Shown one piece after another: positions 1-64,000 of a DNA stretch of 64,000 nt. This DNA is from Pleurocapsaceae cyanobacterium CSU_1_1. GTDB lineage: Bacteria > Cyanobacteriota > Cyanobacteriia > Cyanobacteriales > Xenococcaceae. A model generated the notes under the pieces. That model was not told where the DNA came from. It worked only from the letters and a program-made list of their open reading frames with translations, and searched no databases. The stretch lies in NCBI GenBank assembly GCA_012034765.1, contig JAAUOU010000003.1, positions 1-64,000 of the forward strand, written 5' to 3'. Numbering within the stretch: the stretch's first letter is position 1; each line of letters opens with the position of its first letter. The translations under genes and the position numbers were made by a program.

Positions 1-133
1 CGCATTGATCTCGATTTAGCCTTTTGCTTTTACTCATAGAGAAATAAATCTTTCAACTGCTTATTCTCTCTGAGCTTCACACAATTCTTAAGTTCGATTG
101 ACTTTTTTCTGATTTCCTTAACTTGTGACCAAT

Positions 134-178
134 GAGGGGAATCAAATCTAGCAAATAAGACTTTTCAGATAACCTTTT
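134..178. repeat. Solo right end of a MITE-like element
   Basis: This stretch matches, with only a few mismatches, the right end of the complete element at 47200-47421. Both share the core ATCAAATCTAG followed by AAATAAGACTT and CAGATAACCT. No matching left inverted repeat is visible upstream in the window, so this is a solo or decayed end. The rest of the first 285 bases holds no gene I can support. Confidence 0.6.
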
Positions 179-202
179 AAATCTTAACTAAAAATTGAAT
201 TT

Positions 203-240
203 ATCAAAAGCTTAGAGCTTAGAGCCTATAGCTTAAAGCT
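203..240. repeat. Degenerate heptamer repeat (AGCTTAG/AGCTTAA type)
   Basis: A short run of seven-base units related to AGCTTAG, with drift. A cleaner version of the same family lies at 10999-11027 (unit AGCTTAT). It sits just before the oligopeptidase start and looks like one of the short tandem heptamer repeats common in cyanobacterial intergenic DNA. Confidence 0.5.
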
Positions 241-285
241 AGGGCGAAGCCTTGATTGAACTAGTAAAAATTACAACTCTATCAA

Positions 286-2343
286 ATGACTGAGCAAGAG
301 CAACTTTCTCCTCCTATCGCCCAAAAACAGCCTCATACTCATTCGATTCATGGAGATGAGAGGTTGGATAATTACTACTGGTTACGCGATCGCGAAAATC
401 CTCAAGTCGTTGCTTATCTGGAGGCGGAAAATCAATATACAGAGGCAATGATGAAGCATACAGAGTCATTGCAAGGGGATCTCTACAAAGAAATGTTGTC
501 TCGCATCCAAGAAACAGATCTTTCCGTTCCTTCTCGCAAGGATAATTATTATTACTACACTCGTACCGAAGAAGGCAAAGCTTATGGGATTTTTTGCCGT
601 AAAGAAGATAGTTTGGATGCGCCAGAAGAGATCTTACTTGATCAAAATCAACTTGCCGAAGGACATGAATATTTTGCTTTGGGAGTATTATCCGTCAGTC
701 CCAACCATCAAATTTTAGCTTACTCGGTTGATACCACTGGTGCAGAAAAATATACTCTTTATTTTCTCGATTTAAGTACCAGAGAAATTTATACCGAAAG
801 TATTCCCGATACTTATTATTCTTTTGTTTGGGCAAATGATAACCAGACTGTATTTTATACCAAAGTTGATAGTGCTAATCGAAGCGATCGCTTATTCCGT
901 CATGACTTAGAAGATGCTGTTGCCAATGACGTGCTGGTATATCAAGAAACTGACGAAGCTTATTTCTTATCCGTTGGAAAAACCAGGAGCGATGCCTATC
1001 TAATTTTAAGTTTAGGTAGTATGGTGACATCAGAGGTATATTACCTTGATGCTAATCGCCCGACAGATTCCTTTCAAATATTCCAACCGCGATCGACTGG
1101 GATTGAATATTCTCTAACCCATCACGGCGACTATTTTTATATCACCACCAATGAAGGGGCAATTAATTTTAAATTAATGAAAACCCCAGTTAATAATACT
1201 AGTAAAGAAAACTGGCAGACGGTAATATCTCATCGAGAAGAGATTTATCTTTTAGGTGTTAGTGCTTTTAGAGACCATTTAATTATCTACGAACAAGAAG
1301 AAGGTGTCCCCAAACTGAGAATACATAAATTTTCTACAGGGGAAGAACACTATATATCTTTTGCCGAACCGATTTATTCAGCAGGTGATGCGGGTAATCC
1401 CGAATACAATACCAATATTTTTCGCTTTAGCTACACTTCTCTAATAACTCCCAACTCTATATTCGATTACAACTTAGATACCAAAGAAAGAGAACTAAAA
1501 AAAGAAACTCCCGTATTAGGAGGCTACAATCGCACTCAGTATATTAGTGAAAGAACCTATGCCACTGCCTCTGATGGAACTTCTATACCTATTTCTCTAG
1601 TTTATAAAAAAGGGATAGAAAAAAATGGTACAAATCCTCTGTTATTGACTGCTTACGGTTCATACGGCGCAAATTATCCCGTTTACTTCTCTTCAATTCG
1701 TCTCTCTTTACTCGATCGCGGTGTCGTTTTGGCGATCGCTCATATTAGAGGTGGTTCGGAAAAAGGACGCAAATGGTACGAAGAGGGCAAACTATTACAT
1801 AAAAAAAATACGTTTACCGATTTTATTTCCTGTGCCGAACATTTAATACAAGAACAATGGACTTCTACCCAACATCTTGCCATCAATGGCGGTAGTGCAG
1901 GTGGCTTATTAATGGGTGCGGTACTGAATATGCGTCCAGATTTATTTAAAATTGCGATCGCTGATGTTCCTTTTGTTGATGTGGTTACTACTATTCTCGA
2001 TCCGTCTCTCCCACTGACGGTGATTGAATGGGAAGAATGGGGAAATCCTCAACAAAAAACTGACTATGACTACATGAAATCCTATTCCCCTTACGATAAC
2101 GTTACAGCCCAAAACTATCCTCATCTATTAATCACTGCTGGTTTAAACGATCCTCGCGTTGCTTATTGGGAACCAGCTAAATGGACGGCAAAATTACGCG
2201 ATCTTAAAACCGACAATAATTTACTACTGCTAAAAACCAACATGGATGCAGGACATGGCGGTGCGTCGGGACGTTACGAACAACTTAAAGAAACTGCTTT
2301 TGAGTATGCTTTTTTACTGACTTGTTGGGGTATAAATGGGTGA
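286..2343 (+). CDS. Oligopeptidase B / prolyl oligopeptidase family (S9A) serine peptidase
   Basis: A 685-residue cytosolic-type serine peptidase that would cleave short peptides, probably after basic residues if it is a true oligopeptidase B. The N-terminal ~400 residues form the beta-propeller typical of S9A enzymes, opening with a DNYYWLRDREN motif. The C-terminal alpha/beta-hydrolase domain has the nucleophile motif GGSAGG near residue 537, an acidic residue in LNDPRV near 622 and the catalytic His in DAGHGG near 655, so the triad is complete. Length fits the family. No signal peptide is visible. It stands alone on the plus strand, with a convergent toxin-antitoxin pair immediately downstream. 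Family assignment is firm; the choice between oligopeptidase B and prolyl oligopeptidase rests on recalled similarity. Confidence 0.93.
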   Translation: MTEQEQLSPPIAQKQPHTHSIHGDERLDNYYWLRDRENPQVVAYLEAENQYTEAMMKHTESLQGDLYKEMLSRIQETDLSVPSRKDNYYYYTRTEEGKAYGIFCRKEDSLDAPEEILLDQNQLAEGHEYFALGVLSVSPNHQILAYSVDTTGAEKYTLYFLDLSTREIYTESIPDTYYSFVWANDNQTVFYTKVDSANRSDRLFRHDLEDAVANDVLVYQETDEAYFLSVGKTRSDAYLILSLGSMVTSEVYYLDANRPTDSFQIFQPRSTGIEYSLTHHGDYFYITTNEGAINFKLMKTPVNNTSKENWQTVISHREEIYLLGVSAFRDHLIIYEQEEGVPKLRIHKFSTGEEHYISFAEPIYSAGDAGNPEYNTNIFRFSYTSLITPNSIFDYNLDTKERELKKETPVLGGYNRTQYISERTYATASDGTSIPISLVYKKGIEKNGTNPLLLTAYGSYGANYPVYFSSIRLSLLDRGVVLAIAHIRGGSEKGRKWYEEGKLLHKKNTFTDFISCAEHLIQEQWTSTQHLAINGGSAGGLLMGAVLNMRPDLFKIAIADVPFVDVVTTILDPSLPLTVIEWEEWGNPQQKTDYDYMKSYSPYDNVTAQNYPHLLITAGLNDPRVAYWEPAKWTAKLRDLKTDNNLLLLKTNMDAGHGGASGRYEQLKETAFEYAFLLTCWGING

Positions 2344-2355
2344 GTGCAATTATCT

Positions 2356-2697
2356 TCAACTTGCAGGGCGTACAATACGAATCAATTTACCTTTCAAAGA
2401 TTTCTGAGATGCGATCGCTTCGTCAATCTGAGTTATCATGCGCTGGCGATCGCTATCGTTAGTGCAGACAATAATACCAAAATGTTTGAAATTAGCACGG
2501 TGTAATCGAATAAAATCTCGGCGATTGAGAGTCACAACTGCACGATTGTCTCTAATGGCAAAATCTAATACATCTTCATCAGGGATGCCCAAGTTGTCAT
2601 TGCCAGCTTCCTGCACCGTTAAAACATCATGTCCCATTGTCCGAAGTAGTTCGCTGACTATCCGTGGAAACTGCTCATCAGCATACAGGCGTGCCAT
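2356..2697 (-). CDS. DUF5615 PIN-like toxin of a type II toxin-antitoxin pair
   Basis: A 113-residue protein with the DUF5615 (Mut7-C-like, PIN-related) pattern. It has an early acidic motif LYADEQFP, a central acidic segment GIPDEDVLDFA, then VVTLNRRDF, which resembles the acidic metal-binding layout of PIN nucleases. Such proteins are usually the putative RNase toxin partner of DUF433 antitoxins. Here the DUF433 gene lies directly upstream on the same strand with a gap of only three bases, which supports a two-gene operon. RNase activity is inferred from the family and not seen directly. Confidence 0.85.
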   Translation of the reverse strand: MARLYADEQFPRIVSELLRTMGHDVLTVQEAGNDNLGIPDEDVLDFAIRDNRAVVTLNRRDFIRLHRANFKHFGIIVCTNDSDRQRMITQIDEAIASQKSLKGKLIRIVRPAS

Positions 2698-2700
2698 TGG

Positions 2701-3030
2701 CTAGGCAACCTCATTATTAGCGAGAATCGCTGTAGCAATTTCTTCAGGATGGGCATCGGCATATGCCCAGGCATTGACAAGATCGGCAGCAGTTATATGA
2801 GGATAGTCTTGTAATAATTGAGCTTCAGTAATGCCAAGCTGTTGAGCTTCGACTAATAGCCATATGGCAATTCGAGTTCCTACAATACAAGCTTCTCCAC
2901 CACAAACATCAGCAGTTTTGCTGATTCCCTTTCCTTTCATACTAAGGGTTTTGGTTAAAGTTTGAACGATCTCTGCTTGGTCAGAAAGCGATAGGGTGAG
3001 AAGTTGATATTCAATTTCTTGACGAGTCAT
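2701..3030 (-). CDS. DUF433 antitoxin
   Basis: A 109-residue protein whose C-terminal part carries the DUF433 signature CGGEACIVGTRIAI followed by a helical region (LGITEAQLLQDYPHIT, ADLVNAWAYA). This fold resembles a winged helix-turn-helix. The N-terminal ~35 residues are a helical extension. It precedes the DUF5615 toxin gene by three bases and probably neutralises it and represses the shared promoter, as is usual for such pairs. The ATG at 3030 is followed directly by a plausible reading frame with no competing upstream start. Confidence 0.85.
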   Translation of the reverse strand: MTRQEIEYQLLTLSLSDQAEIVQTLTKTLSMKGKGISKTADVCGGEACIVGTRIAIWLLVEAQQLGITEAQLLQDYPHITAADLVNAWAYADAHPEEIATAILANNEVA

Positions 3031-3120
3031 AGCTTCGCTTATAATTAGAAATGTTTTTATAGTAACAATTTAGTAAACAAAACATTAAGCTGTTAATCTA
3101 TCTAGACTACATATAGATCT

Positions 3121-3147
3121 AAAAAAACCCTGTGAAATCACAGGGTT
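3121..3147 (-). terminator. Rho-independent terminator of transketolase
   Basis: A perfect 10-bp stem (AACCCTGTGA with TCACAGGGTT) and a two-base loop is followed, on the minus strand, by a run of seven T. It lies about 50 bases past the transketolase stop and is a textbook intrinsic terminator. Confidence 0.9.
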
Positions 3148-3199
3148 AAGCATTAAATTAAACTAATTAAATTAATTAAGCCAATGCTGCTGGTTAAAA

Positions 3200-5227
3200 C
3201 TAGCCAATTATTTCCTTCGCCTTAGCGACAACGTTATCAACGTTGAAGCCAAATTTATCTAAACAAACACTACCTGGAGCAGATGCGCCAAAGCGTTCAA
3301 TACTGACTGAACCACCTTCACTGCCAGTGTATCTCTGCCAGCCGAAGCTAGTTGCTGCTTCTACAGAGAGGCGTTTTTGAGCAACTTTTGGTAGTACCGA
3401 ATCTCTATAGGCTTGATCTTGAGCTTCAAACAGTTCCCAAGAAGGCATAGAGACAACCCGTACTTTCTTGCCATCAGCAATTAGTTTTTCGGCAGCACCA
3501 ACACAAAGTTGTACTTCGCTACCAGTACCAATCAAAATTAAATCTAATTCTTCGGGAGCAAAACCACAAGAAAGGACATAAGCACCCTTCTCTGCTTTTT
3601 CAATGGAACTTCCTGCTAAGTTAGGTACACCCTGGCGAGATAGTGCAAGCAAGGTTGGTTTGTTTTGTTTAGCGTGGGCGATCGCCATTTTATATGCTCC
3701 AGAAACTTCATTACCATCCGCAGGACGAATTACCGTTAACTCAGGAATAGCTCTTAAAGAAGCGATGGTTTCGATGGGTTGGTGTGTAGGACCATCTTCA
3801 CCCTGTCCGATGGAGTCATGAGTCATTACCCAAATTGCGCCCACTTCAGACAGTGCAGAAAGACGAATTGCCGCCCGCATATAGTCGGTAAAGATCAGGA
3901 AAGTCGCACCATAAGGAATTAGCCCTGAACCGTGCAACGCCATCCCGTTACAAATTGCTCCCATCCCGTGTTCGCGGACACCAAAGTGGATGTTACGATT
4001 TTGATAAGCACCTTTTTGGAAATCGCCAAAGCCTTTTAACTCGGTTAAGTTAGAGTGGGTTAAATCTGCCGAACCACCAATTAATTCGGGGAGTACAGGA
4101 GCAAGTTTATTCAAACAACCTTCGGAATACTTACGAGTTGCCAATCCTTTATCTTCAGGAGTAAATGTTGGTAAGACATCTGCCCAACCGTCGGGTAATT
4201 TACCGCTTAAGAAACGCTCAAATTCTGCTGCTTCTTGGGCATACTTAGATTTATAGTCAGACATGACCTGATTCCAAGCCTGCTCATCTGCTGCCCCCCT
4301 CTCCACTGCTTTACGCATGTGGTTCAATGCTTCATCAGGAATTTCAAACGGTTCGTAGTCCCAGCCTAAGTTTTCGCGGGTGAGCTTGATTTCGTCTTCT
4401 CCTAAAGCAGAACCATGAATACCGCCAGTATTTTGCTTATTAGGCGCACCGTAACCAATGATGGTTGTCACCTTAATCATTGTTGGTTTATCAGTAACAG
4501 ATTTAGCCTCTTCAATTGCTTTGGCGATCGCATCTAGATCTGTATTGCCGTCTTCAACATGAAGTACGTGCCAGCCATAGGCTTCAAAACGCTTAGAAAC
4601 GTCTTCGGTAAAGGCTACATCAGTTGAACCATCAATAGAGATGTGATTATCATCGTAAAAGGCAATTAGTTTACCTAGTCCTTGGTGTCCCGCAAATGAG
4701 CAAGCCTCTCCAGAGATACCTTCCATGTTGCAGCCATCACCCACAATTACGTAGGTGTAATGATCTACTAAAGTGGCATCGGGCTTATTAAATTTCGCTG
4801 CTAAATGAGCTTCTGCCAGCGCCAAACCAACACCATTAGCAATACCTTGACCTAATGGTCCTGTAGTAACTTCGATCCCAGATGTTACAAAGTTTTCGGG
4901 GTGTCCAGGGGTACTTGAACCCCATTGACGAAACTGCTTAATGTCTTCGATGGAGACACTATCATAGCCTGCGAGGTAGAGTAGAGCATACTGCAACATC
5001 GACCCATGACCAGCAGAAAGTACAAAGCGATCGCGATTGAACCATTTAGGATTCTTGGGGTTGTAGCGCATGAACTTATCCCACAGCACAAAAGCCATCG
5101 GCGCTGCGCCCATCGGTAATCCTGGATGTCCAGAGCTAGCTTTTTCTATGGCATCTACTGCCAAAAAACGAATCGAATTAATACAAAGTTCTTCAACTGT
5201 CTTAGTTGATTGGGTGGCAACTACCAT
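3200..5227 (-). CDS. tkt: Transketolase
   Basis: A 675-residue thiamine-diphosphate enzyme that moves two-carbon ketol units in the Calvin cycle and pentose phosphate pathway. Visible hallmarks are the N-terminal [14 protein letters not shown] substrate-channel motif, the ThDP motif beginning GDGCNMEG and ending near [12 protein letters not shown], and the pyrimidine-domain [13 protein letters not shown] motif with the ThDP-activating Glu. Length is normal for bacterial and plastid transketolases. It follows acpP and fabF in the same direction, but a 304-base gap precedes it, so it may have its own promoter. A strong terminator follows. Confidence 0.97.
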
Positions 5228-5531
5228 ATTTGTTATATAAATGAACTACGATAAAACAAAAAATTTTGGGGTACTTCGACGCTACTAAGGAAGCTTGCGA
5301 TCGGACTAGATGATTTTAAGGTTCTGTTATCAGTTGTGCCTATCTTCTCATCCTATAGGAACTGCTAGCAAATTCCAACACTTTTAAAAATGGCTCAATC
5401 TTACCCAGTGAGCAGCTAATCAATAACTTAATTGTTAATTTAATTGCTTAACTCTTGAGCTTGAGGCAGTTACAACATTAGCCGTGAAGGTTTAATTGCA
5501 CCGCTATTTTCTTAAAAAAAATTTAAATTTT
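5228..5531. other. Intergenic gap between fabF and transketolase
   Basis: About 300 A+T-rich bases between two minus-strand genes. I see no open frame, stable hairpin or repeat worth naming. Its length suggests that it holds the transketolase promoter, but no confident -10/-35 pair can be called by eye. Confidence 0.5.
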
Positions 5532-6782
5532 TTAGCTATATTTTTTAAATGCTAGAGTGACATTATGCCCACCAAAACCAAAGGAATTTGTTAGGGCAAC
5601 GTTTACTTGCTGCTCTCTACTAGAATTAGGTACATAGTCTAAATCACAATCTGGATCGGGATTTTTTAGATTAATGGTGGGAGGAACTCGATTATTGGCG
5701 ATCGCCATTACCGTAGCTACGGCTTCAATGCCCCCAGATCCACCCAATAAGTGACCCGTCATTGACTTAGTAGAGCTAACTGCAATTTGATTTGCTCTTG
5801 CCCCCAATGCCTTTTTAATTGCCTTGGTTTCGTTTGAATCATTCGCTTGAGTACTAGTACCGTGAGCGTTGATATAATCAACTTGATTAGGGCTTAAATC
5901 TCCGTCTGTTAAGGCTAGCTCGATCGCTTTGGCAGCACCCTGTCCCCCAGGTACAGGTGAAGTCATATGATAGGCATCACAAGTCATACCATAGCCCACA
6001 ATCTCCGCGTAAATCTTCGCACCACGCCCAAGTGCATGTTCGAGTTCTTCGAGCAATAAAATACCCGAACCTTCTCCCATGACAAAACCATCGCGATCGC
6101 GATCAAACGGTCTGCTGGCATTTTCTGGGCTGTCGTTACGAGTAGAAAGAGCTTTAGCCGAGCAAAAACCAGCAAAAGAGAGAGGTGTCACGGCTGCTTC
6201 TGCACCGCCACAAATCATTGCTTTGGCGTAGCCTCCTTGGACTAAGCGAAAAGCATCCCCAATGGCATGAGAACCCGCAGCACAGGCTGTTACCGTGCAG
6301 GAATTAGGTCCTTTAGCTCCCGTATGAATTGCTGTCAAACCTGCTGCCATATTGGCGATCATCATGGGAATTGTGAAAGGACTAACTTTTCTAGGACCTT
6401 TGGTAATGAGGTTTTCATTTTGCTCTTCCATGACCCTCAGACCGCCCACTCCTGTGCCAATTAGAACCCCAACTTGATCGGCATTAAGCTCGTTGATCTC
6501 AAATTTAGCATCAGCGAGGGCTTGTATACTGGCACAAACACCAAACTGAGCAAAGCGATCCATTCGCTTGGCATCTTTTTTGTCTAAATACTCATGAGGA
6601 TCAAAATTTTTAACTTCGGCAGCAATTTGACAGGCATGTTCTGAGGCATCAAATAGAGTTACTGCACCTACTCCATTTCGCCCCCGCAATAAACCATCCC
6701 AATAGTCGGCTAGATTTTTACCAATGGGAGTAATTGCACCCAAGCCTGTGATTACAACTCGCTTGTTTTGCCTATTTGTCAT
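5532..6782 (-). CDS. fabF: 3-oxoacyl-[acyl-carrier-protein] synthase II
   Basis: A 416-residue condensing enzyme that elongates acyl-ACP with malonyl-ACP in type II fatty-acid synthesis. The Cys-His-His centre is complete: the nucleophile in TVTACAAGSHAIG, the first His in NAHGTSTQANDSNE and the second in STKSMTGHLLGG. It has the usual FabF start (VVITGLGAITPIG) and the Gly-rich C-terminal NSFGFGGHN motif. Length is typical. It lies 139 bases downstream of acpP on the same strand, the standard cyanobacterial arrangement, so ACP and its synthase are probably co-transcribed. Confidence 0.97.
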   Translation of the reverse strand: MTNRQNKRVVITGLGAITPIGKNLADYWDGLLRGRNGVGAVTLFDASEHACQIAAEVKNFDPHEYLDKKDAKRMDRFAQFGVCASIQALADAKFEINELNADQVGVLIGTGVGGLRVMEEQNENLITKGPRKVSPFTIPMMIANMAAGLTAIHTGAKGPNSCTVTACAAGSHAIGDAFRLVQGGYAKAMICGGAEAAVTPLSFAGFCSAKALSTRNDSPENASRPFDRDRDGFVMGEGSGILLLEELEHALGRGAKIYAEIVGYGMTCDAYHMTSPVPGGQGAAKAIELALTDGDLSPNQVDYINAHGTSTQANDSNETKAIKKALGARANQIAVSSTKSMTGHLLGGSGGIEAVATVMAIANNRVPPTINLKNPDPDCDLDYVPNSSREQQVNVALTNSFGFGGHNVTLAFKKYS

Positions 6783-6921
6783 TTTTGCTCTCTATACGCT
6801 TTTGCTATGGCACTATTAATTTAGGCTAATTTAGTCTGCCCTCGATCAAGCTGGGACACTTTTGATGATTACCTCAACCAAGCTGCCAGCCTTGATCGAC
6901 ACTCTTGACCAAAATGCGAAA

Positions 6922-7167
6922 TTAAGCGACGGCAGTCTCTGAAGCAATATGCTCAACTGCTTTACCGACGGTATCTATTTGTTCGGCTGCTTCGTCAGGA
7001 ATCTCGATATCAAATTCTTCTTCTAAAGCCATTACTAATTCTACTGTGTCTAGAGAATCAGCACCTAAATCATTAGCAAAGCTTGCTTCTGGGGTAACCC
7101 GATCGGCTTCCACTTCTAACTGATCGACGACGATGCTTTTTACTTTTGCAAAAATTTCTTGATTCAT
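6922..7167 (-). CDS. acpP: Acyl carrier protein
   Basis: An 81-residue acidic carrier protein that holds growing acyl chains on a phosphopantetheine arm. The attachment motif [18 protein letters not shown], with the modified Ser, is intact. It is the first gene of the apparent acpP-fabF(-tkt) set. A purine-rich stretch (CCAGGAAAAA on the coding strand) precedes the ATG as ribosome binding site. Confidence 0.98.
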
Positions 7168-7479
7168 TGATTTTTCCTGGTAAATAACCCGTTTCTAACT
7201 ATCTAAAAGTCTAGTTAAATTAGACGGGTTTCCTAATTAAACTAAACGGTAGCTTAAACAAAAAAAGCGGCAACTCTCATCTTATCGGAAAGAGGGACAA
7301 AGTTCATCGCTAATCTGGCAATTGCTTTATTCTGGCATCTTTTAAGATTAGCCATTCCAAATTTTTGTCTTAAAATTATCAACAATTAAGAAAATAAAAA
7401 ACTAAAACGGAAGACTACCTTGACTGAAGATAATTCTTCCGTTTCCCGAGTTAACTCGTGACTCTTAAGTAATTACAAC
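7168..7479. other. Intergenic region upstream of acpP
   Basis: About 310 bases that contain the acpP upstream region and, at the far side, the terminator of the next minus-strand gene. No additional open frame is supported. Confidence 0.5.
7388..7444 (-). terminator. Probable terminator of the 177-residue helical protein gene
   Basis: A perfect 10-bp inverted repeat (AAACGGAAGA with TCTTCCGTTT, arms 7405-7414 and 7435-7444) encloses a 20-base loop. On the minus strand it is followed by T-rich sequence. It lies about 35 bases past the stop of the upstream minus-strand gene. The long loop makes it less ideal than the transketolase terminator. Confidence 0.65.
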
Positions 7480-8013
7480 CTATTTTCTGGGTGTTTTTGC
7501 CGTTTTTGCCATGTCTTTAAACTTAGCTAAACTAGCGCCAGGGCGACGACGATATTTAGTTATAGTTGGCATTAGGTTGTCACTTGCAAAGGTTGCTTCT
7601 TTTACCTGACCATTACTATTACTCGTATTTGTGTTGTTCATTGCCGCCACCCAAAAAGGAGGCTCAAAAGATGATGCACCATTTTGCGCGGAAGGATCAA
7701 CCTGTGGTTTTGCTGTTTTCGACTCAGTTACTTTGGCATTTTTTGACGCTTTCCCCTTGGTGGCAGTAGGCTTTTCTTCAGTGGCGATCGCTGATGCTAA
7801 TTTATCCTGAGTAGTTTCTACTGCTTCTCCAGCAGTTTTGAGCGCCTCTTGCACAGGCTCAGATTGAGCTATTTCTACCGCCTTTCCCTTAACGGCTTCT
7901 GTTGCCTTCTCTGCGGTTTTTAACGCCGTTTGGACTACTTCTGAATCTTTTAATTCGTCTAATTCTAAATAATATTTATTATTAGAATTAAATATTTTTT
8001 TGAGCATTTGCAT
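7480..8013 (-). CDS. Amphipathic-helix (apolipoprotein/LEA-like) hypothetical protein
   Basis: A 177-residue protein of unknown function. Residues ~20-80 repeat an Ala/Lys/Glu-rich pattern (TAEKATEAVKGKAVEIAQSE and related), which predicts long amphipathic helices like those of LEA or apolipoprotein-like proteins. The middle is low-complexity. The C-terminal ~50 residues (ATFASDNLMPTITKYRRRPG) are compact, basic and look more conserved, perhaps a binding tail. No signal peptide or membrane helix is visible. It is monocistronic, with a probable terminator downstream. The gene is probably real because composition and codon use match its neighbours; the function is open. Confidence 0.75.
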   Translation of the reverse strand: MQMLKKIFNSNNKYYLELDELKDSEVVQTALKTAEKATEAVKGKAVEIAQSEPVQEALKTAGEAVETTQDKLASAIATEEKPTATKGKASKNAKVTESKTAKPQVDPSAQNGASSFEPPFWVAAMNNTNTSNSNGQVKEATFASDNLMPTITKYRRRPGASLAKFKDMAKTAKTPRK

Positions 8014-8371
8014 GGCGTAGATTTACTCCTATTGATCAGACTAAAAAATCGATGCTAAATTTAAGATAATTTCTGTTGATCGTCTTTAGTTTGGGGACAA
8101 GTTGTTTTTAACTAAGTGGTGCGATTCCTAGTTTAAACTGTACTTAGCTTATCCTTAGTTAAAAGACGCAAGATCAAATTTCGCTTATCTCTAGCCCCAT
8201 CTATAAAGATCAGGAGCTATAAAACACGATATATAATTTTTGGCTACTCTTATCAAGCCAGAAAACTAAACCTGTCGCAATGATACTTTACAAAAATTAA
8301 TTACTATTAGTATGAGCAGACTCTGTTTAAAGTTTACAAGTTTTTAACTTCGCACTGCTCATTGTCTTGAA
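8014..8371. other. Intergenic region without recognised features
   Basis: About 360 A+T-rich bases between two minus-strand genes. It presumably carries the promoter of the helical protein gene. I see no open frame, tandem repeat or strong hairpin in it. Confidence 0.5.
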
Positions 8372-9436
8372 CTAGCTGCCACGATAGGCGGGAAAAAACT
8401 GAGACTGCTGTAGCTCTTCTACAGATTTATGGAGGGCATTAGCTCTAAACTGTAGCAATTGATTATATTTTACCAAATCTACCACTGAGCGCAAGGTAAA
8501 GAACTCATGTCTCTGTTTAGAAAAGCCTGACTTAAAAGTATAAAGATTATCTTGCTTACCACCCACTCCACCGCCGATATGTAAATATTGATTCCCTCTT
8601 GCCTTTGCCCAAAGACGCATATGGTGGAGTAATAAGTTAAAAGGAGACTGTTTAAGAAACTCACTCTTAGTTCCCCCTAAATGAGCCTGAACAATACCAC
8701 AAGATTCAAAAAATAGGCAAGCGCAAGCAATTTCTCCGTCTAGTTCAACTACTCCTAAATGAACTTTTTCCCCTAAGTTTAATAACCCTTCAAAATAATC
8801 ACGATTAAAGTAATAACTATCGATCGCCTTGACTCGATTCATTGTTTCTTCATAAATAGAAACAAATTTATCAATATATTTGGCAAAGGACACTGTTCTG
8901 ACATTAAATCCTAGTCTGGTACATTTATTAATCGTACTTTGGTGTCCCTTGCGAGTTTTCGCCCACATCTGAGCCTCATCTAAGGTTAGGTCAATCGAGA
9001 CAGTTTGCCCGTTTGCTGTTAAATGATTTGACTGAAAAGTTTTGGCGAAATTCTCTCCCAAGATTGGGTGTAATCGCAGAAAAACTGAACATACTCCTCT
9101 TGCCTGTAAAGCATGGCGAAACTGCTCAAGAGCAAAGTCAGGAAATTCAGGATGATTGGCAGCCGCATCACTCATTAAGATGCCAGGATAACCATAGGGA
9201 GAAATAATGTCATAAACTTTTGCCCCCAAAGATTCGCTAATATCAGCGCAAGAACGCAACAGGTAGGGGGCAAAAAATATTTTGTCGTTTTCTTGTAGCA
9301 AAAACGCTTCAGGAAGAGTTTTGGTACGTCGAGCATCTATAGCAATATAGTCTGGCAGATGATAAACATCATGAGGCAATTGTTTGAGGGCAGCTAACCA
9401 CGAAGGATGATTGACATCTAGAGTAACTATGTTCAT
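8372..9436 (-). CDS. FemAB-like GNAT-fold acyl/aminoacyl transferase
   Basis: A 354-residue protein resembling the FemAB/GNAT superfamily (peptidoglycan-bridge or exopolysaccharide-related transferases). The central segment reads MWAKTRKGHQSTINKCTRLG, a motif common in FemAB-like proteins. It is followed by the acyltransferase core with DSYYFNRDYFEGLL and the LHHMRLWAKARGNQYLHIGG segment. No signal peptide or transmembrane helix is visible, which fits a cytosolic enzyme acting on a lipid- or nucleotide-linked acceptor. There are no cell-wall or sugar genes next to it, so the substrate cannot be guessed. Family assignment is moderate; function is inferred. Confidence 0.75.
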   Translation of the reverse strand: MNIVTLDVNHPSWLAALKQLPHDVYHLPDYIAIDARRTKTLPEAFLLQENDKIFFAPYLLRSCADISESLGAKVYDIISPYGYPGILMSDAAANHPEFPDFALEQFRHALQARGVCSVFLRLHPILGENFAKTFQSNHLTANGQTVSIDLTLDEAQMWAKTRKGHQSTINKCTRLGFNVRTVSFAKYIDKFVSIYEETMNRVKAIDSYYFNRDYFEGLLNLGEKVHLGVVELDGEIACACLFFESCGIVQAHLGGTKSEFLKQSPFNLLLHHMRLWAKARGNQYLHIGGGVGGKQDNLYTFKSGFSKQRHEFFTLRSVVDLVKYNQLLQFRANALHKSVEELQQSQFFPAYRGS

Positions 9437-9517
9437 TGTTGACTAACATTTTTTATAAGTTATGAACTATAAATTTATAGCTTAATTTTCGCCAATATTT
9501 AGTTTGAGAGGGCAATT

Positions 9518-9664
9518 ATGAGTCGATACTTCATGTGGCTTCTAGTTTCTATTTGCTATAGCCTGGGGGGACAGGAAGCACAAGAAATTCTTAACCCAGC
9601 TGACACTTTTTATGCTGTGATTTTTAGAGATTTTCGTCAAGCTCGTTCAGCTTTAAAGCTTTAA
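9518..9664 (+). CDS. Small hypothetical protein (48 aa), candidate
   Basis: An ATG frame preceded by a GAGAGGG ribosome-binding sequence seven bases upstream encodes 48 residues. A hydrophobic N-terminus (MSRYFMWLLVSICYSLGG) could be a membrane anchor or signal; the tail RDFRQARSALKL is basic. It lies between the divergent transferase gene and the RTX-like gene, about 90 bases before the latter. The good ribosome-binding site is the main argument. I do not recognise the product and it may be spurious. Confidence 0.4.
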   Translation: MSRYFMWLLVSICYSLGGQEAQEILNPADTFYAVIFRDFRQARSALKL

Positions 9665-9753
9665 ATCTAATGTTATTACCAAAAGTAGTAATCACACTAC
9701 TCATTCAAATAAATAATGACTAAATTAGTAGGGCTTTATCAAATTGAATTGCA

Positions 9754-10818
9754 ATGAATAATATATGCTCCAATACTAGCAAATTGACAATTGCCGATCC
9801 TGAAGTCGATTTTGAAGTAATTGATTTTGGTCCCGACGGCATAGGAGATGAAGTATTTCCTACTTTTAACACTGTAGTCCTTGGTCTTCCAGGAGAAGGA
9901 GTTGTTGGGCTGACAGGGGAATCCGCAGGAATTGTGGAATTTGATCTTAGTAATTTGTCAATTCCTCCTAGCGAAGCAGTTGAGCGAGTCCTGTTTGAAG
10001 TTCAAATTACTACTTTTAATGTAAGTGGTTTAGGAGTATTAGATAGTGATAATCCCGATCAGCTTGGAGTATATGGATACGCGGGAAATGGAATTGCTGA
10101 AGCATCTGATTTTGAGTTAGGACAATTGCTAACTGTCTCAGATATTTCTTCGGCTTCGGCAGGGGATATTTTAACTTTTGACGTTACAGAATTTTTTAAA
10201 ACTGTAAATAATCAAGATGATGCGTTTGTAGGATTAGCTGTTCGCGCTCAAGAAGTTGGTGGATTAGCTCTACTTGAATCAGTCAGCTTTCCCAGGCTGA
10301 ACATTATTACAGAACCGTTGCTTGATAATACTCCTGAACCTATACTTGGAACTATTGAAAAAGATGTTATTGAAGTAAAAGGTAGCAATCAACTAATTTT
10401 TGCTGGAGACTCTGACGATTTAGTTGATGCTGCCGACGGTAGTAAAGGTGGAAACCGTATTTATGCTGGTAGTGGCAATGACACCTTGATTTTAGGCGCT
10501 GGAGATCGTTTAGTTGGTGCGCAAGGAAGCGATCGCTTTTTTACTACTTCTGAAGGCGATAATATAATTAGTGGTGGCAAAGGTAAAGACCAATTCTGGA
10601 TTGCTTCAGGAGAAATTCCTGATGCAGCCAACACTATTACTGACTTTACTATTGGTCAAGATGTTTTGGGCATTGGTGGTTTGAAGATCGGTTACGACGA
10701 CCTTAGTATTACTCAAGATGATGCTAATACAGTAATTGCTGTTAACTATAAAAACTTGGCAATTTTACAAGGAGTAGATGCCGCCGATTTAAGTGTAAAT
10801 GATTTTGTTTTTCTTTAA
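9754..10818 (+). CDS. RTX-type calcium-binding secreted protein
   Basis: A 354-residue acidic protein. Residues ~10-190 look like an all-beta extracellular module (GIVEFDLSNLSIPPSEAVER, DILTFDVTEFFKTV) of the kind seen in DNRLRE-like secreted proteins. Residues ~215-285 contain degenerate RTX nonapeptides such as YAGSGNDTLILGAGD and ISGGKGKDQFW, which bind calcium. The end (TITDFTIGQDVLGI and the terminal NDFVFL) fits an uncleaved C-terminal type I secretion signal. No N-terminal signal peptide is seen, consistent with that route. No ABC/MFP secretion genes are nearby. A strong terminator follows. Confidence 0.8.
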   Translation: MNNICSNTSKLTIADPEVDFEVIDFGPDGIGDEVFPTFNTVVLGLPGEGVVGLTGESAGIVEFDLSNLSIPPSEAVERVLFEVQITTFNVSGLGVLDSDNPDQLGVYGYAGNGIAEASDFELGQLLTVSDISSASAGDILTFDVTEFFKTVNNQDDAFVGLAVRAQEVGGLALLESVSFPRLNIITEPLLDNTPEPILGTIEKDVIEVKGSNQLIFAGDSDDLVDAADGSKGGNRIYAGSGNDTLILGAGDRLVGAQGSDRFFTTSEGDNIISGGKGKDQFWIASGEIPDAANTITDFTIGQDVLGIGGLKIGYDDLSITQDDANTVIAVNYKNLAILQGVDAADLSVNDFVFL

Positions 10819-10835
10819 TCGAACTTAAATTAAAA

Positions 10836-10871
10836 GTCAGGAGCAATTTTCTCACTCCTGACAAGTTTTTT
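10836..10871 (+). terminator. Rho-independent terminator after the RTX-like gene
   Basis: An 8-bp stem (GTCAGGAG with CTCCTGAC) with an 11-base loop is followed by a T run. It starts 17 bases after the stop codon of the RTX-like gene. Confidence 0.85.
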
Positions 10872-10950
10872 ATACTTGATGCTCGATCAATCAAATAACG
10901 AAGTGTATGTTAAAGCACTTGCCCTAAATGATTCCCTTCGGTCTTGAAGC

Positions 10951-10990
10951 TTATCCTAAAGGACGACACGAAGTTAGTCCTTTAGGATAA
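10951..10990. repeat. Palindromic repeat (REP-like), copy 1
   Basis: A perfect 14-bp inverted repeat, TTATCCTAAAGGAC and its complement, surrounds a 12-base loop GACACGAAGTTA. The loop plus following GTCCT recurs in the cluster at 60209-60330. This looks like a dispersed REP-like element and not a terminator, because no T tract follows. Confidence 0.75.
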
Positions 10991-10998
10991 ATTATTAT

Positions 10999-11027
10999 CA
11001 GCTTATAGCTTATAGCTTATAGCTTAA
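10999..11027. repeat. Heptamer tandem repeat (AGCTTAT)n
   Basis: About four head-to-tail copies of AGCTTAT, the last drifting to AGCTTAA. It ends just before the psbN stop codon. Confidence 0.7.
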
Positions 11028-11034
11028 AACTATT

Positions 11035-11166
11035 TTAATCTTCATGATCCTCAAAAGGATCGCCCAAGTCAGCAGATGGAGGGCCAAAAGCTGTGTAGAT
11101 TGAATATCCAGTAATGGCAACTAAAACAGTCCCAAGACTGACACCTAAAAATACTGCGGGTTCCAT
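11035..11166 (-). CDS. psbN: PsbN protein (PSII assembly factor)
   Basis: A 43-residue single-helix membrane protein, encoded opposite to psbH as in nearly all cyanobacteria and chloroplasts. The N-terminus MEPAVFLGVSLGTVLVAITG provides the transmembrane helix, and the conserved C-terminus contains YTAFGPPSADLGDPFEDHED. PsbN is needed for early assembly and repair of the photosystem II reaction centre and is not a stable PSII subunit. The divergent gap to psbH is about 85 bases and holds both promoters. Confidence 0.97.
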   Translation of the reverse strand: MEPAVFLGVSLGTVLVAITGYSIYTAFGPPSADLGDPFEDHED

Positions 11167-11251
11167 AAGTAAATATTAATTATGATTACTATTACTCTAT
11201 AATATTACAGAAGATTACGAATAAAACCGATATTACATCACTATTTGATTT

Positions 11252-11455
11252 ATGTCACAGCAAACTCGTTTGGGAGATATTCTCAAGCCTTTAAATTCGG
11301 AATATGGTAAAGTTGCCCCTGGTTGGGGAACTACTGTCTTGATGGGAGTCTTTATGGCTCTATTTCTAGTATTTCTGTTGATTATTCTGCAACTTTATAA
11401 TTCCTCCTTGATCCTAGAAGGAATTGATGTTGATTGGAGAACCTTAAGTCGTTAG
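11252..11455 (+). CDS. psbH: Photosystem II protein PsbH
   Basis: A 67-residue PSII core subunit with one transmembrane helix ([20 protein letters not shown] region) and a conserved N-terminal stromal/cytoplasmic segment ([20 protein letters not shown]). It supports QA/QB function and bicarbonate binding on the acceptor side. It is divergent from psbN and followed by tatA, a neighbourhood found in many cyanobacteria. Confidence 0.98.
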
Positions 11456-11572
11456 ACTAAGCAGCACATTTTTGTGTTAGCTATTGAATTAACTCGTAGC
11501 ACAGCTCGATCTTCACCTCTTTGAGGATTGAGCTATTATCTAAATTTATTAAACCTATAGGAAATTAAGATT

Positions 11573-11854
11573 ATGAACATTTTTGGCATTGGTTTACCAG
11601 AAATGGCTCTAATTACGATTGTTGCCCTGCTAGTATTTGGTCCGAAAAAACTACCTGAGATTGGTCGCAGCGTTGCCAAGACTTTGCGTAGTTTTCAGGA
11701 TGCGTCCAAAGAATTTGAAAATGAATTTAAGAAAGAAGCAGCCAGTATTGAGAAATCTATTAGCATGAATGCTCAAATTGAAGGTGGCAGTGAGCAAAAA
11801 TCAACAGAGCCAACCCAAAGCATTTCTTCGGCTGAATCTGATGTTGTTAGTTAA
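11573..11854 (+). CDS. tatA: Sec-independent protein translocase subunit TatA
   Basis: A 93-residue TatA/Hcf106-type protein. The short N-terminal hydrophobic helix ends at the FGPKKLPEIGRS hinge, followed by the amphipathic helix (VAKTLRSFQDASKEFENEFK) and an acidic variable tail. It would form the pore-lining component of the twin-arginine export system in thylakoid and plasma membranes. The Tat-signal-bearing PhoX at 22.5 kb is a likely client in this window. A purine-rich site (AGGAAATTAAG) precedes the ATG. Confidence 0.95.
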   Translation: MNIFGIGLPEMALITIVALLVFGPKKLPEIGRSVAKTLRSFQDASKEFENEFKKEAASIEKSISMNAQIEGGSEQKSTEPTQSISSAESDVVS

Positions 11855-11882
11855 ATTTTTTCGACCTTGTATTTAAAATTGG

Positions 11883-13667
11883 TTAACTTTTAGAAGTTGG
11901 TCTAGTGTTACTGGTATCTTTATTAGCTTTACCATTATATTGTTGAGCAATTAATCCTTGCAAAAGATAAAGTAAATGTCCTTCTAGCTGGGGTGGTAGC
12001 TTGATTGGCATATCTCCCGTCTTGAGGTTAATATCTCGTTGTGGAAAGGGAATATCAATCTGCTGTGCTTGAAAAATTTCTTCAATCCGAAAACATAAAT
12101 CGCTCATTAATGGCGCTTGACGACTAGGATCGGATGTCCAAATCAGCAGTTCAAAATCAAGAGAACTTTCGCCAAAGCCTGTAAAAAAAACCTGTGGAGC
12201 AGGATTGCGCAGCACTTCAAGATGTTCGGAGGCAGCCTGCAACAGAGCAGATTTAACTTTTTTGACATCCGAACCATATGCTACACCAATAGGTAGGTGA
12301 AGACGAACAACGCTGTGACGATGATTCCAGTTGATTACTTCATCACTCAGCAAACGAGAATTGGGAACAATGATCGAAATACGGTCTAGAGTTTTGAGGA
12401 TAATACTACGAGTTCTGACTTCTTCTACCACTCCCAAATGTTGTCCAACCTGAATAAAGTCTCCTACCTGAATTGAACGCTCAAACAACAAAACAATACC
12501 GCTAGCAAAATTGCGGGCGATGTCTTGAAACCCAAAACCAATACCCACACCCAGCGCACTACCAATTAAAGCTAAGGAACTAAGATCGATACCGTTTGCC
12601 TGAAGTAGAATTACGGTGCTAAAAGCAATTAAACCATATTTGGTAATAATGGAAATAATTTCCTGTGAACCTCTGGTCATTCTCGTTGCTTCTAGCACGT
12701 TAGTGCGCAACAAATTGGCAATATAATTGCTGAGAAAAATTGCTCCCACAACTAAACCAATTAAAATGAGCAAGCGGATAATCGAAAAGTCTTTTCCGCC
12801 TAAGTTGAAAATAGATATGACGAAAGAACTAGCGATTAAGTTAAATAAATAATACAGCCAGTGGCGAGTAGCAGGAAACAGACGAAAAATAGCCAGAGTA
12901 ATCGTCGTCCAAAGTATAAATTGAGCCAAACCTAATTTAAGACGAAACAGAGTGGTTAAATTAGATGGTTGAGAACTGGCGTTGCTGGGTAATCCTGGAA
13001 TAATTCTTTGAATTGCTCTTCTTAAGGGGTAAGTTTGTAGCTGAGTTAAAAGTCTGCTGGCGAGTAAAGCAAGTAATAGTAATGCTGCGCTAATTATGCC
13101 CTGGCGTTTAAGATAGGCTGGACTTCTTTCTTTTTTGCCGATCGCCATTGCCTGCTCTATTTGTGTTTTCAAATCTTCAGCAGTTTCACGAATAGACTTC
13201 CTGCCGATCGTATCTTCTTGAGTTACGGTAAATAGATAGCGTCTTTCTTCGGTTGGGTTCGAATTAGAATTCTTTGCCAAACCAGAGGGTGATTGAGGAT
13301 ATACCAAATACACTACAGATAGCCCTTCTCGCTGTTCAATTGTTACTTGAGGAACAACGTCATCTCGGATAGCTTTGAGTAGTTCATCTCGAATCAGCGA
13401 GACTCTTTGTCCTGCGGGCGTATTGCCAATTTTCCCAACCGAAAATATCTCCCTTCCATCAATAACGACAGGAGCTTGGAGAACAGTTGGATTGCTGCGA
13501 ATTTGCAGATCTTCAATCGCTCTCGGCCCATATTTAGCTTGGGTTAGTCCAGGAAAAGTATTAGTCACTAAAATAAATCCAGCGACAGCTATAGCTAAGA
13601 CAATTAGAAAAAGTTTTTTATGCCACATTGATAGCCATTTTGATTCGAGAAGGTAGATCGCGATCAC
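11883..13667 (-). CDS. MscS-family mechanosensitive ion channel
   Basis: A 594-residue channel. An N-terminal hydrophobic anchor is followed by a ~170-residue extracytoplasmic region, several transmembrane helices between ~190 and 375, and the MscS pore/beta domain. That domain is seen as GSALGVGIGFGFQDIARNFASG, then VGDFIQVGQHLGVVEEVRTRS and the IIVPNSRLLSDEVINW segment. Length is well above the E. coli MscS core, as in many cyanobacterial paralogues. It would release osmolytes under hypo-osmotic shock or have a more specialised signalling role. It converges on tatA with a gap of 28 bases. Confidence 0.92.
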   Translation of the reverse strand: MIAIYLLESKWLSMWHKKLFLIVLAIAVAGFILVTNTFPGLTQAKYGPRAIEDLQIRSNPTVLQAPVVIDGREIFSVGKIGNTPAGQRVSLIRDELLKAIRDDVVPQVTIEQREGLSVVYLVYPQSPSGLAKNSNSNPTEERRYLFTVTQEDTIGRKSIRETAEDLKTQIEQAMAIGKKERSPAYLKRQGIISAALLLLALLASRLLTQLQTYPLRRAIQRIIPGLPSNASSQPSNLTTLFRLKLGLAQFILWTTITLAIFRLFPATRHWLYYLFNLIASSFVISIFNLGGKDFSIIRLLILIGLVVGAIFLSNYIANLLRTNVLEATRMTRGSQEIISIITKYGLIAFSTVILLQANGIDLSSLALIGSALGVGIGFGFQDIARNFASGIVLLFERSIQVGDFIQVGQHLGVVEEVRTRSIILKTLDRISIIVPNSRLLSDEVINWNHRHSVVRLHLPIGVAYGSDVKKVKSALLQAASEHLEVLRNPAPQVFFTGFGESSLDFELLIWTSDPSRQAPLMSDLCFRIEEIFQAQQIDIPFPQRDINLKTGDMPIKLPPQLEGHLLYLLQGLIAQQYNGKANKDTSNTRPTSKS

Positions 13668-13746
13668 AATTTCCTACATTTATAGGCTTATTATCTTAAG
13701 TATTATGCAGTCTCTGGGAATTTTAATCTTCGCCAGTGGGATCATA

Positions 13747-14676
13747 TCATTCAAGAGTAGTTTGCTCTTTAGTTCCATAATGAACTATCGTTCCTGCCCA
13801 CTGTAGCTTTTCTCGCAGAGTTTCATAAAAAGAATAACTCTCGCGCAAGATAATAAAGTTAGCCTGAGCATTAGCCATTTTGATCATGACCCTTTGACCA
13901 GGCCAAATTGTTGCACCCAATGCTCCATCAGTCCAAAGCTTAGTATTTACTTCATAATCTCGGATGGGACAGACGCTGACAATTGTGCCAGGAGGTAAAA
14001 CCAAAGGACGACCAGAGAGACTTAGAGGGCAAATTGGGGTGACAGCGATCGCCCACATCCCAGGATGCAAGATCGGGCCATTGGCAGACACGGTGTAGCC
14101 AGTAGAACCCGTGGGAGTAGCAACTAACAAACCATCGCCACTATATTGATCGACGACCAGCCCATCTGCCTCCAATTCTAAAACCGAGGTGGGCATACGA
14201 TCGATGCTGGCGGGCTTAATACACATTTCATTCAAGCAATAAAATGTTTCGCTGACTGGCTTGAGACTATTTCTCTCTCCTTCGTATATTTGGGCTTGCA
14301 GCATCATCCGTTTTTGAACTGCATAGTGGTCTGACTGGAGACGATCCCAGGTTACCTCTGTATCTTGAAACAATTCAAAGGGTTCAGTCAAAAATCCTAA
14401 ATGTCCGCCTACATTCACCGCCAGGATCGGTATTCCTTCAGGAGCTAATTGTCTAGCCGCAGCTAAGATTGTCCCATCTCCCCCCAGGACAACTGCTAAA
14501 TCGATTTTGAAAGTCGAAGAAGCCAAGAATACTGGATAAGGATTATCTTTAATGCCACTAGGCCCAATCATGACCTTACATTGACGAGCCTCTAGTTCCC
14601 TAGCGCATTTCTCTGCCCACTGCTTACTAATCTTATGTCCTGCTTTATAAGCAATAATTACATGCTTTAAATCCAC
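13747..14676 (-). CDS. nadK: NAD(+) kinase
   Basis: A 309-residue enzyme that phosphorylates NAD to NADP, needed for photosynthetic reductant. Key motifs are visible: AVVLGGDGTILAAAR (the GGDGT diphosphate-binding motif), VNVGGHLGFLTE, and the Gly-rich DGLLVATPTGSTGYTVSANG nucleotide loop. Length is normal. It is transcribed away from a 530-base divergent intergenic region. Confidence 0.95.
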   Translation of the reverse strand: MDLKHVIIAYKAGHKISKQWAEKCARELEARQCKVMIGPSGIKDNPYPVFLASSTFKIDLAVVLGGDGTILAAARQLAPEGIPILAVNVGGHLGFLTEPFELFQDTEVTWDRLQSDHYAVQKRMMLQAQIYEGERNSLKPVSETFYCLNEMCIKPASIDRMPTSVLELEADGLVVDQYSGDGLLVATPTGSTGYTVSANGPILHPGMWAIAVTPICPLSLSGRPLVLPPGTIVSVCPIRDYEVNTKLWTDGALGATIWPGQRVMIKMANAQANFIILRESYSFYETLREKLQWAGTIVHYGTKEQTTLE

Positions 14677-14728
14677 TATATTTACCAGACGGATAAAATG
14701 ATCATTTTTCTCATCCTATTACTTTATT

Positions 14729-14776
14729 GATTACTGCTCATTGTTCATTGATTACTGCTCATTGTTCATTGTTCAC
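14729..14776. repeat. Heptamer repeat (ATTGTTC/ATTACTGCTC type)
   Basis: A mixed tandem array of heptamers whose complement reads AATGAAC and AATGAGC, the same units as the long array at 41220-41351. It sits just upstream of nadK. Confidence 0.65.
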
Positions 14777-14819
14777 TGCCTCTTGCTAAACTTGAAAAAC
14801 TTACTATCATAGATAGAAG

Positions 14820-15060
14820 TACTACTACCGCGTTGGTGACTACCTAACAAGTTTATTGATCTATGCTTGATTTATGAGGGAGTAGCAAAAGTTTTTGTGG
14901 AAGTATACCGAGCTTTGACTCGGAAATGGAAACAGAGACAGCCAATTCCCACCCTGGAATGCCAGGTCATAAACTAAGGTAAAACGGCGTGGCGGTAGGC
15001 TACCTCTTCACTAGGGAATATAAGTAAAAGCTTAGACTACGTAAAATTATTTCACCCACC
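14820..15060 (+). ncRNA. Candidate structured RNA or leader (class not identified)
   Basis: The divergent region between nadK and the M16 peptidase holds no ORF but several local hairpins in a row. These are CCGAG/CTCGG (14908-14912 with 14919-14923, loop CTTTGA), CCTGG/CCAGG (14953-14957 with 14962-14966) and GGTA/TACC (14994-14997 with 15001-15004). Its composition is less A+T-rich than ordinary spacers here. The segment ATGGAAACAG between hairpins faintly recalls loop motifs of cyanobacterial Yfr2-type RNAs, but from memory only. It does not match tmRNA, RNase P, SRP RNA or the common riboswitch signatures I know. Strand is a guess. Confidence 0.3.
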
Positions 15061-15207
15061 TACTTATTTGTGTTTCTGTCAAAAATGTAACAAGAAAGAC
15101 ATTCTGTTAGAGGTTATGATTTAGCTATATTATCGGGAGTATAGCTAAAAAGTGCAAAAATATCTCAATCCCCTAAGCAACTTGAGTTTAATGCTAATAC
15201 CTTTGAG

Positions 15208-16428
15208 TTGGGCAATGGGCTGACCATCATTCATCATTATTTGCCAGCAACTCCTGTGGTGGTTGCAGATATCTGGGTTAAAGCAGGAGCGATCGCTGAA
15301 CCAGAAGCTTGGTCGGGGATGGCGCATTTTTTAGAACACATGATTTTTAAAGGTTCTCCCAACGTGATGGTAGGAGAGTTTGACTGGCTGATTGAGAGTA
15401 CAGGAGGAATAGCTAATGCAGCTACTAGCTATGATTATGCCCACTTTTATCTAACTACCGCAGCAGACCATTTTGAAGATACTTTACCTTGTTTAGCAGA
15501 TATCTTGCTGCGAGCGAATATTCCTGACGACGAGTTTATCCGTGAACGGGAAGTTGTGATTGAAGAAATTCATTCTAGTCATGACGATCCCGATTTTATT
15601 GGCTATCAGGCACTGTGTCAGAATGCCTATGAGTATCACCCTTACCGACGATCTATTCTGGGAGAAAAAGAATTATTATTGGAGCATACTCCCAATCAAA
15701 TGCGCTGTTTTCATCGCACCCATTATCAACCAGAAAACATGTCCATCGTGATTGTGGGGGGCATTGAGCAGTCACAAGCTTTAGCATTAGTAAACGATCA
15801 CTTCAGCCAGTTTAGCGCCCGTTCTGAATGTCCTCCAACCAAGATTGCAGTAGAACCCCCTGTAGTTAGTATTCGTCGTCAAGAGCTATATTTGCACAGG
15901 ATCGAACAGTCACGGCTGTTGATGGCTTGGATTTGTCCTGGTTCAGAGTCTTTACAATCAGCGATCGCCCTTGATTTAATTGCACTGATTTTAACAGGAG
16001 GACGTAGTTCAGGCTTAGTCAGGGAACTACGAGAAGAAAAACAGATAGTAATAGATATTGACTGTAGTTTATCGTTGCAGAAAGATTCTAGTATGTTTTC
16101 CGTTGGTGCGTTGCTGGAAACAGAGCATCTGGCAATAGTAGAAAAGATGATTTGCGATCGCCTAGATCGGCTACACCATCATTTAATTCCCGCAGCAGAA
16201 ATTGCTAGTGCAAAGCGTCAGCTAATTAATGACTATATTTTTTCTACTGAAACTCCCAGTCAGCTAGCCAGCGTATATGGCTTTTATAACATTGTGGCTA
16301 CCGCAGCGGACTCGGCACTATATCCTCAGATTATCAGTCAGCTACAGCCAGAACAGTTACAGGCGATCGCTCAACGCTATCTATCTCCTGAGCATTATGC
16401 CGTTACAGTATTAAAACCAAGCAATTAG
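15208..16428 (+). CDS. M16-family zinc peptidase (processing-peptidase-like)
   Basis: A 406-residue M16 peptidase with the inverted zinc motif HFLEH at residues 40-44 and the downstream conserved VVIEEIHSSHDDP segment. It probably degrades or processes small peptides. It has the usual two homologous halves of the family, the second without a zinc site. From this frame the only start is TTG at 15208, which would cut the protein just before NGLTIIHH. A GTG at 15152 reads into the same sequence if one more A is present in the A run at 15156-15160, giving a more normal N-terminus (QKISQSPKQLEFNANTFELG). A frameshift or sequence error at the start is therefore likely. Confidence 0.88.
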   Translation: MGNGLTIIHHYLPATPVVVADIWVKAGAIAEPEAWSGMAHFLEHMIFKGSPNVMVGEFDWLIESTGGIANAATSYDYAHFYLTTAADHFEDTLPCLADILLRANIPDDEFIREREVVIEEIHSSHDDPDFIGYQALCQNAYEYHPYRRSILGEKELLLEHTPNQMRCFHRTHYQPENMSIVIVGGIEQSQALALVNDHFSQFSARSECPPTKIAVEPPVVSIRRQELYLHRIEQSRLLMAWICPGSESLQSAIALDLIALILTGGRSSGLVRELREEKQIVIDIDCSLSLQKDSSMFSVGALLETEHLAIVEKMICDRLDRLHHHLIPAAEIASAKRQLINDYIFSTETPSQLASVYGFYNIVATAADSALYPQIISQLQPEQLQAIAQRYLSPEHYAVTVLKPSN

Positions 16429-16522
16429 TAATTACTGTCGTTTGTTGAGATTAAAAATAATCCCTAGATCGCTATAAAGATATTTCATGATTTACCATAT
16501 TGAAATAACTATTGAGTAAGCG

Positions 16523-17848
16523 ATGGGCAGAACTGCAAAAAAATTAGCCAAAAAGTTAACTGAAGCACAGCAACAAGCTCTAGAGAAATTAAAATCATTT
16601 CTACGTAGTGATCATAGTTTCTTTCGCCTCAGTGGCTATGCAGGAACAGGAAAAAGCTTTCTAATCTGTCATTTGATCGAATGGCTAGATGCTCATGATT
16701 TTGAATTTGTGATTGCTGCACCTACTAATAAAGCAGCTAAAAGCCTAATGCAGGTAGGAAGTTCTGTGGGGATTAACATCGACGTTAAAACCGTAGCGCA
16801 ACTTTTGGGTCAACAGCCAGAAATCAATGAGGAGACAGGAGAGGAAGAATTTACTTCCCCTGGAGATGCTGAATTTGATGATTACGACGTGATGATCATC
16901 GACGAGTTTTCCATGATTAATCGCAGTAATTTTGAAGAAATTGTTAATGCGATCGCAACTACCATCAATACGAAAGTAATTTTTGTCGGCGATGAAGCAC
17001 AACTCCCGCCAGTGAAAGAACAGCAGCCAATAGTAGCTATTTCTGAGGCGATCGACGCTACAGCAACCTTAGACGAAATCATCCGTTATGAAGGAGAAAT
17101 TGCCGTAGTAGCTGAGAAGATCCGCAGCGATGAATCATATGCCCGTAGGATGTATTCTTTTCAAACCAGCGAAGATCAAACAATTGTTTGTCAACCCCGA
17201 AAAGAATGGTTAGAAACAGTCACTGAGTATTTTCAAGCTAAGGATTGCAAACCCAACCCTGACTATGCCAGGCTGCTAGTGTGGCGTAACAAAACTGCTG
17301 GTGATGCGAATCGATTTGTGCGATCGCGTTTATGGGGTAAAGATGCACCGATATTTGTTCCAGGAGACAGACTAATTGCTAGAAAACCACTGTTTCGGGT
17401 TCGTCCAGGGCAAAAAGGAAAGAATAGATGGGGAGTCTTGATTAATAATTCTGAAGAGTGTTCGGTAATCGAACAGCCTACAATTCAACAGCTATCTTTC
17501 GATAAAGTAGCCTATCAATATCGCTCTGTTCCTGTCAAAACTGATGCAGGGTTTGAAGTAAATTTGTCTGTGTTGACCGAAGAAGGGGAAAGATTGAGAA
17601 ACGAAATGATTAAAGATTATGTTGCCAAGAAACAATGGAACAAATATTTTGACCTATCCAGAACATTTGATGATATTACTTATGCCTACAGTTTAACGGT
17701 ACATAAAGCTCAAGGTTCAAGTATCGATTACGTTTTTTTAGATATCGAAGATATGCAAGGCTGTCCCGATCTGCAAAAAATGCTTTACACCGCTTTAACC
17801 CGTGCCAAAATCAGAGTTTATGTACCTGTTCTAACTTCTAACTTCTGA
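16523..17848 (+). CDS. Dda/RecD-like superfamily 1 DNA helicase
   Basis: A 441-residue SF1B helicase resembling phage T4 Dda and the RecD2 core. Walker A GYAGTGKSF near residue 39, Walker B VMIIDEFSM near 124, motif III VGDEAQLPPV near 155 and the C-terminal UvrD_C_2 motif YSLTVHKAQGSSIDYVFLD near 390 are all present. It would unwind DNA 5' to 3' from single-stranded overhangs. No phage genes surround it, so it looks like a resident cyanobacterial repair gene. Its last codons run into a heptamer repeat tract and converge on the PKS relic. Confidence 0.88.
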   Translation: MGRTAKKLAKKLTEAQQQALEKLKSFLRSDHSFFRLSGYAGTGKSFLICHLIEWLDAHDFEFVIAAPTNKAAKSLMQVGSSVGINIDVKTVAQLLGQQPEINEETGEEEFTSPGDAEFDDYDVMIIDEFSMINRSNFEEIVNAIATTINTKVIFVGDEAQLPPVKEQQPIVAISEAIDATATLDEIIRYEGEIAVVAEKIRSDESYARRMYSFQTSEDQTIVCQPRKEWLETVTEYFQAKDCKPNPDYARLLVWRNKTAGDANRFVRSRLWGKDAPIFVPGDRLIARKPLFRVRPGQKGKNRWGVLINNSEECSVIEQPTIQQLSFDKVAYQYRSVPVKTDAGFEVNLSVLTEEGERLRNEMIKDYVAKKQWNKYFDLSRTFDDITYAYSLTVHKAQGSSIDYVFLDIEDMQGCPDLQKMLYTALTRAKIRVYVPVLTSNF

Positions 17849-17880
17849 CCTCTAACTTCTGACTTCTGACTTGTGACCTC
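17835..17880. repeat. Heptamer repeat (CTTCTGA/CTTCTAA type)
   Basis: Six to seven imperfect copies of a seven-base unit, CTAACTT/CTGACTT. The array overlaps the 3' end of both convergent genes. It encodes the last residues of the PKS relic (SQVRSQKLEVRS) and contains the stop codon of the helicase. Confidence 0.8.
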
Positions 17881-19867
17881 GTATAATCATTTAAGCCAAT
17901 AAATAGATCTTTGAAAGGGATAAGTAGGCAGGGTAATTTTTTTACCTCCGCTGCGATCGCTAATACCTGCCAATTTATTTTTATTCCTAAAATATATAAT
18001 TGAGCAAGTCCCTGAATCAATATTTGCCAATTATTTAATTGATGCTTAATTGAAGAGAAAATAACATTTTTTTGTTGATTATTTATAGTCTGACGATCGC
18101 CAATCTCCCAATAAATATCCCCTAGCTCCACAGCAACAAGACTATCAATTATCGATTCAATCAACTCTTTTAACTCTTGATTTTCTAGTTGAAATATTAA
18201 AGCAAGCTTTGCATCTTGATTAAGATTAAGCTTACCTTGCCATAACTCCGATGTAGTTTCTTGAGCAAGATATTGAGCTAATTTACTTTGCAAGTCAATT
18301 ATAGAAGTCACACTCATCCCTAGACGATGATTAAAATGCGATCGCCCTAAATTAACCGTATAGCAAATGTCTTCAATTAAAAGATCGGGGTGGGATTGAA
18401 TATACTCAACGTAACTACTTGCCAATTGGCGTAAAGCCTTGTTGCTTCTAGCAGACAAAGTAAATAAATATAAATCTTTTTTTGCTTTTCTGTCTCTTCC
18501 TGATTGTCCCCCAAGCTATTAGCTTCCTGCACAATCAAATGAGCATTAGTACCACTAAAGCCAAAAGAACTTATCCCTGCAATACGAGGTTGTGCTGTTT
18601 GCTTCCAGGCGATCGCTTGGTTGGGTAGTTTAAACGGCAATTTTTGCCATTCTATTTTTTTATTAGGCTGCTTTAAATGTAAATTGGCGGGAATTAATTG
18701 ATTTTCTAGAGCTAAAACGGTTTTAATCAAGCTTACTATTCCTGCTGCTGCTTCTAAATGACCAACATTGGTTTTAACCGCACCCAAGATTAATTCTTGA
18801 TTATCTTTAAATACTTGACTTAGAGCCTCCAGTTCGATCGCATCACCCAAAGATGTACCAGTACCATGAATTTCTAGATAACTAACCTGATTGGCTTCAA
18901 CCTTGCTATTTACTAGAGCCTGCTTAATTACCGCCTGTTGAGAAAGGCTGCTAGGGGTAGTAATGCTGCTGGTACGTCCATCCTGATTAGTTGCCGAGCC
19001 CAATAGTATAGCTCTAATTCGATCTCCATCGGCGATCGCATCACTCAATCTTTTTAAGACTACTATTCCGCAACCTTCAGATCTGACAAAACCATTAGCA
19101 CTCTCATCAAAAGTCTTGCACCTGCTATCAGAAGAGAGCATCTTCGCCTGGGTAAAATTAATACTCACCTTGGGGGAAATAAGCAGATTAACTCCTCCTG
19201 CTAATGCTAGATTACATTCGCGATCGCGTAAACTTTTAATTGCCAAATGTACGGCGACTAAAGATGATGAACAAGCTGTATCTAGAGAAATACTAGAGCC
19301 TGTAAAGTTGAAAAAGTGAGATATTCTCCCCGATGCCAAACTATGAGTATTACCAGTAGTAAGATAGGCATCAATGTCTGCGCTCTTTCTGCTTAATAAC
19401 TGATGCCAATAGTCCACCGCCGCAATCCCAATAAATACTCCTGTCTGACTACCCTGAAGTCGATCAGCAGCGATCGCTGCATTTTCTAGAGCCTCCCAAC
19501 TCACTTCTAGCAGCAATCTTTGCTGTGGATCGATGCTCAGTGCTTCTTTAGGCGCAATCCGAAAAAAGCTGGGATCGAACTCTTTCAAATGAGGCACAAA
19601 TCCACCGTAGGTAGTACAAATCTTTTCAGGAGTATTTGTTCCAAGATCGCCATCTTGCCCATTCCAGCGATCGTCAGGAACACTTGTAATCGCATCTTTT
19701 TCGTCTTGTAATAACTGCCAAAATTCCTCTGGATTATTAGCACCAGGAAAACGGCAACCCATCCCCACCACAGCAATAGGCTCATGTTTCGCATTTTCCA
19801 GCGCATTGAGCTTACTTTGCATTTGTCTCAGGGCGAGTAATGCTTTTTTGGTGGGAGATAATTCCAT
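17838..19867 (-). pseudogene. Type I polyketide synthase relic: complete KS, collapsed AT, frameshifted
   Basis: The 5' frame (19867-18377) encodes a PKS N-terminal linker and a full ketosynthase with Cys199 (DTACSSS), His334 (EIHGTGTS) and His370 (KTNVGHLEAAAG). After the SSFGFSGTNAHLIVQEA end of the KS, the homologous frame continues at -1. It begins DLYLFTLSARSNKALRQLA, which is the normal post-KS linker, and runs to 17838. That part lacks an acyltransferase core: it jumps from the KS-AT linker to what resembles the post-AT linker (IQGLAQLYILGIKINW). The shift falls in an A7 run at 18477-18483, where the codons CAA AAA AAG form the slippery heptamer A AAA AAG. No other PKS genes are nearby, so I read it as a degraded remnant, but a KS made from the 5' frame could still be active. 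Confidence 0.75.
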
Positions 19868-19968
19868 AATTTAAGGAATAAGTAAAGTAGAGAGATATTT
19901 ATTAAGCTAAATTTAGGTAAGATTGTAACAGCGATAAGCGTAAAATATTGCTATGCGAGGCATTAACA

Positions 19969-20583
19969 ATGATTGCACCACAAACTAAACCCATAAGTTT
20001 TGAGGAATTTATGGAATGGTATCCAGATGAAGGCGATCGCTATGAATTAATTGAAGGTGTAATTGTTGAAATGCTGCCTACTGGTTCTCATGAAGATATT
20101 GCTGGTTTTTTAGTCGCTGAATTAAACTTAGAAATTCGTCGGCAAAATCTACCCTATTCCATTCCCAAAAATTGCTTACTCAAACCTCTTGCACCTCGTT
20201 CTGGATATTTACCTGATGTAGCAGTGATTAACCGAGAATATCTTAAAAATGAACTTCTGTGGCAAAAATCATCAGTTATTCAAGATGCTCAAACTGTTCC
20301 TTTGATAATTGAAGTAGTCAGTACTAACTGGCGAGACGATTATGGACATAAATTTGTTGAATACGAAGCTATGGGAATTGCTGAATATTGGATTGTAGAT
20401 TATCGAGCTTTGGGTGCAGTGCGCTACATTGGTAAACCCAAACAACCTACTGTTACTATTTGCAAGTTAGTTGAAGGGGAATATCAGATGGAAAAATTTG
20501 TTCAAGGCGAAATTTTGCAATCTCAGGTTTTTCCTGAACTTGAATTAGCCACAGATAATATTTTCCAAGTAGCAAATTTATGA
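19969..20583 (+). CDS. Uma2-family (DUF820) putative endonuclease
   Basis: A 204-residue protein of the Uma2 family, PD-(D/E)XK nuclease-like proteins that are hugely expanded in cyanobacteria. Visible signatures are FMEWYPDEGDRYELIEGVIV at the start, the acidic LPDVAVI segment and LIIEVVSTNWRDDYGHKFVEYEAMGIAEYWIVD (split here: LIIEVVSTNWRDDYG, then HKFVEYEAMGIAEYW), holding the D...ExK-like core. I chose the ATG at 19969 over the TTG 21 bases upstream because homologues start near MIAPQTK. Its natural role is unknown; these genes often behave as mobile or orphan elements. Confidence 0.88.
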   Translation: MIAPQTKPISFEEFMEWYPDEGDRYELIEGVIVEMLPTGSHEDIAGFLVAELNLEIRRQNLPYSIPKNCLLKPLAPRSGYLPDVAVINREYLKNELLWQKSSVIQDAQTVPLIIEVVSTNWRDDYGHKFVEYEAMGIAEYWIVDYRALGAVRYIGKPKQPTVTICKLVEGEYQMEKFVQGEILQSQVFPELELATDNIFQVANL

Positions 20584-20612
20584 TAAGTCAGTTAAGTAAT
20601 CGAATTTGTCAA

Positions 20613-21650
20613 TCATATTAAATTCTCAAGAAATAGTTTTACTAATTCTTGAGTTGTAACCAAAGTTTCTGTGTCTTGAAAATATAAATCATAGGTGCGA
20701 TAACCTTGAGCCAAAATCTTATTCCAGGCTTGTTGCAAACTCTCTACTGCATCTAGCTCTCCCCACTGTTCTAACATCATCATCGCGCTAGCCAAAGTAC
20801 CCAGAGGATTTGCCTGGTTTTTGCCAGCAATGTCAGGTGCAGTGCCATGAATTGGCTCATAAAGACCAAATCCTGACTCATTAAGACTAGCAGAGCCTAA
20901 TAAACCGATTGAACCGACTAAAGCACCACCAAGATCGCTAAGGATATCGCCAAACAAATTACCTGCCAAAATTACATCAAAATGCTGTGGGTTGATTACT
21001 AGTTGCATAGCTAAATTATCCACTAACATTGGCTCAACAGTAACATCAGGATATGCTTGAGCGACTTCACTAACTAACTTTATCCAGGGTAAATGGGGTA
21101 GAGCATTTTCTTTATGGGCAACTGTCAATAAACCTTTTCTTTTTGAGGCTTGATTTAAAGCAACTTGAGCAATACGTTTAATTTGCCAATCGTAATACTG
21201 CATGGTGTGATAGCCATAGCTACCTTGCTCATCCTCTCCTCTACCTGATGTACCAAAATAAATCCCGCTCACTAATTCTCTGACAAATAAAATATCTACC
21301 CCAGATAAATAATTACTTTTTAAACTAGAATTATTAATTATGCTGGGGAATGTTTTGACTGGACGCAAATTGACAAAAAAATCAAACTTTTTTCTAAGTT
21401 CTAATAACCCACCTTTGCTCACCGCACCAAAAAGAATACCGTCGGCTTGGCTGCATATTTGCGCTGTTATTTCAGGAAAGTATGCGCCGTATTGCTCAAA
21501 GGCTAATTGTCCAATTTCGCCATAGTCTATTTGCAGTTGGAAATCATGTTTGACCGCTACTTGATGCAAAATAGTCAGTGTTGCCTGCACTACCTCTAAA
21601 CCAATTCCTTCTCCTGGTAAAACGGCGATCAAATATTGATTCGTCATCAT
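20613..21650 (-). CDS. Isopropylmalate/isocitrate dehydrogenase family protein (atypical LeuB relative)
   Basis: A 345-residue beta-decarboxylating dehydrogenase. It has the family opening LPGEGIGLEVV, substrate arginines in LRKKFDFFVNLRP and FVRELVSGIYFG, the active Lys in AHKENAL (true LeuB has DKANVL), the metal-binding Asp in NLFGDILSDLGG and the NAD loop LYEPIHGTAPDIAG. Compared with LeuB, the loop before LLELRKK, which recognises the substrate side chain, is shortened to FGAVSKGG. This suggests a different 2-hydroxy-acid substrate. It lies alone between truncated dedA and the Uma2 gene. It is unlikely to be the housekeeping leuB. Confidence 0.8.
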   Translation of the reverse strand: MMTNQYLIAVLPGEGIGLEVVQATLTILHQVAVKHDFQLQIDYGEIGQLAFEQYGAYFPEITAQICSQADGILFGAVSKGGLLELRKKFDFFVNLRPVKTFPSIINNSSLKSNYLSGVDILFVRELVSGIYFGTSGRGEDEQGSYGYHTMQYYDWQIKRIAQVALNQASKRKGLLTVAHKENALPHLPWIKLVSEVAQAYPDVTVEPMLVDNLAMQLVINPQHFDVILAGNLFGDILSDLGGALVGSIGLLGSASLNESGFGLYEPIHGTAPDIAGKNQANPLGTLASAMMMLEQWGELDAVESLQQAWNKILAQGYRTYDLYFQDTETLVTTQELVKLFLENLI

Positions 21651-21690
21651 AGTTTGCTAGGCTCATTTAATCATTTAAATATCGCAACAG

Positions 21691-22050
21691 TTAATTATTT
21701 ATAAATATAGCTGTAGCTACATAGCCTCTGCTATCGAACCATTTTTTAGCTTTCTCTACATCTGCGCCTGAGACAGTCAACCATTTGCCATATTTATCGG
21801 CGATCGCTTTTGTCCGTTTTAACCCCCAATATCTACCCAAGAAATACCAGGGAGTTGCTCCTGCTACTGAACCGATAGTTCCTGCAATAATTACGGTAAT
21901 CAGGTTTAGCTTTCCCTGAGTTACGGCAAATCCAGCTAAAGGCATAATCAATTCCGAAGGAATAGGCGGGATTAGATTTTCCAACACCATTAAAAAAGCA
22001 ATTCCTACGTAACCGAGAGAATTTATACTATTAACAATAAATTCAAGCAT
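21691..22050 (-). pseudogene. Truncated DedA-family membrane protein
   Basis: The 119 residues match the first half of a DedA/SNARE-associated protein: GIAFLMVLENLIPPIPSELI, the re-entrant loop characteristic of the family, then IIAGTIGSVAGATPWYFLGR. The protein stops at FDSRGYVATAIFINN, where normal members continue with the conserved G-R-F-x-P-G-x-R segment and two more helices (total about 200 residues). The following 40 bases before the dehydrogenase gene do not encode the missing part in any frame. Full-length DedA proteins are lipid flippases, and this remnant lacks half the fold and is probably inactive. Confidence 0.7.
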
Positions 22051-22516
22051 GAAATAGTTCTCGAACTCCTATTACACTGGTGTTGCCAGGAGGATCATCA
22101 ATATTCCAATACCGTCTTTGCTGTTTTCGGTCGTTCATAAAATCAAATCAACTGGGTCTTTTTGGTTACGCTTCTATTTTGCAGATAGATAACCAGAGAT
22201 ACATCTCACTGTAGATGGAATATGGAATATTGATTTAATCAATCTGAGTCAAATGCAAATAATTACTCCCCAAGTCCCCAGCCCAAAACATTTAGTTGTT
22301 CATATGTCTGTCTACTTAGTAGCAAACAAAGCGATCGCCAAAGGAAAATAATCCGTTAATGAGTTGTTAAGGTTAGGAGTTTAACTTAATAAAATTATCG
22401 TTTCTCAACAGCGTGGTTCTAGGAAAACGTGAAATACACGAAAAACACAACTTAAAACAACTTCACTTGATCTAACGTCAAAATCTAGCTATACAATTGC
22501 TTAAATACTACTTAAT
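22051..22516. other. phoX upstream region
   Basis: About 465 bases between divergent dedA remnant and phoX. Two very short frames occur (31 aa on the minus strand ending on the dedA start codon, 32 aa on the plus strand near 22254), but neither has a convincing ribosome-binding site. A possible Pho box lies at 22355-22387. Confidence 0.4.
22355..22387. promoter_or_regulatory. Possible Pho box upstream of phoX
   Basis: GTTAAT at 22355 and GTTAAG at 22366 are spaced 11 bases apart, and a weaker related unit (GAGTTTAAC) begins at 22377. The complement gives repeated TTAAC units on the 11-base period known for cyanobacterial PhoB boxes (8-base repeats with 3-base spacers). It lies about 130 bases before a PhoX phosphatase, which is the expected client. 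Two clear units only, so this is tentative. Confidence 0.35.
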
Positions 22517-24756
22517 ATGAACGTTAATCGTCGTAATTTTCTACTTTTTCTGGGTGCTACCGCTGGAACGTTAACTTCTAATCTATGGAATAATCAAGGT
22601 GAAGCCAACTCTGCGCTCGGCAAAAATTCATCATTATTGGCAAAGAGCAATTCTACATTAAGCTTTAAACCAGTTAAAATGGCTCTGCCTTTGGATGTAG
22701 AACAACTATCCATTCCTCAACAAATTGCTAACTACACCAATTATCAAGTAAGGATGATTTAGTCTTGCCAGAGGGTTTTACTTACGATTTGATTGCTGCG
22801 TGGGGCGATCGCGTGGGAGATTCTCGTTTTGGCTATAACAATGACTATCTATCTTTAATCGAAACTACCCCTGGGTTCGGTTATCTGACGGTTAATTTTG
22901 AATATATTAGTGGTGGCACATGGATGCAAACTTATTCTGCTGTAATTGGGAAGGAATTGCCCTTTGCTGAATTACTCGCTTTGGCTAAACCCGTGGGTGA
23001 GGATGAAGATCCTGTGTTCACAGTTGATGCTTTGAGCTTAAAAGATGATGACGCGCTCAAAGAAAAAATCACTCTGATTTCGCGAGAAGGTTTGATCGAT
23101 CAAGGATTGGGAGTAATTTCTGTTAAGCGTAATTCTGAAGGTAAATGGGAACGAACATTTTCTGATTTAGACCGTCGAGTTACAGGCATTTCTGGTCTAG
23201 ACAATCCCCAGCAAGCTCTCAAATCTACTGGTGCAGCAGTGGCTGTATTTAAAAAGCAAAATAAATTAGGTTACGAAGATAGTTTAGGCGATCGCATTAT
23301 TGGTACGTTTCAAAATTGTGCGGGAGGGACAACTCCTTGGGGAACAGTTCTCAGTGCTGAAGAAAACTTTCACGATCAAGTCCCCGAACCAGTTATGGCA
23401 GATGGTTCATCTTTCAATCCGCGGAACACTCCCTTTTTGCTTTCGGCGGGGGAAGTAAACGGCAGAGCAAATGTATTTGGTTTAGCAGGGAATAAATACG
23501 GCTGGATGGTGGAAATCGATCCTGCTAATCCCAATGACTACGGAACCAAGCATACCTGGCTTGGACGCTATCGTCATGAAGCTTTTGCAATTCGAGCAGT
23601 GGCAGATAAAAATTTGGCTGTCTATTCGGGATGCGATCGCCGTGGTGGACACCTTTACAAGTTTATTAGTGAAGGTAAGATTATTAATCCTCAAGATCAA
23701 GCAAACTCTCGTCTATTTGAAACAGGAATGCTCTACGGAGCCAAATTCGCTCCTGACGGTACTGGAAGCTGGATTCCTTTGAGTCCTGACACCTTAATTA
23801 AGCCGATATCTCCCCAAGAGGTAGTGGGAGGCATGGTGATTATGCCCAATAGCGATCGCACGGTGGGGGGAATTATGGAAGTGACGACAGAAGAACAAAT
23901 AAAATCTTTAGTTAAGCAGTTCAAGACTTTAGGGGATTTATATCAGGGCAATAGTCCCGAAGAAATTCAAGGGGCAATTCTCATTGATGCTCACGTTGCC
24001 GCCAGCGCAGCAGGGGTAACGAATACTGCTCGCCCAGAAGACACAATTATCAACGACCAAGGCACTCTGTTTGTTGCTTTTACCTCTGGCGCTGCGGATG
24101 AGGAAGGAGGACCAGATCAGACAATTTTCGTGGGACCAGAAAGTGAGACTGACTACGAATATGGTTGGATTATGAAGCTGGATGAAGATAATAGCGATCC
24201 TGCTGCTTTAAGCTTTACCTGGAACATGTTGGCGACAGGAGGAGAAGTGGCCAAGGGTGGTGCGGGTTTTGCCAATCCTGATAATTTAACTCTTGATCAT
24301 TCTGGCAATCTTTGGGTAGTAACCGATATGTCTACCAGCAAGCATAATCAAGCTGTTCCCAGCCGAGTAGAAAACGGAGAAACTTTAGCAGGTAGCGACT
24401 TGACAGGGGTGTTTGGTAATAACTCCATGTGGTACATTCCCCTCTCAGGAGAAAATGTCGGCAAAATTTATCCTTTTGCGATCGGACCGATGGAGTGTGA
24501 ATGTACTGGTCTAACCTTTGACAACGACAACAGCAGCCTCTTTTTGTCAATTCAGCATCCAGGAGAGGAAAACGGCATTCGTCAAGATATGGCTACAGAA
24601 ACTAGAGGCTTTGAAATGCTAGCTACCGATGGTACAGTTTTTAAACAGCAACGGCAAGTACCGTTAGGTTCTAATTGGCCTAGCGGTCAAGCTAATAAAC
24701 CTCCTTTACCTGGAGTAGTGGTCATTCGAAAAGTCGACGGCACAGGGATAGTTTGA
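22517..24756 (+). pseudogene. phoX: PhoX-type alkaline phosphatase (DUF839), frameshifted
   Basis: Two abutting frames make one PhoX of about 746 residues. The first (22517-22762) has a Tat-like signal (NRRNFLLFLGATAGTL) and ends YTNYQVRMI. The second continues with DDLVLPEGFTYDLIAAWGD. One extra A at 22750-22751 would join them (YQVKDDLVLPEG). The second part carries conserved PhoX segments such as NCAGGTTPWGTVLSAEENF, GWMVEIDPANP and FANPDNLTLDHSGNLWVVTD. PhoX is a calcium/iron phosphatase exported by Tat to scavenge phosphate from organic esters. If the frameshift is real, no exported enzyme is made, because the second frame lacks the signal; if it is a sequence error, the gene is intact. 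Confidence 0.85.
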
Positions 24757-24890
24757 TCAATTTAAGGTAAAGACATAATACATGTGACATCCTCCAGACA
24801 CCGAATCAAAGATTACGGTGCTGGCTTCCATGAGTAGTTCTACTTGTTGTGCGTCAGGATAAATTCGATAGCGGTAGTTTAAGATCATAA
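24757..24890 (-). pseudogene. N-terminal remnant of an IS200/IS605-type TnpB
   Basis: Reading leftwards from an ATG at 24890 gives MILNYRYRIYPDAQQVELLM, the standard N-terminus of cyanobacterial TnpB (OrfB) proteins, followed by unrelated sequence to a stop near 24757. The RNA-guided nuclease core is missing. It abuts a long perfect hairpin at 24926-24960. Confidence 0.6.
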
Positions 24891-24925
24891 AACCATCTTA
24901 CCATAACTTTAACCTAATGGTAAAT

Positions 24926-24960
24926 GCTGATCACAACGGCATCGAACCATTGTGATCAGC
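24926..24960. repeat. Perfect 11-bp hairpin at insertion-sequence debris
   Basis: GCTGATCACAA and its exact complement enclose a 13-base loop. It lies between the TnpB N-terminal remnant and the next structured block. Subterminal hairpins of this sort are recognised by TnpA in IS200/IS605 elements. Confidence 0.6.
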
Positions 24961-25050
24961 TTGAGGGGTGCGTGGATCCCGACGCTCATCGAAGCGATAG
25001 AGCGCGGGACGGGAAGCCCCTCAAACTCCCCGACCGTTAAATATCAAAAA
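24952..25050 (+). mobile_element. Possible TnpB C-terminal / omegaRNA-like element end
   Basis: An open stretch reads LRGAWIPTLIEAIERGTGSP, which resembles C-termini of TnpB proteins as I remember them. The DNA is locally G+C-rich and highly foldable: TTGAGGGG (24961-24968) pairs with CCCCTCAA (25017-25024), with smaller inverted repeats inside. This is the place where TnpB elements encode their guide (omega) RNA. Its orientation is opposite to the TnpB N-terminal remnant. The rest of the gap to 25519 is A+T-rich and featureless. Confidence 0.4.
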
Positions 25051-25519
25051 CGCGGTTTAGTTCATTCCTCACTTCATTTTGAACCCATAAACTGCCTGAT
25101 TATCTCAAGTTTCCCTTATTCAGTCTTTTTTACAACTTGCTTGTCGCCCCACAGATCAAGACCATAATTGATAATTTTTCCTTGACGAAGCTAATAATTA
25201 TCGATTACAACCATGACTAGACAAAAAGTTTGTTGATTGAAATTTTCAATTTCCTGTTCCAAGCATCATGACAATTACCTAGATTTGATGAATAACTTAA
25301 AACTAAAGTTGATTAGAAGTTGGCATCAACGTTGTTATCTTCAACAACAACGCTAACAAATTAGTTTTAGATGATTGATATGAAACGTCTGGATAGATCT
25401 TAAATAAACACTACACATTGTTTGTTTGCCATATTGTCTGCTGAAGTATTTTAATTACCCAAGCTTTGTCTTTTCAATCATTTTTTAAGCAAGTAATCTA
25501 ACCAGTTTTCCCCTTTAAC

Positions 25520-26410
25520 TTGACAAAACTCATGCGCTATCTCACACACTATCTTTCGTTGGCTGCCACCTGCATTACTCTGACTAGCTCTTTTTGTCTC
25601 TCTGCCAATGCCAACACAGCGATTAGTTTTGACAATGACAATGGTTTAGATTCAATTGAAGTTCCTCTGCCACCTCCAGAAAGTAATTCTGCTAATTGCT
25701 CTAGTAACATTACAACAGCAATTAGCAGCATCATTGATCGCTCAGAACTCAACCAAGGTAAATGGGCTATTTTAGTACAAACTCTAGGGGGAACAAATAT
25801 TTATAGTCTTAACCCAGATTCTTACATGGTTCCTGCTTCTAATATGAAGCTTTTAGTTACTGCCGCAGCCTTACAAGAATTTAATCCCGACAATCAAATT
25901 AACTCGACATCAATTAGCGATTGGATTAAAGTAACCAACCTCAACAGCGATAATGCTTATGCCAATACTTTATTGAGCTACCTGGGCGGTTCTCAATCGG
26001 TTCAGCAAGCTCTAACAGGTTTAGGTGTTGACACTAACGGTTATCGAATGAGAGATGGTTCTGGTTTGTCCCATAACAATTTGGCAACCCCTCGAACTTT
26101 AGTTTCTACTCTCAGGGCTATGTATGATGGTCGAGGTCATGAGGTTTTCTTAGCTTCCCTTCCTGTAGCAGGAATTAGCGGCACTCTCAAACATCGCTTA
26201 CAGCAAACTACCGCTCAAGGAACTGTAAGAGCTAAAACAGGAACTCTTCGTGGAGTAAAGGCTTTATCGGGCTATATCGACCATCCAGAATACGGAACTT
26301 TGGTATTTAGTATTATTACTAACCAACCCATTAATCAGCCTAGCGCTCCGATAGTTCAAGGGGTTGATGACATTGTTTTACAGTTAAGCAAATTGACTAG
26401 TTGCCAGTAA
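25520..26410 (+). CDS. Compact D-alanyl-D-alanine carboxypeptidase (PBP4/S13 type)
   Basis: A 296-residue exported penicillin-binding protein that would trim or cleave peptidoglycan cross-links in the periplasm. A signal peptide covers ~residues 1-32 (ends SANANTA). All three active-site motifs are present: SNMK in VPASNMKLLV, the SxN motif SDN in LNSDNAYANTLL, and KTG in RAKTGTLRG. At 296 residues it is well short of the 430-480 typical of PBP4 because the domains inserted between the first two motifs are missing. Upstream lies the insertion-sequence debris. Possible starts at 25520 or the internal ATG (MRYL) a few codons later. Confidence 0.88.
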   Translation: MTKLMRYLTHYLSLAATCITLTSSFCLSANANTAISFDNDNGLDSIEVPLPPPESNSANCSSNITTAISSIIDRSELNQGKWAILVQTLGGTNIYSLNPDSYMVPASNMKLLVTAAALQEFNPDNQINSTSISDWIKVTNLNSDNAYANTLLSYLGGSQSVQQALTGLGVDTNGYRMRDGSGLSHNNLATPRTLVSTLRAMYDGRGHEVFLASLPVAGISGTLKHRLQQTTAQGTVRAKTGTLRGVKALSGYIDHPEYGTLVFSIITNQPINQPSAPIVQGVDDIVLQLSKLTSCQ

Positions 26411-26543
26411 ATTCGCGATCGCTCTTAAGTATTTTGTAAAGTAATATTACATACTGACGGCAAAACAGCATACTGTCTTGACAGAAATAGTTGGGGTAGG
26501 TAAATTGATTTACATACCCGGGTAATTATTAAACTTAAGCGAT

Positions 26544-26894
26544 ATGCAAAGTAAGCAAAAGATAACTTTATATATACCTCCAGAGCTGCATCGTAAGCTA
26601 AAGATTAAAGCCGCGGTAGATATTGAATCCATGTCAGCATTAGTAGAAAAAGCGATCGCTTTTTACATTCAGTTTCCTGACAAGGTAGACGAAATTAAGT
26701 CATCCGCTGAGGGTAAAACCCATCAGATCCATATGTGTCCTGATTGTGATTCACCAATGGTGATGCGAAATGGTGAGATGGTTTCTCTTGGTAGTCGAGC
26801 CACTACGGTTCAAGATAGCATTGCTCTAGATGTTGCCAATCAAGGGAAAAGCTCAGAAAAGCCTAACGAAGAGGAACTAGTTTCCTGCTTATAG
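26544..26894 (+). CDS. Ribbon-helix-helix plus zinc-ribbon hypothetical protein
   Basis: A 116-residue protein. Residues ~5-45 (KITLYIPPELHRKLKIKAAV, then IESMSALVEKAIAFYI) match a ribbon-helix-helix DNA-binding fold. Residues ~63-75 carry a CPDCDSPMVMRNGEM knuckle with two cysteines, half of a zinc ribbon, and a single Cys lies at the C-terminus (VSCL). The gene is 65 bases upstream of the Ycf46-type AAA gene on the same strand. The arrangement resembles a stress-responsive operon I recall from Synechocystis (slr0373-slr0374). A regulator of the operon is a reasonable inference, unproven. Confidence 0.75.
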   Translation: MQSKQKITLYIPPELHRKLKIKAAVDIESMSALVEKAIAFYIQFPDKVDEIKSSAEGKTHQIHMCPDCDSPMVMRNGEMVSLGSRATTVQDSIALDVANQGKSSEKPNEEELVSCL

Positions 26895-26959
26895 GTTCAA
26901 AGTTAGGTTAAAAACAGGTTAAAACTTTAGCGAGCAAGGGGTTTAGTGAGGTCGATATC

Positions 26960-28471
26960 ATGAAAGAAGAACTAAATATTCTAGTCCAGGCTCAATATCC
27001 GTTAATTTATCTGATTACTCCAGAAGAAGAACGGGCAGAGCAAGCGATCGCTAAAATTGCCAAAGACAATGCTGAGTACAAGCAAGTATTTGTTTGGACT
27101 GTTACCAGAGGTATAGTTGAGTACGGTCAAGCTCGTCAAGGAACACAGCACAACACAGTATCGCCTGAAGCAGCAATTGAGTGGACTATTAGGCAGAAAG
27201 AAGGTGGGATATTCATCTTCAAAGATCTTCACCCTTTTCTTGATGGACCTGTAATAACTAGATGGCTGCGTGATGCGATCGCATCTTTTAAAGGCACGAA
27301 CAAAGTAATTATCCTCATGTCTCCTCTACAAACTGTGCCAATTGAGCTAGAGAAAGAAGTTGTGGTTTTAGACTATCCTTTACCTAACTTAAGCGAACTA
27401 AATCAGGTTCTTTCAGAGCGGTTGGATAAAACCAGAGGAAGCCGTTTAGACACTGAAACTAGAGAAAAGTTGCTAAAAGCCGCCCTCGGTTTGACAAAGG
27501 ATGAGGCAGAAAAAGTGTATCGCAAAGCTCAGGTCAAAGCTGGCAAACTGACGGAAAGCGAAGTTGAAATCGTGTTGTCAGAGAAAAAGCAGTTGATTCG
27601 TCGCAATGGAATTTTAGAATACATTGAAGAAGATGAAACTCTAAATTCGGTGGGCGGATTAGAAGAGTTAAAAGGCTGGCTGAAACAGCGTTCTAATGCT
27701 TTTACTGAAAGAGCTAGGGAATATGGTCTTCCTCAACCAAAGGGAATGTTAATTTTGGGTGTTCCTGGCTGTGGTAAATCTTTGATTGCCAAAACAACTT
27801 CGCGCCTGTGGGGTCTACCCTTACTCCGTTTAGATATGGGTAGAGTGTATGATGGTTCTACAGTTGGGCGCTCAGAAGCCAATTTGCGCAGTGCCTTAAA
27901 AACTGCTGAATCTATCTCGCCTGTAATTCTGTTCATAGATGAGCTAGATAAAGCTTTTGCTGGGGGCGGTGGTTCTGGTGATTCTGACGGCGGAACATCT
28001 GGTCGGATCTTTGGTTCTTTCCTTACCTGGATGCAAGAGAAGAAGTCCCCTGTATTTGTGATGGCAACGGCTAATCGAGTTGAAAGATTACCTGGGGAGT
28101 TTCTCCGTAAAGGCAGATTTGACGAAATATTCTTTGTGGACTTACCCAGTTCCGCAGAGAGAGAAGATATTTTTAGGATTCATTTGGGCAAAAGACGTTC
28201 TGAAATCAATCGCTTCGATTTAGAACAGTTAACCAAAGTTTCTGATGGTTTTTCTGGGGCAGAGATCGAGCAGGCAATCATCGCCGCAATGTATGATGCT
28301 TTTGCTCAAGACAGGGAGTTTACGCAGTTGGATATAATTGCTGCGATTAAAGCTACCTTGCCTTTGTCTCGGACAATGACTGAACAGGTAACAGCCCTAA
28401 GAGATTGGGCTAGGCAAAGAGCCAGACCTGCATCAGCCTCCGTTGCTGAATATCAGCGACTGGAGTTTTAA
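26960..28471 (+). CDS. ycf46: Ycf46-type AAA+ ATPase
   Basis: A 503-residue AAA+ protein. The N-terminal ~220 residues form a degenerate ATPase-like domain (LVQAQYPLIYLITPEEERAE, GGIFIFKDLHPFL) that lacks a Walker A motif. The second domain is a canonical AAA module with Walker A LGVPGCGKSLIAKT near residue 265, Walker B PVILFIDELDKAF near 325, arginine finger LRKGRFDEIFFVDLP and sensor-2 GFSGAEIEQAI. Ycf46 is conserved in cyanobacteria and red-algal plastids and is linked to inorganic-carbon and photosynthetic regulation. It sits between the RHH gene and ycf35. Confidence 0.92.
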   Translation: MKEELNILVQAQYPLIYLITPEEERAEQAIAKIAKDNAEYKQVFVWTVTRGIVEYGQARQGTQHNTVSPEAAIEWTIRQKEGGIFIFKDLHPFLDGPVITRWLRDAIASFKGTNKVIILMSPLQTVPIELEKEVVVLDYPLPNLSELNQVLSERLDKTRGSRLDTETREKLLKAALGLTKDEAEKVYRKAQVKAGKLTESEVEIVLSEKKQLIRRNGILEYIEEDETLNSVGGLEELKGWLKQRSNAFTERAREYGLPQPKGMLILGVPGCGKSLIAKTTSRLWGLPLLRLDMGRVYDGSTVGRSEANLRSALKTAESISPVILFIDELDKAFAGGGGSGDSDGGTSGRIFGSFLTWMQEKKSPVFVMATANRVERLPGEFLRKGRFDEIFFVDLPSSAEREDIFRIHLGKRRSEINRFDLEQLTKVSDGFSGAEIEQAIIAAMYDAFAQDREFTQLDIIAAIKATLPLSRTMTEQVTALRDWARQRARPASASVAEYQRLEF

Positions 28472-28613
28472 CAGGCTTTCTTCTGTAATTTCTCAGAAGT
28501 TGCAGAAGCAGAGGCTAGCATACGCTAGCAGTTTTCAGTAAAATAATTCGTCAATATAGACGGTTATTAATTTTAAAGTTGTTGTTTACATCTCTTCTAC
28601 TGGAGGAAATCAA

Positions 28614-28964
28614 ATGTCTCACTTTAGCACTCTACGCACCAAAATCAGCGATTCTGCAATTCTCGTAAATTCTCTTCGCGATCTTGGTATCAACGTTCAA
28701 ACTAACGCTGATGTTCGTGGTTACAACGGTCAAAGACTTCGTGCTGATATCGTTGCAACTTTAGAAGGCGAATACGATCTAGGTTGGTCTGAAAATAGCG
28801 ATGGTACATTCGACCTAATCGCTGACCTTTGGGGTGTTGCTAAAAAGCACAACCAAACTGAGTTAATCAACTCAATCAACCAAAAATACGCTGTTAACAA
28901 AACTTTGGCTGACGTTAAACAACGTGGTTTACAAAATGCCAACGTCAAACTAGTTCTTCAGTAA
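28614..28964 (+). CDS. ycf35: Ycf35 / DUF1257 family protein
   Basis: A 116-residue protein of the DUF1257 family, called Ycf35 in plastids. The start MSHFSTLRTKISD and the segment ADIVATLEGEYDLGWSENSD are characteristic. Its function is unknown. A strong ribosome-binding site (GGAGG) lies six bases before the ATG. Codon use is strongly biased and pyrimidine-ending, suggesting high expression. A terminator follows. It lies 142 bases after ycf46, so it may have its own promoter. Confidence 0.9.
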   Translation: MSHFSTLRTKISDSAILVNSLRDLGINVQTNADVRGYNGQRLRADIVATLEGEYDLGWSENSDGTFDLIADLWGVAKKHNQTELINSINQKYAVNKTLADVKQRGLQNANVKLVLQ

Positions 28965-29005
28965 CAAGAATTATATTTTAAGTTAAAAGCGCGTTCCCAA
29001 GGCTG

Positions 29006-29040
29006 GGGTTGATATAATCATTGTTGTATCAACCCTTTTT
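29006..29040 (+). terminator. Rho-independent terminator of ycf35
   Basis: A perfect 9-bp stem (GGGTTGATA with TATCAACCC) and a 12-base loop is followed by five T. It lies about 40 bases past the ycf35 stop. Confidence 0.9.
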
Positions 29041-29045
29041 CATAT

Positions 29046-29390
29046 TTATACAGCAGCAAAAATCTGATTAATAAATCCCGACACTATAGTTAGTACAATT
29101 GATCCTAAAACAGCAGGAAAAAATCCAGCTATAGTCAAACCTGGGGTCAGATAACTGACTAAACCCAGAGCGATCGCATTGACTACCAAAAGAAACAGTC
29201 CCAAAGTCAAGATTGTCAACGGCAGAGTAAACAGAATTAAAATTGGTTTAACCACAGCATTAACTAAACCCAAAACCGCTGCCCCCACTACGGCAGAAGA
29301 AAAGCTGACTATAGTAAATCCTGGGACGATAAATGCTGTCACGATTAAGGAAACAGCAGTTGCCAACCAAGTTACGATAAATTGCAACAT
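29046..29390 (-). CDS. Phage-holin-superfamily-IV-like membrane protein
   Basis: A 114-residue, almost entirely hydrophobic protein with four predicted transmembrane helices and the family motif LGLVNAVVKPILILFTLPLTI between helices two and three (split reading: LGLVNAVVKPIL, FTLPLTIL). These proteins are widespread in bacteria and are not linked to phage lysis. The function is unknown. It converges on the ycf35 terminator. Confidence 0.9.
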   Translation of the reverse strand: MLQFIVTWLATAVSLIVTAFIVPGFTIVSFSSAVVGAAVLGLVNAVVKPILILFTLPLTILTLGLFLLVVNAIALGLVSYLTPGLTIAGFFPAVLGSIVLTIVSGFINQIFAAV

Positions 29391-29475
29391 GTTTTGCTAC
29401 CTGAAATATTAATTTAACTCAATTATTATTTAACATTTACTACTTAATGTCTTAGATAACTTTGATAACTTTCAC

Positions 29476-29790
29476 CTAGCTAGTGGCAATGGTTTCTGCA
29501 TCAACATCAACAGTTTTGCTGGCAGGATTTTCAGTGCTAGGATTTGTAGTAACGTTTTTGTTTTCTTGACGAGCTTGCAATTTAGCAATCATCATTTGTG
29601 ATAATTCAGTAAATAATAAGCCTGCTAACATTACATCATCTATTTGACCCAAAACTGGAATAAAATCTGGTGCAATATCGATGGGGCTAACTAAATAAAT
29701 AATAGTCCCTAAAATTACCCACCAACGATATTTAGGGTGGCGAACTGCGTTGCGATACCAATCGTACAGGGAAGAAAGAGAGAAATTCAT
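29476..29790 (-). CDS. YkvA family (DUF1232) protein
   Basis: A 104-residue membrane-associated protein with the DUF1232 signature IYLVSPIDIAPDFIPVLGQIDD and a preceding hydrophobic helix. The C-terminal ~30 residues are Asn/Thr/Glu-rich and disordered. The function is unknown. It lies 85 bases upstream of the holin-like gene on the same strand. Confidence 0.9.
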   Translation of the reverse strand: MNFSLSSLYDWYRNAVRHPKYRWWVILGTIIYLVSPIDIAPDFIPVLGQIDDVMLAGLLFTELSQMMIAKLQARQENKNVTTNPSTENPASKTVDVDAETIATS

Positions 29791-29905
29791 ATTTATTGTT
29801 TGTGTCCTCGGCTAACTTATTTTATTCTGACAGATTTTGACGGGAACTCTAGTGTGGAAATCTAGATATCTATTTTTCGGTAAGTACGATTAAAAAATAG
29901 TCAAA

Positions 29906-30628
29906 TTAAAGTAGAAATCTCAAAACTTTTAAGCCTATACGTCGCTTAAAGACACTTGTTGCTGACAGTCCATCTAGCAAACGATAGATAATCCAATATT
30001 TAAGTGGGTGCTTTATTAGTCTGGTTAAAAGTAATTTTAAGAGTAAAAAGATACCCAAACAAATTGATAGCTTGGCTAGATAGTTAAGCGGAATTAAATA
30101 CCAAATTAAAATATTAATTACGACCATGGCGATCGCCGAAAAACCAACTAGCAACCAGGAATACCCAGCCTTTGATTTAAAGGGGAGTTGCGCCAGGATT
30201 TCGGCAATGAGCCAGTAATGAGCCTGAGATATTTGCTTGAGTAGTGAGGGATTTTGCGCAAGTTCTTGTTGAATTTGCTGAGATATTTTGCCCTCTAAGC
30301 TGATAATACTCCGAAACAAAATAGATGGCTGCTGGTTATCTAATGAGTATTCTGTGGAAAAAGTTAAATTAGATTGTGCGCAAGTTGAAGGTTGTGACCA
30401 AGGCAGGTTTAACAGAGTGTAATGACGCAGATTAGCCAAATTAGTCGCAGATACAGCTAATTTAACCTGATGAGCCTGATTGTGGGCGATCTGCTCCAGC
30501 AGTTTGCCATCCAGACGAAAACAAACCTGATGGGGAATAGTTACCTTGGGACTGATTCTGATGAATTTAAGCTCAATACAAGAATTTAAAAGATCGTTGC
30601 TACTTGCGGGTAAGTTTTTGTTATTCAC
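29906..30628 (-). CDS. Hypothetical protein with C-terminal membrane helices (cluster gene 4)
   Basis: A 240-residue protein that I do not recognise. The first ~150 residues look soluble (SPKVTIPHQVCFRLDGKLLE and a beta/alpha mix). Residues ~155-215 hold two or three strongly hydrophobic segments (LLVGFSAIAMVVINILIWYL, LAKLSICLGIFLLLKLLL), followed by a basic tail. It starts six bases after the stop of the 224-residue gene and is very likely co-translated with it. It is the last gene of a four-gene unknown cluster downstream of maf. Confidence 0.7.
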   Translation of the reverse strand: MNNKNLPASSNDLLNSCIELKFIRISPKVTIPHQVCFRLDGKLLEQIAHNQAHQVKLAVSATNLANLRHYTLLNLPWSQPSTCAQSNLTFSTEYSLDNQQPSILFRSIISLEGKISQQIQQELAQNPSLLKQISQAHYWLIAEILAQLPFKSKAGYSWLLVGFSAIAMVVINILIWYLIPLNYLAKLSICLGIFLLLKLLLTRLIKHPLKYWIIYRLLDGLSATSVFKRRIGLKVLRFLL

Positions 30629-30634
30629 GATACC

Positions 30635-31309
30635 TTACTGACGTGCGACCAAAGAAAGTATAAACTTAACCAAACCACGCCACTGTTGTTCTCCTGTGGC
30701 GGTTGACTGTTCGTGCAGTTGCAAGAGTAAATTGCGATCGCTGTGTCTCAAAATTGCTTGGTCATAACGATTCACAATTTTACCGTTGAGCTGTAAAGAT
30801 GTTTGAGCATAAGTCGTATCCGTAATATTATGCTGATGGGATGAACTACGCAAAATGCGATCGCGCCGATCTAAAGCAATTTTACGTTTGTTTAACTGCT
30901 GTAAAACATCAATAAACTGACCTTCTTTTAAGAGTTGATTAACCTGAGACATTGAATTGCGACTATGGGGAATTGGTTCGGGTAATCTTGTCGGAATCTT
31001 CTCCCAATCAACGTTTTGCTGACTTAGAATCGGTAGATCGCGTTTTATTTCTCCTACCAGCAGGCGGTTATATTGTGCTGAACTAGCATCGATCAGCAAC
31101 AGACAATAAGCTAATTCAAGCTGACGGCGTAACTGTAAATAGCGATTCCACAACGACAAATTGATTGCCGATTGCTCTAGATAAGATCGAGAAAGAATGT
31201 AAATAGCTTGGTAAACTTCCCAAGGAATAAAGATTTCATCGACAATTTCATCGACAATCACGGTGCTAATTTCCACCGTAGTAATATTTTTTAGCAGATT
31301 TTGATGCAT
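30635..31309 (-). CDS. Hypothetical protein (cluster gene 3)
   Basis: A 224-residue soluble protein of unknown function. It is helix-rich, with no signal peptide, metal motif or known catalytic motif by eye. The N-terminal half includes FIPWEVYQAIYILSRSYLEQ and LWNRYLQLRRQLELAYCLLL, plausible helical packing or protein-interaction surface. It is followed after six bases by the membrane protein gene, which suggests that the two products act together, perhaps as a soluble/membrane pair. Confidence 0.65.
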   Translation of the reverse strand: MHQNLLKNITTVEISTVIVDEIVDEIFIPWEVYQAIYILSRSYLEQSAINLSLWNRYLQLRRQLELAYCLLLIDASSAQYNRLLVGEIKRDLPILSQQNVDWEKIPTRLPEPIPHSRNSMSQVNQLLKEGQFIDVLQQLNKRKIALDRRDRILRSSSHQHNITDTTYAQTSLQLNGKIVNRYDQAILRHSDRNLLLQLHEQSTATGEQQWRGLVKFILSLVARQ

Positions 31310-31504
31310 AAACGGCAGCTTTTAAACAGGTTTTGATACTAAATCTGATTCTCAACACGGTGATTGGACAAGCGGAGGAAACATTCGCGTACCTCACTAT
31401 CAAAGTACACTTTTAATTTAAGAGTCAGAAACGAGTTTAAAACCTTCTGACTTCTAACTTGACAAAACTTTTAAGCGTTGTATATAAACAGGATTTAGTA
31501 TGAT

Positions 31505-32305
31505 TTACGATTCAGGAGTTTCTGTATTCACTGCTTCGTTTTGTTCTTCCCAATTATGCCAATTTTCTTTGGCTTCTTTGATATTGAGAGATTTTAGATC
31601 GAATACTCCAGTTTGGACATCAGGTTCTTCGTCTAACCACTCACTCCAGTCTGCTTGATTGTTGAGAGTTGTTTCTGAATCTGTCACACCGTCAATGTCA
31701 GCCAAAGATAGCAGATCATTCACCATCTGCTCATCTTCAGTATTTAAAGCAGGTAATTGAGGTTCAAAATTATTTTCGTCCCTTTCGGCTAGATGATGAT
31801 TGGCATTATTTTCCTTCTGGTTGCTTACTTGACTAGCCGCCAAGACATGGTTGGCATTGGGTTGTGTCGGTAAAGATTCACGGGCGACATCCGTGGCAAT
31901 ATCCACCCAATTTGCATGATTTGTCGTCTGCTGCTGCTGAAAAGATGACATAAGCTGGAACATCTTTTGCAAACTAATCAAATTATGTTGAATTGTTTGG
32001 TGTCCTTGAGTTACCTGCTGAATGTGGAATTCCTTAATTTCCGAATAGCGATCGCCTGTCAGCTTTTCGCCAATTTCGTTTTCAACTTTGCCTTCAATTA
32101 AATTGATGTGAGTATGCAGATAATTATCCATCTGACCATCGTTGGCAGCTATTTTTTGCCCATCAGCGGTAACTATTTTAGTGGTAATGTTTAACTCAGG
32201 TGCGTTGCTCATCGCCACCAGAAACGCTTCGCTAATATTACCTGCTCTAATTGCCTGTTTAAAATCTTCGCTAGATGTCATCAGTTTTAATCTTCTAGAG
32301 GTCAT
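31505..32305 (-). CDS. Hypothetical protein, paralogue of its upstream neighbour (cluster gene 2)
   Basis: A 266-residue protein. Residues ~10-115 are homologous to the 130-residue upstream neighbour: both share AMS near the start, an ITTKI/VTTYL strand, a THINLIEGKVENEIGEKL helix and a HIQQVTQGHQTIQHNLISL helix ending in a Met-rich stretch. The C-terminal 130 residues are a different, highly acidic low-complexity tail (DDLLSLADIDG-like repeats, NQADWSEWLDEEPD). The domain looks like a helical hairpin/coiled coil. No family name comes to mind. Confidence 0.65.
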   Translation of the reverse strand: MTSRRLKLMTSSEDFKQAIRAGNISEAFLVAMSNAPELNITTKIVTADGQKIAANDGQMDNYLHTHINLIEGKVENEIGEKLTGDRYSEIKEFHIQQVTQGHQTIQHNLISLQKMFQLMSSFQQQQTTNHANWVDIATDVARESLPTQPNANHVLAASQVSNQKENNANHHLAERDENNFEPQLPALNTEDEQMVNDLLSLADIDGVTDSETTLNNQADWSEWLDEEPDVQTGVFDLKSLNIKEAKENWHNWEEQNEAVNTETPES

Positions 32306-32337
32306 ATCTAATTGAGCAAGCTATACCTAGCTAGAAT

Positions 32338-32730
32338 TTAAGTACAATCTTGATTAGTAATCATCTGTCGCATCTGTTCTAAGCTGGCAAGATTCTTGAT
32401 TAAAGATTCTTGTCTTCGGCGTACTTGTTCAATATGCCATCGTTGTAATTCGCCATAGGTAGAATTGTCAATCAATTTAAGATCAACTTCATGTTGAACC
32501 GTTTGGTTGAGCAGATCGATTTGGGTATAAAATCGACTGGTTGATGCCGATTGCTCTAAGTGATCTAAATCCCAGCTATCAAGATAAGTTGTCACCTCAA
32601 TTTGAGCTGTTTCGCTCATGGCATTGGTTAGAGCCTGAAAGATTTCCTGAGTCAGAGGTTTTGCTGTAGTTTGCTTGGTTGATGTCATAGTTAAATTTGA
32701 TGCGAATTGGTTAGTAAACAAATCAATCAT
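32338..32730 (-). CDS. Hypothetical protein, short paralogue (cluster gene 1)
   Basis: A 130-residue protein made almost wholly of the domain shared with the following gene: TQIDLLNQTVQHEVDLKL, then YGELQRWHIEQVRRRQESLI and NLASLEQMRQM. It may start at 32730 or at the ATG (MTSTKQ) 14 codons in. The stop lies 32 bases before the next gene, and maf is 42 bases upstream on the same strand, so transcription from maf is possible. Function unknown. Confidence 0.65.
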   Translation of the reverse strand: MIDLFTNQFASNLTMTSTKQTTAKPLTQEIFQALTNAMSETAQIEVTTYLDSWDLDHLEQSASTSRFYTQIDLLNQTVQHEVDLKLIDNSTYGELQRWHIEQVRRRQESLIKNLASLEQMRQMITNQDCT

Positions 32731-32772
32731 CCGTGTTCATCCAAAAACTAAAAGCTACAAACAGTATTATTA

Positions 32773-33378
32773 TCAATGCCAGAAATTTGTGACATTGTAG
32801 CCCAAGCTTTCGACCATTTGGTAAAAAAGAGGCAGACTTAAACCAATCACATTGCTGTGACAACCTGCGATCTTTTCTACAAACATACCGCCTTTACCTT
32901 CTAAAGCAAAGCTACCAGCACAGTTGAGGGGTTCACCAGTAGCAATGTAGGCTTCAATAGTGCGATCGCTCAGATCCGCAAAATAAACTTGGGTAATACC
33001 ACAGCGAACAATCTGCCTCTGCTGTTCTAGGTCAATTAGAGCATGACCTGTATAGATTTTACCCATTTTACCGCGCATTCCTCGCCAACGGGCGATCGCT
33101 ATCTGGGGTGATTCTGGCTTACCATAAATGCGATCGTTAATCGTTAGTACTGAATCGCAGCCCAAAACTAACGCACCTTTAAACTTTGGCGCTACAGTCT
33201 CCGCCTTACACCTAGCTAAAGTTTGGACTAATTCTGCTGCATCCTCAAGCTGAATCTGATCTTCATTAAAATCACTCTTACACACAATCGGCTCAATCCC
33301 CACCATCCGCAGCAACTTTAGACGAGCTGGAGAAGCCGAAGCCAAAACAAAAGGCGGGGATGTATTATTTGCAGTCAT
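32773..33378 (-). CDS. maf: Maf-family nucleoside triphosphate pyrophosphatase
   Basis: A 201-residue house-cleaning enzyme that hydrolyses non-canonical or pyrimidine nucleoside triphosphates. The signature opening [12 protein letters not shown], the acidic [19 protein letters not shown] and the [28 protein letters not shown] end (here [16 protein letters not shown], then [11 protein letters not shown]) are complete. Length is normal. It lies between a PsbP-like lipoprotein and the unknown cluster on the same strand. Confidence 0.94.
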
Positions 33379-33427
33379 AGACAGTTAATAATTTACTTTG
33401 GCGCTCAAAGAAAAAAAAGGTTTGCTA

Positions 33428-33982
33428 TTAACGCACAGTAAAAGATTTAACTGCTACCTCAAAAGCATCCTTGACTGTATCCCAGCGTTTTTCGGGAGTA
33501 GATAAATTAAAAGTGAAAATTTTACCTCTACTCACCGCCACACTAGCAATATTATGTCTTGTTCCTTGTTCGGGGACTTCTTCTTCATACTCCAATAGAT
33601 AGTACTTCTTGTCTTTATTTTCTCTGGCTTCTGCTCGAATAAACTCAGCCTCTCTATCCCCTTCAGGAGTATTGTTAATTGCTTTGAGTAGACGATAGCC
33701 TACCTCAGAAGGACTACCTAAATCCTCTAAAGTTTTACCATCAGGAACATCATTAATAATAACGCTCAGATTTTCGGTTCTTTCGACCAAATCACGAAAG
33801 ACAACATCTACTGCTTTTCTAGCAGAAGTGCCAAGATTAACGGGTATCCAACCATTGGGATAGAGAAACTCATATCCCTTGCTCGTATTAACATAACTTT
33901 GTAACCCAGTTACCCCTGTGGCGCAGCTTGTAACAAACAAACTTATAACAATTAACAATCCAGCGCAAAACGACTTAAACAT
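33428..33982 (-). CDS. PsbP-domain lipoprotein (CyanoP type)
   Basis: A 184-residue protein with a lipoprotein signal ending in the lipobox VTSC at about residue 20, then a PsbP fold: NTSKGYEFLYPNGWIPVNLG, VVFRDLVERTENLSVIINDV, YYLLEYEEEVP and RWDTVKDAFEVAVKSFTVR. CyanoP associates with PSII assembly intermediates on the lumenal side and is a minor accessory factor. With Psb34 about 150 bases upstream on the same strand, the two assembly factors form a small functional neighbourhood. Confidence 0.92.
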   Translation of the reverse strand: MFKSFCAGLLIVISLFVTSCATGVTGLQSYVNTSKGYEFLYPNGWIPVNLGTSARKAVDVVFRDLVERTENLSVIINDVPDGKTLEDLGSPSEVGYRLLKAINNTPEGDREAEFIRAEARENKDKKYYLLEYEEEVPEQGTRHNIASVAVSRGKIFTFNLSTPEKRWDTVKDAFEVAVKSFTVR

Positions 33983-34126
33983 TTGTGTTTAATTACCTCT
34001 ATCAAATTAACTTTTTTGATTTTTTTTATTGTCGCACGACATAGAAATGCCCCAGGCTGAGTTGTTGGCACAGGGGACATGACATCGCTTTTTTTTAATT
34101 AAATTTTCAGTTAAACGTTTAAAATC

Positions 34127-34306
34127 TTAACTCACACTAGAAGCATATACAGCAACGGCCACAACACCACCTAAAAGTAAAAATGCTAGAACGCCAAAAA
34201 TTGCATAGTTGCGCTTTTGCGCTGAATTTGGCTCTTCTGCTGTATACATTTGGGGTTCTCGAGCAAAATTATTTAACAATCCACCTTCTTCTTCGGTATA
34301 AGGCAT
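34127..34306 (-). CDS. psb34: Psb34 photosystem II assembly protein
   Basis: A 59-residue single-helix protein that I recognise as Psb34 (ssl1498 type). The conserved N-terminus MPYTEEEGGLLNNFAREPQM precedes the QKRNYAIFGVLAFLLLGG helix and a short lumenal tail. Psb34 binds to CP47/RC47 intermediates during PSII assembly, at the site used by HliPs. The start lies after an AGAGGAAACAAAG leader on the coding strand, a good ribosome-binding site. Confidence 0.93.
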   Translation of the reverse strand: MPYTEEEGGLLNNFAREPQMYTAEEPNSAQKRNYAIFGVLAFLLLGGVVAVAVYASSVS

Positions 34307-34422
34307 AAACTTTGTTTCCTCTAAATTTTTATTTGTAAACCTTAATAATAGTAATCTTATTTATCCGATCGCACAATCCATCCTGAAACGCTATTGGATT
34401 TTAAGATCTTAAATAGTTAATT

Positions 34423-35898
34423 TTAATTTGAACTTAGCTGGAGCTTGATCTTGGTTTCATCAGATACGGCAGATACTTCCTGATAGCCGAGTTTTAAAAA
34501 TAAATTAGGCTGAAGCGCAATAGTACTATTAGCCATCCAACCCTGGTCATCAGAACTAGTGCCATAACCTAGCTCAAACTCCCATTGATGTTTATTTGGA
34601 CTAACTTGAGCCTGGGAATGTATATTAGCTCCCCAGACCATAAATTCTTGCTGCTTCTTCCCTGAAGTCTGATATTTAACAAAAGCAGAACATTGAAGAC
34701 CTAAATTGTCTAAATTAAGCAGTTGACCTCTAAGTTCTAAATTACTTTGATATTGATTGCTGCTGTAAGTAAATTTTAAACGTCCAATTTGAGAATTTAA
34801 CTGCAACCGTAGGTTTTGCTCATTATCTAAAGCTGCTGTGGCATGAAGAGAAAGATAATTATTGTCTATTGCTATTTTTACTCCTGTGCTATAAGATTTC
34901 GTTTTGCTGTTCCCCGTGACAATTACAGTCAAACCATTATAAACACTCCAATTTAGATCAAACTTTTGTTTTTCAGCATCAAGATAGTAGTTAGCGACAA
35001 AATTTGGTGTAGGTTGAAAACGAATATGAGAATAAAAATCCATGCCAGATTCTTTCGCCAACAGAGAAATGGTGGCTTTAATAGGTAAGATGTCGCTGTC
35101 ATAGGTTAGCTGGGAAAAACCAGCCAAAGTATTTTCATGAACAAAACCAACCCCCATCGTTAACTGCTGGGTGATGCCGTGATGATAAGCAATTCCGCCC
35201 CGAAAATCTTCAAATTTTTGAGTAACATTAAAACTTCGATCAAGAATTGCTGACTTGGCTAAGTTGTTGTTTACCCCTCCTGAAAAGGTGAGAGTTGAAC
35301 TACCCAAAGCTAATGTGGGAGATAAATCAATATAGTTGAGAGAGGATGGGTTACTCTGTTGTTCATTTTGTCCCCAATGTTGAACGGTAGTTATGCCCCA
35401 GTATTGATGTTGATTCTCACTTGACCAAAAAGTTTTTTGCAAGCCTAAGACTAAATCACCTTGATATGATTTATGAAGATCAGCCTGCTGTGGAGAAGAT
35501 AATAGTCGGCTATTTTGCTCCGAGCGATTATCGCAAAAAGCTAAACCACAATTAGTTTCAGAAGATATTTGGGGAAAGAAATAATTAGTTTGTAGAGGCA
35601 GGCTAAAGCTAGAGGACATAGTATGTTCTAGCCATTGATGGTAGCCCTTGTTCAAGGAAGAATTAACAGCATAATCAAAGCTTTGTAACCCAGCAGTAGG
35701 CAAGACATTATCAATCACGTCCAATAATTGAGGGATTACGGGTACGCTAGACCTAGTAGATCTAGTTAATAGTTGAGCGGGCATTATTTGCTGTGAGTAA
35801 ATTGATTCTGACTTAACTGGAGTTGCCAGAGTGGAATTTGCGTAGCTGAGACAGCCAAAAATTCCACCAAAGAAGACGTTTGCTACAATGGCTTTCAT
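34423..35898 (-). CDS. Predicted exported outer-membrane-like beta protein
   Basis: A 491-residue protein with a signal peptide (MKAIVANVFFGGIFGCLSYA, cleaved near ATP at 26-27). The mature part alternates short hydrophobic and polar strands rich in Gln, Asn, Ser and aromatic residues, with ends such as NLFLKLGYQEV and KIKLQLSSN at the C-terminus, consistent with a beta-barrel outer-membrane protein. I cannot name a family. It is monocistronic and lies opposite to the gene at 36188. Confidence 0.65.
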   Translation of the reverse strand: MKAIVANVFFGGIFGCLSYANSTLATPVKSESIYSQQIMPAQLLTRSTRSSVPVIPQLLDVIDNVLPTAGLQSFDYAVNSSLNKGYHQWLEHTMSSSFSLPLQTNYFFPQISSETNCGLAFCDNRSEQNSRLLSSPQQADLHKSYQGDLVLGLQKTFWSSENQHQYWGITTVQHWGQNEQQSNPSSLNYIDLSPTLALGSSTLTFSGGVNNNLAKSAILDRSFNVTQKFEDFRGGIAYHHGITQQLTMGVGFVHENTLAGFSQLTYDSDILPIKATISLLAKESGMDFYSHIRFQPTPNFVANYYLDAEKQKFDLNWSVYNGLTVIVTGNSKTKSYSTGVKIAIDNNYLSLHATAALDNEQNLRLQLNSQIGRLKFTYSSNQYQSNLELRGQLLNLDNLGLQCSAFVKYQTSGKKQQEFMVWGANIHSQAQVSPNKHQWEFELGYGTSSDDQGWMANSTIALQPNLFLKLGYQEVSAVSDETKIKLQLSSN

Positions 35899-36187
35899 TC
35901 ATGTATGGAGGAGATAGAAGAAATTAAGGAGTAAATGTTCTAGTTAAGATAAATCTAGGCACACCAAAACTTGATTACATAAGCTGTAAGACTCTTATCT
36001 AGTTTTTTACTTTTTGTACTCTCCTATTCTGCCCATTTTTTCTTTGAATTAAACTAAAGTTTGTGTAAAGAAGTTTGGTAAAGAATAATTATTCGAAGAT
36101 TAAGAGGGAGATAGCAAGGGATTCAGCCAGAGCAAAGGTTTTTTGGGGTTTAAACATAAATCATAAGTTCAACACAAAAATAAACAT

Positions 36188-36967
36188 ATGAAAAAATTCG
36201 CCACAGTATTATTGCTAAATTTGGGAATCATTGGCGGTATGATCGATATCGCTCAGGCAGAAAATGCGGCAACTGCCCCTGATGAAATAACTCAAGTTAT
36301 TACAGGCATCGAAGAAGCTGCCAACAATCAAGATCTAGATCAAGTAATTAGTTATTACAGCAAGGACTTTAAAAATTCAGATGGCTTAACCACAGCTACT
36401 TTGAGTAAGGCTTTAACCCAGATGTGGCAGAATTATCCTCAGCTAAAATACACTACGGAAATTAAGTCTTGGTCAAAATCTGGCGATGAGCTGGTTGCAG
36501 AAACTCTCACCACCATCAGCGGTATGCAAACTGAAGCGGGGAGACAGTCAAAGTTAGACTCAAGCATTAGATCTCGCCAATATTTCCAGGGACAAAAATT
36601 AGTTCGCCAGGAAATACTGACAGAGCAATCTCAGTTAACATCGGGAAATAATCCTCCCCAGGTTAAAGTCGTCGCACCAAATACGGTAACCACAGGTGAA
36701 AAATACAATTTTGATTTGATTGTTGATGAACCCTTGGGCGCTCAGGTATTGTTAGGAGCTGTTCAAGAAGAGAAGACTGGGACTAATCTATATCTTAACT
36801 CCACCTCATTGGAATTAGAACCACTAGCTGCGGGGGGAATTTATCAAGTGGCAACTGCTCCTTCAGTACCTCAAAGCAATTGGCTATCGGCTATTTTAGT
36901 TCGGGCAGATGGTATGACCATGATTACTCATCGAGTCAACATTACAGACGGGCAAGTCAAACAGTAG
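36188..36967 (+). CDS. Exported NTF2-like hypothetical protein
   Basis: A 259-residue exported protein. The signal peptide ends at AQA near residue 25. Residues ~30-140 (ITGIEEAANNQDLDQVISYY, SWSKSGDELVAETLTTISGM) have the form of an NTF2/SnoaL-like domain, a cone-shaped fold that often binds small ligands. The C-terminal ~110 residues form a separate beta-sandwich-like region (NTVTTGEKYNFDLIVDEPLG). Function unknown; probably periplasmic. Confidence 0.75.
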   Translation: MKKFATVLLLNLGIIGGMIDIAQAENAATAPDEITQVITGIEEAANNQDLDQVISYYSKDFKNSDGLTTATLSKALTQMWQNYPQLKYTTEIKSWSKSGDELVAETLTTISGMQTEAGRQSKLDSSIRSRQYFQGQKLVRQEILTEQSQLTSGNNPPQVKVVAPNTVTTGEKYNFDLIVDEPLGAQVLLGAVQEEKTGTNLYLNSTSLELEPLAAGGIYQVATAPSVPQSNWLSAILVRADGMTMITHRVNITDGQVKQ

Positions 36968-37219
36968 CTTTAGCTTGGTAACGACAGGATGATGTTTATC
37001 GACGGTAATACAATAACTGCAAATTGCCAGATTAAAATGTTTAGTTAATTAGCTTTTACCTGGGAACAATTTTTTGTCGGCAAATTAGAAAATATGGTCA
37101 ATATTGAGGCAACAACAATTACTTCTGTCGTTTAGTTATTATATTGTCATACAGTCTCCACTCGGCAACATCCTCCTGTGCCGTTTACCTGGGTAGATTT
37201 CCACTCTTTTGAGTTGAAC

Positions 37220-37822
37220 ATGAGTCCAAAATATTTGCCCCATAATTCAAGATTAGGCAAAATTTGCTTAAAAATAAAATTGCTAAATGCTAGAACATCT
37301 CCATTGCGTAAAAGCCGTAAACATCAACAACATTTAAGGTTGCGTCAAAATAGTTTTAGCAGGCTAATTCGTTTAGCCTATCTCAGGCTGATTAGATTGC
37401 AGGATAAACCAGAAGTCGTAGCCAAGGGATTGGCAGTAGGAGTTTTTACTGGCTGCTTTCCCTTCTTCGGTATGCAAAGTCTACTGGCGCTCTTGCTTGC
37501 CACCGTTGTTCGTGGTAGCAAAGTTGCAGCGCTAGCAGCAACCTGGATTAGTAATCCTTTTACTTCCGTACCGCTTTATATTTTTAATTATAAAATTGGC
37601 AAACTGTTGTTAGGAACAGAAAATACAGATCTACCACCACTGACTCTTGAGTCTTTTACTGCTTTTAAAGAACTAGGCTCTACTTTTGCGGTTACTTTAT
37701 TGACGGGAAGTTTTGTGGTGGGTTTGATTTTGGGGGTAATTAGCTACTTTTATGGGTTGGCAATTTTAGAACGACTGCACACTCGCACCATCCGTCGTCG
37801 TCATCTTAGAAGGCAAAAATAA
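37220..37822 (+). CDS. DUF2062 membrane protein
   Basis: A membrane protein of about 200 residues with the DUF2062 signature VAKGLAVGVFTGCFPFFGMQ and WISNPFTSVPLYIFNYKIG, plus several hydrophobic helices and basic ends. I prefer the ATG at 37220 (MSPKYLPHN); a GTG at 37178 would add 14 residues. The N-terminal 50 residues are strongly basic. Function unknown. Confidence 0.85.
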   Translation: MSPKYLPHNSRLGKICLKIKLLNARTSPLRKSRKHQQHLRLRQNSFSRLIRLAYLRLIRLQDKPEVVAKGLAVGVFTGCFPFFGMQSLLALLLATVVRGSKVAALAATWISNPFTSVPLYIFNYKIGKLLLGTENTDLPPLTLESFTAFKELGSTFAVTLLTGSFVVGLILGVISYFYGLAILERLHTRTIRRRHLRRQK

Positions 37823-38111
37823 AAATACCAAAAGCGACAATAATCACAACAAACAATTATGACTAAAGCAAGATGTATTAATAAGATAGGTATAAAATAA
37901 GACATTATAGCTAGAAAAAACAGCAACATTGTCCAACCAATTAATTCCCAGTTTTAGGTTGCAAATCAATTAATCAAAGCGGCGTGGAGGCTTGCACCAT
38001 CATGTAATTAACTAATCAAAGGTATTATGGCGATGAATAAAGTTACCAAGAGCAAAACTGTCAACTTTTGACCAATGCTCAGATACTTTTCTTTTCAGTT
38101 GAAGCATCAAA

Positions 38112-41100
38112 ATGAAAACAGGTTTAAAAAGCACTTCTAATGCAACCATAATAGGTTTAATAATTCAGCAAGCAGATGGCAGAATTCAAAGTTGCAATCC
38201 GCAAGCAGAAAACATCCTTGGCTACAGCAGCGCAGAAATGACAGGAGTTGTTTCGCCTCAAGAATCTTGGCAAGGAATTCAAGCAGAAGATTTGCCTTTT
38301 CCCCCTAACACTCATCCCGCGATCGCTTTTTATCATTCTCGCAGTGTGGCTAGTGCGTTAACCACAGGACAGCCTTGTAATAATGTAAAAATGGGATTTT
38401 ATCAGTCAGAGGATAATTTAATCTGGCTTTCATTGGATTCTCAGCCTTTGTTTTCAGGGAATACTGAGCAACCATTTGGGGTAGCAACCACCTTTCAAAA
38501 CATTACTGGGGAACAAGGACAAATAGACAATCAAGATCACCATGATGTGAACGTTTCAGCAGAAACTATTCCAGGATTGCTATATATATTTGATGCAATT
38601 GAGGGACGCAATACTTATCTTAATTCTCAAGCTTACGATTTATTAGGTTATACCCCAGCAGAAATACACGCCATGGGGGATAAGTTTACATCTGAGGCAA
38701 TGCACCCCCAAGATTTTGCCCAATTTCCCGCTCATTTAGCCAGATTAGAGCGATCGCAATCAGAGGAAGTAATCAAACTTGAATATCGAATGCGTCATCG
38801 GGATAGTAGATGGCGCTGGTTTTCCACTCAGGATCGGGTATACCGCCGTTCTGCTGATGGTAAAGTAGAACAGATCTTGGGTATTGCCAGAGATATTAGC
38901 GATCGCAAGCAAATGGAAATAGCCTTAAAAGAGAGCGAAGAACGCTTGAATATGGCTATAGTCGCTTCTGGCACTGGGATGTGGTTTTGGGATTTGGTTA
39001 AGGATACTCTGGAGTGGACAGATCAATGTAAAGCTCTATTTGGTTTGCCACTTGAGGCTGAACTGAGCCACGAAAAGTTCATGAGTATCCTGCATCCAGA
39101 AGATCGCGATCGCACTCAAGCAGCAGTAGAGCAAGCTTTGGCTAATCAAACTGAATATAATATTGAATATCGTGCTGTCTGGTCAGATCATAGTATCCAC
39201 TGGATAGCTGCTAAAGGAAAAGGTATTTATAACCAAAACGGTCAAGCCGTCCAGATGATCGGTACGGTAGTAGATGTCACTAATTTAAGGCGATCGCAAC
39301 AACAGCTACTAGAAAACCAAAATCTACTCAAACTTGCCCTTGCAAGTGCTAAAGCAGGGACTTGGAGTTGGAATCTTATTCAGCAAGACATTGTTTGGTC
39401 GCCAGAAAATTACGCTCTGTTCGGCATCGAACCTCAAATACAGCCTTTTAGATATGAGAATTGGCAACAATTATTACATCCCGATGATCGAGAGCAGAGT
39501 AATCAAGATGTCGCCCAAGTTCTCTCAGGAGAATCTGCTGAATTTCAGACTGAATTTAGAATCATTCATCCTCAAAAGGGTATTCGCTGGATCTTAGGAT
39601 TGGGTAATGTTACTTATGATGCTAACGGTCAACCAATGCGTCTGAGTGGCATTAATTTAGATATTACTCAGCTTAAAGAAAATGAAGCAGCTTTGCGTCA
39701 CTCTCAGCAACAGCTAAGGATTTTACTAGATAGCTTGCCAATTTTTACTGGATTTTTAACTCCTGATGGGGTGCTGACTGAAGTCAACCAAGCAGCTTTA
39801 GATCTGGCTGATTTGCAGCGAGAAGATGTCCTGAACAAGCATTTTGGCGAAGCATACTGGTGGTCTTATGACCCAAAAATTCAGGAGCAGATAGATAACG
39901 CCATCAGGCGAGCAGCAGCAGGAGAAATGGTACGTTTTGATATTCTTGCTAGGGTTAGAGAAGGAAACTCAATCCTGGTGGATTTTGGTATAGTTCCCAA
40001 GTTTAACGATCGCGGACAGGTTGAATACTTAGTTCCCTTTGGGATGAATATTAGCGATCGCGAAGCGGCGAAACAAGCTCTTAAGCAAAGAGAGCATGAG
40101 CTGGAGTTAATCACTCAAGTAATTCCTCAACAAATTTGGACGGCAGCAAAAGACGGTCATCTAGACTATATTAATCAACGCTGGCAGGACTATACAGGAT
40201 TCAATCTAGAACAAATGCGCCAACTAGGTTGGGCAAGTATTGTTCACCCTGATGAATTGCCAGCCGTAAGCTCAAGTTGGATTCAAGCAATTAAAACCAA
40301 AACCAAGTTTGCCTTGGAAATTCGGTTGCGGAGTGCTGAAGGAACATACAACTGGTTTCTTTGTACAGCAACGCCGTTGCGAAACAAACAGGGAGAAATT
40401 GTTAAGTGGTACGGTAGCAACACTGACATTGCCAAAATTAAAGAACTAGAGCAAAAACTGCTCCAGCAAACCGAAGATTTGATTCAAGCTAATCAGCTTA
40501 AAGATGAGTTTTTGGCGATCGTTTCCCATGAATTACGTACTCCGCTGAATCCTATCTTAGGGTGGTCGCAGCTACTTTTAACTGGGAGACTAGATGCAGA
40601 TAAAACCGCTCAGGGAATTGCCATTATTGAACGCAATGCTAAATTACAGGCGCAGTTAATTGACGATTTGCTTGATGTTTCAAGAATTTTACGGGGCAAG
40701 CTAAATCTTAATAAAATTCCCCTAAATCTTGAATCAGTGATCAGATCGGCACTAACTACTATTCAGCTAGCTATAGAAGCCAAATCAATTCAAATTGAAA
40801 CCGAATTTGAGTTTGGTATCGGTCAGGTTTTAGGAGATGCTGCTCGTTTACAGCAAATTGTCTGGAATCTGCTTGCTAATGCCGTCAAATTTACGCCCGA
40901 ACAAGGTCATATATCCGTTAGGCTAAAAAGAATTGCTAACCAAGCATTAATTGAGGTGGAAGATACAGGACGAGGAATCGAACCAGAGTTTATCCCTTAT
41001 GTATTCGATCGCTTTCGTCAGGCAGACAGCGCCAATACTAGAGAATTTGGCGGGTTAGGCTTAGGTCTTGCTATAGTGCGTCATTTAAGCGAACTACACG

Positions 41101-41237
41101 GAGGAACGGTTGCGGTATCGAGTCCAGGATTGAATCAGGGAGCGACTTTTAGCGTCAGCTTACCACTGATCAACGTGCCTACAGCCAAGCACATAGATCT
41201 AGAATCCGATCGCTCAATACTTAACAATGAACAATGA
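38112..41237 (+). CDS. Soluble multi-PAS sensor histidine kinase
   Basis: A 1041-residue kinase with about six tandem PAS/PAC domains (roughly 10-130, 140-270, 275-395, 400-525, 530-650 and 660-775). A HisKA domain follows (LAIVSHELRTPLNPILGWSQ, phospho-His near 812) and a HATPase with N box NLLANAVKFTPEQG, G1 VEDTGRGIEPEFI and G2 GLGLGLAIVRHL. No transmembrane helix or receiver domain is visible, so it senses cytoplasmic redox, light or ligand signals and needs a separate response regulator, which is not adjacent. Its last codons (LNNEQ) and stop lie in a long heptamer repeat. Confidence 0.93.
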   Translation: MKTGLKSTSNATIIGLIIQQADGRIQSCNPQAENILGYSSAEMTGVVSPQESWQGIQAEDLPFPPNTHPAIAFYHSRSVASALTTGQPCNNVKMGFYQSEDNLIWLSLDSQPLFSGNTEQPFGVATTFQNITGEQGQIDNQDHHDVNVSAETIPGLLYIFDAIEGRNTYLNSQAYDLLGYTPAEIHAMGDKFTSEAMHPQDFAQFPAHLARLERSQSEEVIKLEYRMRHRDSRWRWFSTQDRVYRRSADGKVEQILGIARDISDRKQMEIALKESEERLNMAIVASGTGMWFWDLVKDTLEWTDQCKALFGLPLEAELSHEKFMSILHPEDRDRTQAAVEQALANQTEYNIEYRAVWSDHSIHWIAAKGKGIYNQNGQAVQMIGTVVDVTNLRRSQQQLLENQNLLKLALASAKAGTWSWNLIQQDIVWSPENYALFGIEPQIQPFRYENWQQLLHPDDREQSNQDVAQVLSGESAEFQTEFRIIHPQKGIRWILGLGNVTYDANGQPMRLSGINLDITQLKENEAALRHSQQQLRILLDSLPIFTGFLTPDGVLTEVNQAALDLADLQREDVLNKHFGEAYWWSYDPKIQEQIDNAIRRAAAGEMVRFDILARVREGNSILVDFGIVPKFNDRGQVEYLVPFGMNISDREAAKQALKQREHELELITQVIPQQIWTAAKDGHLDYINQRWQDYTGFNLEQMRQLGWASIVHPDELPAVSSSWIQAIKTKTKFALEIRLRSAEGTYNWFLCTATPLRNKQGEIVKWYGSNTDIAKIKELEQKLLQQTEDLIQANQLKDEFLAIVSHELRTPLNPILGWSQLLLTGRLDADKTAQGIAIIERNAKLQAQLIDDLLDVSRILRGKLNLNKIPLNLESVIRSALTTIQLAIEAKSIQIETEFEFGIGQVLGDAARLQQIVWNLLANAVKFTPEQGHISVRLKRIANQALIEVEDTGRGIEPEFIPYVFDRFRQADSANTREFGGLGLGLAIVRHLSELHGGTVAVSSPGLNQGATFSVSLPLINVPTAKHIDLESDRSILNNEQ

Positions 41238-41351
41238 ACAATGAACAATGAACAATGAGCAATGAGCAATGAACAATGAACAATGAGCAATGAACAATGA
41301 GCAATGAGCAATGAACAATGAGCAATGAGCAATGAGCAATGAGTAATGAGT
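41220..41351. repeat. Long heptamer repeat (AATGAAC/AATGAGC)n
   Basis: About 18 head-to-tail seven-base units of AATGAAC, AATGAGC and, at the end, AATGAGT. The array contains the stop codon of the histidine kinase and reaches the start codon of the hydrolase (TAATGACTATG). It therefore fills the entire spacer and supplies codons to one gene. Confidence 0.92.
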
Positions 41352-41352
41352 A

Positions 41353-42189
41353 ATGACTATGGAATTAAATACAGAAATAAAAGGACAAGGATATCCTGTA
41401 CTTTGCTTACATGGTCATCCTGGCTCTATAGCAACCATGTCTGTATTTACCAATTATTTATCCCAGCAATATCAAACCATCACCCCCGATCTACGAGGCT
41501 ACGGTAAAAGTCATTACCAACAGAAGTTTGTGATGCAGGATCATCTAACGGATATAATCACCTTGCTAGACAAGCAGCAGATCAAGCAATGTTTAGTATT
41601 AGGATGGTCTTTGGGGGGGATTATCGCCATGGAATTAGCCCTAGCACAGCCGCAAAGATTTAGCGGCATGATCTTGATTGCTACGGCTGCTCATCCCCTC
41701 AGTAGCCATCCGCGAGAAACTTGGCAAGATCTTTTGTTTACAGGAATCGGGGGGATAGTCAACTATCTTGCACCAGCTTGGCAATGGAACATTGATACTT
41801 TTGGCAAGCGATCGCTTTTCCGTTATCTAATTCAAAACCACACACCCGAAGCCTATCACTATCTAGCAAAAGAAGCTGTCTCCGCCTACCTACAAACCTC
41901 AAAAGCAGCAAATCAGGCTTTATTTACCGCCATCAGACAAGGCTATAACCGCTTGGAGAATCTATCCCAGATTGAGATTCCCTGCCTAATGTTATCAGGA
42001 GAATGCGATCGCCATATCATCCCCTACGCTAGTCAAAAAACTGCCGAACATCTTAGTAATTGCGAATATAAAAACTATCCTCAAGTAGCCCATCTTTTCC
42101 CCTGGGAAATTCCCGATCAGGTTTTAGCAGATATTCAGCAATGGTTGGAGCGATCTGCGCCAAAGTCACCAAAGTCAATTGTTAATTAA
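41353..42189 (+). CDS. Alpha/beta-hydrolase
   Basis: A 278-residue alpha/beta-hydrolase. The oxyanion motif HGHPGSIA, the nucleophile elbow LGWSLGGIIAME with Ser near residue 87, a later acidic residue in SGECDRHI and the His in QVAHLFPWE are all visible, so the triad is complete. It resembles general haloperoxidase/esterase relatives; the substrate is unknown. Two nearby starts exist (41353 ATG and the second Met two codons later). The preceding spacer is wholly heptamer repeat. Confidence 0.88.
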   Translation: MTMELNTEIKGQGYPVLCLHGHPGSIATMSVFTNYLSQQYQTITPDLRGYGKSHYQQKFVMQDHLTDIITLLDKQQIKQCLVLGWSLGGIIAMELALAQPQRFSGMILIATAAHPLSSHPRETWQDLLFTGIGGIVNYLAPAWQWNIDTFGKRSLFRYLIQNHTPEAYHYLAKEAVSAYLQTSKAANQALFTAIRQGYNRLENLSQIEIPCLMLSGECDRHIIPYASQKTAEHLSNCEYKNYPQVAHLFPWEIPDQVLADIQQWLERSAPKSPKSIVN

Positions 42190-42195
42190 ATTCTT

Positions 42196-42750
42196 TTAAA
42201 TATTACAGTTTAACAATCGTGCCAAAAAGTAATTGGTCATTTTAGACCCATAAGGAGAATTCCACCAAAGACCAGGAAGTCCTCCTGTCGCTGCGTCCTC
42301 AGAGTAGTCTAAATCGCTGCATTTAATCCAGTTGCTGTTTTCACGCCATCCCAAGCGATCGCCCCACTGTTCAATTAATTGATTATTTTGTTCAACTGTG
42401 GTTTGTACACTGCCTCCCAAGTCTTGATACACTTTTACCTGAACGCTAAAGCCAAAACGATTATTGCTATAGTTAAGCCAAAGTCGATCTATGACCTGTA
42501 GTTCGCTACAGTCGATATGTTCAATTTCACTGGGACGCAAATTCTCAATTTCTGCCTCCCCAGCAACCGCCAAAATAAGCCTGACAGTTTCTTTGTCTGC
42601 TTCAAGCCATTGACTAGCTTTTAAAAAATTTTGCAGAGCTTCATAGCGATAAATATTACTAACGCGCAGTAATTTTTCTTCGAGACTGGCTATTCTTTCT
42701 TCTAGCTGTTCAATACTTCTTGGTGAAGACGATTTAGGACTATGAGTCAT
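42196..42750 (-). CDS. GUN4-domain protein
   Basis: A 184-residue protein with an N-terminal coiled coil (IEQLEERIASLEEKLLRV) and a GUN4 domain. The domain shows LKASQWLEADKETVRLIL, the IEHIDCSELQVIDRLWLNYS core and GLPGLWWNSPYGSKMTNYFL at the C-terminus. GUN4 proteins bind protoporphyrin IX and Mg-protoporphyrin and boost Mg-chelatase. Cyanobacteria have several GUN4-domain paralogues, so this is not necessarily the chelatase cofactor. It converges on the hydrolase gene with six bases between stops. Confidence 0.9.
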   Translation of the reverse strand: MTHSPKSSSPRSIEQLEERIASLEEKLLRVSNIYRYEALQNFLKASQWLEADKETVRLILAVAGEAEIENLRPSEIEHIDCSELQVIDRLWLNYSNNRFGFSVQVKVYQDLGGSVQTTVEQNNQLIEQWGDRLGWRENSNWIKCSDLDYSEDAATGGLPGLWWNSPYGSKMTNYFLARLLNCNI

Positions 42751-42979
42751 ATAAGATTAACTTACTTACGTTAATAGCTACTATTATAGTCAAAGCCAGA
42801 GTTGCCGATTAGGTAAGGATCTAAAGTAATCATCAAATTTGTAATTTTTGTTTTTTATAGACAAATTAGAAGACAATTCAAACTTTTTAAAACTTTCTCT
42901 TGATTTAACCTGGGCTGGTCATGATACAACAATAAGGTTCTCTATCAATCTCTATCAATAAAGAGCGTGACCTATCGCC

Positions 42980-44035
42980 ATGACCAATCTTGACTACAGT
43001 GCCATAGCTGAACTTTCTTTGGCAGGAGAATTAATCGATCGCCCTACGGCTCAAACTATCTTAAATGCCCCTGATGTGTTGTTGTTAGAACAGCTATCCG
43101 CAGCTTACAAAGTACGTCATCACTATTGGTCAAATCGCGTTAGGCTACACTTCCTCCTCAACGCTCAAAGCGGTTTATGTCCTGAAGATTGTAATTATTG
43201 TTCTCAATCAAAAATTTCCTCGGCTGAAATTGAGAAATATCCCCTGATTGCTCAGTCAAAAATTGTCCAAGCAGCAGATCGGGCAGCTAGCTTACAGGCG
43301 GGTACTTTCTGCATGGCTATTTCAGGGCGATCGCCTTCGGAATCTGTGTTTAACAGTGTTCTAGAAGCATTTGAGGCAGTTAAGAGTAAACATGATTTAA
43401 AGATCTGCGCCTGTTTAGGGTTATTAAGTGAAGAGCAAACCCAGCGTTTGGCAGCAGTAGGAGTGGATCGGGTTAACCATAACTTGAATACGTCGGAAAA
43501 TCATCACGAAAATATCTGTAGTACTCATACCTTTCGCGATCGCGTCGCTACCATTAAAAATGTCCAAAAAGCTGGAATTACCACCTGTTCTGGCGGGATA
43601 TTGGGCATGAATGAAAGCGATGAGGATATTATTGACCTAGCTTATTCCTTAAGAGAGTTAGACGTTACCAGTGTCCCAATTAACTTTTTAATTCCCATTG
43701 AAGGAACTCCTTTATCTACTGTTAATCAGCTTAATCCCCGTCGCTGTTTAAAGATTTTGAATCTATTCCGCTTTATCTTACCTAAACAAGAAATCAGAAT
43801 TGCTGGAGGTAGAGAAGTACATTTGCGATCGCTCCAGGTCATGGGCTTATATCCTGCTAATTCAATCTTTGTCGGCGATTATTTAACTACCGTGGGGCAA
43901 TCTGCCAGTAGCGACTTGGCAATGATCCGTGATGCGGGATTTGTGCTGGAAAACCCCGATGGTTCGGTCTTAGCCACGGAAGAACAAGTAAACTTAAGCA
44001 TCGAGTTTAAACAGTCACTATCATCCAGGGATTAA
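42980..44035 (+). CDS. bioB: Biotin synthase
   Basis: A 351-residue radical SAM enzyme that inserts sulfur into dethiobiotin. The CxxxCxxC motif appears in [17 protein letters not shown], and the [2Fe-2S] ligands and SAM-binding segments are seen in [18 protein letters not shown] and [12 protein letters not shown]. Length is typical. It stands nine bases before the methyltransferase gene on the same strand and may be co-transcribed with it. Confidence 0.96.
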
Positions 44036-44043
44036 GCTTAATC

Positions 44044-44901
44044 ATGACAGAATCAGCCTATATCTTTACCAATACTCAATTCAAATCCGAGTTATCAAGA
44101 TTGCGGGTATTAGAAAAAGTAGGCGATCCTGCGAGTCATCGCCGTATTTTGGCGACAGGCATAACTACTGGTTGGCAATGTCTCGAAATTGGTGCAGGGG
44201 CAGGATCAATGATGCGCTGGATGGCAGAAATAGTTGGCACAGCAGGTAAAGTGACCGCGGTGGATCTTGATACTCGTTTCATCAAGAATAATGATTTATC
44301 TAACGTCGAGGTAATTGAGGCTGATATTAATCAAGTTACTTTGACTGGCTTGTTTGACTTGATCCATATGCGTCATGTCTTAATTCACCTTAAAGATAGA
44401 GCCATTTTAACCAAGCTTTTAAAGTTACTTAAGCCTCAAGGTTGGCTGGTAATCGAAGAACCAGATTTTTCTGCTACTAGATTTATTTCGGGAACTCCAC
44501 TTCAGCGGCAATCGGTAGAAAACGTGCATCAAGCTATTTGTCAGATGTTTACCAATCAAGGAAAAGACTATGCCCTGGGAATTAAGCTACCGTCGATTCT
44601 ACAGCAACTAGACTTACAACAGATACAGGTAGAAAACGATGTTCCCATCGCTGCGGGCAATTCAGATATCGCTAGGCTGATGAAACTTTCAGCGCAGCAA
44701 CTGGCAGAAAAATATATCGCTACAGGAAAAGCAACGCTAACAGATATTCAAATCTACTGTCAATTTGCCGAAGATCGAACTGCTTGGGGTATTTATTTGG
44801 CAACAGTCGGAGTTCTGGGTCAAAAACTAGTAGACGTAGGCGTAAATTTGCAATCTGAATGGCTCTCAGAAGTAGATGAGACAGCTTATGCAGACCTTTA
44901 A
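44044..44901 (+). CDS. Class I SAM-dependent methyltransferase
   Basis: A 285-residue methyltransferase. Motif I is CLEIGAGAGSMMRWMAEI, followed by the acidic TAVDLDTRFI and the HMRHVLIHLKDRAILTKLLK and KPQGWLVIEEPDF segments. Its start is nine bases after the bioB stop, so co-transcription is likely, but a substrate in biotin synthesis (the BioC reaction) cannot be proved from sequence. It might be a general small-molecule methyltransferase. Confidence 0.85.
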   Translation: MTESAYIFTNTQFKSELSRLRVLEKVGDPASHRRILATGITTGWQCLEIGAGAGSMMRWMAEIVGTAGKVTAVDLDTRFIKNNDLSNVEVIEADINQVTLTGLFDLIHMRHVLIHLKDRAILTKLLKLLKPQGWLVIEEPDFSATRFISGTPLQRQSVENVHQAICQMFTNQGKDYALGIKLPSILQQLDLQQIQVENDVPIAAGNSDIARLMKLSAQQLAEKYIATGKATLTDIQIYCQFAEDRTAWGIYLATVGVLGQKLVDVGVNLQSEWLSEVDETAYADL

Positions 44902-44905
44902 AAAA

Positions 44906-45005
44906 ATGGGGAATTGGGGAATTGGGGAATTGGGGGATTGGTGATTCATTATCTCCCTATATCCCTACATCCCTACCTCCCTATCTCCCTATCTCCCTAT
45001 CTCCC
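44906..45005. repeat. Two octamer tandem repeats
   Basis: Two arrays lie back to back in the gap between convergent genes. One is about four copies of GGGAATTG (44909-44941). The other is about seven copies of CTCCCTAT and its variants (44952-45005). The period is eight, not the seven of most arrays in this window. Confidence 0.85.
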
Positions 45006-45051
45006 TAAACGAGCAGTATTGACCCATAACTTATTTGCCGATGCCTGCAAG

Positions 45052-46650
45052 TTAATTACTTGATTCTTCAGGCTGTAATTCTGCCAAAATCATAAATCTA
45101 ATGTGATTTAAGGATAAGTCCCCAATAGAAACCGCTTCTTTGTCGATTTTTATCCCCTCACTAGTAATGAACTCAAAGGAAGTATCTTTTGCCATTTCTG
45201 CATGATACCAAGATAGCCCCATAAAAAAGCGGGTGGGATATGGCCCTCCTTCAAATAGATCGTCGGGGTTAGACTCCATTGGTAGCCAGCCATAGCCAGG
45301 AAGATAGAACTCCATCCAAACGTGATTATAGTCGGGCTGAAGAGGTAGATTACGCTTGAGCGGATCGTCAGGACATTTGTATCTACCAACGGTGCGACAG
45401 GCAATACCGTTAAGACGGCATAAAGCCAAAAGCAAACCAAGATATTCCCCGCACGAACCTATTCCTCGTTTAAGGGCAATGTCAGGAGTATCAATATGGG
45501 GTTTGATACCGTAGGCTAGTTTGTCATAGACGTAGTTGCGAATACTATATACTTGACGCAAAAGATTAGTTTCTGAGCCGATCGCTATTTTGGCAGCCTG
45601 CTTAATAATCTCCGTGTCCATTGCCAGATTATCGTTGTCTTGCAGGTACTTTTGCTGATATTCTGGACTAAGTTGGGGTATTGTTTCGCAATCATCGGGC
45701 TTAATTTGGTATTTAATACTCCAGACTTCTAAAATTGCTTTCCAGCCAAATATATAACGCTGTTCAGAATTAAAATTATCAAACTTAAATACGGCAATGC
45801 GCTGTCCCTCTTTAACTTCTTCAGTAAAGGGTATGCCGATCGCCTGAACTGAGCGGATTTTTTGTCGATCTGTTTCCGCAGGTAGGGCAATACGCCATTC
45901 TAAATTGTCGATTTCAACTGGATCTAGGGGAGAGATTTCTTCGGTGTAGGACATCTCTACTAGATAGCCATTAGATAAAGCATAGTTGTGTTGGCGGCTG
46001 TAATGAAAATAGAGGGGATGAATAAAAGTGCGATCGCGATATTGTAATTCGTAGTTGGGTTCGGCGTTAGGATTATCGCGAATATAAACTTCTCGATCTG
46101 CATAAGCAACATAGAGAGTTTCTTTCCCTTCATCATCAGAGTTAAATGCTAATCCTGTAGGGGATACAAAAGGAGTCAGGACGCTAAAAATCGTTTCTCC
46201 TGTGGCTCGATCCAGACAGTAAACGGTTTGCTCTAGGGTGTCTGTCAGCCAGATTTCTTCTGATTTAACGGTAATATTTTCTAAACCGATACCTGGGGAA
46301 TAAAAATGTGTAATCTTGGTAGCTCGATCGCGATCGTAAACGAGAATTTTGCCCTGTTTTTGACTGGTCAAATAAATCGTCGATCCTGAAACAGCAATCC
46401 CGTTAAGCTCGCAATCTAAATGTAAAAATAATTGTGGTTCAAAATCTTTAGTGATTAAGGAACAACAGTAAACATATTCACCGTTAGTAAACCAAAGAAT
46501 ATCATCAGTAATGGCTAAACCTGTTGCACCAATAAAATCCGACCAACTGCGAGTATTCAGAATAGTCGTATTATCTGTAGCTGGATCGATTTGCAATAGA
46601 TAACCATTGCTAGAGTCAATCGCCCAAATAAAATCTTCATGGAACACCAT
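45052..46650 (-). CDS. Beta-propeller plus transglutaminase-like protein
   Basis: A 532-residue protein in two parts. Residues ~1-250 have propeller-like strands (GLAITDDILWFTNGEYVYCC, GLAFNSDDEGKETLYVAY). The C-terminal half is a transglutaminase-like cysteine-protease fold with the Cys in KRGIGSCGEYLGL near residue 400, the His in DYNHVWMEFYLPGYGW near 441 and an Asp about 15 residues later. It may cleave or modify peptides. No signal peptide is seen. The frame continues 17 codons upstream of the ATG without another ATG, so the true start is uncertain. Confidence 0.82.
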   Translation of the reverse strand: MVFHEDFIWAIDSSNGYLLQIDPATDNTTILNTRSWSDFIGATGLAITDDILWFTNGEYVYCCSLITKDFEPQLFLHLDCELNGIAVSGSTIYLTSQKQGKILVYDRDRATKITHFYSPGIGLENITVKSEEIWLTDTLEQTVYCLDRATGETIFSVLTPFVSPTGLAFNSDDEGKETLYVAYADREVYIRDNPNAEPNYELQYRDRTFIHPLYFHYSRQHNYALSNGYLVEMSYTEEISPLDPVEIDNLEWRIALPAETDRQKIRSVQAIGIPFTEEVKEGQRIAVFKFDNFNSEQRYIFGWKAILEVWSIKYQIKPDDCETIPQLSPEYQQKYLQDNDNLAMDTEIIKQAAKIAIGSETNLLRQVYSIRNYVYDKLAYGIKPHIDTPDIALKRGIGSCGEYLGLLLALCRLNGIACRTVGRYKCPDDPLKRNLPLQPDYNHVWMEFYLPGYGWLPMESNPDDLFEGGPYPTRFFMGLSWYHAEMAKDTSFEFITSEGIKIDKEAVSIGDLSLNHIRFMILAELQPEESSN

Positions 46651-46997
46651 ACCGTAAATTGAACTAGCTGCGATCGGTCTAATAGTTTGACGGCAGTCGG
46701 TTTATTTGAGAGCATATAGTCAATCAAGAGTTTGAGTACTTAAAATACTACATTTGTTTAGCCAGTTACAGTGTAGGTAGTGAACAATTGAAAGTGAAAG
46801 TTGCCAATGCATCTTCAAGCATGAAGGCGATCGCTGTCTAACTTACCAGTAATTTCAATAGACTGTTTGATCATGAATTGTTATTGTGGCGCGATCGCTT
46901 TCAAAGCAAGACAGCATCCCCAGGTAAGGTTTAGCAAGAGGATAGGCTAAATCCTCCTTTTTACTGGTAGAGAGTTGTAATCCGACTAAAGCTTCGA

Positions 46998-47117
46998 TTA
47001 AGAGATACTTGTTGAAGTCACTACAGGCAAGACTGTTGCCAGAATAATAAAAGTAATAATTCCCAAAGCTAAGTTACGATAAATTCGCTTTTCTGGTCTA
47101 CATCTTTGATATTTCAT
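46998..47117 (-). CDS. Small single-helix membrane protein, candidate
   Basis: A 39-residue frame that I do not recognise: basic N-terminus KYQRCRPEKRIYRNL, then a hydrophobic helix LGIITFIILATVLPVV and a short Ser/Thr tail. The topology is that of a small membrane subunit. The nearest AGGAG lies too far upstream (about 35 bases), so the start is doubtful. The remainder of the 46651-47487 gap holds a HIP1-rich spacer and the MITE. Confidence 0.35.
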   Translation of the reverse strand: MKYQRCRPEKRIYRNLALGIITFIILATVLPVVTSTSIS

Positions 47118-47199
47118 ACCAATAAATATGATTAAATATAATTATAATTTTCTCCTTTATAACAAATTAAATTTATTCAACTACCCCAACAAACTCTAA

Positions 47200-47421
47200 G
47201 AGGATGTCTGAAAAGTATTTTAGATACCCCCTAGCCCACGGCAGTCGCTTCAAGTCGGGTAACCCGCCCAACGCGCTGCCTCCCCTTAATAAGGGGGAAA
47301 CAAGTCTTATAGTCCCCCTTTGAAAGGGAAGACACTGCGGTCTTGGGGTCTCCCCAAGTAAAGCAAGTGGCGTGGATTTAGGGGGATCAAATCTAGTAAA
47401 TAAGACTTCTCAGATAACCTC
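47200..47421. mobile_element. MITE-like element with terminal inverted repeats
   Basis: A 222-bp element bounded by imperfect inverted repeats GAGGATGTCTGAAAAGT at the left and the complement GAGGTTATCTGAGAAGT at the right. It is flanked by TAA on both sides (47197-47199 and 47422-47424), a three-base target duplication of TNA form, as expected for IS5/IS1031-group mobilisation. The interior is G+C-rich and contains no ORF. A second, partial copy of its right end lies at 134-178. Confidence 0.8.
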
Positions 47422-47487
47422 TAATAATCGGTTGTTTTACTATTACTAGGTAGGTTAAAAGGCAAGAGATTTTGAGAATTAAAACCA

Positions 47488-48072
47488 ATGCTAGATAACT
47501 ATAAATCAGTACCTTTCCTAGCTGGCATCAGCATTTTGCTCATAACTTCGGTAAGTATTGGCGCATTTGTTTATTCTTCTTTACGTGCTGATTCAACTGA
47601 TACAGCAGGAGAATCTAAAACAGAAACTGACTCCTTGGGAGGAACAAGCACAGATAAGACTAAATCTGCACCTTTTCCCTCAGTTGAATCTAGTGGTGCA
47701 GGCAGTAACACTGATTCAACCACTGGTATTCCGACTGGAACATATTCCAACCCACCTACTACAATTGAAACTGGTAGTGAAGATCTAGTTCCCAAAACCA
47801 GTCAGAGTCCAATTAATAATTTTGAATCAAGTGTCGATCGCAATCGAGCAATCCAACAAACCATGAATGATTCAATCGATCATTCAATTCCCGACTATAG
47901 TGCGCCTGCTTCCAGCAACAATTATCAGGATACTCAAGACAACAGCCTGATCGAACCTTTAGAAGATGACAGCTTGCTCGAATCATCCCAAAGCAATCCT
48001 GACACTGTTCCGCTCACCCCTGCTACTGAACCTTTGTCTCCATCGTCTTCGTCCCCTCTATCTCAACCATAA
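47488..48072 (+). CDS. Ser/Thr-rich membrane-anchored hypothetical protein
   Basis: A 194-residue protein with one N-terminal hydrophobic helix (PFLAGISILLITSVSIGAFV) and then a low-complexity, Ser/Thr/Pro/Asp-rich extension. The extension is probably a disordered extracytoplasmic region, ending PSSSSPLSQP. No enzymatic domain is visible. It is probably real because of its strong start and in-frame third-base pattern. The function is unknown. Confidence 0.65.
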   Translation: MLDNYKSVPFLAGISILLITSVSIGAFVYSSLRADSTDTAGESKTETDSLGGTSTDKTKSAPFPSVESSGAGSNTDSTTGIPTGTYSNPPTTIETGSEDLVPKTSQSPINNFESSVDRNRAIQQTMNDSIDHSIPDYSAPASSNNYQDTQDNSLIEPLEDDSLLESSQSNPDTVPLTPATEPLSPSSSSPLSQP

Positions 48073-48073
48073 A

Positions 48074-48147
48074 ACAATGAGTAATGAGTAATGAGTAATG
48101 AGGTTTAGCTATTATTAGCTACTTGCTACTTGCTACTTGCTACTCAA
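48074..48147. repeat. Two short heptamer repeats
   Basis: About four copies of AATGAGT (48077-48103) immediately after the stop codon of the preceding gene, then about four copies of CTACTTG (48120-48146). Both are period-seven arrays of the kind found elsewhere in the window. Confidence 0.8.
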
Positions 48148-48227
48148 CCAATCAATAACAAAGCCTAAACGAGAAGTATTGCGCCAGGTATATCATTAAA
48201 CTAAAGAACTGGTGAACATCGCGTCTC

Positions 48228-49106
48228 ATGAAACTTTCTCAGATTAGATCATTTGTCGCCGTGGCAAGGTGCGGTAATTTTAGTCAGGCAGCAGTTGAAT
48301 TAGATCTGACCCAGCCTACTGTCAGCCATGCGATCGCTACTTTAGAAGCAGATTTAGGGGTGCAATTATTGTTCCGAGGCAAAAAAGGGGTAAATCTTAC
48401 TCCCGCAGGGGAAAGCGTCTTAATGCACTGCGATCGCGTATTACAGTCCATCGAAGATATTAAGCAGGAAGCTAACCGATGTAAAAGCTTAGGTGGGGGA
48501 AAAGTACGAATTTCTGCCTTTCGTGGTGCAGCAGCGCAGTTACTGCCTAAAATTAAAGCCGAGTTTCAATCTAAGCATCCCCAAATTGAAGTCAAAATTG
48601 TGGAAGAAAAAGACTGTCCTCAAGTCGAGCAGATGGTTTATGAGGGTAAAGCCGATCTCGGTTTGACAATTTTGCCCACTTCTAAAGATTTAGCCACGTT
48701 TGAAGTGCTGCAAGATAATTACGTTGTCTTATTGCCACCAAATTTAAAGCTGGATACATCATCAGACGGACAGCGTATTAGCTGGACACAACTGCTGTCA
48801 ATCCCAATTATTTCTTATCCCAATCAAAATAGCTGTTTTAAACAGATCAAACATTACTTTGAATCGGCAGGGTATCAGTTTAGTCCATCGGAGCAAGTTC
48901 GCGAAAGTGATACTATTGTTAGTCTGGTTGCCACGGAATCGGGTGCAGCTATTCTGCCTCAATTATCAGTGTTTTATCTTCCTGAAGGAGTTACTATCTG
49001 TCAGTTACCCCAACCTCTTCAGCGCATTGTGGTGGCAGCAACCCCCAAAGATACCGATCTTTCTCATGCAGTTTGGGCATTTACCGATTTTCTCCAGCAG
49101 CAATGA
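48228..49106 (+). CDS. LysR-family transcriptional regulator
   Basis: A 292-residue LysR regulator. The winged HTH covers residues 1-60 (LSQIRSFVAVARCGNFSQAA, QPTVSHAIATLEADLGVQLL) and the effector-binding domain 90-290 (KVRISAFRGAAAQLLPKIKA and on). The effector is not identifiable. In cyanobacteria LysR paralogues include NtcB, CmpR and RbcR/NdhR, but this sequence is not clearly one of these. No divergent target gene is present; the P-loop kinase gene converges on it. Confidence 0.9.
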   Translation: MKLSQIRSFVAVARCGNFSQAAVELDLTQPTVSHAIATLEADLGVQLLFRGKKGVNLTPAGESVLMHCDRVLQSIEDIKQEANRCKSLGGGKVRISAFRGAAAQLLPKIKAEFQSKHPQIEVKIVEEKDCPQVEQMVYEGKADLGLTILPTSKDLATFEVLQDNYVVLLPPNLKLDTSSDGQRISWTQLLSIPIISYPNQNSCFKQIKHYFESAGYQFSPSEQVRESDTIVSLVATESGAAILPQLSVFYLPEGVTICQLPQPLQRIVVAATPKDTDLSHAVWAFTDFLQQQ

Positions 49107-49121
49107 ACAACGAACATGTAG

Positions 49122-49637
49122 TTAATCCAAATTGGTGACAAAGTGTTTAGCTATCCACTCATCAATTGACTGATTAACAGAATATCTGACCACGTTTTCA
49201 TCTGCTTGTGGTGGTTCAAATGTTTTTGCCATCTCTTCAATAATATTTTGTTTCACTCTATGCCTTGCTTTAGTCTCCTCATTTTGCTTCATTCTTTTTT
49301 TGATTACAGAAAGTGGAATATCTAGAAAAACTATGACTGTTTGATAGTCATAAGGCTTGACAAAATCAATAAATCTCTCTCTCAACCAACGAAAGCAGCT
49401 TGTATCATCTACAACTATGTTTTGCCCTGACTCCATTAAACTTGGCAATTGTTCCATCGCTAGGAAATGCGTTTTTTCCCATTCTTCAACTGGAATACCA
49501 TCACCACCGAAAAGCCCCTTTGCTTCATTGATTTCATCAAGACTAATGTATGGACAACTTAGATGTTGAGCAATAGATTTGCCTAAAGTTGTTTTTCCAG
49601 AAAACGGCATTCCGCAAAGCAAGTAGAGTGTTTTCAT
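49122..49637 (-). CDS. P-loop kinase-like protein (AAA_33/zeta-type)
   Basis: A 171-residue small nucleotide kinase-like protein: Walker A GMPFSGKTTLGKSIAQHL near residues 8-16, a DDTSCFRWLRERF segment near 75-88 and a lid-like arginine region (SVIKKRMKQNEETKARHR). It resembles polynucleotide/zeta-like small-molecule kinases. Its partner or substrate is unknown. It is a single gene between the LysR gene and DUF4019. Confidence 0.8.
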   Translation of the reverse strand: MKTLYLLCGMPFSGKTTLGKSIAQHLSCPYISLDEINEAKGLFGGDGIPVEEWEKTHFLAMEQLPSLMESGQNIVVDDTSCFRWLRERFIDFVKPYDYQTVIVFLDIPLSVIKKRMKQNEETKARHRVKQNIIEEMAKTFEPPQADENVVRYSVNQSIDEWIAKHFVTNLD

Positions 49638-49751
49638 GGTTTATTTTTCGTTACTTTTTGCAAAATTCACATCTTTACCTCAACAAAGTAAATCTTAATC
49701 GGAAGTACAATTAAAACAAAACGCTTTGAAACATAGGGATAGGAAAGTTAA

Positions 49752-50102
49752 ATGTCATCAGAAAATATAGCCGTACAAGCAGCGAAATCATGGCTAGAAC
49801 TTGTAGATAGCAAAAAATATGCTGAAAGTTGGGATAAATCAGCTAAATATTTTCAAGCTACAATATCTAAAGAACAATGGTGTTCATCTTTAAGTGCGCT
49901 AAGAAATCCCCTCGGTCAAAAGCTTTCTAGAAATGTTCAATCAAAGCAATATCAAACTTCTTTGCCAGGAGTACCTGATGGAGAATATGTAGTAATTCAA
50001 TTTAACACCTCTTTTCAGTATAAATCTTCTGCTGTGGAGACGGTTACACCTATGAAAGATGTGAGTGGTAAATGGAGTGTATCAGGATATTATATTAAAT
50101 GA
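49752..50102 (+). CDS. DUF4019 family protein
   Basis: A 116-residue protein with the DUF4019 pattern: AAKSWLELVDSKKYAESWDK, EQWCSSLSALRNPLG, GEYVVIQFNTSFQYK and MKDVSGKWSVSGYYIK. Members are usually exported or membrane-anchored, but no signal peptide is visible here. Its stop overlaps the next start (ATGA), so the two genes are translationally coupled. Confidence 0.85.
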   Translation: MSSENIAVQAAKSWLELVDSKKYAESWDKSAKYFQATISKEQWCSSLSALRNPLGQKLSRNVQSKQYQTSLPGVPDGEYVVIQFNTSFQYKSSAVETVTPMKDVSGKWSVSGYYIK

Positions 50103-50545
50103 GTATTCAGATTGAGTCAGATTTAAAAGAAATCTTTGCTAAGTTCGATCAAAAACTTGATAAATTAGATGGCAAGCTAGATAAACTGACGGACGACGTT
50201 ACAGAATTAAAAGTAGGTCAAGCCAGGCTAGAAGGCAAAATTAATGCTGTTGATGAAAAGTTATCTGGTCAGATCAAGTCAGTTGATGAAAAGTTATCTG
50301 GTCAGATTAAGTCAGTTGATGAAAAGTTATCTGGTCAGATCAAGTCAGTCGATGAAAAGTTATCTGGTCAGATTAAATCAGTCGATGAAAGACTTTCAGG
50401 AAAAATAGATGCCTTAGAAGCTACGGTAAGCGGATTAGACAAAAGAGTTAGTAACCAAGAGTTTACTAATCGTGGTGTATTAGTAGGACTAATTTTAGTA
50501 ATTCTTGGCGGTGCAGCAAAATTTTTTGGTTTTATGAGCAATTAG
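50099..50545 (+). CDS. Repeat-built coiled-coil membrane-anchored protein
   Basis: A 148-residue protein. Residues ~10-50 are a heptad-like coil; ~51-105 are four near-identical 11-residue units (VDEKLSGQIKS) and a fifth divergent one. The C-terminus has a hydrophobic anchor (GVLVGLILVILGGAAKFFG). It looks like a right-handed or 11-residue-periodic stalk attached to the membrane. The DNA has a matching 33-bp tandem repeat at 50249-50380, so copy number may vary between strains. It is coupled to the DUF4019 gene by an ATGA overlap. Confidence 0.85.
   Translation: MSIQIESDLKEIFAKFDQKLDKLDGKLDKLTDDVTELKVGQARLEGKINAVDEKLSGQIKSVDEKLSGQIKSVDEKLSGQIKSVDEKLSGQIKSVDERLSGKIDALEATVSGLDKRVSNQEFTNRGVLVGLILVILGGAAKFFGFMSN
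50249..50380 (+). repeat. 33-bp in-frame tandem repeat
   Basis: Four copies of a 33-base unit starting GTTGATGAAAAGTTATCTGG differ from one another at only a few third positions. A fifth, diverged copy follows. The near-identity of the DNA implies recent expansion or concerted evolution. Confidence 0.9.
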
Positions 50546-50632
50546 TAGCTTGTCTACTTAGATAAGAACCTCCAAATATTCGATATAGTAGATATTTAAG
50601 ATGATTACTTTATCCATTAGGAGATTTAAGTT

Positions 50633-53275
50633 TTGACCTTGATAAGTGATAGTCCCATTGATTCAACTATAGCCAAGCCAGCCAGATATTTAGGTAACGA
50701 ACTTGGTGCGGTACATAAACCTTGGCCAGATGCTGAGGTGAGATGGGTGCTGACTTATCCTGAAGTCTATGAGGTAGGAGCATCAAATCTGGGTCATATT
50801 ATTCTCTACAATATTATTAACGCGCAACCGCAACAGTTATGCGATCGCACTTATCTCCCCGCACCCGATTTATCAGCCAAGTTAAGAGAGACTAATACAC
50901 CCTTATTTGCTCTAGAATCAAAGCGATCGCTCCAAGACTTTGATATCTTAGGTTTTAGTCTTAGCTATGAACTGGGGGCGACAAATATCTTAGAAATGCT
51001 GAGTTTGGCGCAGATTCCCCTCACCTGGAAGGAAAGGAATACAGGGGATTATCCCTTGATTTTTGCAGGGGGACAAACCGCCACTTCTAACCCCGAACCC
51101 TATGCTGATTTCTTGGATTTTATTGCTTTAGGGGATGGGGAGGAATTATTACCTGAGATTGGGTTAGTAATTAAGGAAGGAAAAGCAGCAGGATTGAGCA
51201 AAGAAGAGTTATTGCTCGATTTAGCCCAAGTGCCTGGGGTATATGTACCTAGATTCTATGAGATGGCAGAAGATGGCTCTGTGGATCGCATTACCAAGGA
51301 TGTGCCTAAAAGAGTATTGCGTCGAGTAGCTACGCCGATTCCCGCCTATTCCATTGGCTTAGTACCCTATATTGAAACTGTACACGATCGCCTGACGGTA
51401 GAAATAAGACGAGGCTGTACCCGTGGCTGTCGTTTTTGTCAGCCAGGGATGTTAACTCGCCCAGCGACAGATGTTGAACCAGAAAAAGTGGTAGATGCGA
51501 TCGAAAAGGGGATGCGGGCAACAGGCTACAATGAGTTTTCTTTACTTTCTTTGAGTTGTTCGGACTATTTGGCTTTACCAGCGGTAGGCATGGAGATCAA
51601 AAACCGCTTGCAAGAGGAGAATATTTCTTTATCTCTTCCCAGCCAACGGGTAGATCGTTTTGATGACAATATTGCCGATATTATTGGCGGTATACGTAAG
51701 TCGGGGCTAACCTTTGCACCTGAAGCTGGAACTCAGCGGATGCGGGATGTAGTAAATAAGGGATTAACTAACGAAGAGTTGTTACGGGGTATCCAAACTG
51801 CCGTTGCCCGTGGCTGGAGTAAAGTTAAGCTTTACTTTATGATCGGCTTACCTGGCGAAACTGACGTTGATGTGGTGGGTATTGTCGATACAATACGTTG
51901 GTTACGTCGTGAGTGTAGTCAGATTAGTAATAAACGCCTCAACTTTAATATCACTATTTCTAACTTTACTCCTAAGCCACACACACCTTTTCAATGGCAT
52001 TCTGTATCAACTAGTGAGTTCAAACGAAAACAGGAACTACTCAAAGATGAATTTCGGCGAGTACGGGGAATTAAGGTTAATTACACTGATGTCCGTATCT
52101 CAGCAATGGAAGACTTTGTCGGTAGGGGCGATCGCCGTTTAGCTCCTGTGGTTAAACGTGCCTGGGAGTTAGGTGCAGGGATGGATTCCTGGTGGGAGAA
52201 TTTAGATAAAGCATATGGGGCATGGGAAAAAGCGATCGCCGAAGCAGATCTAACCTGGAAATACCGTCAGGTAGAAGAAGGCGAATGGAATTTATTTGAC
52301 CACCAAGCATCTTCTGAACCCAGTCAAGGCAATTCGCCAAGCGCTCCTACCAATGATCTGCGTGAAGAAACCTTAAATGCTCCTCTTCCCTGGGATCATA
52401 TTAATACGGGCATAGATAAACAGTGGCTCAAAGAAGACTTGCAAAGAGCATTGGATGCTGCTACTGTCCCTGATTGCGCTTTCGAGGGCTGTTCTCACTG
52501 TGGGGTATGTGGTACAGACTTCGGACATAATATTGTGGTTAAACCGCCTGAAATTCCTAAATTTGCAGGACATTTTAAACCCAATCAAGATAAGGAACAA
52601 AAGATTAGGATGTGGTTTGGCAAAATTGACGAGATGAGCCTAATTAGCCACTTAGATTTAGTGCGCTTATTTGATCGCGCCATTCGTCGTGCAGCCTTAC
52701 CGATCTCCTTTACAGGAGGATATCATCCTGGGCCAAAAATTTCTATTGCTAACGCCCTATCCCTGGGTATTACCAGCAACGGGGAAATAGTTGATTTTGA
52801 ATTAACAGAAGATATGGATGTCGAGGAATTCCGCATTAGGTTAACGGCTCAATTACCTGCAAATGTGCCGATCTATAAGGTAGAAGAAGTAGAGATTAAG
52901 TCCCTTAACGCTAGTCGAATCATGGATCGCGCCGAGTATTTAATTACTCTCAAGCTGGCAGAAGATACAGCAGATCTAGAAACTCTTTGGCAAAAATGGA
53001 TTGATGAGATTAATAATGCTCAGGTAATTCTTTGGGAAAAATTTACTAAGTCGGGGAATAAAAAACAAATAAACTTACGCGATCGCCTTTTCTCTCTTTC
53101 CTTAGAATCTGCCCAAGATAATCAAGCCATAATTCGCTTTACTGGTAGCTGTCGCAATGATGGTACAAATCTCTCGCCAGATAATCTGGTTTATATGTTG
53201 GAACAGATTGCTAAGGTTGAGATGCAATTACTTCATGTTCATCGTCAACAATTGATTTTACAGTCATTCCCATAA
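50633..53275 (+). CDS. B12-binding-like radical SAM protein fused to DUF2344
   Basis: An 880-residue protein of the TIGR03960 radical SAM type. Residues ~30-200 are a Rossmann-like B12-binding-related domain, and the radical SAM cluster CxxxCxxC lies in RRGCTRGCRFCQPGM near 260-270. Then come the SAM-binding segments and a Cys-rich knuckle CAFEGCSHCGVCG near 620. A C-terminal TIGR03936/DUF2344 domain begins at IRMWFGKIDEMSLISHLDLV. The role of the family is unclear, but many bacteria have the two parts as neighbouring genes. Translation appears to start at TTG (50633) after an AGGAG site. Confidence 0.93.
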   Translation: MTLISDSPIDSTIAKPARYLGNELGAVHKPWPDAEVRWVLTYPEVYEVGASNLGHIILYNIINAQPQQLCDRTYLPAPDLSAKLRETNTPLFALESKRSLQDFDILGFSLSYELGATNILEMLSLAQIPLTWKERNTGDYPLIFAGGQTATSNPEPYADFLDFIALGDGEELLPEIGLVIKEGKAAGLSKEELLLDLAQVPGVYVPRFYEMAEDGSVDRITKDVPKRVLRRVATPIPAYSIGLVPYIETVHDRLTVEIRRGCTRGCRFCQPGMLTRPATDVEPEKVVDAIEKGMRATGYNEFSLLSLSCSDYLALPAVGMEIKNRLQEENISLSLPSQRVDRFDDNIADIIGGIRKSGLTFAPEAGTQRMRDVVNKGLTNEELLRGIQTAVARGWSKVKLYFMIGLPGETDVDVVGIVDTIRWLRRECSQISNKRLNFNITISNFTPKPHTPFQWHSVSTSEFKRKQELLKDEFRRVRGIKVNYTDVRISAMEDFVGRGDRRLAPVVKRAWELGAGMDSWWENLDKAYGAWEKAIAEADLTWKYRQVEEGEWNLFDHQASSEPSQGNSPSAPTNDLREETLNAPLPWDHINTGIDKQWLKEDLQRALDAATVPDCAFEGCSHCGVCGTDFGHNIVVKPPEIPKFAGHFKPNQDKEQKIRMWFGKIDEMSLISHLDLVRLFDRAIRRAALPISFTGGYHPGPKISIANALSLGITSNGEIVDFELTEDMDVEEFRIRLTAQLPANVPIYKVEEVEIKSLNASRIMDRAEYLITLKLAEDTADLETLWQKWIDEINNAQVILWEKFTKSGNKKQINLRDRLFSLSLESAQDNQAIIRFTGSCRNDGTNLSPDNLVYMLEQIAKVEMQLLHVHRQQLILQSFP

Positions 53276-53344
53276 ATTTCCGTTAGTCTAAACCACAGTT
53301 AATGCCCAACATAAACTTAAAGTTATAGCAATACGTATTTCAGT

Positions 53345-53413
53345 TAGGACACTTATTACCTACTACCCACTACCTACTACCCACTACCTACTACCTACTA
53401 CCTACTACCTACG
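53345..53413. repeat. Heptamer repeat (TACCTAC/TACCCAC)n
   Basis: About eight tandem seven-base units in the gap between the convergent radical SAM and groEL genes. Confidence 0.85.
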
Positions 53414-53472
53414 AACAGTTAACTAGACTTGTCCTAATTTAACTTTGTACGGTTATATCTGGTTTCCACTCG

Positions 53473-53508
53473 AAAAAAAAGAGGTAGTCTAGTCCAAAGA
53501 TCTACCTC
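53473..53508 (-). terminator. Rho-independent terminator of groEL
   Basis: A 7-bp stem (GAGGTAG with CTACCTC) is followed by eight T on the minus strand. It lies about 50 bases past the groEL stop codon. Confidence 0.85.
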
Positions 53509-53559
53509 AAAATATCAAATTTCTAACCTTGATAAATTAGTTAGATAGAGTAGCAGGCA

Positions 53560-55263
<1,704 letters not shown>

Positions 55264-55281
55264 CTACTTTCATTTGCAAAT

Positions 55282-55308
55282 TTAGCACTCTTCAGTAGTG
55301 AGTGCTAA
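55282..55308. promoter_or_regulatory. CIRCE operator (HrcA site)
   Basis: TTAGCACTC, nine bases, then GAGTGCTAA: a perfect match to the CIRCE inverted repeat (9-9-9). It lies about 40 bases upstream of the groEL start. Confidence 0.97.
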
Positions 55309-55447
55309 AAAACATTATCTAAATTATTAAATTAATTAGTCTTGTAGGGATTACCGAAATAAGCAGCAAAATCTAGAGTCACTAAATTGCGATTAGGCGA
55401 AGCCTAAGCGGATCGCATTGCCAATAAATCTTTAAGTAAACCCGATT

Positions 55448-56308
55448 TTAATTGAAAACCAGAACACTTACACCCACTATAAAAAAAATAATGCTGAGAA
55501 AAATCACAAAATAGCGCAATATATAAATTTGATTTTCCAGTTTTCTGAGAGCTTGTTTATTACCTGCAAAAAGAGTATTGATATACCTTTGCTGTTCCAA
55601 ATTACGATGGTCAATCTGCATCTCCACTTTATACATATCTGGTGCAGAACGGTTCATTTGAGAGCTTGCAGCTTCAATCCCAGTTTGTAACTGCTGGCTT
55701 ACCTGCGACTGGAAATTGCCTAATCCTAAGCGAAAATCTTGTTTGATATTAAGTATCTGAAGCTCTAACTCTTGATACATTTCTTTTCTGGAGGCCTCGT
55801 TGTGTACCAATATTTTTTGCTCTAACTCAACGAGCGATCGCGCATAATTACTTTGTAAGTCTATTAAATTCTCGGCAGCCTGTTCTTTTTCTTGAATTAA
55901 ATGGGATAATAACTTTTCAAATAATCCTGGTCCAAGCTGAAAATAGCCTCGCTGTACAGCACGAATCGTATCTCCAATTTCTTGAGCTGAGGTATTTTTA
56001 AGCAGATAACCTCTTGCACCAGCCTCTACTGCTGAGTTGATCTGATCTTCATGGTCATGACTACTGAGGATGATTACTTTAGTTTCAGGAAAACGTTCAC
56101 TAAGTATTTTAGTTAGGCTTAAACCGTCCATCTCAGGCATTTCTAAATCGACAATGGTAATATCAACCCTATTTTGTTCTAAATACTTAATTGCTTCGAT
56201 CCCACTAGTAGCTTTCTCCACCACTTGAAAATCTGGCTCATTTTCGAGAATTGTTTGCAAAGCTTGCCTAGTGAAGTTTTGGTCGTCTACTACTAGTATC
56301 TTAATCAC
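55448..56308 (-). CDS. Response-regulator receiver with coiled coil and C-terminal membrane anchor
   Basis: A 286-residue protein. Residues 1-120 are an intact receiver domain with the acidic pair D8/D9, phospho-acceptor Asp54 (TIVDLEMPEMDG), Ser82/83 and Lys104 (GYLLKNTS), closest to the NarL/FixJ subtype. Instead of the expected LuxR-type HTH, residues ~130-255 form a long Gln/Glu-rich coiled coil. Residues ~263-285 form a transmembrane helix (YFVIFLSIIFFIVGVSVLVF). It cannot act as a DNA-binding regulator as written; a membrane-tethered signalling scaffold is likely. No kinase is adjacent. Confidence 0.85.
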   Translation of the reverse strand: MIKILVVDDQNFTRQALQTILENEPDFQVVEKATSGIEAIKYLEQNRVDITIVDLEMPEMDGLSLTKILSERFPETKVIILSSHDHEDQINSAVEAGARGYLLKNTSAQEIGDTIRAVQRGYFQLGPGLFEKLLSHLIQEKEQAAENLIDLQSNYARSLVELEQKILVHNEASRKEMYQELELQILNIKQDFRLGLGNFQSQVSQQLQTGIEAASSQMNRSAPDMYKVEMQIDHRNLEQQRYINTLFAGNKQALRKLENQIYILRYFVIFLSIIFFIVGVSVLVFN

Positions 56309-56839
56309 GAATGTACCCTGAGCTTGAATAATTATAAATGTTGATTAATAAAATATATATATTTTGAGCTGGAACGATTACTGAGTAAAAAATACGAACC
56401 TATAGCAATCTTATTTGAGTTCTAAAAATTTAAATAGAAGTGAGGCAGAAAGTAAAAGTTATTATTTTGAGTAACTTCAAATTGCTGCACAACCAATCAA
56501 ACCCTAACAATTCAAATATAACCAAGCTCATAATGAGCTATGTCGCCAATTTAACCTAAACAAATCACAACATAACTGTAAAATGTTTTACAACTTCTGT
56601 CTAGTAAATGAGTAACAAACTATTAATAATAATTAGTAATTAAAACAGCTAGTATTTTTAGATAATTAATTCTTAAAAGGTTCGATGAGGCTTAAAATTA
56701 AATAATTAAATACTAATCTAAGCAACACCACCATTTTTGAAATGATTTAAATTGTCAATACTAATTAATAGTTCGTTTCCCATATACCTCATCACAACCC
56801 TGTGATATCTAGAGCTAATTATAATTAAGATACAATAAG
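56309..56839. other. A+T-rich intergenic region
   Basis: About 530 A+T-rich bases between the divergent receiver gene and the small secreted-protein gene. It contains no convincing ORF, repeat or hairpin by eye and presumably holds both promoters. Confidence 0.5.
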
Positions 56840-57273
56840 ATGTTTTTTTTAACCAGTTTAAAATTGTTACTATCATATCTCTGTTAACTGTCGCTTCGAT
56901 ACCAGCGATCGCCCATAATGTTGAAGTATCTGAAGAGGTAGCTGCAACATTTCACATTGAACCTAATCATAATCCCCAGGTAAATCAACCAACCACAGCC
57001 TGGTTTGCTTTAACTCGTCGTGGTGGAAACAGCATTCCCTTGTCCCAATGTAACTGTATTCTTCGGGTATATCGCACTCCTCGCGCTAATGATGCCACAC
57101 CTTTATTTGAGCCTGCATTAACCCCTCTTAATGTAGAAAAATATCGAGAAATACCTGGTGCTAAAATAACCTTTCCCCAGGCGGGAGCATACGAACTGGA
57201 AATCAGTGGTACAGCTAAAGATCAGAGCTTTTCCCCTTTTAAATTAAGCTACACTGTTAACGTAGTGCCATAA
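56840..57273 (+). pseudogene. Small exported hypothetical protein, apparently frameshifted at its start
   Basis: An open frame from about 56839 to 57273 lacks an ATG. It encodes a hydrophobic segment (IVTIISLLTVASIPAIAHNV) that is a good signal peptide, then AATFHIEPNHNPQVNQPTTA and ITFPQAGAYELEISG, a beta-sandwich-like domain of a kind seen in periplasmic cyanobacterial proteins. An ATG at 56840 followed by a T8 tract is one base out of frame. Nine T would give MFFFNQFKIVTIIS and a complete 144-residue exported protein. I read this as one gene with a missing T, by mutation or sequencing error. Confidence 0.6.
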
Positions 57274-57396
57274 TCTGCTTACTGCCACATAAACTTTACA
57301 GATTATTTACAGATCAAAAATTAAGCAAACAGATTTTGTTTTTGAATTACGCTCAAAAATGGCTCAGGCACACAACACTTAAAGGTTGCAATTATT

Positions 57397-57606
57397 ATGG
57401 GTAGAAAAGCCAAGCTCAAAAAATCAAGGCAGCAAGCCACCGCTAAATCGGATAAATCTAATCAAAAATATAGTGCCACAGAGTTTGTTGAACAATTTGA
57501 ACACATGGGGTATCAAGTCAAGGTAGATCCTAAGTTACAGCCAAAAACCAATCGAGGCAATATTGCTCCAGAGCTTCCTCAAACAAGAATTGAACCCCAG
57601 CTATAA
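57397..57606 (+). CDS. Small basic hypothetical protein
   Basis: A 69-residue, Lys/Arg/Gln-rich protein, beginning MGRKAKLKKSRQQA. The central segment TEFVEQFEHMGYQVKVDPKL looks structured. I recognise similar short basic proteins in cyanobacteria but no function. The start is a clear ATG. It converges, with a few bases overlap, on the next small gene. Confidence 0.6.
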   Translation: MGRKAKLKKSRQQATAKSDKSNQKYSATEFVEQFEHMGYQVKVDPKLQPKTNRGNIAPELPQTRIEPQL

Positions 57607-57810
57607 CAAAATATTGTGCAAACTTTTGCGACTTAATTCCCAGCTAGATACGGGTAAAACAATTGGCCAAAATAAGGACGCAATCAAAAGAACACACCAA
57701 GAAATTAGATCGAGTTTAGAGGTGCTGTAATCTGAGTAAAAAAGGCTAAACCAATAGAAAAATACCATCAAGCAGATGATCCAATACCAAGTAACTATGT
57801 TTGCTGACAT
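57601..57810 (-). CDS. Small two-helix membrane protein
   Basis: A 69-residue protein with two hydrophobic segments (NIVTWYWIICLMVFFYWFSL and LISWCVLLIASLFWPIVLPV) and a short charged linker. The ATG at 57810 is preferred over an upstream TTG. It overlaps the convergent basic-protein gene by six bases. Small cyanobacterial membrane proteins of this type are usually of unknown function. Confidence 0.5.
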   Translation of the reverse strand: MSANIVTWYWIICLMVFFYWFSLFYSDYSTSKLDLISWCVLLIASLFWPIVLPVSSWELSRKSLHNILL

Positions 57811-58009
57811 TATTAACAAGCCAAAGTAAAAATTTTTGACTTAATTATCATTGATAATTTTCAAAAATGTAAGGAGTATAAATACTTAAATTAATTGATT
57901 AACTGGTAGATAAACCTACAGAACTATCTCGATTAATCTGAATTTAAAGCCTAATTCGGAGAAAACAATTTAAATAAACTAGTTTAATTAAAAGTTTAAA
58001 AAAATTGAT

Positions 58010-58699
58010 TTATTTTTCTGTAATGCCACAGACAGCAGGCGTAGTCTTAACTTGAATCTGTTGATGTCCAGTGCTACTTAAAAGCTGGGCGATCGCTTCC
58101 TTTGCCTGAGTATTTGCCTGCTCTAAAATATCTTCTTGACAGGCGGTGTTGACAATTTCAACCAAAGTTTTTTTTTGTGCCAAGGTTTGTAGTTGAGGGG
58201 CAATATCTGGGCCTAAATTAAGGAATCCACGATTGTAATCATAGACACGAGAATAATCAATATCAATTTTACTATCCAATATTTTAGCTGGGGGTAAATT
58301 GATTACAACGCTATTTGGTTTAACAATAATGTTTGAATTGGTTAGCTCACTCAAATCTACTCCTGCTCTAACTTCTCCCCGTGCAATATAGAGTAATCGA
58401 GTAGTCGCTAGAGAAAAATCACCTAACTTCCGTTCTGCTGAAGTAGGAACAATGGTTTCTATAGTTTGCACCGCAGTAGATAATTCTTGAATATTCCTAA
58501 TCTTCTCAACAATTAGCGTTGAAGTGTCTACTTTAGACTCAATCGGTGAGATTTGAAACAAATTACTCACAAAATCTAAGGCGCGATCGCCTGTACGCCA
58601 AATACTAAAAACAAACAGTAAAATCAATAAATTTATTCCTCCAGCAGTCAAAAATAAGAGTTTTTGCCAACAGGATAAATTAGATTTAGATATTGTCAT
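58010..58699 (-). CDS. DUF4230 family protein
   Basis: A 229-residue membrane-anchored protein with an N-terminal helix (LLFLTAGGINLLILLFVFSI) and a DUF4230 domain showing VEKIRNIQELSTAVQTIETI, ARGEVRAGVDLSEL and VVINLPPAKILDSKIDID. The family is widespread and has no assigned function. It is monocistronic, upstream of and divergent from nrdB. Confidence 0.88.
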   Translation of the reverse strand: MTISKSNLSCWQKLLFLTAGGINLLILLFVFSIWRTGDRALDFVSNLFQISPIESKVDTSTLIVEKIRNIQELSTAVQTIETIVPTSAERKLGDFSLATTRLLYIARGEVRAGVDLSELTNSNIIVKPNSVVINLPPAKILDSKIDIDYSRVYDYNRGFLNLGPDIAPQLQTLAQKKTLVEIVNTACQEDILEQANTQAKEAIAQLLSSTGHQQIQVKTTPAVCGITEK

Positions 58700-58895
58700 A
58701 AGTCAATTAAATAATTATTAAATAATACAATCCATAAACTATATACAGATAAAAATTAAGCTTAATCTTAATACCATTATAGTTAGAACAAAGCATAATA
58801 CTTGAATTTGCTGGAGTGGGAAATGAGCCACCTCATAATGCTGATGGATATTGTCGTAACAAAAGAAATACTAGTGTTACCTAAGAAAATTTGTT

Positions 58896-58918
58896 ATGCT
58901 ATAACACCGTATATAGTG
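58896..58918. promoter_or_regulatory. Possible NrdR box upstream of the ribonucleotide reductase beta gene
   Basis: The sequence ACACCGTATATAGTG about 45 bases upstream of the start resembles the NrdR consensus ACACwATATaTTGT, with two or three mismatches. NrdR boxes usually occur in pairs, and I see only one clear copy, so this is weak. Confidence 0.25.
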
Positions 58919-58960
58919 CATTAGCTCAATAATTTAATTTAAAAAATAATTGGAACTTTT

Positions 58961-60046
58961 ATGACTTCAGTTTTATCTCAGCAGGGATATCTTCCTTCTC
59001 CTCAAGACAATATGTCAGCCAACCCCATTTTTAATCCTGGGGGAGACGATCGCGTAGAAAATCGTTCGATTTGGTTTGGCAACACTACTAACCTGATGCA
59101 GCTTAACGATGTCCGCTATTCTTGGGCGACTGGTTTATATCAACAAATGCGGGAAAATTTTTGGATTCCGCAAAAGCTAGATTTGACTCAAGATGTCACT
59201 GATTATTGGAATTTAACTAAAGAAGAACGTCGCGCTTACGATGGCATACTTAGTTATTTAACTTTTTTAGATTCAGTACAAACCTGCAACATTCCTCATA
59301 TCAAAAGTTGTGTGACCGCACCAGAAGTCAGCGTCTGTATGGCAGAACAAATTTCCCAAGAGGGAATGCATAACCAGAGTTATCAGTATATTATCGAAAC
59401 CGTAATTCCCAGCGATCGCCGTAGCAGCGTTTATGAGTTTTGGCGTACTGATAAGATCCTTTCAGACCGTTGTGAGTTTATTGCCTCAATTTATCAAAAG
59501 TATATAGATAGTCCTACTCCAGAAAATTACTTTGTTTCATTGTTGGCAGACTATTTACTCGAAGGAGTTTATTTTTATAACGGCTTTATTTACTTTTATA
59601 ATCTAGCTTCGCGGATGCTAATGCCAGGTAGCGCGGATATCTTTAAGATGATTAACCGTGATGAACTTTCTCATGTTCGACTTTATCAAAAACTTCTCCC
59701 AGAAGCGATGCAGCTATTTCCCCACTCCCTTGAGCAAATTTATGAAATGTTTGATACCGCAGTGCAGCATGAGTGTCGGTGGACAAATCATATCGTTGGC
59801 GACAGTGTTTTAGGTATTACCGAAGACAGCACCGAACATTATACGAAGTATATGGCAAATATGCGTTTGCGTTCGATTGGTTTAGAGCCTTTATACGCTG
59901 ATGAGCAATATAAGAAGAGTCCTTATCGGCATTTAGAAAAATTCTCTGATACTAAAGCAGAAGGTCATACTAAAGCCAATTTCTTTGAGGCTGGAGTTAC
60001 TAGTTATGTTATGTCTTCTGGCGTTGCTGGTTGGGATGAAATTTAA
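58961..60046 (+). CDS. nrdB: Ribonucleotide reductase class I beta subunit
   Basis: A 361-residue R2 subunit that stores the radical needed to make deoxyribonucleotides. The di-iron ligands are present: Asp104 (TFLDSVQT), Glu134 and His137 (EGMHNQSY), Glu201 (LLEGVYF) and Glu235/His238 (RDELSHVRLY). The radical Tyr141 is in its normal place, so this is a classical Tyr-radical R2 and not a Phe-substituted form. The alpha subunit gene is not adjacent in the window. Confidence 0.92.
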   Translation: MTSVLSQQGYLPSPQDNMSANPIFNPGGDDRVENRSIWFGNTTNLMQLNDVRYSWATGLYQQMRENFWIPQKLDLTQDVTDYWNLTKEERRAYDGILSYLTFLDSVQTCNIPHIKSCVTAPEVSVCMAEQISQEGMHNQSYQYIIETVIPSDRRSSVYEFWRTDKILSDRCEFIASIYQKYIDSPTPENYFVSLLADYLLEGVYFYNGFIYFYNLASRMLMPGSADIFKMINRDELSHVRLYQKLLPEAMQLFPHSLEQIYEMFDTAVQHECRWTNHIVGDSVLGITEDSTEHYTKYMANMRLRSIGLEPLYADEQYKKSPYRHLEKFSDTKAEGHTKANFFEAGVTSYVMSSGVAGWDEI

Positions 60047-60208
60047 CTAACCTAAATCATAGAGACATATCGTTATACGTCTCTACAGATTTATTTAACT
60101 TTTTTTGCCCATTTTACCAAGATGCGATCGCTTGATTAAATTTATTCATTGGTGGGCAACGTAGCTCTTTCTAAAATGTTGATTTGCTCTAATTGATATT
60201 TTGCACTA

Positions 60209-60335
60209 AAGTACTAGCCCTAAAGGATTAGCTCCTACGTCCTAAAGGATTCCTAAAGGATTAGCTTCGCGTCACCGCTCCGCGACACGAAGTTAGTCCT
60301 AAAGCATACCGCTTCGCATATCCTTTAGGGCATAT
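60209..60335. repeat. Clustered palindromic repeats (REP-like), copies 2 and on
   Basis: A dense run of partial palindromes built from CCTAAAGGATTAGC and its complement, with the loop-like GACACGAAGTTAGTCCT identical to the element at 10951-10990. Other complementary parts are CTTCGCGTC and its relatives. No ORF is present. The 60047-60375 gap contains nothing else. Confidence 0.75.
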
Positions 60336-60375
60336 CGCGTCCTTCGCGTCGCCCACCCTCCGAAAGCGATCGCTC

Positions 60376-60726
60376 TCAACCAAAAGTGGACTCATTCCAA
60401 CCCCACATATAGCCCTTGGCATCAGCAAATTCGAGATAAATACGGTTAACAGGAACAGCTAATTCATCGCTAATTTGACTACAAAAATCCTGGCTCATTG
60501 CCTTAGTTTGGTCTGGACTCATACTGCCAATACTCTTAATCTCTACATAACAGACAGGTTCAAATGTGCCACCAAAGGTCATGGTCACATCACTTTCAAA
60601 GGCAGTCATGACCCTCGATTCTGGTTTACCGAGGTGTTTTGCCAAACTACTAGATAGGCTAGTTAACAAGCCTTTTACTGTTGCTTTGGATGGGGAAACA
60701 GAGGACTGAACTTTAATTAAAGGCAT
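60376..60726 (-). CDS. MIF/tautomerase superfamily protein
   Basis: A 116-residue protein of the macrophage-migration-inhibitory-factor-like phenylpyruvate tautomerase family. The catalytic Pro2 is present after Met1 (MPLIKVQSSV), and the family pattern VMTAFESDVTMTFGGT, SIGSMSPDQTKAMS and the C-terminal NRIYLEFADAKGYMWGWNES are visible. These form trimers with a tautomerase site at the N-terminus. The natural substrate in cyanobacteria is unknown. Confidence 0.93.
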   Translation of the reverse strand: MPLIKVQSSVSPSKATVKGLLTSLSSSLAKHLGKPESRVMTAFESDVTMTFGGTFEPVCYVEIKSIGSMSPDQTKAMSQDFCSQISDELAVPVNRIYLEFADAKGYMWGWNESTFG

Positions 60727-60840
60727 AATTATTTTTTAATCTCAATCAAGATTTTTCGCAATCTATATCTATTAATATAGGGTGTTGGCGCGTAGATCTT
60801 TTGACCCATTTGATTACTGATTATAAATCTGGTTTTAACT

Positions 60841-62378
60841 ATGCAAGCGATTAATACTACTGATTGGCAAAAGCTTCAAAATGGCTCTGATATCCGTGGT
60901 GTAGCTCTCGAAGGGGTTACCGATGAAGCGGTCAACTTAACTTCTGAAGTGGTAAAAATTCTTGGTAATGCTTTCGTGCATTGGCTTACCCAGCAAGATA
61001 ACAAACTCGCTACAGATTTAACTATTGCTATTGGTAGGGATAGTCGCTTATCAGGAGAAACCTTGAGTCAAGCTGTGATTGAGGGAATTGCGATCGCTGG
61101 TTGCCAAGTCTATAATTTCAATCTTGCTTCTACTCCCGCTATGTTTATGAGTACTGTAACAGAGGGTTTTAAATGTGATGGGGCAATTATGCTAACTGCA
61201 AGCCATCTACCTTTAACCGTAACGGGATGAAGTTTTTCACCCCTCAAGGGGGTTTAGGAAAGTCTGATATTACTGAGATTTTAAATATTGCTGCCACAGG
61301 AAACTTACTGACTAATTCTAAGCAAGGAGAAATTGCTAGTCGAGACTTTATCTCCATCTATGCAGCCAGATTAGTTAATACGGTACGTCAGGGAGTCAAC
61401 CATCCCGATAATTTTGAGCAACCTTTAACTGGTTTGAAAATAGTCGTTGATGCTGGCAACGGTGCAGGAGGCTTTTACGCCAAAAAGGTGCTGCAACCTC
61501 TAGGTGCAGATATTACGGGAAGTCAGTTTCTCGATCCTGATGGCATGTTTCCCAATCATATTCCTAACCCCGAAAATCAAGAGGCAATGACATCAATTTG
61601 CCAAGCGGTAGTTAATCATCAAGCTGATTTTGGCATTATTTTTGATACGGATGTCGATCGCGTGGCTGCTGTAGATCACCAGGGAAATGAGCTAAATCGT
61701 AATCGGCTGATTGCTTTAATCTCAGCTATTGTTTTGCAAGAACATCCAGGCTCTACTGTAGTTACGGATTCTATCACTTCTGATGGTTTGACTCAGTTTA
61801 TCGAGTATTTAGGCGGTAAACATCGTCGTTTTAAACGAGGTTATAAAAATGTAATTGAAGAGTCAATGCGCTTAAACGATGCTGGGGTGGAATCCTGGCT
61901 AGCGATCGAAACCTCTGGACACGGCGCAATGAAGGAGAATTATTTCCTCGATGATGGAGCATATTTAGCCACTAAGCTACTGGTGGAATTAGCTAAAGCT
62001 AAACAACAGGGAAAATTTTTAACGGATTTAATTATTGATCTAAAAGAGCCAATGGTAAGTAAGGAGTTTCGCTTGAAGATTCAGGTTGAGGATTTCAAAG
62101 CTTACGGTAATCAGATAATTGCCCGACTTCAAGAGTTTGCTAATTCCCAAAGTGATTGGACAGTTGTACCCAACAACTATGAGGGAGTTAGAATATCCTG
62201 TAATTCTCCTTTAGAAGTTGGCTGGTTCTTATTACGCCTTTCCCTACACGATCCAGTTATCCCGCTAAATATTGAATCTAACGTATCTCAAGGAGTAGAA
62301 CGTATTGCAACTCGTCTACTAGAGTTTCTCCAAGATTTTGAAGCCTTAGATCTGGCTGCTTTTCAGAATATAAGATGA
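60841..62378 (+). pseudogene. Phosphoglucomutase/phosphomannomutase family, frameshifted
   Basis: Two overlapping frames (60841-61230 and 61227-62378) form one phosphohexomutase of about 512 residues. The first ends at the phospho-Ser motif LTASHLPLTVTG. One extra T in the run at 61212-61214 would give LTASHLPFNRNGMKFFTPQG and join the second frame. That second frame contains the metal-binding DTDVDR (IFDTDVDRVAAVD), the sugar-binding AIETSGHGAM and the phosphate-binding NYEGVRISCNSP. All four domains are otherwise intact. It would interconvert hexose 1- and 6-phosphates. If the base is truly missing, the enzyme is disrupted at its active site. Confidence 0.85.
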
Positions 62379-62466
62379 TGCTGTGGCGATCGCTTTGAAT
62401 GAAAACAAATTGTTTGATCTTAAATAATGCCAAAAGCGACAATTTTATTTGACTAAAATTTCCTTG

Positions 62467-62500
62467 AAAAAGCGCCATTTCAATCAGAAATAGCGCTTTA
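62467..62500. terminator. Bidirectional-looking hairpin between convergent genes
   Basis: AAAGCGC-C-ATTTC pairs with GAAAT-A-GCGCTTT around a five-base loop, one mismatch in the stem. It lies in the 170-base gap between the convergent phosphohexomutase and DoxX genes and probably terminates one or both. Confidence 0.6.
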
Positions 62501-62550
62501 AACCCAATTCTATCAATATTTAAGTTGTGTTAATAATAATTATGGTTTAC

Positions 62551-63081
62551 TTACTTAGTGACAACATTAGATTCAGATGCACTGAAGCTCTTCTCCAACA
62601 GCATGACTCTTTTAGCCTGTGTCGACAAAGCAGATTTATCGAGCCAATTAGTAATCAACGCATCGGTAGAAAACAATCCAGCACCGTTAATGGTGAAGAA
62701 TAGGAAACAGGCTGCATAGATAGCAGATAGCTCTAGATAAGGAATGCTCAAACCAGCAACCAAGATATGGTGATACATAGCTACGCACATGGTGAAAAAT
62801 AGACCGAGTGCAGCAGGCCTAACCAAAAGACCAATGATCAATAAGGGTGCGCCAATAAGCTCGGTGAAGGCTGCAATGTAGCTGAAAAATATGGGGAAAG
62901 GTAAACCAATATAAGCTACATAAGCTTCGGCGAAACTTTCGATATTGGCTAGTTTGTCGATGCCGTTATGAATCATCACGATCCCGACAACTGCTCTGAG
63001 GATTGCCCAAGAAGTTTGCTGCCAAAATTCAGGGTTGGTATTAGGTCGGAAAGCTTTAGTAATTAGAGAATTAATCGACAT
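62551..63081 (-). CDS. DoxX family membrane protein
   Basis: A 176-residue membrane protein with four hydrophobic helices and the DoxX pattern: AILRAVVGIVMIHNGIDKL near the start, then AAFTELIGAPLLIIGLLVRP. The family occurs in membrane redox and disulfide-related complexes; the function here is unknown. It is divergent from tpiA across a 430-base gap. Confidence 0.9.
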   Translation of the reverse strand: MSINSLITKAFRPNTNPEFWQQTSWAILRAVVGIVMIHNGIDKLANIESFAEAYVAYIGLPFPIFFSYIAAFTELIGAPLLIIGLLVRPAALGLFFTMCVAMYHHILVAGLSIPYLELSAIYAACFLFFTINGAGLFSTDALITNWLDKSALSTQAKRVMLLEKSFSASESNVVTK

Positions 63082-63509
63082 AGTATTATTTGGTTTGAAA
63101 ATAGTAGAAGTTGCCGCAGATTACTTCGCCGTTAGACAACGAAGCCTTCTTACGAAGTTGCGTTGGTTAAATTCAGACAATATGAGCAAAGAAATGATGC
63201 CAAGTCAAGTTGCACCGCCGTTAAACGACGAGTCTAGCTGTGACCAATAGCTAAAATTATTACGTCGGTCACGATAACATTGAGTTTCTCGACCAAAGTC
63301 TAACTTAGATTAAAAAATGTTAACCTATATTAAAATTTAGCGTATTTTTATTATAAAAACTAATTTTGGTTAATGAATTTAGATTTTATTTCTCATAAAT
63401 TTTTTGTTTTGCGGGATCGAAGATGAGTTTTAAGGATAATAACCTAGCCTTAACCACCACAAAGCCTTAAACTGAGATTTGCAGAGAATTTTAAAATATT
63501 TTTTAGATT
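63082..63509. other. Divergent intergenic region before tpiA
   Basis: About 430 bases with no supported gene. A 71-residue frame at 63035-63250 on the plus strand overlaps the doxX start and looks like a shadow. The segment presumably holds both promoters. Confidence 0.5.
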
Positions 63510-64000
63510 GTGCGAAAAGTAATTATTGCTGGTAATTGGAAGATGCACAAAAATCAGGCAGAGTCACTGGCTTTTGTGCAGGAGTTTAAATCTAAAGTTG
63601 AGGATACACAAGAAAATCAAGAAATAGTGCTGTGTGCGCCTTTTACTTCCCTAACCGCCATGTCAAAAAATTTACATGGCAGCAGAATTATGTTAGGCGC
63701 TCAAAACATTCATTGGTCAGATGAGGGAGCTTATACTGGCGAAATTTCAGGTTCAATGCTGGCAGAAATCGGCGTTGATTATGTAATTGTAGGTCATAGT
63801 GAAAGACGACAATACTTTGGCGACACAGATCAAACCGTCAATTTAAGGTTAAAGGCAGCTCAACAATATGGATTTAAGCCAATTCTTTGCGTCGGGGAAA
63901 CTAAAGAACAAAGAAATGCAGGAGAAACTGAGCAGGTTATTATCGCCCAGTTAAAGGAAGATTTAGTTGAAGTTGACCAAAGTAATTTAGTTATTGCATA
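63510..64000 (+). CDS. tpiA: Triosephosphate isomerase, 5' part (cut by window end)
   Basis: The first ~163 residues of triosephosphate isomerase, which interconverts glyceraldehyde-3-phosphate and dihydroxyacetone phosphate in the Calvin cycle and glycolysis. The start GTG gives (V/M)[14 protein letters not shown] with catalytic Asn and Lys, and the His in [13 protein letters not shown] is the second catalytic residue. The catalytic Glu (YEPxxAIGTG region) lies just past the window end. The GTG at 63510 is placed exactly where homologues begin. Confidence 0.95.

Follow-up and report, generated by a model that had tools for sequence, protein, structure and literature searches.

A conserved gene cluster of cyanobacteria with a shared protein core may encode a membrane-attached assembly

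The 64,000 nucleotides of Pleurocapsaceae cyanobacterium CSU_1_1 DNA analysed here (contig JAAUOU010000003.1; hereafter the window) contain four consecutive minus-strand genes, termed A to D, which raise the question of whether they form one functional unit and what their products could do together. The initial annotation could place none of them in a family, and database searches agree: the open reading frames exist as described (Table 1), and none of the products matched Pfam or NCBIfam at the curated cut-off, or PHROGs or PADLOC convincingly. The remaining profile matches were weak and pointed in different directions: BrxL_ATPase (E 0.0025) and a partial PADLOC match (E 0.0095) for A, BopE (E 0.003) for B, and NUP133 (E 0.03) and CD-NTase-associated protein 12 (E 0.04) for C. 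Assignment to a known family by sequence, for which PDB profiles were also searched, was therefore abandoned. A search of the open PMC literature by topic returned among the matches listed no title or abstract start on this cluster. The genes are separated by 32 bp (A-B), 195 bp (B-C) and 6 bp (C-D). Comparison with two close relatives gave pN of 0.16–0.43 and pS of 0.60–0.75 for B, C and D, which indicates purifying selection on these three genes. Their silent sites are near saturation in the same comparison. Promoter and terminator scans gave results no better than shuffled sequence.

Table 1. Genes and protein regions of the cluster (window coordinates)
Feature	Coordinates	Strand	Description
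Gene A	32338..32730	-	130 aa; stand-alone A/B domain; rapidly evolving copy
Gene B	31505..32305	-	266 aa; A/B domain followed by acidic tail
B residues 1-127, A/B domain	31925..32305	-	AlphaFold model helix-helix-strand-strand-strand-helix; mean pLDDT 80.5, pTM 0.61
B residues 128-266, acidic tail	31508..31924	-	net charge -24; W-rich acidic stretches; probably disordered, from composition
Gene C	30635..31309	-	224 aa, soluble; core interrupted by helical insert; AlphaFold mean pLDDT 83.7, pTM 0.65
C residues 29-154, helical insert	30848..31225	-	predicted to sit between core strands 1 and 2
C residues 165-224	30638..30817	-	strand-hairpin-strand-long helix; T170, L174, G176 and H199 invariant
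Gene D	29906..30628	-	240 aa, GTG start; core, then hydrophobic region
D residues ~84-160, shared core	30149..30379	-	G113 and H137 invariant; assigned by sequence
D residues 161-205, hydrophobic segment(s)	30014..30148	-	Kyte-Doolittle window means 1.9-2.3

Gene order and the co-occurrence of C and D make the cluster a conserved unit. A scan of named cyanobacterial loci, found via C and retaining 80 of 86 confirmed relatives, showed C followed by D in the same orientation in all 80; the two genes overlap or lie at most 30 bp apart in 63 of them (each open reading frame being extended to its earliest possible start), and 70 have an A/B gene no more than 5 kb upstream. Among 116 genomes of the class, C and D occur in the identical 17, while A/B genes are found in all 17 and in eight more that have neither C nor D, although in one of the eight (G093) the match is weak and lies at the edge of a contig. 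The raw count for C was 18, from which a weak match in G092 was removed because it lies inside an 809-aa open reading frame; in a separate search a match in G068 (E 0.0098, within a 1071-aa frame) was likewise left out before counting. Of the 27 genomes of the window's own family, 23 have C and 22 have A/B, and the cluster is not confined to a single cyanobacterial order. The initial annotation expected the genes to co-occur in many cyanobacteria in a fixed order, and this is borne out; the two outcomes it had named as telling against a system, relatives without the neighbourhood and genes falling into unrelated known families, were looked for and neither was found. The idea of a four-gene cluster needs amendment: the unit is conserved, but its full form is one version among several. 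At Nostoc-type and Pseudanabaena loci only one A/B gene is present and it lacks a long tail, four Nostoc genomes contain C-D with no A/B match, and some genomes have A/B alone, so that A/B is not obligatory beside C-D.

The patchy presence of C in the class set (17 of 116 genomes, G092 left out) would suit a defence or mobile-element module. Such an origin is hardly credible given how common C is in the window's family, the unconvincing PADLOC result and the searches of mobile elements, in which C had no match in plasmids and no confirmed relative in viral contigs, and B no match in phages. Carriage by plasmids, phages or viruses was dropped after these empty searches, and a viral fold for C was also rejected (best Foldseek E only 1.6). 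The neighbours were compared across the window and 46 chosen loci. Genes for maf and psbP sit just upstream of the window's cluster, and relatives of maf and psbP were found near it in 14 and 9 of the 47 loci, respectively, from which one might suspect a photosystem-related unit. We regard this as highly improbable, because psbP-maf pairs also exist in genomes that lack the cluster (e.g. G037, G073, G077, G066 and G053), because in eight other cluster-bearing genomes of the class the two genes lie together but on a separate contig or at a distance of about 165 kb, and because the flanking genes vary with lineage; a functional tie to the pair was dropped on the first two grounds. Maf and psbP aside, families near the cluster recur in at most four of the lineage groups compared, and neighbouring genes were set aside as a guide to function because they change from lineage to lineage. 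Ten neighbours, mostly beside orphan A/B genes, were scanned individually; eight match families of enzymes or binding proteins and two match nothing.

A and B were initially described as sharing a helical domain. Their homology is confirmed over 113 residues (27% identity, E 6e-10 in a two-sequence comparison), but the predicted fold is not purely helical: the AlphaFold model has the order helix-helix-strand-strand-strand-long helix, and the HI-Q-V pattern noted earlier falls in the last helix. Profile comparison extends the relationship to the other genes. With hhalign, C against D scored 44.9 (maximum of 60 column-shuffled controls 18.3, reversed control 15.3) and A/B against D 32.2 (18.6 and 21.0, respectively), whereas A/B against C was marginal at 22.1, compared with a shuffled maximum of 20.5 and a reversed control of 22.4. 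Judged from the first two of these comparisons, a core with a Gly hairpin and an invariant His is common to A/B, C and D; kinship between the A/B and C cores is suggested mainly by predicted topology, the strand order being the same in the two models and the His lying on the long last helix in both. The alignments contained representatives below about 75% identity (56 of 112 for A/B, 46 of 95 for C and 57 of 95 for D) plus the window's rows. The His is invariant in all of them (58/58 A/B, 47/47 C and 58/58 D rows) and the hairpin Gly nearly so (55/58, 47/47 and 58/58), with a Thr/Ser-to-His spacing of 29–30 residues in all four window proteins. Gene A, a fast-evolving copy according to a tree of 54 chosen rows, retains the core Thr and His without the hairpin Gly. 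Rather than a duplicated adaptor beside two unrelated partners, the cluster thus has in C and D proteins whose core is akin to that of A and B, marginally so by sequence between A/B and C.

What distinguishes the subunits is what has been added to this core. C and D, described as a soluble/membrane pair 6 bases apart, fit that description: a hydrophobic segment occurs in 56 of 58 D rows, in none of 47 C rows and in one of 58 A/B rows, the number per D relative ranging from 0 to 6. The C model has additional helices inserted between strands 1 and 2. The acidic tail of B, also recorded initially, is borne out by its charge (Table 1) and by its relatives. All 43 B-type tails analysed are negative (net charge -7 to -567), and tail length across B relatives ranges from 95 to 1789 residues. 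In this sample, which holds close relatives, six orphan proteins and the window, an A/B gene was taken as B when it encoded at least 230 aa, and same-contig repeats (L031, L032, L070, L078, L090, L111, L118 and L121) were left out. Two aromatic motifs, the top patterns of many scanned, recur in the tails: DPFA in 22 of 43 (1.0 expected after shuffling) and EDW..F in 15 of 43 (0.2 expected). The window's own tail is short and has no exact copy of either, and a Pfam scan of selected long tails found no recognisable domain. Acidic tails with W/F motifs, next to a membrane/soluble gene pair so closely spaced, bring to mind a membrane-linked expression switch, in which D would sense a signal or be held at the membrane with C as its partner, and the tail of B would act on RNA polymerase in the manner of an activation domain. 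We consider this very unlikely, as A-D matched no DNA-binding or sigma-factor family in Pfam or NCBIfam and the long tail is missing from the Nostoc-type and Pseudanabaena loci.

The closest structural parallel to the core is the YbaB/EbfC fold, whose topology is given in PMC9610160 as alpha1-beta1-beta2-beta3-alpha2. The same alpha-beta-beta-beta-alpha order is found in the AlphaFold models of A/B, where the N-terminal helix is extra, and of C. VIA re-aligns Foldseek's own candidates only, and at Z below 8 common arrangements also score; within these bounds the YbaB chain 3f42 came first for A/B (Z 5.3, rmsd 4.0, 80 aligned) and for C (Z 6.5, rmsd 3.6, 74 aligned), with YbaB holding ranks 1–3 for C and unrelated long-helix chains tying with it for A/B (Z 5.1–4.9). 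In Foldseek itself the YbaB match of A/B is weak (E no better than 0.8); for C, unrelated processome chains occupy the first three rows, with YbaB fourth at E 3.4. No other family recurred to a like extent among the Foldseek candidates; matches to RNase PH-like, polo-box, release-factor and long-helix chains (Z 3–5) were taken as background. Membership of the YbaB family by sequence was dropped, because profile kinship was unconvincing for A/B, C and D. PF02575 matched neither the window proteins (E up to 1) nor ten relatives (E up to 0.1), and against cyanobacterial YbaB the C and D cores scored below the mean of their own shuffled controls. The A/B core reached 21.3 (maximum of 60 shuffles 17.0) over 19 columns only, in an alignment that is out of register and lays the last helix of A/B on the first helix of YbaB.

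Since YbaB/EbfC is a described DNA-binding family and heads VIA for both models, the cluster could be imagined as a membrane-nucleoid tether, in which the YbaB-like domains would bind DNA, D would anchor them and the acidic tail of B would modulate binding as a DNA mimic. Charge is no argument against DNA binding, as A/B and C have median net charges (-6 and -5, respectively) similar to the -6 of the YbaB domain in cyanobacteria. We nevertheless think this quite unlikely: beside the unconvincing sequence kinship, canonical YbaB is present in all 59 class genomes tested, whether or not they have the cluster, and the invariant core His does not correspond to any of the conserved positions of YbaB. 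Another use of a YbaB-like fold is suggested by EspH and EspL of the mycobacterial ESX-1 system, YbaB-like proteins proposed (PMC6107294, PMC6319747) to be chaperones for partner proteins. By analogy, A, C and D might be a dedicated holdase or escort set, with the tail of B or another protein as cargo, and the acidic, disordered-looking tail beside small YbaB-like partners agrees with this. It is unlikely all the same, as B itself carries the domain, unlike a cargo, and D is equipped with a membrane segment; a long-tailed B is missing from Nostoc-type loci, in four Nostoc genomes C-D occurs without an A/B match, and beyond maf and psbP the neighbourhood offers no family that recurs in more than four of the lineage groups.

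The shared domain, the membrane anchor and the acidic tail together point to what is probably one undescribed membrane-attached assembly. Our preferred reading, held tentatively and at somewhat less than even chances, is a membrane-anchored hetero-oligomer whose four subunits would all go back to a single ancestral YbaB-like alpha-beta-beta-beta-alpha domain. We infer that C, soluble and with its helical insert, and D, with its membrane segment, would form the core pair, probably joined sheet to sheet like YbaB dimers. A and/or B would dock onto C-D, each by the copy of the domain that it carries, as a layer from which the disordered acidic arm of B, in many relatives long and with repeated aromatic motifs, may bind a putative client and concentrate it at the membrane. 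A more specific version, an undescribed scaffold in which these unlike subunits build a membrane-proximal condensate by means of that tail, seems to us doubtful. Four anonymous genes absent from the family libraries searched become one testable system. Were the hetero-oligomer real, with one domain serving as free, tailed, insert-bearing and anchor copies, it would show in an instructive way how duplication can build a complex and would imply that YbaB-like folds do more than bind DNA. The tails, which share one conserved position yet vary in length between about 95 and about 1,800 residues, form a natural series with which to study the role of acidic disordered arms at bacterial membranes.

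Among known systems, YbaB/EbfC (PF02575) resembles the cluster in the helix-strand-strand-strand-helix order of the A/B and C models and in leading the VIA ranking. It differs in that C has a helical insert, D a membrane segment and B an acidic tail, and Pfam reports no match; the cluster proteins are separate from canonical YbaB, which the genome also encodes. Condensate or scaffold proteins whose disordered tails are long, acidic and furnished with aromatic motifs form a general class, to which B, with its folded end domain and a tail that is long and motif-rich in many relatives, bears a likeness, although it matches no specific family of that class. EspH and EspL belong to a mycobacterial secretion locus; what they have in common with it is the arrangement of diverged YbaB-like proteins beside their partners, for which a protein-handling role has been proposed.

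All four minus-strand open reading frames, A to D, described in the initial annotation were recovered at their coordinates (see the table). They are separated by gaps of 32 bp (A-B), 195 bp (B-C) and 6 bp (C-D), and comparison of A-D with Pfam, NCBIfam, PHROGs and PADLOC yielded nothing above cut-off or otherwise convincing. A two-sequence comparison revealed homology between A and B over 113 residues (E 6e-10); below, "A/B" denotes their family and its shared domain, and "B-type" the longer A/B genes that encode an acidic tail. B, C and D are, on comparison with two close relatives (loci L043 and L044), evidently under purifying selection, as pN is 0.16-0.43 against a pS of 0.60-0.75, with silent sites near saturation.

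Coordinates of the cluster genes, of their downstream neighbours and of related features in loci of other cyanobacteria
Feature	Position	Strand	Description
Gene A	32338-32730	minus	130 aa ORF
Gene B	31505-32305	minus	266 aa ORF
Gene C	30635-31309	minus	224 aa ORF
Gene D	29906-30628	minus	240 aa ORF, GTG start
Neighbours downstream of D	29046-29390 and 29476-29790		PF04020 four-transmembrane holin-like protein and DUF1232 protein
Further window genes	26960-28964		AAA ATPase, then DUF1257 protein
Relics of gene A, two closest named relatives	L043:8850-9140, L044:9060-9215		stop-codon-bearing, between maf and B
Interrupted cluster in a relative	L186:2372-10486		~8 kb of other ORFs (including 633 and 571 aa) separating the C-D pair from the A-B pair

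Searching with C as a single sequence (E up to 0.01) gave matches in 18 of the 116 genomes of the window's class, Cyanobacteriia. In the neighbourhoods of these matches the order was A/B-C-D wherever all of them occurred. Profile searches of the same genomes detected 25 with A/B, 18 with C and 17 with D. One C match (G092) sits within an 809-aa ORF and is left out; the 17 genomes that still have C then coincide with those that have D, and each contains A/B. Of 27 genomes from the window's own family (Xenococcaceae), 23 have C and 22 have A/B; of the latter, 19 show two A/B matches, two show one and one shows four. A phylum-wide draw of 244 genomes, whose class make-up is not given, contained C in 25, all from the window's class. 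From a scan with the C alignment at one genome per species, 80 of the 86 confirmed relatives were retained, and the record titles of all 80 carry cyanobacterial names (judged by genus). D follows C on the same strand in 80/80 of these loci, with an overlap or a gap of at most 30 bp in 63 (each ORF counted from its earliest possible start codon); 70 of the loci have an A/B gene no more than 5 kb upstream of C. In the other ten, A/B is located elsewhere in the genome in four cases and about 8 kb upstream in one (L099); an A/B match is absent from four Nostoc genomes and from L069 (genome of ~2.9 Mb). The observation of the initial annotation is confirmed, and its idea that the four genes form one system survives the refutation named there, as relatives keep the neighbourhood and the genes did not map to unrelated known families. 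In eight class genomes A/B is matched, and C and D are not. From the absence of A/B in some C-D genomes and its solitary presence in others, it follows that the C-D pair is the most coherent unit, and A/B a layer able to be lost or to live alone.

Upstream of the cluster the window contains psbP and maf, and a maf relative is found near the cluster in 14 of 47 loci compared. A link of this pair with the cluster was rejected: psbP-maf pairs also occur in genomes that lack the cluster, and eight further class genomes with the cluster (G002, G018, G021, G027, G051, G056, G087, G107) have the pair on another contig or ~165 kb off. The remaining flanking genes vary by lineage. In the window, we take the AAA ATPase and DUF1257 protein to resemble Ycf46 and Ycf35, whose genes are conserved in plastids. 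The queries used found no plasmid, phage or viral relatives.

The A/B, C and D families were each aligned separately, and their cores were compared by hhalign, with 60 column-shuffled alignments and one reversed alignment as controls. The scores were 44.9 for C-D (shuffled maximum 18.3, reversed 15.3), 32.2 for A/B-D (18.6 and 21.0) and 22.1 for A/B-C (20.5 and 22.4). Judged against these controls, the alignments support kinship of C with D and of A/B with D; that of A/B with C is not established by sequence alone. Earlier comparisons of whole alignments agree in direction, and many C proteins are matched by the D HMM (domain E-values ~3e-6 to 2e-3). The core has an invariant His (A/B 58/58, C 47/47, D 58/58 rows), a hairpin Gly (55/58, 47/47 and 58/58) and, counted in A/B and C, a Thr/Ser ahead of the hairpin (58/58 and 47/47). 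In all four window proteins 29-30 residues separate Thr/Ser from His; A retains the Thr and the His and lacks the hairpin Gly. AlphaFold models of the A/B domain (mean pLDDT 80.5, pTM 0.61) and of C (83.7 and 0.65) have in common the order helix, strand 1, strand 2-turn-strand 3, long C-terminal helix, with the invariant His on the last helix; C carries a ~126-residue helical insert between strands 1 and 2. One core thus appears common to all four genes, firmly for A/B-D and C-D, and for A/B-C as suggested by predicted topology.

According to a passage of a review (PMC9610160), YbaB/EbfC proteins have the topology alpha1-beta1-beta2-beta3-alpha2, their sheets interacting in the dimer. When Foldseek's own candidates among solved structures were re-aligned with VIA, the top three rows for C were all YbaB (3f42, Z 6.5; 1pug, 5.7; 1ybx, 5.5; next row 4.5). 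For A/B, 3f42 came first (Z 5.3), with further YbaB chains at ranks 5, 6, 7 and 13 and unrelated long-helix chains tying with 3f42 (Z 5.1-4.9). Z values of both models fall where common arrangements also score, and their Foldseek E-values are not significant, three unrelated chains outranking YbaB in the Foldseek list for C. Profile comparison found no kinship of C or D with cyanobacterial YbaB profiles; the A/B core scored 21.3 versus at most 17.0 for shuffled controls, over 19 columns only, which in one comparison align the last helix of A/B with the first of YbaB. Because of the weak Z values, the non-significant E-values and the lack of profile kinship for C and D, we regard "YbaB-like" as a lead on the fold of A/B and C, not as grounds for placing the proteins in the YbaB family.

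A tree built from 54 chosen A/B domains mostly separates short A copies from long B copies, so the duplication looks old. B does not form a single clade, however; many branchings have weak support, and bootstrapping had not converged. The window's A is an extreme long branch. Gene A is reduced to relics in the two closest named relatives, and Pleurocapsa MO_192.B19 retains an A ORF (53% identity to the window's A over 116 residues). Nostoc-type and Pseudanabaena loci have a single A/B gene without a long tail. C-D occurs without an A/B match in four Nostoc genomes of 8.5-9.5 Mb, and no A/B relic was found in their loci (L081, L086, L095, L100). In genome G363, from the window's family, contigs C140 and C237 together contain two A/B pairs and two C genes, which suggests a duplicated cluster. 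Seven of the eight A/B-alone genomes were inspected, and six whole ORFs of 381-824 aa with acidic tails were found (L178, L179, L180, L181, L182, L184); the match in the eighth genome, G093, is weak and lies at the edge of a contig. Tails of three such orphans (L180, L182, L184) close with a similar NPFEID-LENDPFADLM stretch.

Among 43 B-type proteins, including these six orphans and the window's B, tails range from 95 to 1789 residues, and every one has a negative net charge (-7 to -567). DPFA occurs in 22/43 tails (1.0 expected after shuffling) and EDW..F in 15/43 (0.2 expected); both were the strongest of many patterns scanned, and the counts are not independent, because several of the proteins are close relatives. 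The window's B tail, among the shorter ones (139 residues, net -24), contains related W-rich acidic stretches, with exact DPFA and EDW..F both absent. At least one strongly hydrophobic segment is present in 56/58 D, 0/47 C and 1/58 A/B sequences.

Gene order, co-occurrence, the common core, the hydrophobic region of D and the tail composition are established by these data. From them, in the best-supported model, we infer a membrane-anchored hetero-oligomer, in which D would be the anchor, C would partner D through YbaB-like pairing, A/B would dock via the same fold, and the B tail would recruit a client through many weak binding sites. This function is a hypothesis with two less likely rivals: a chaperone set, and a tether between nucleoid and membrane. 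Among diverged YbaB-like proteins that handle proteins, not DNA, the closest parallels are EspH and EspL of ESX-1, which the authors of two papers (PMC6107294, PMC6319747) propose as chaperones.
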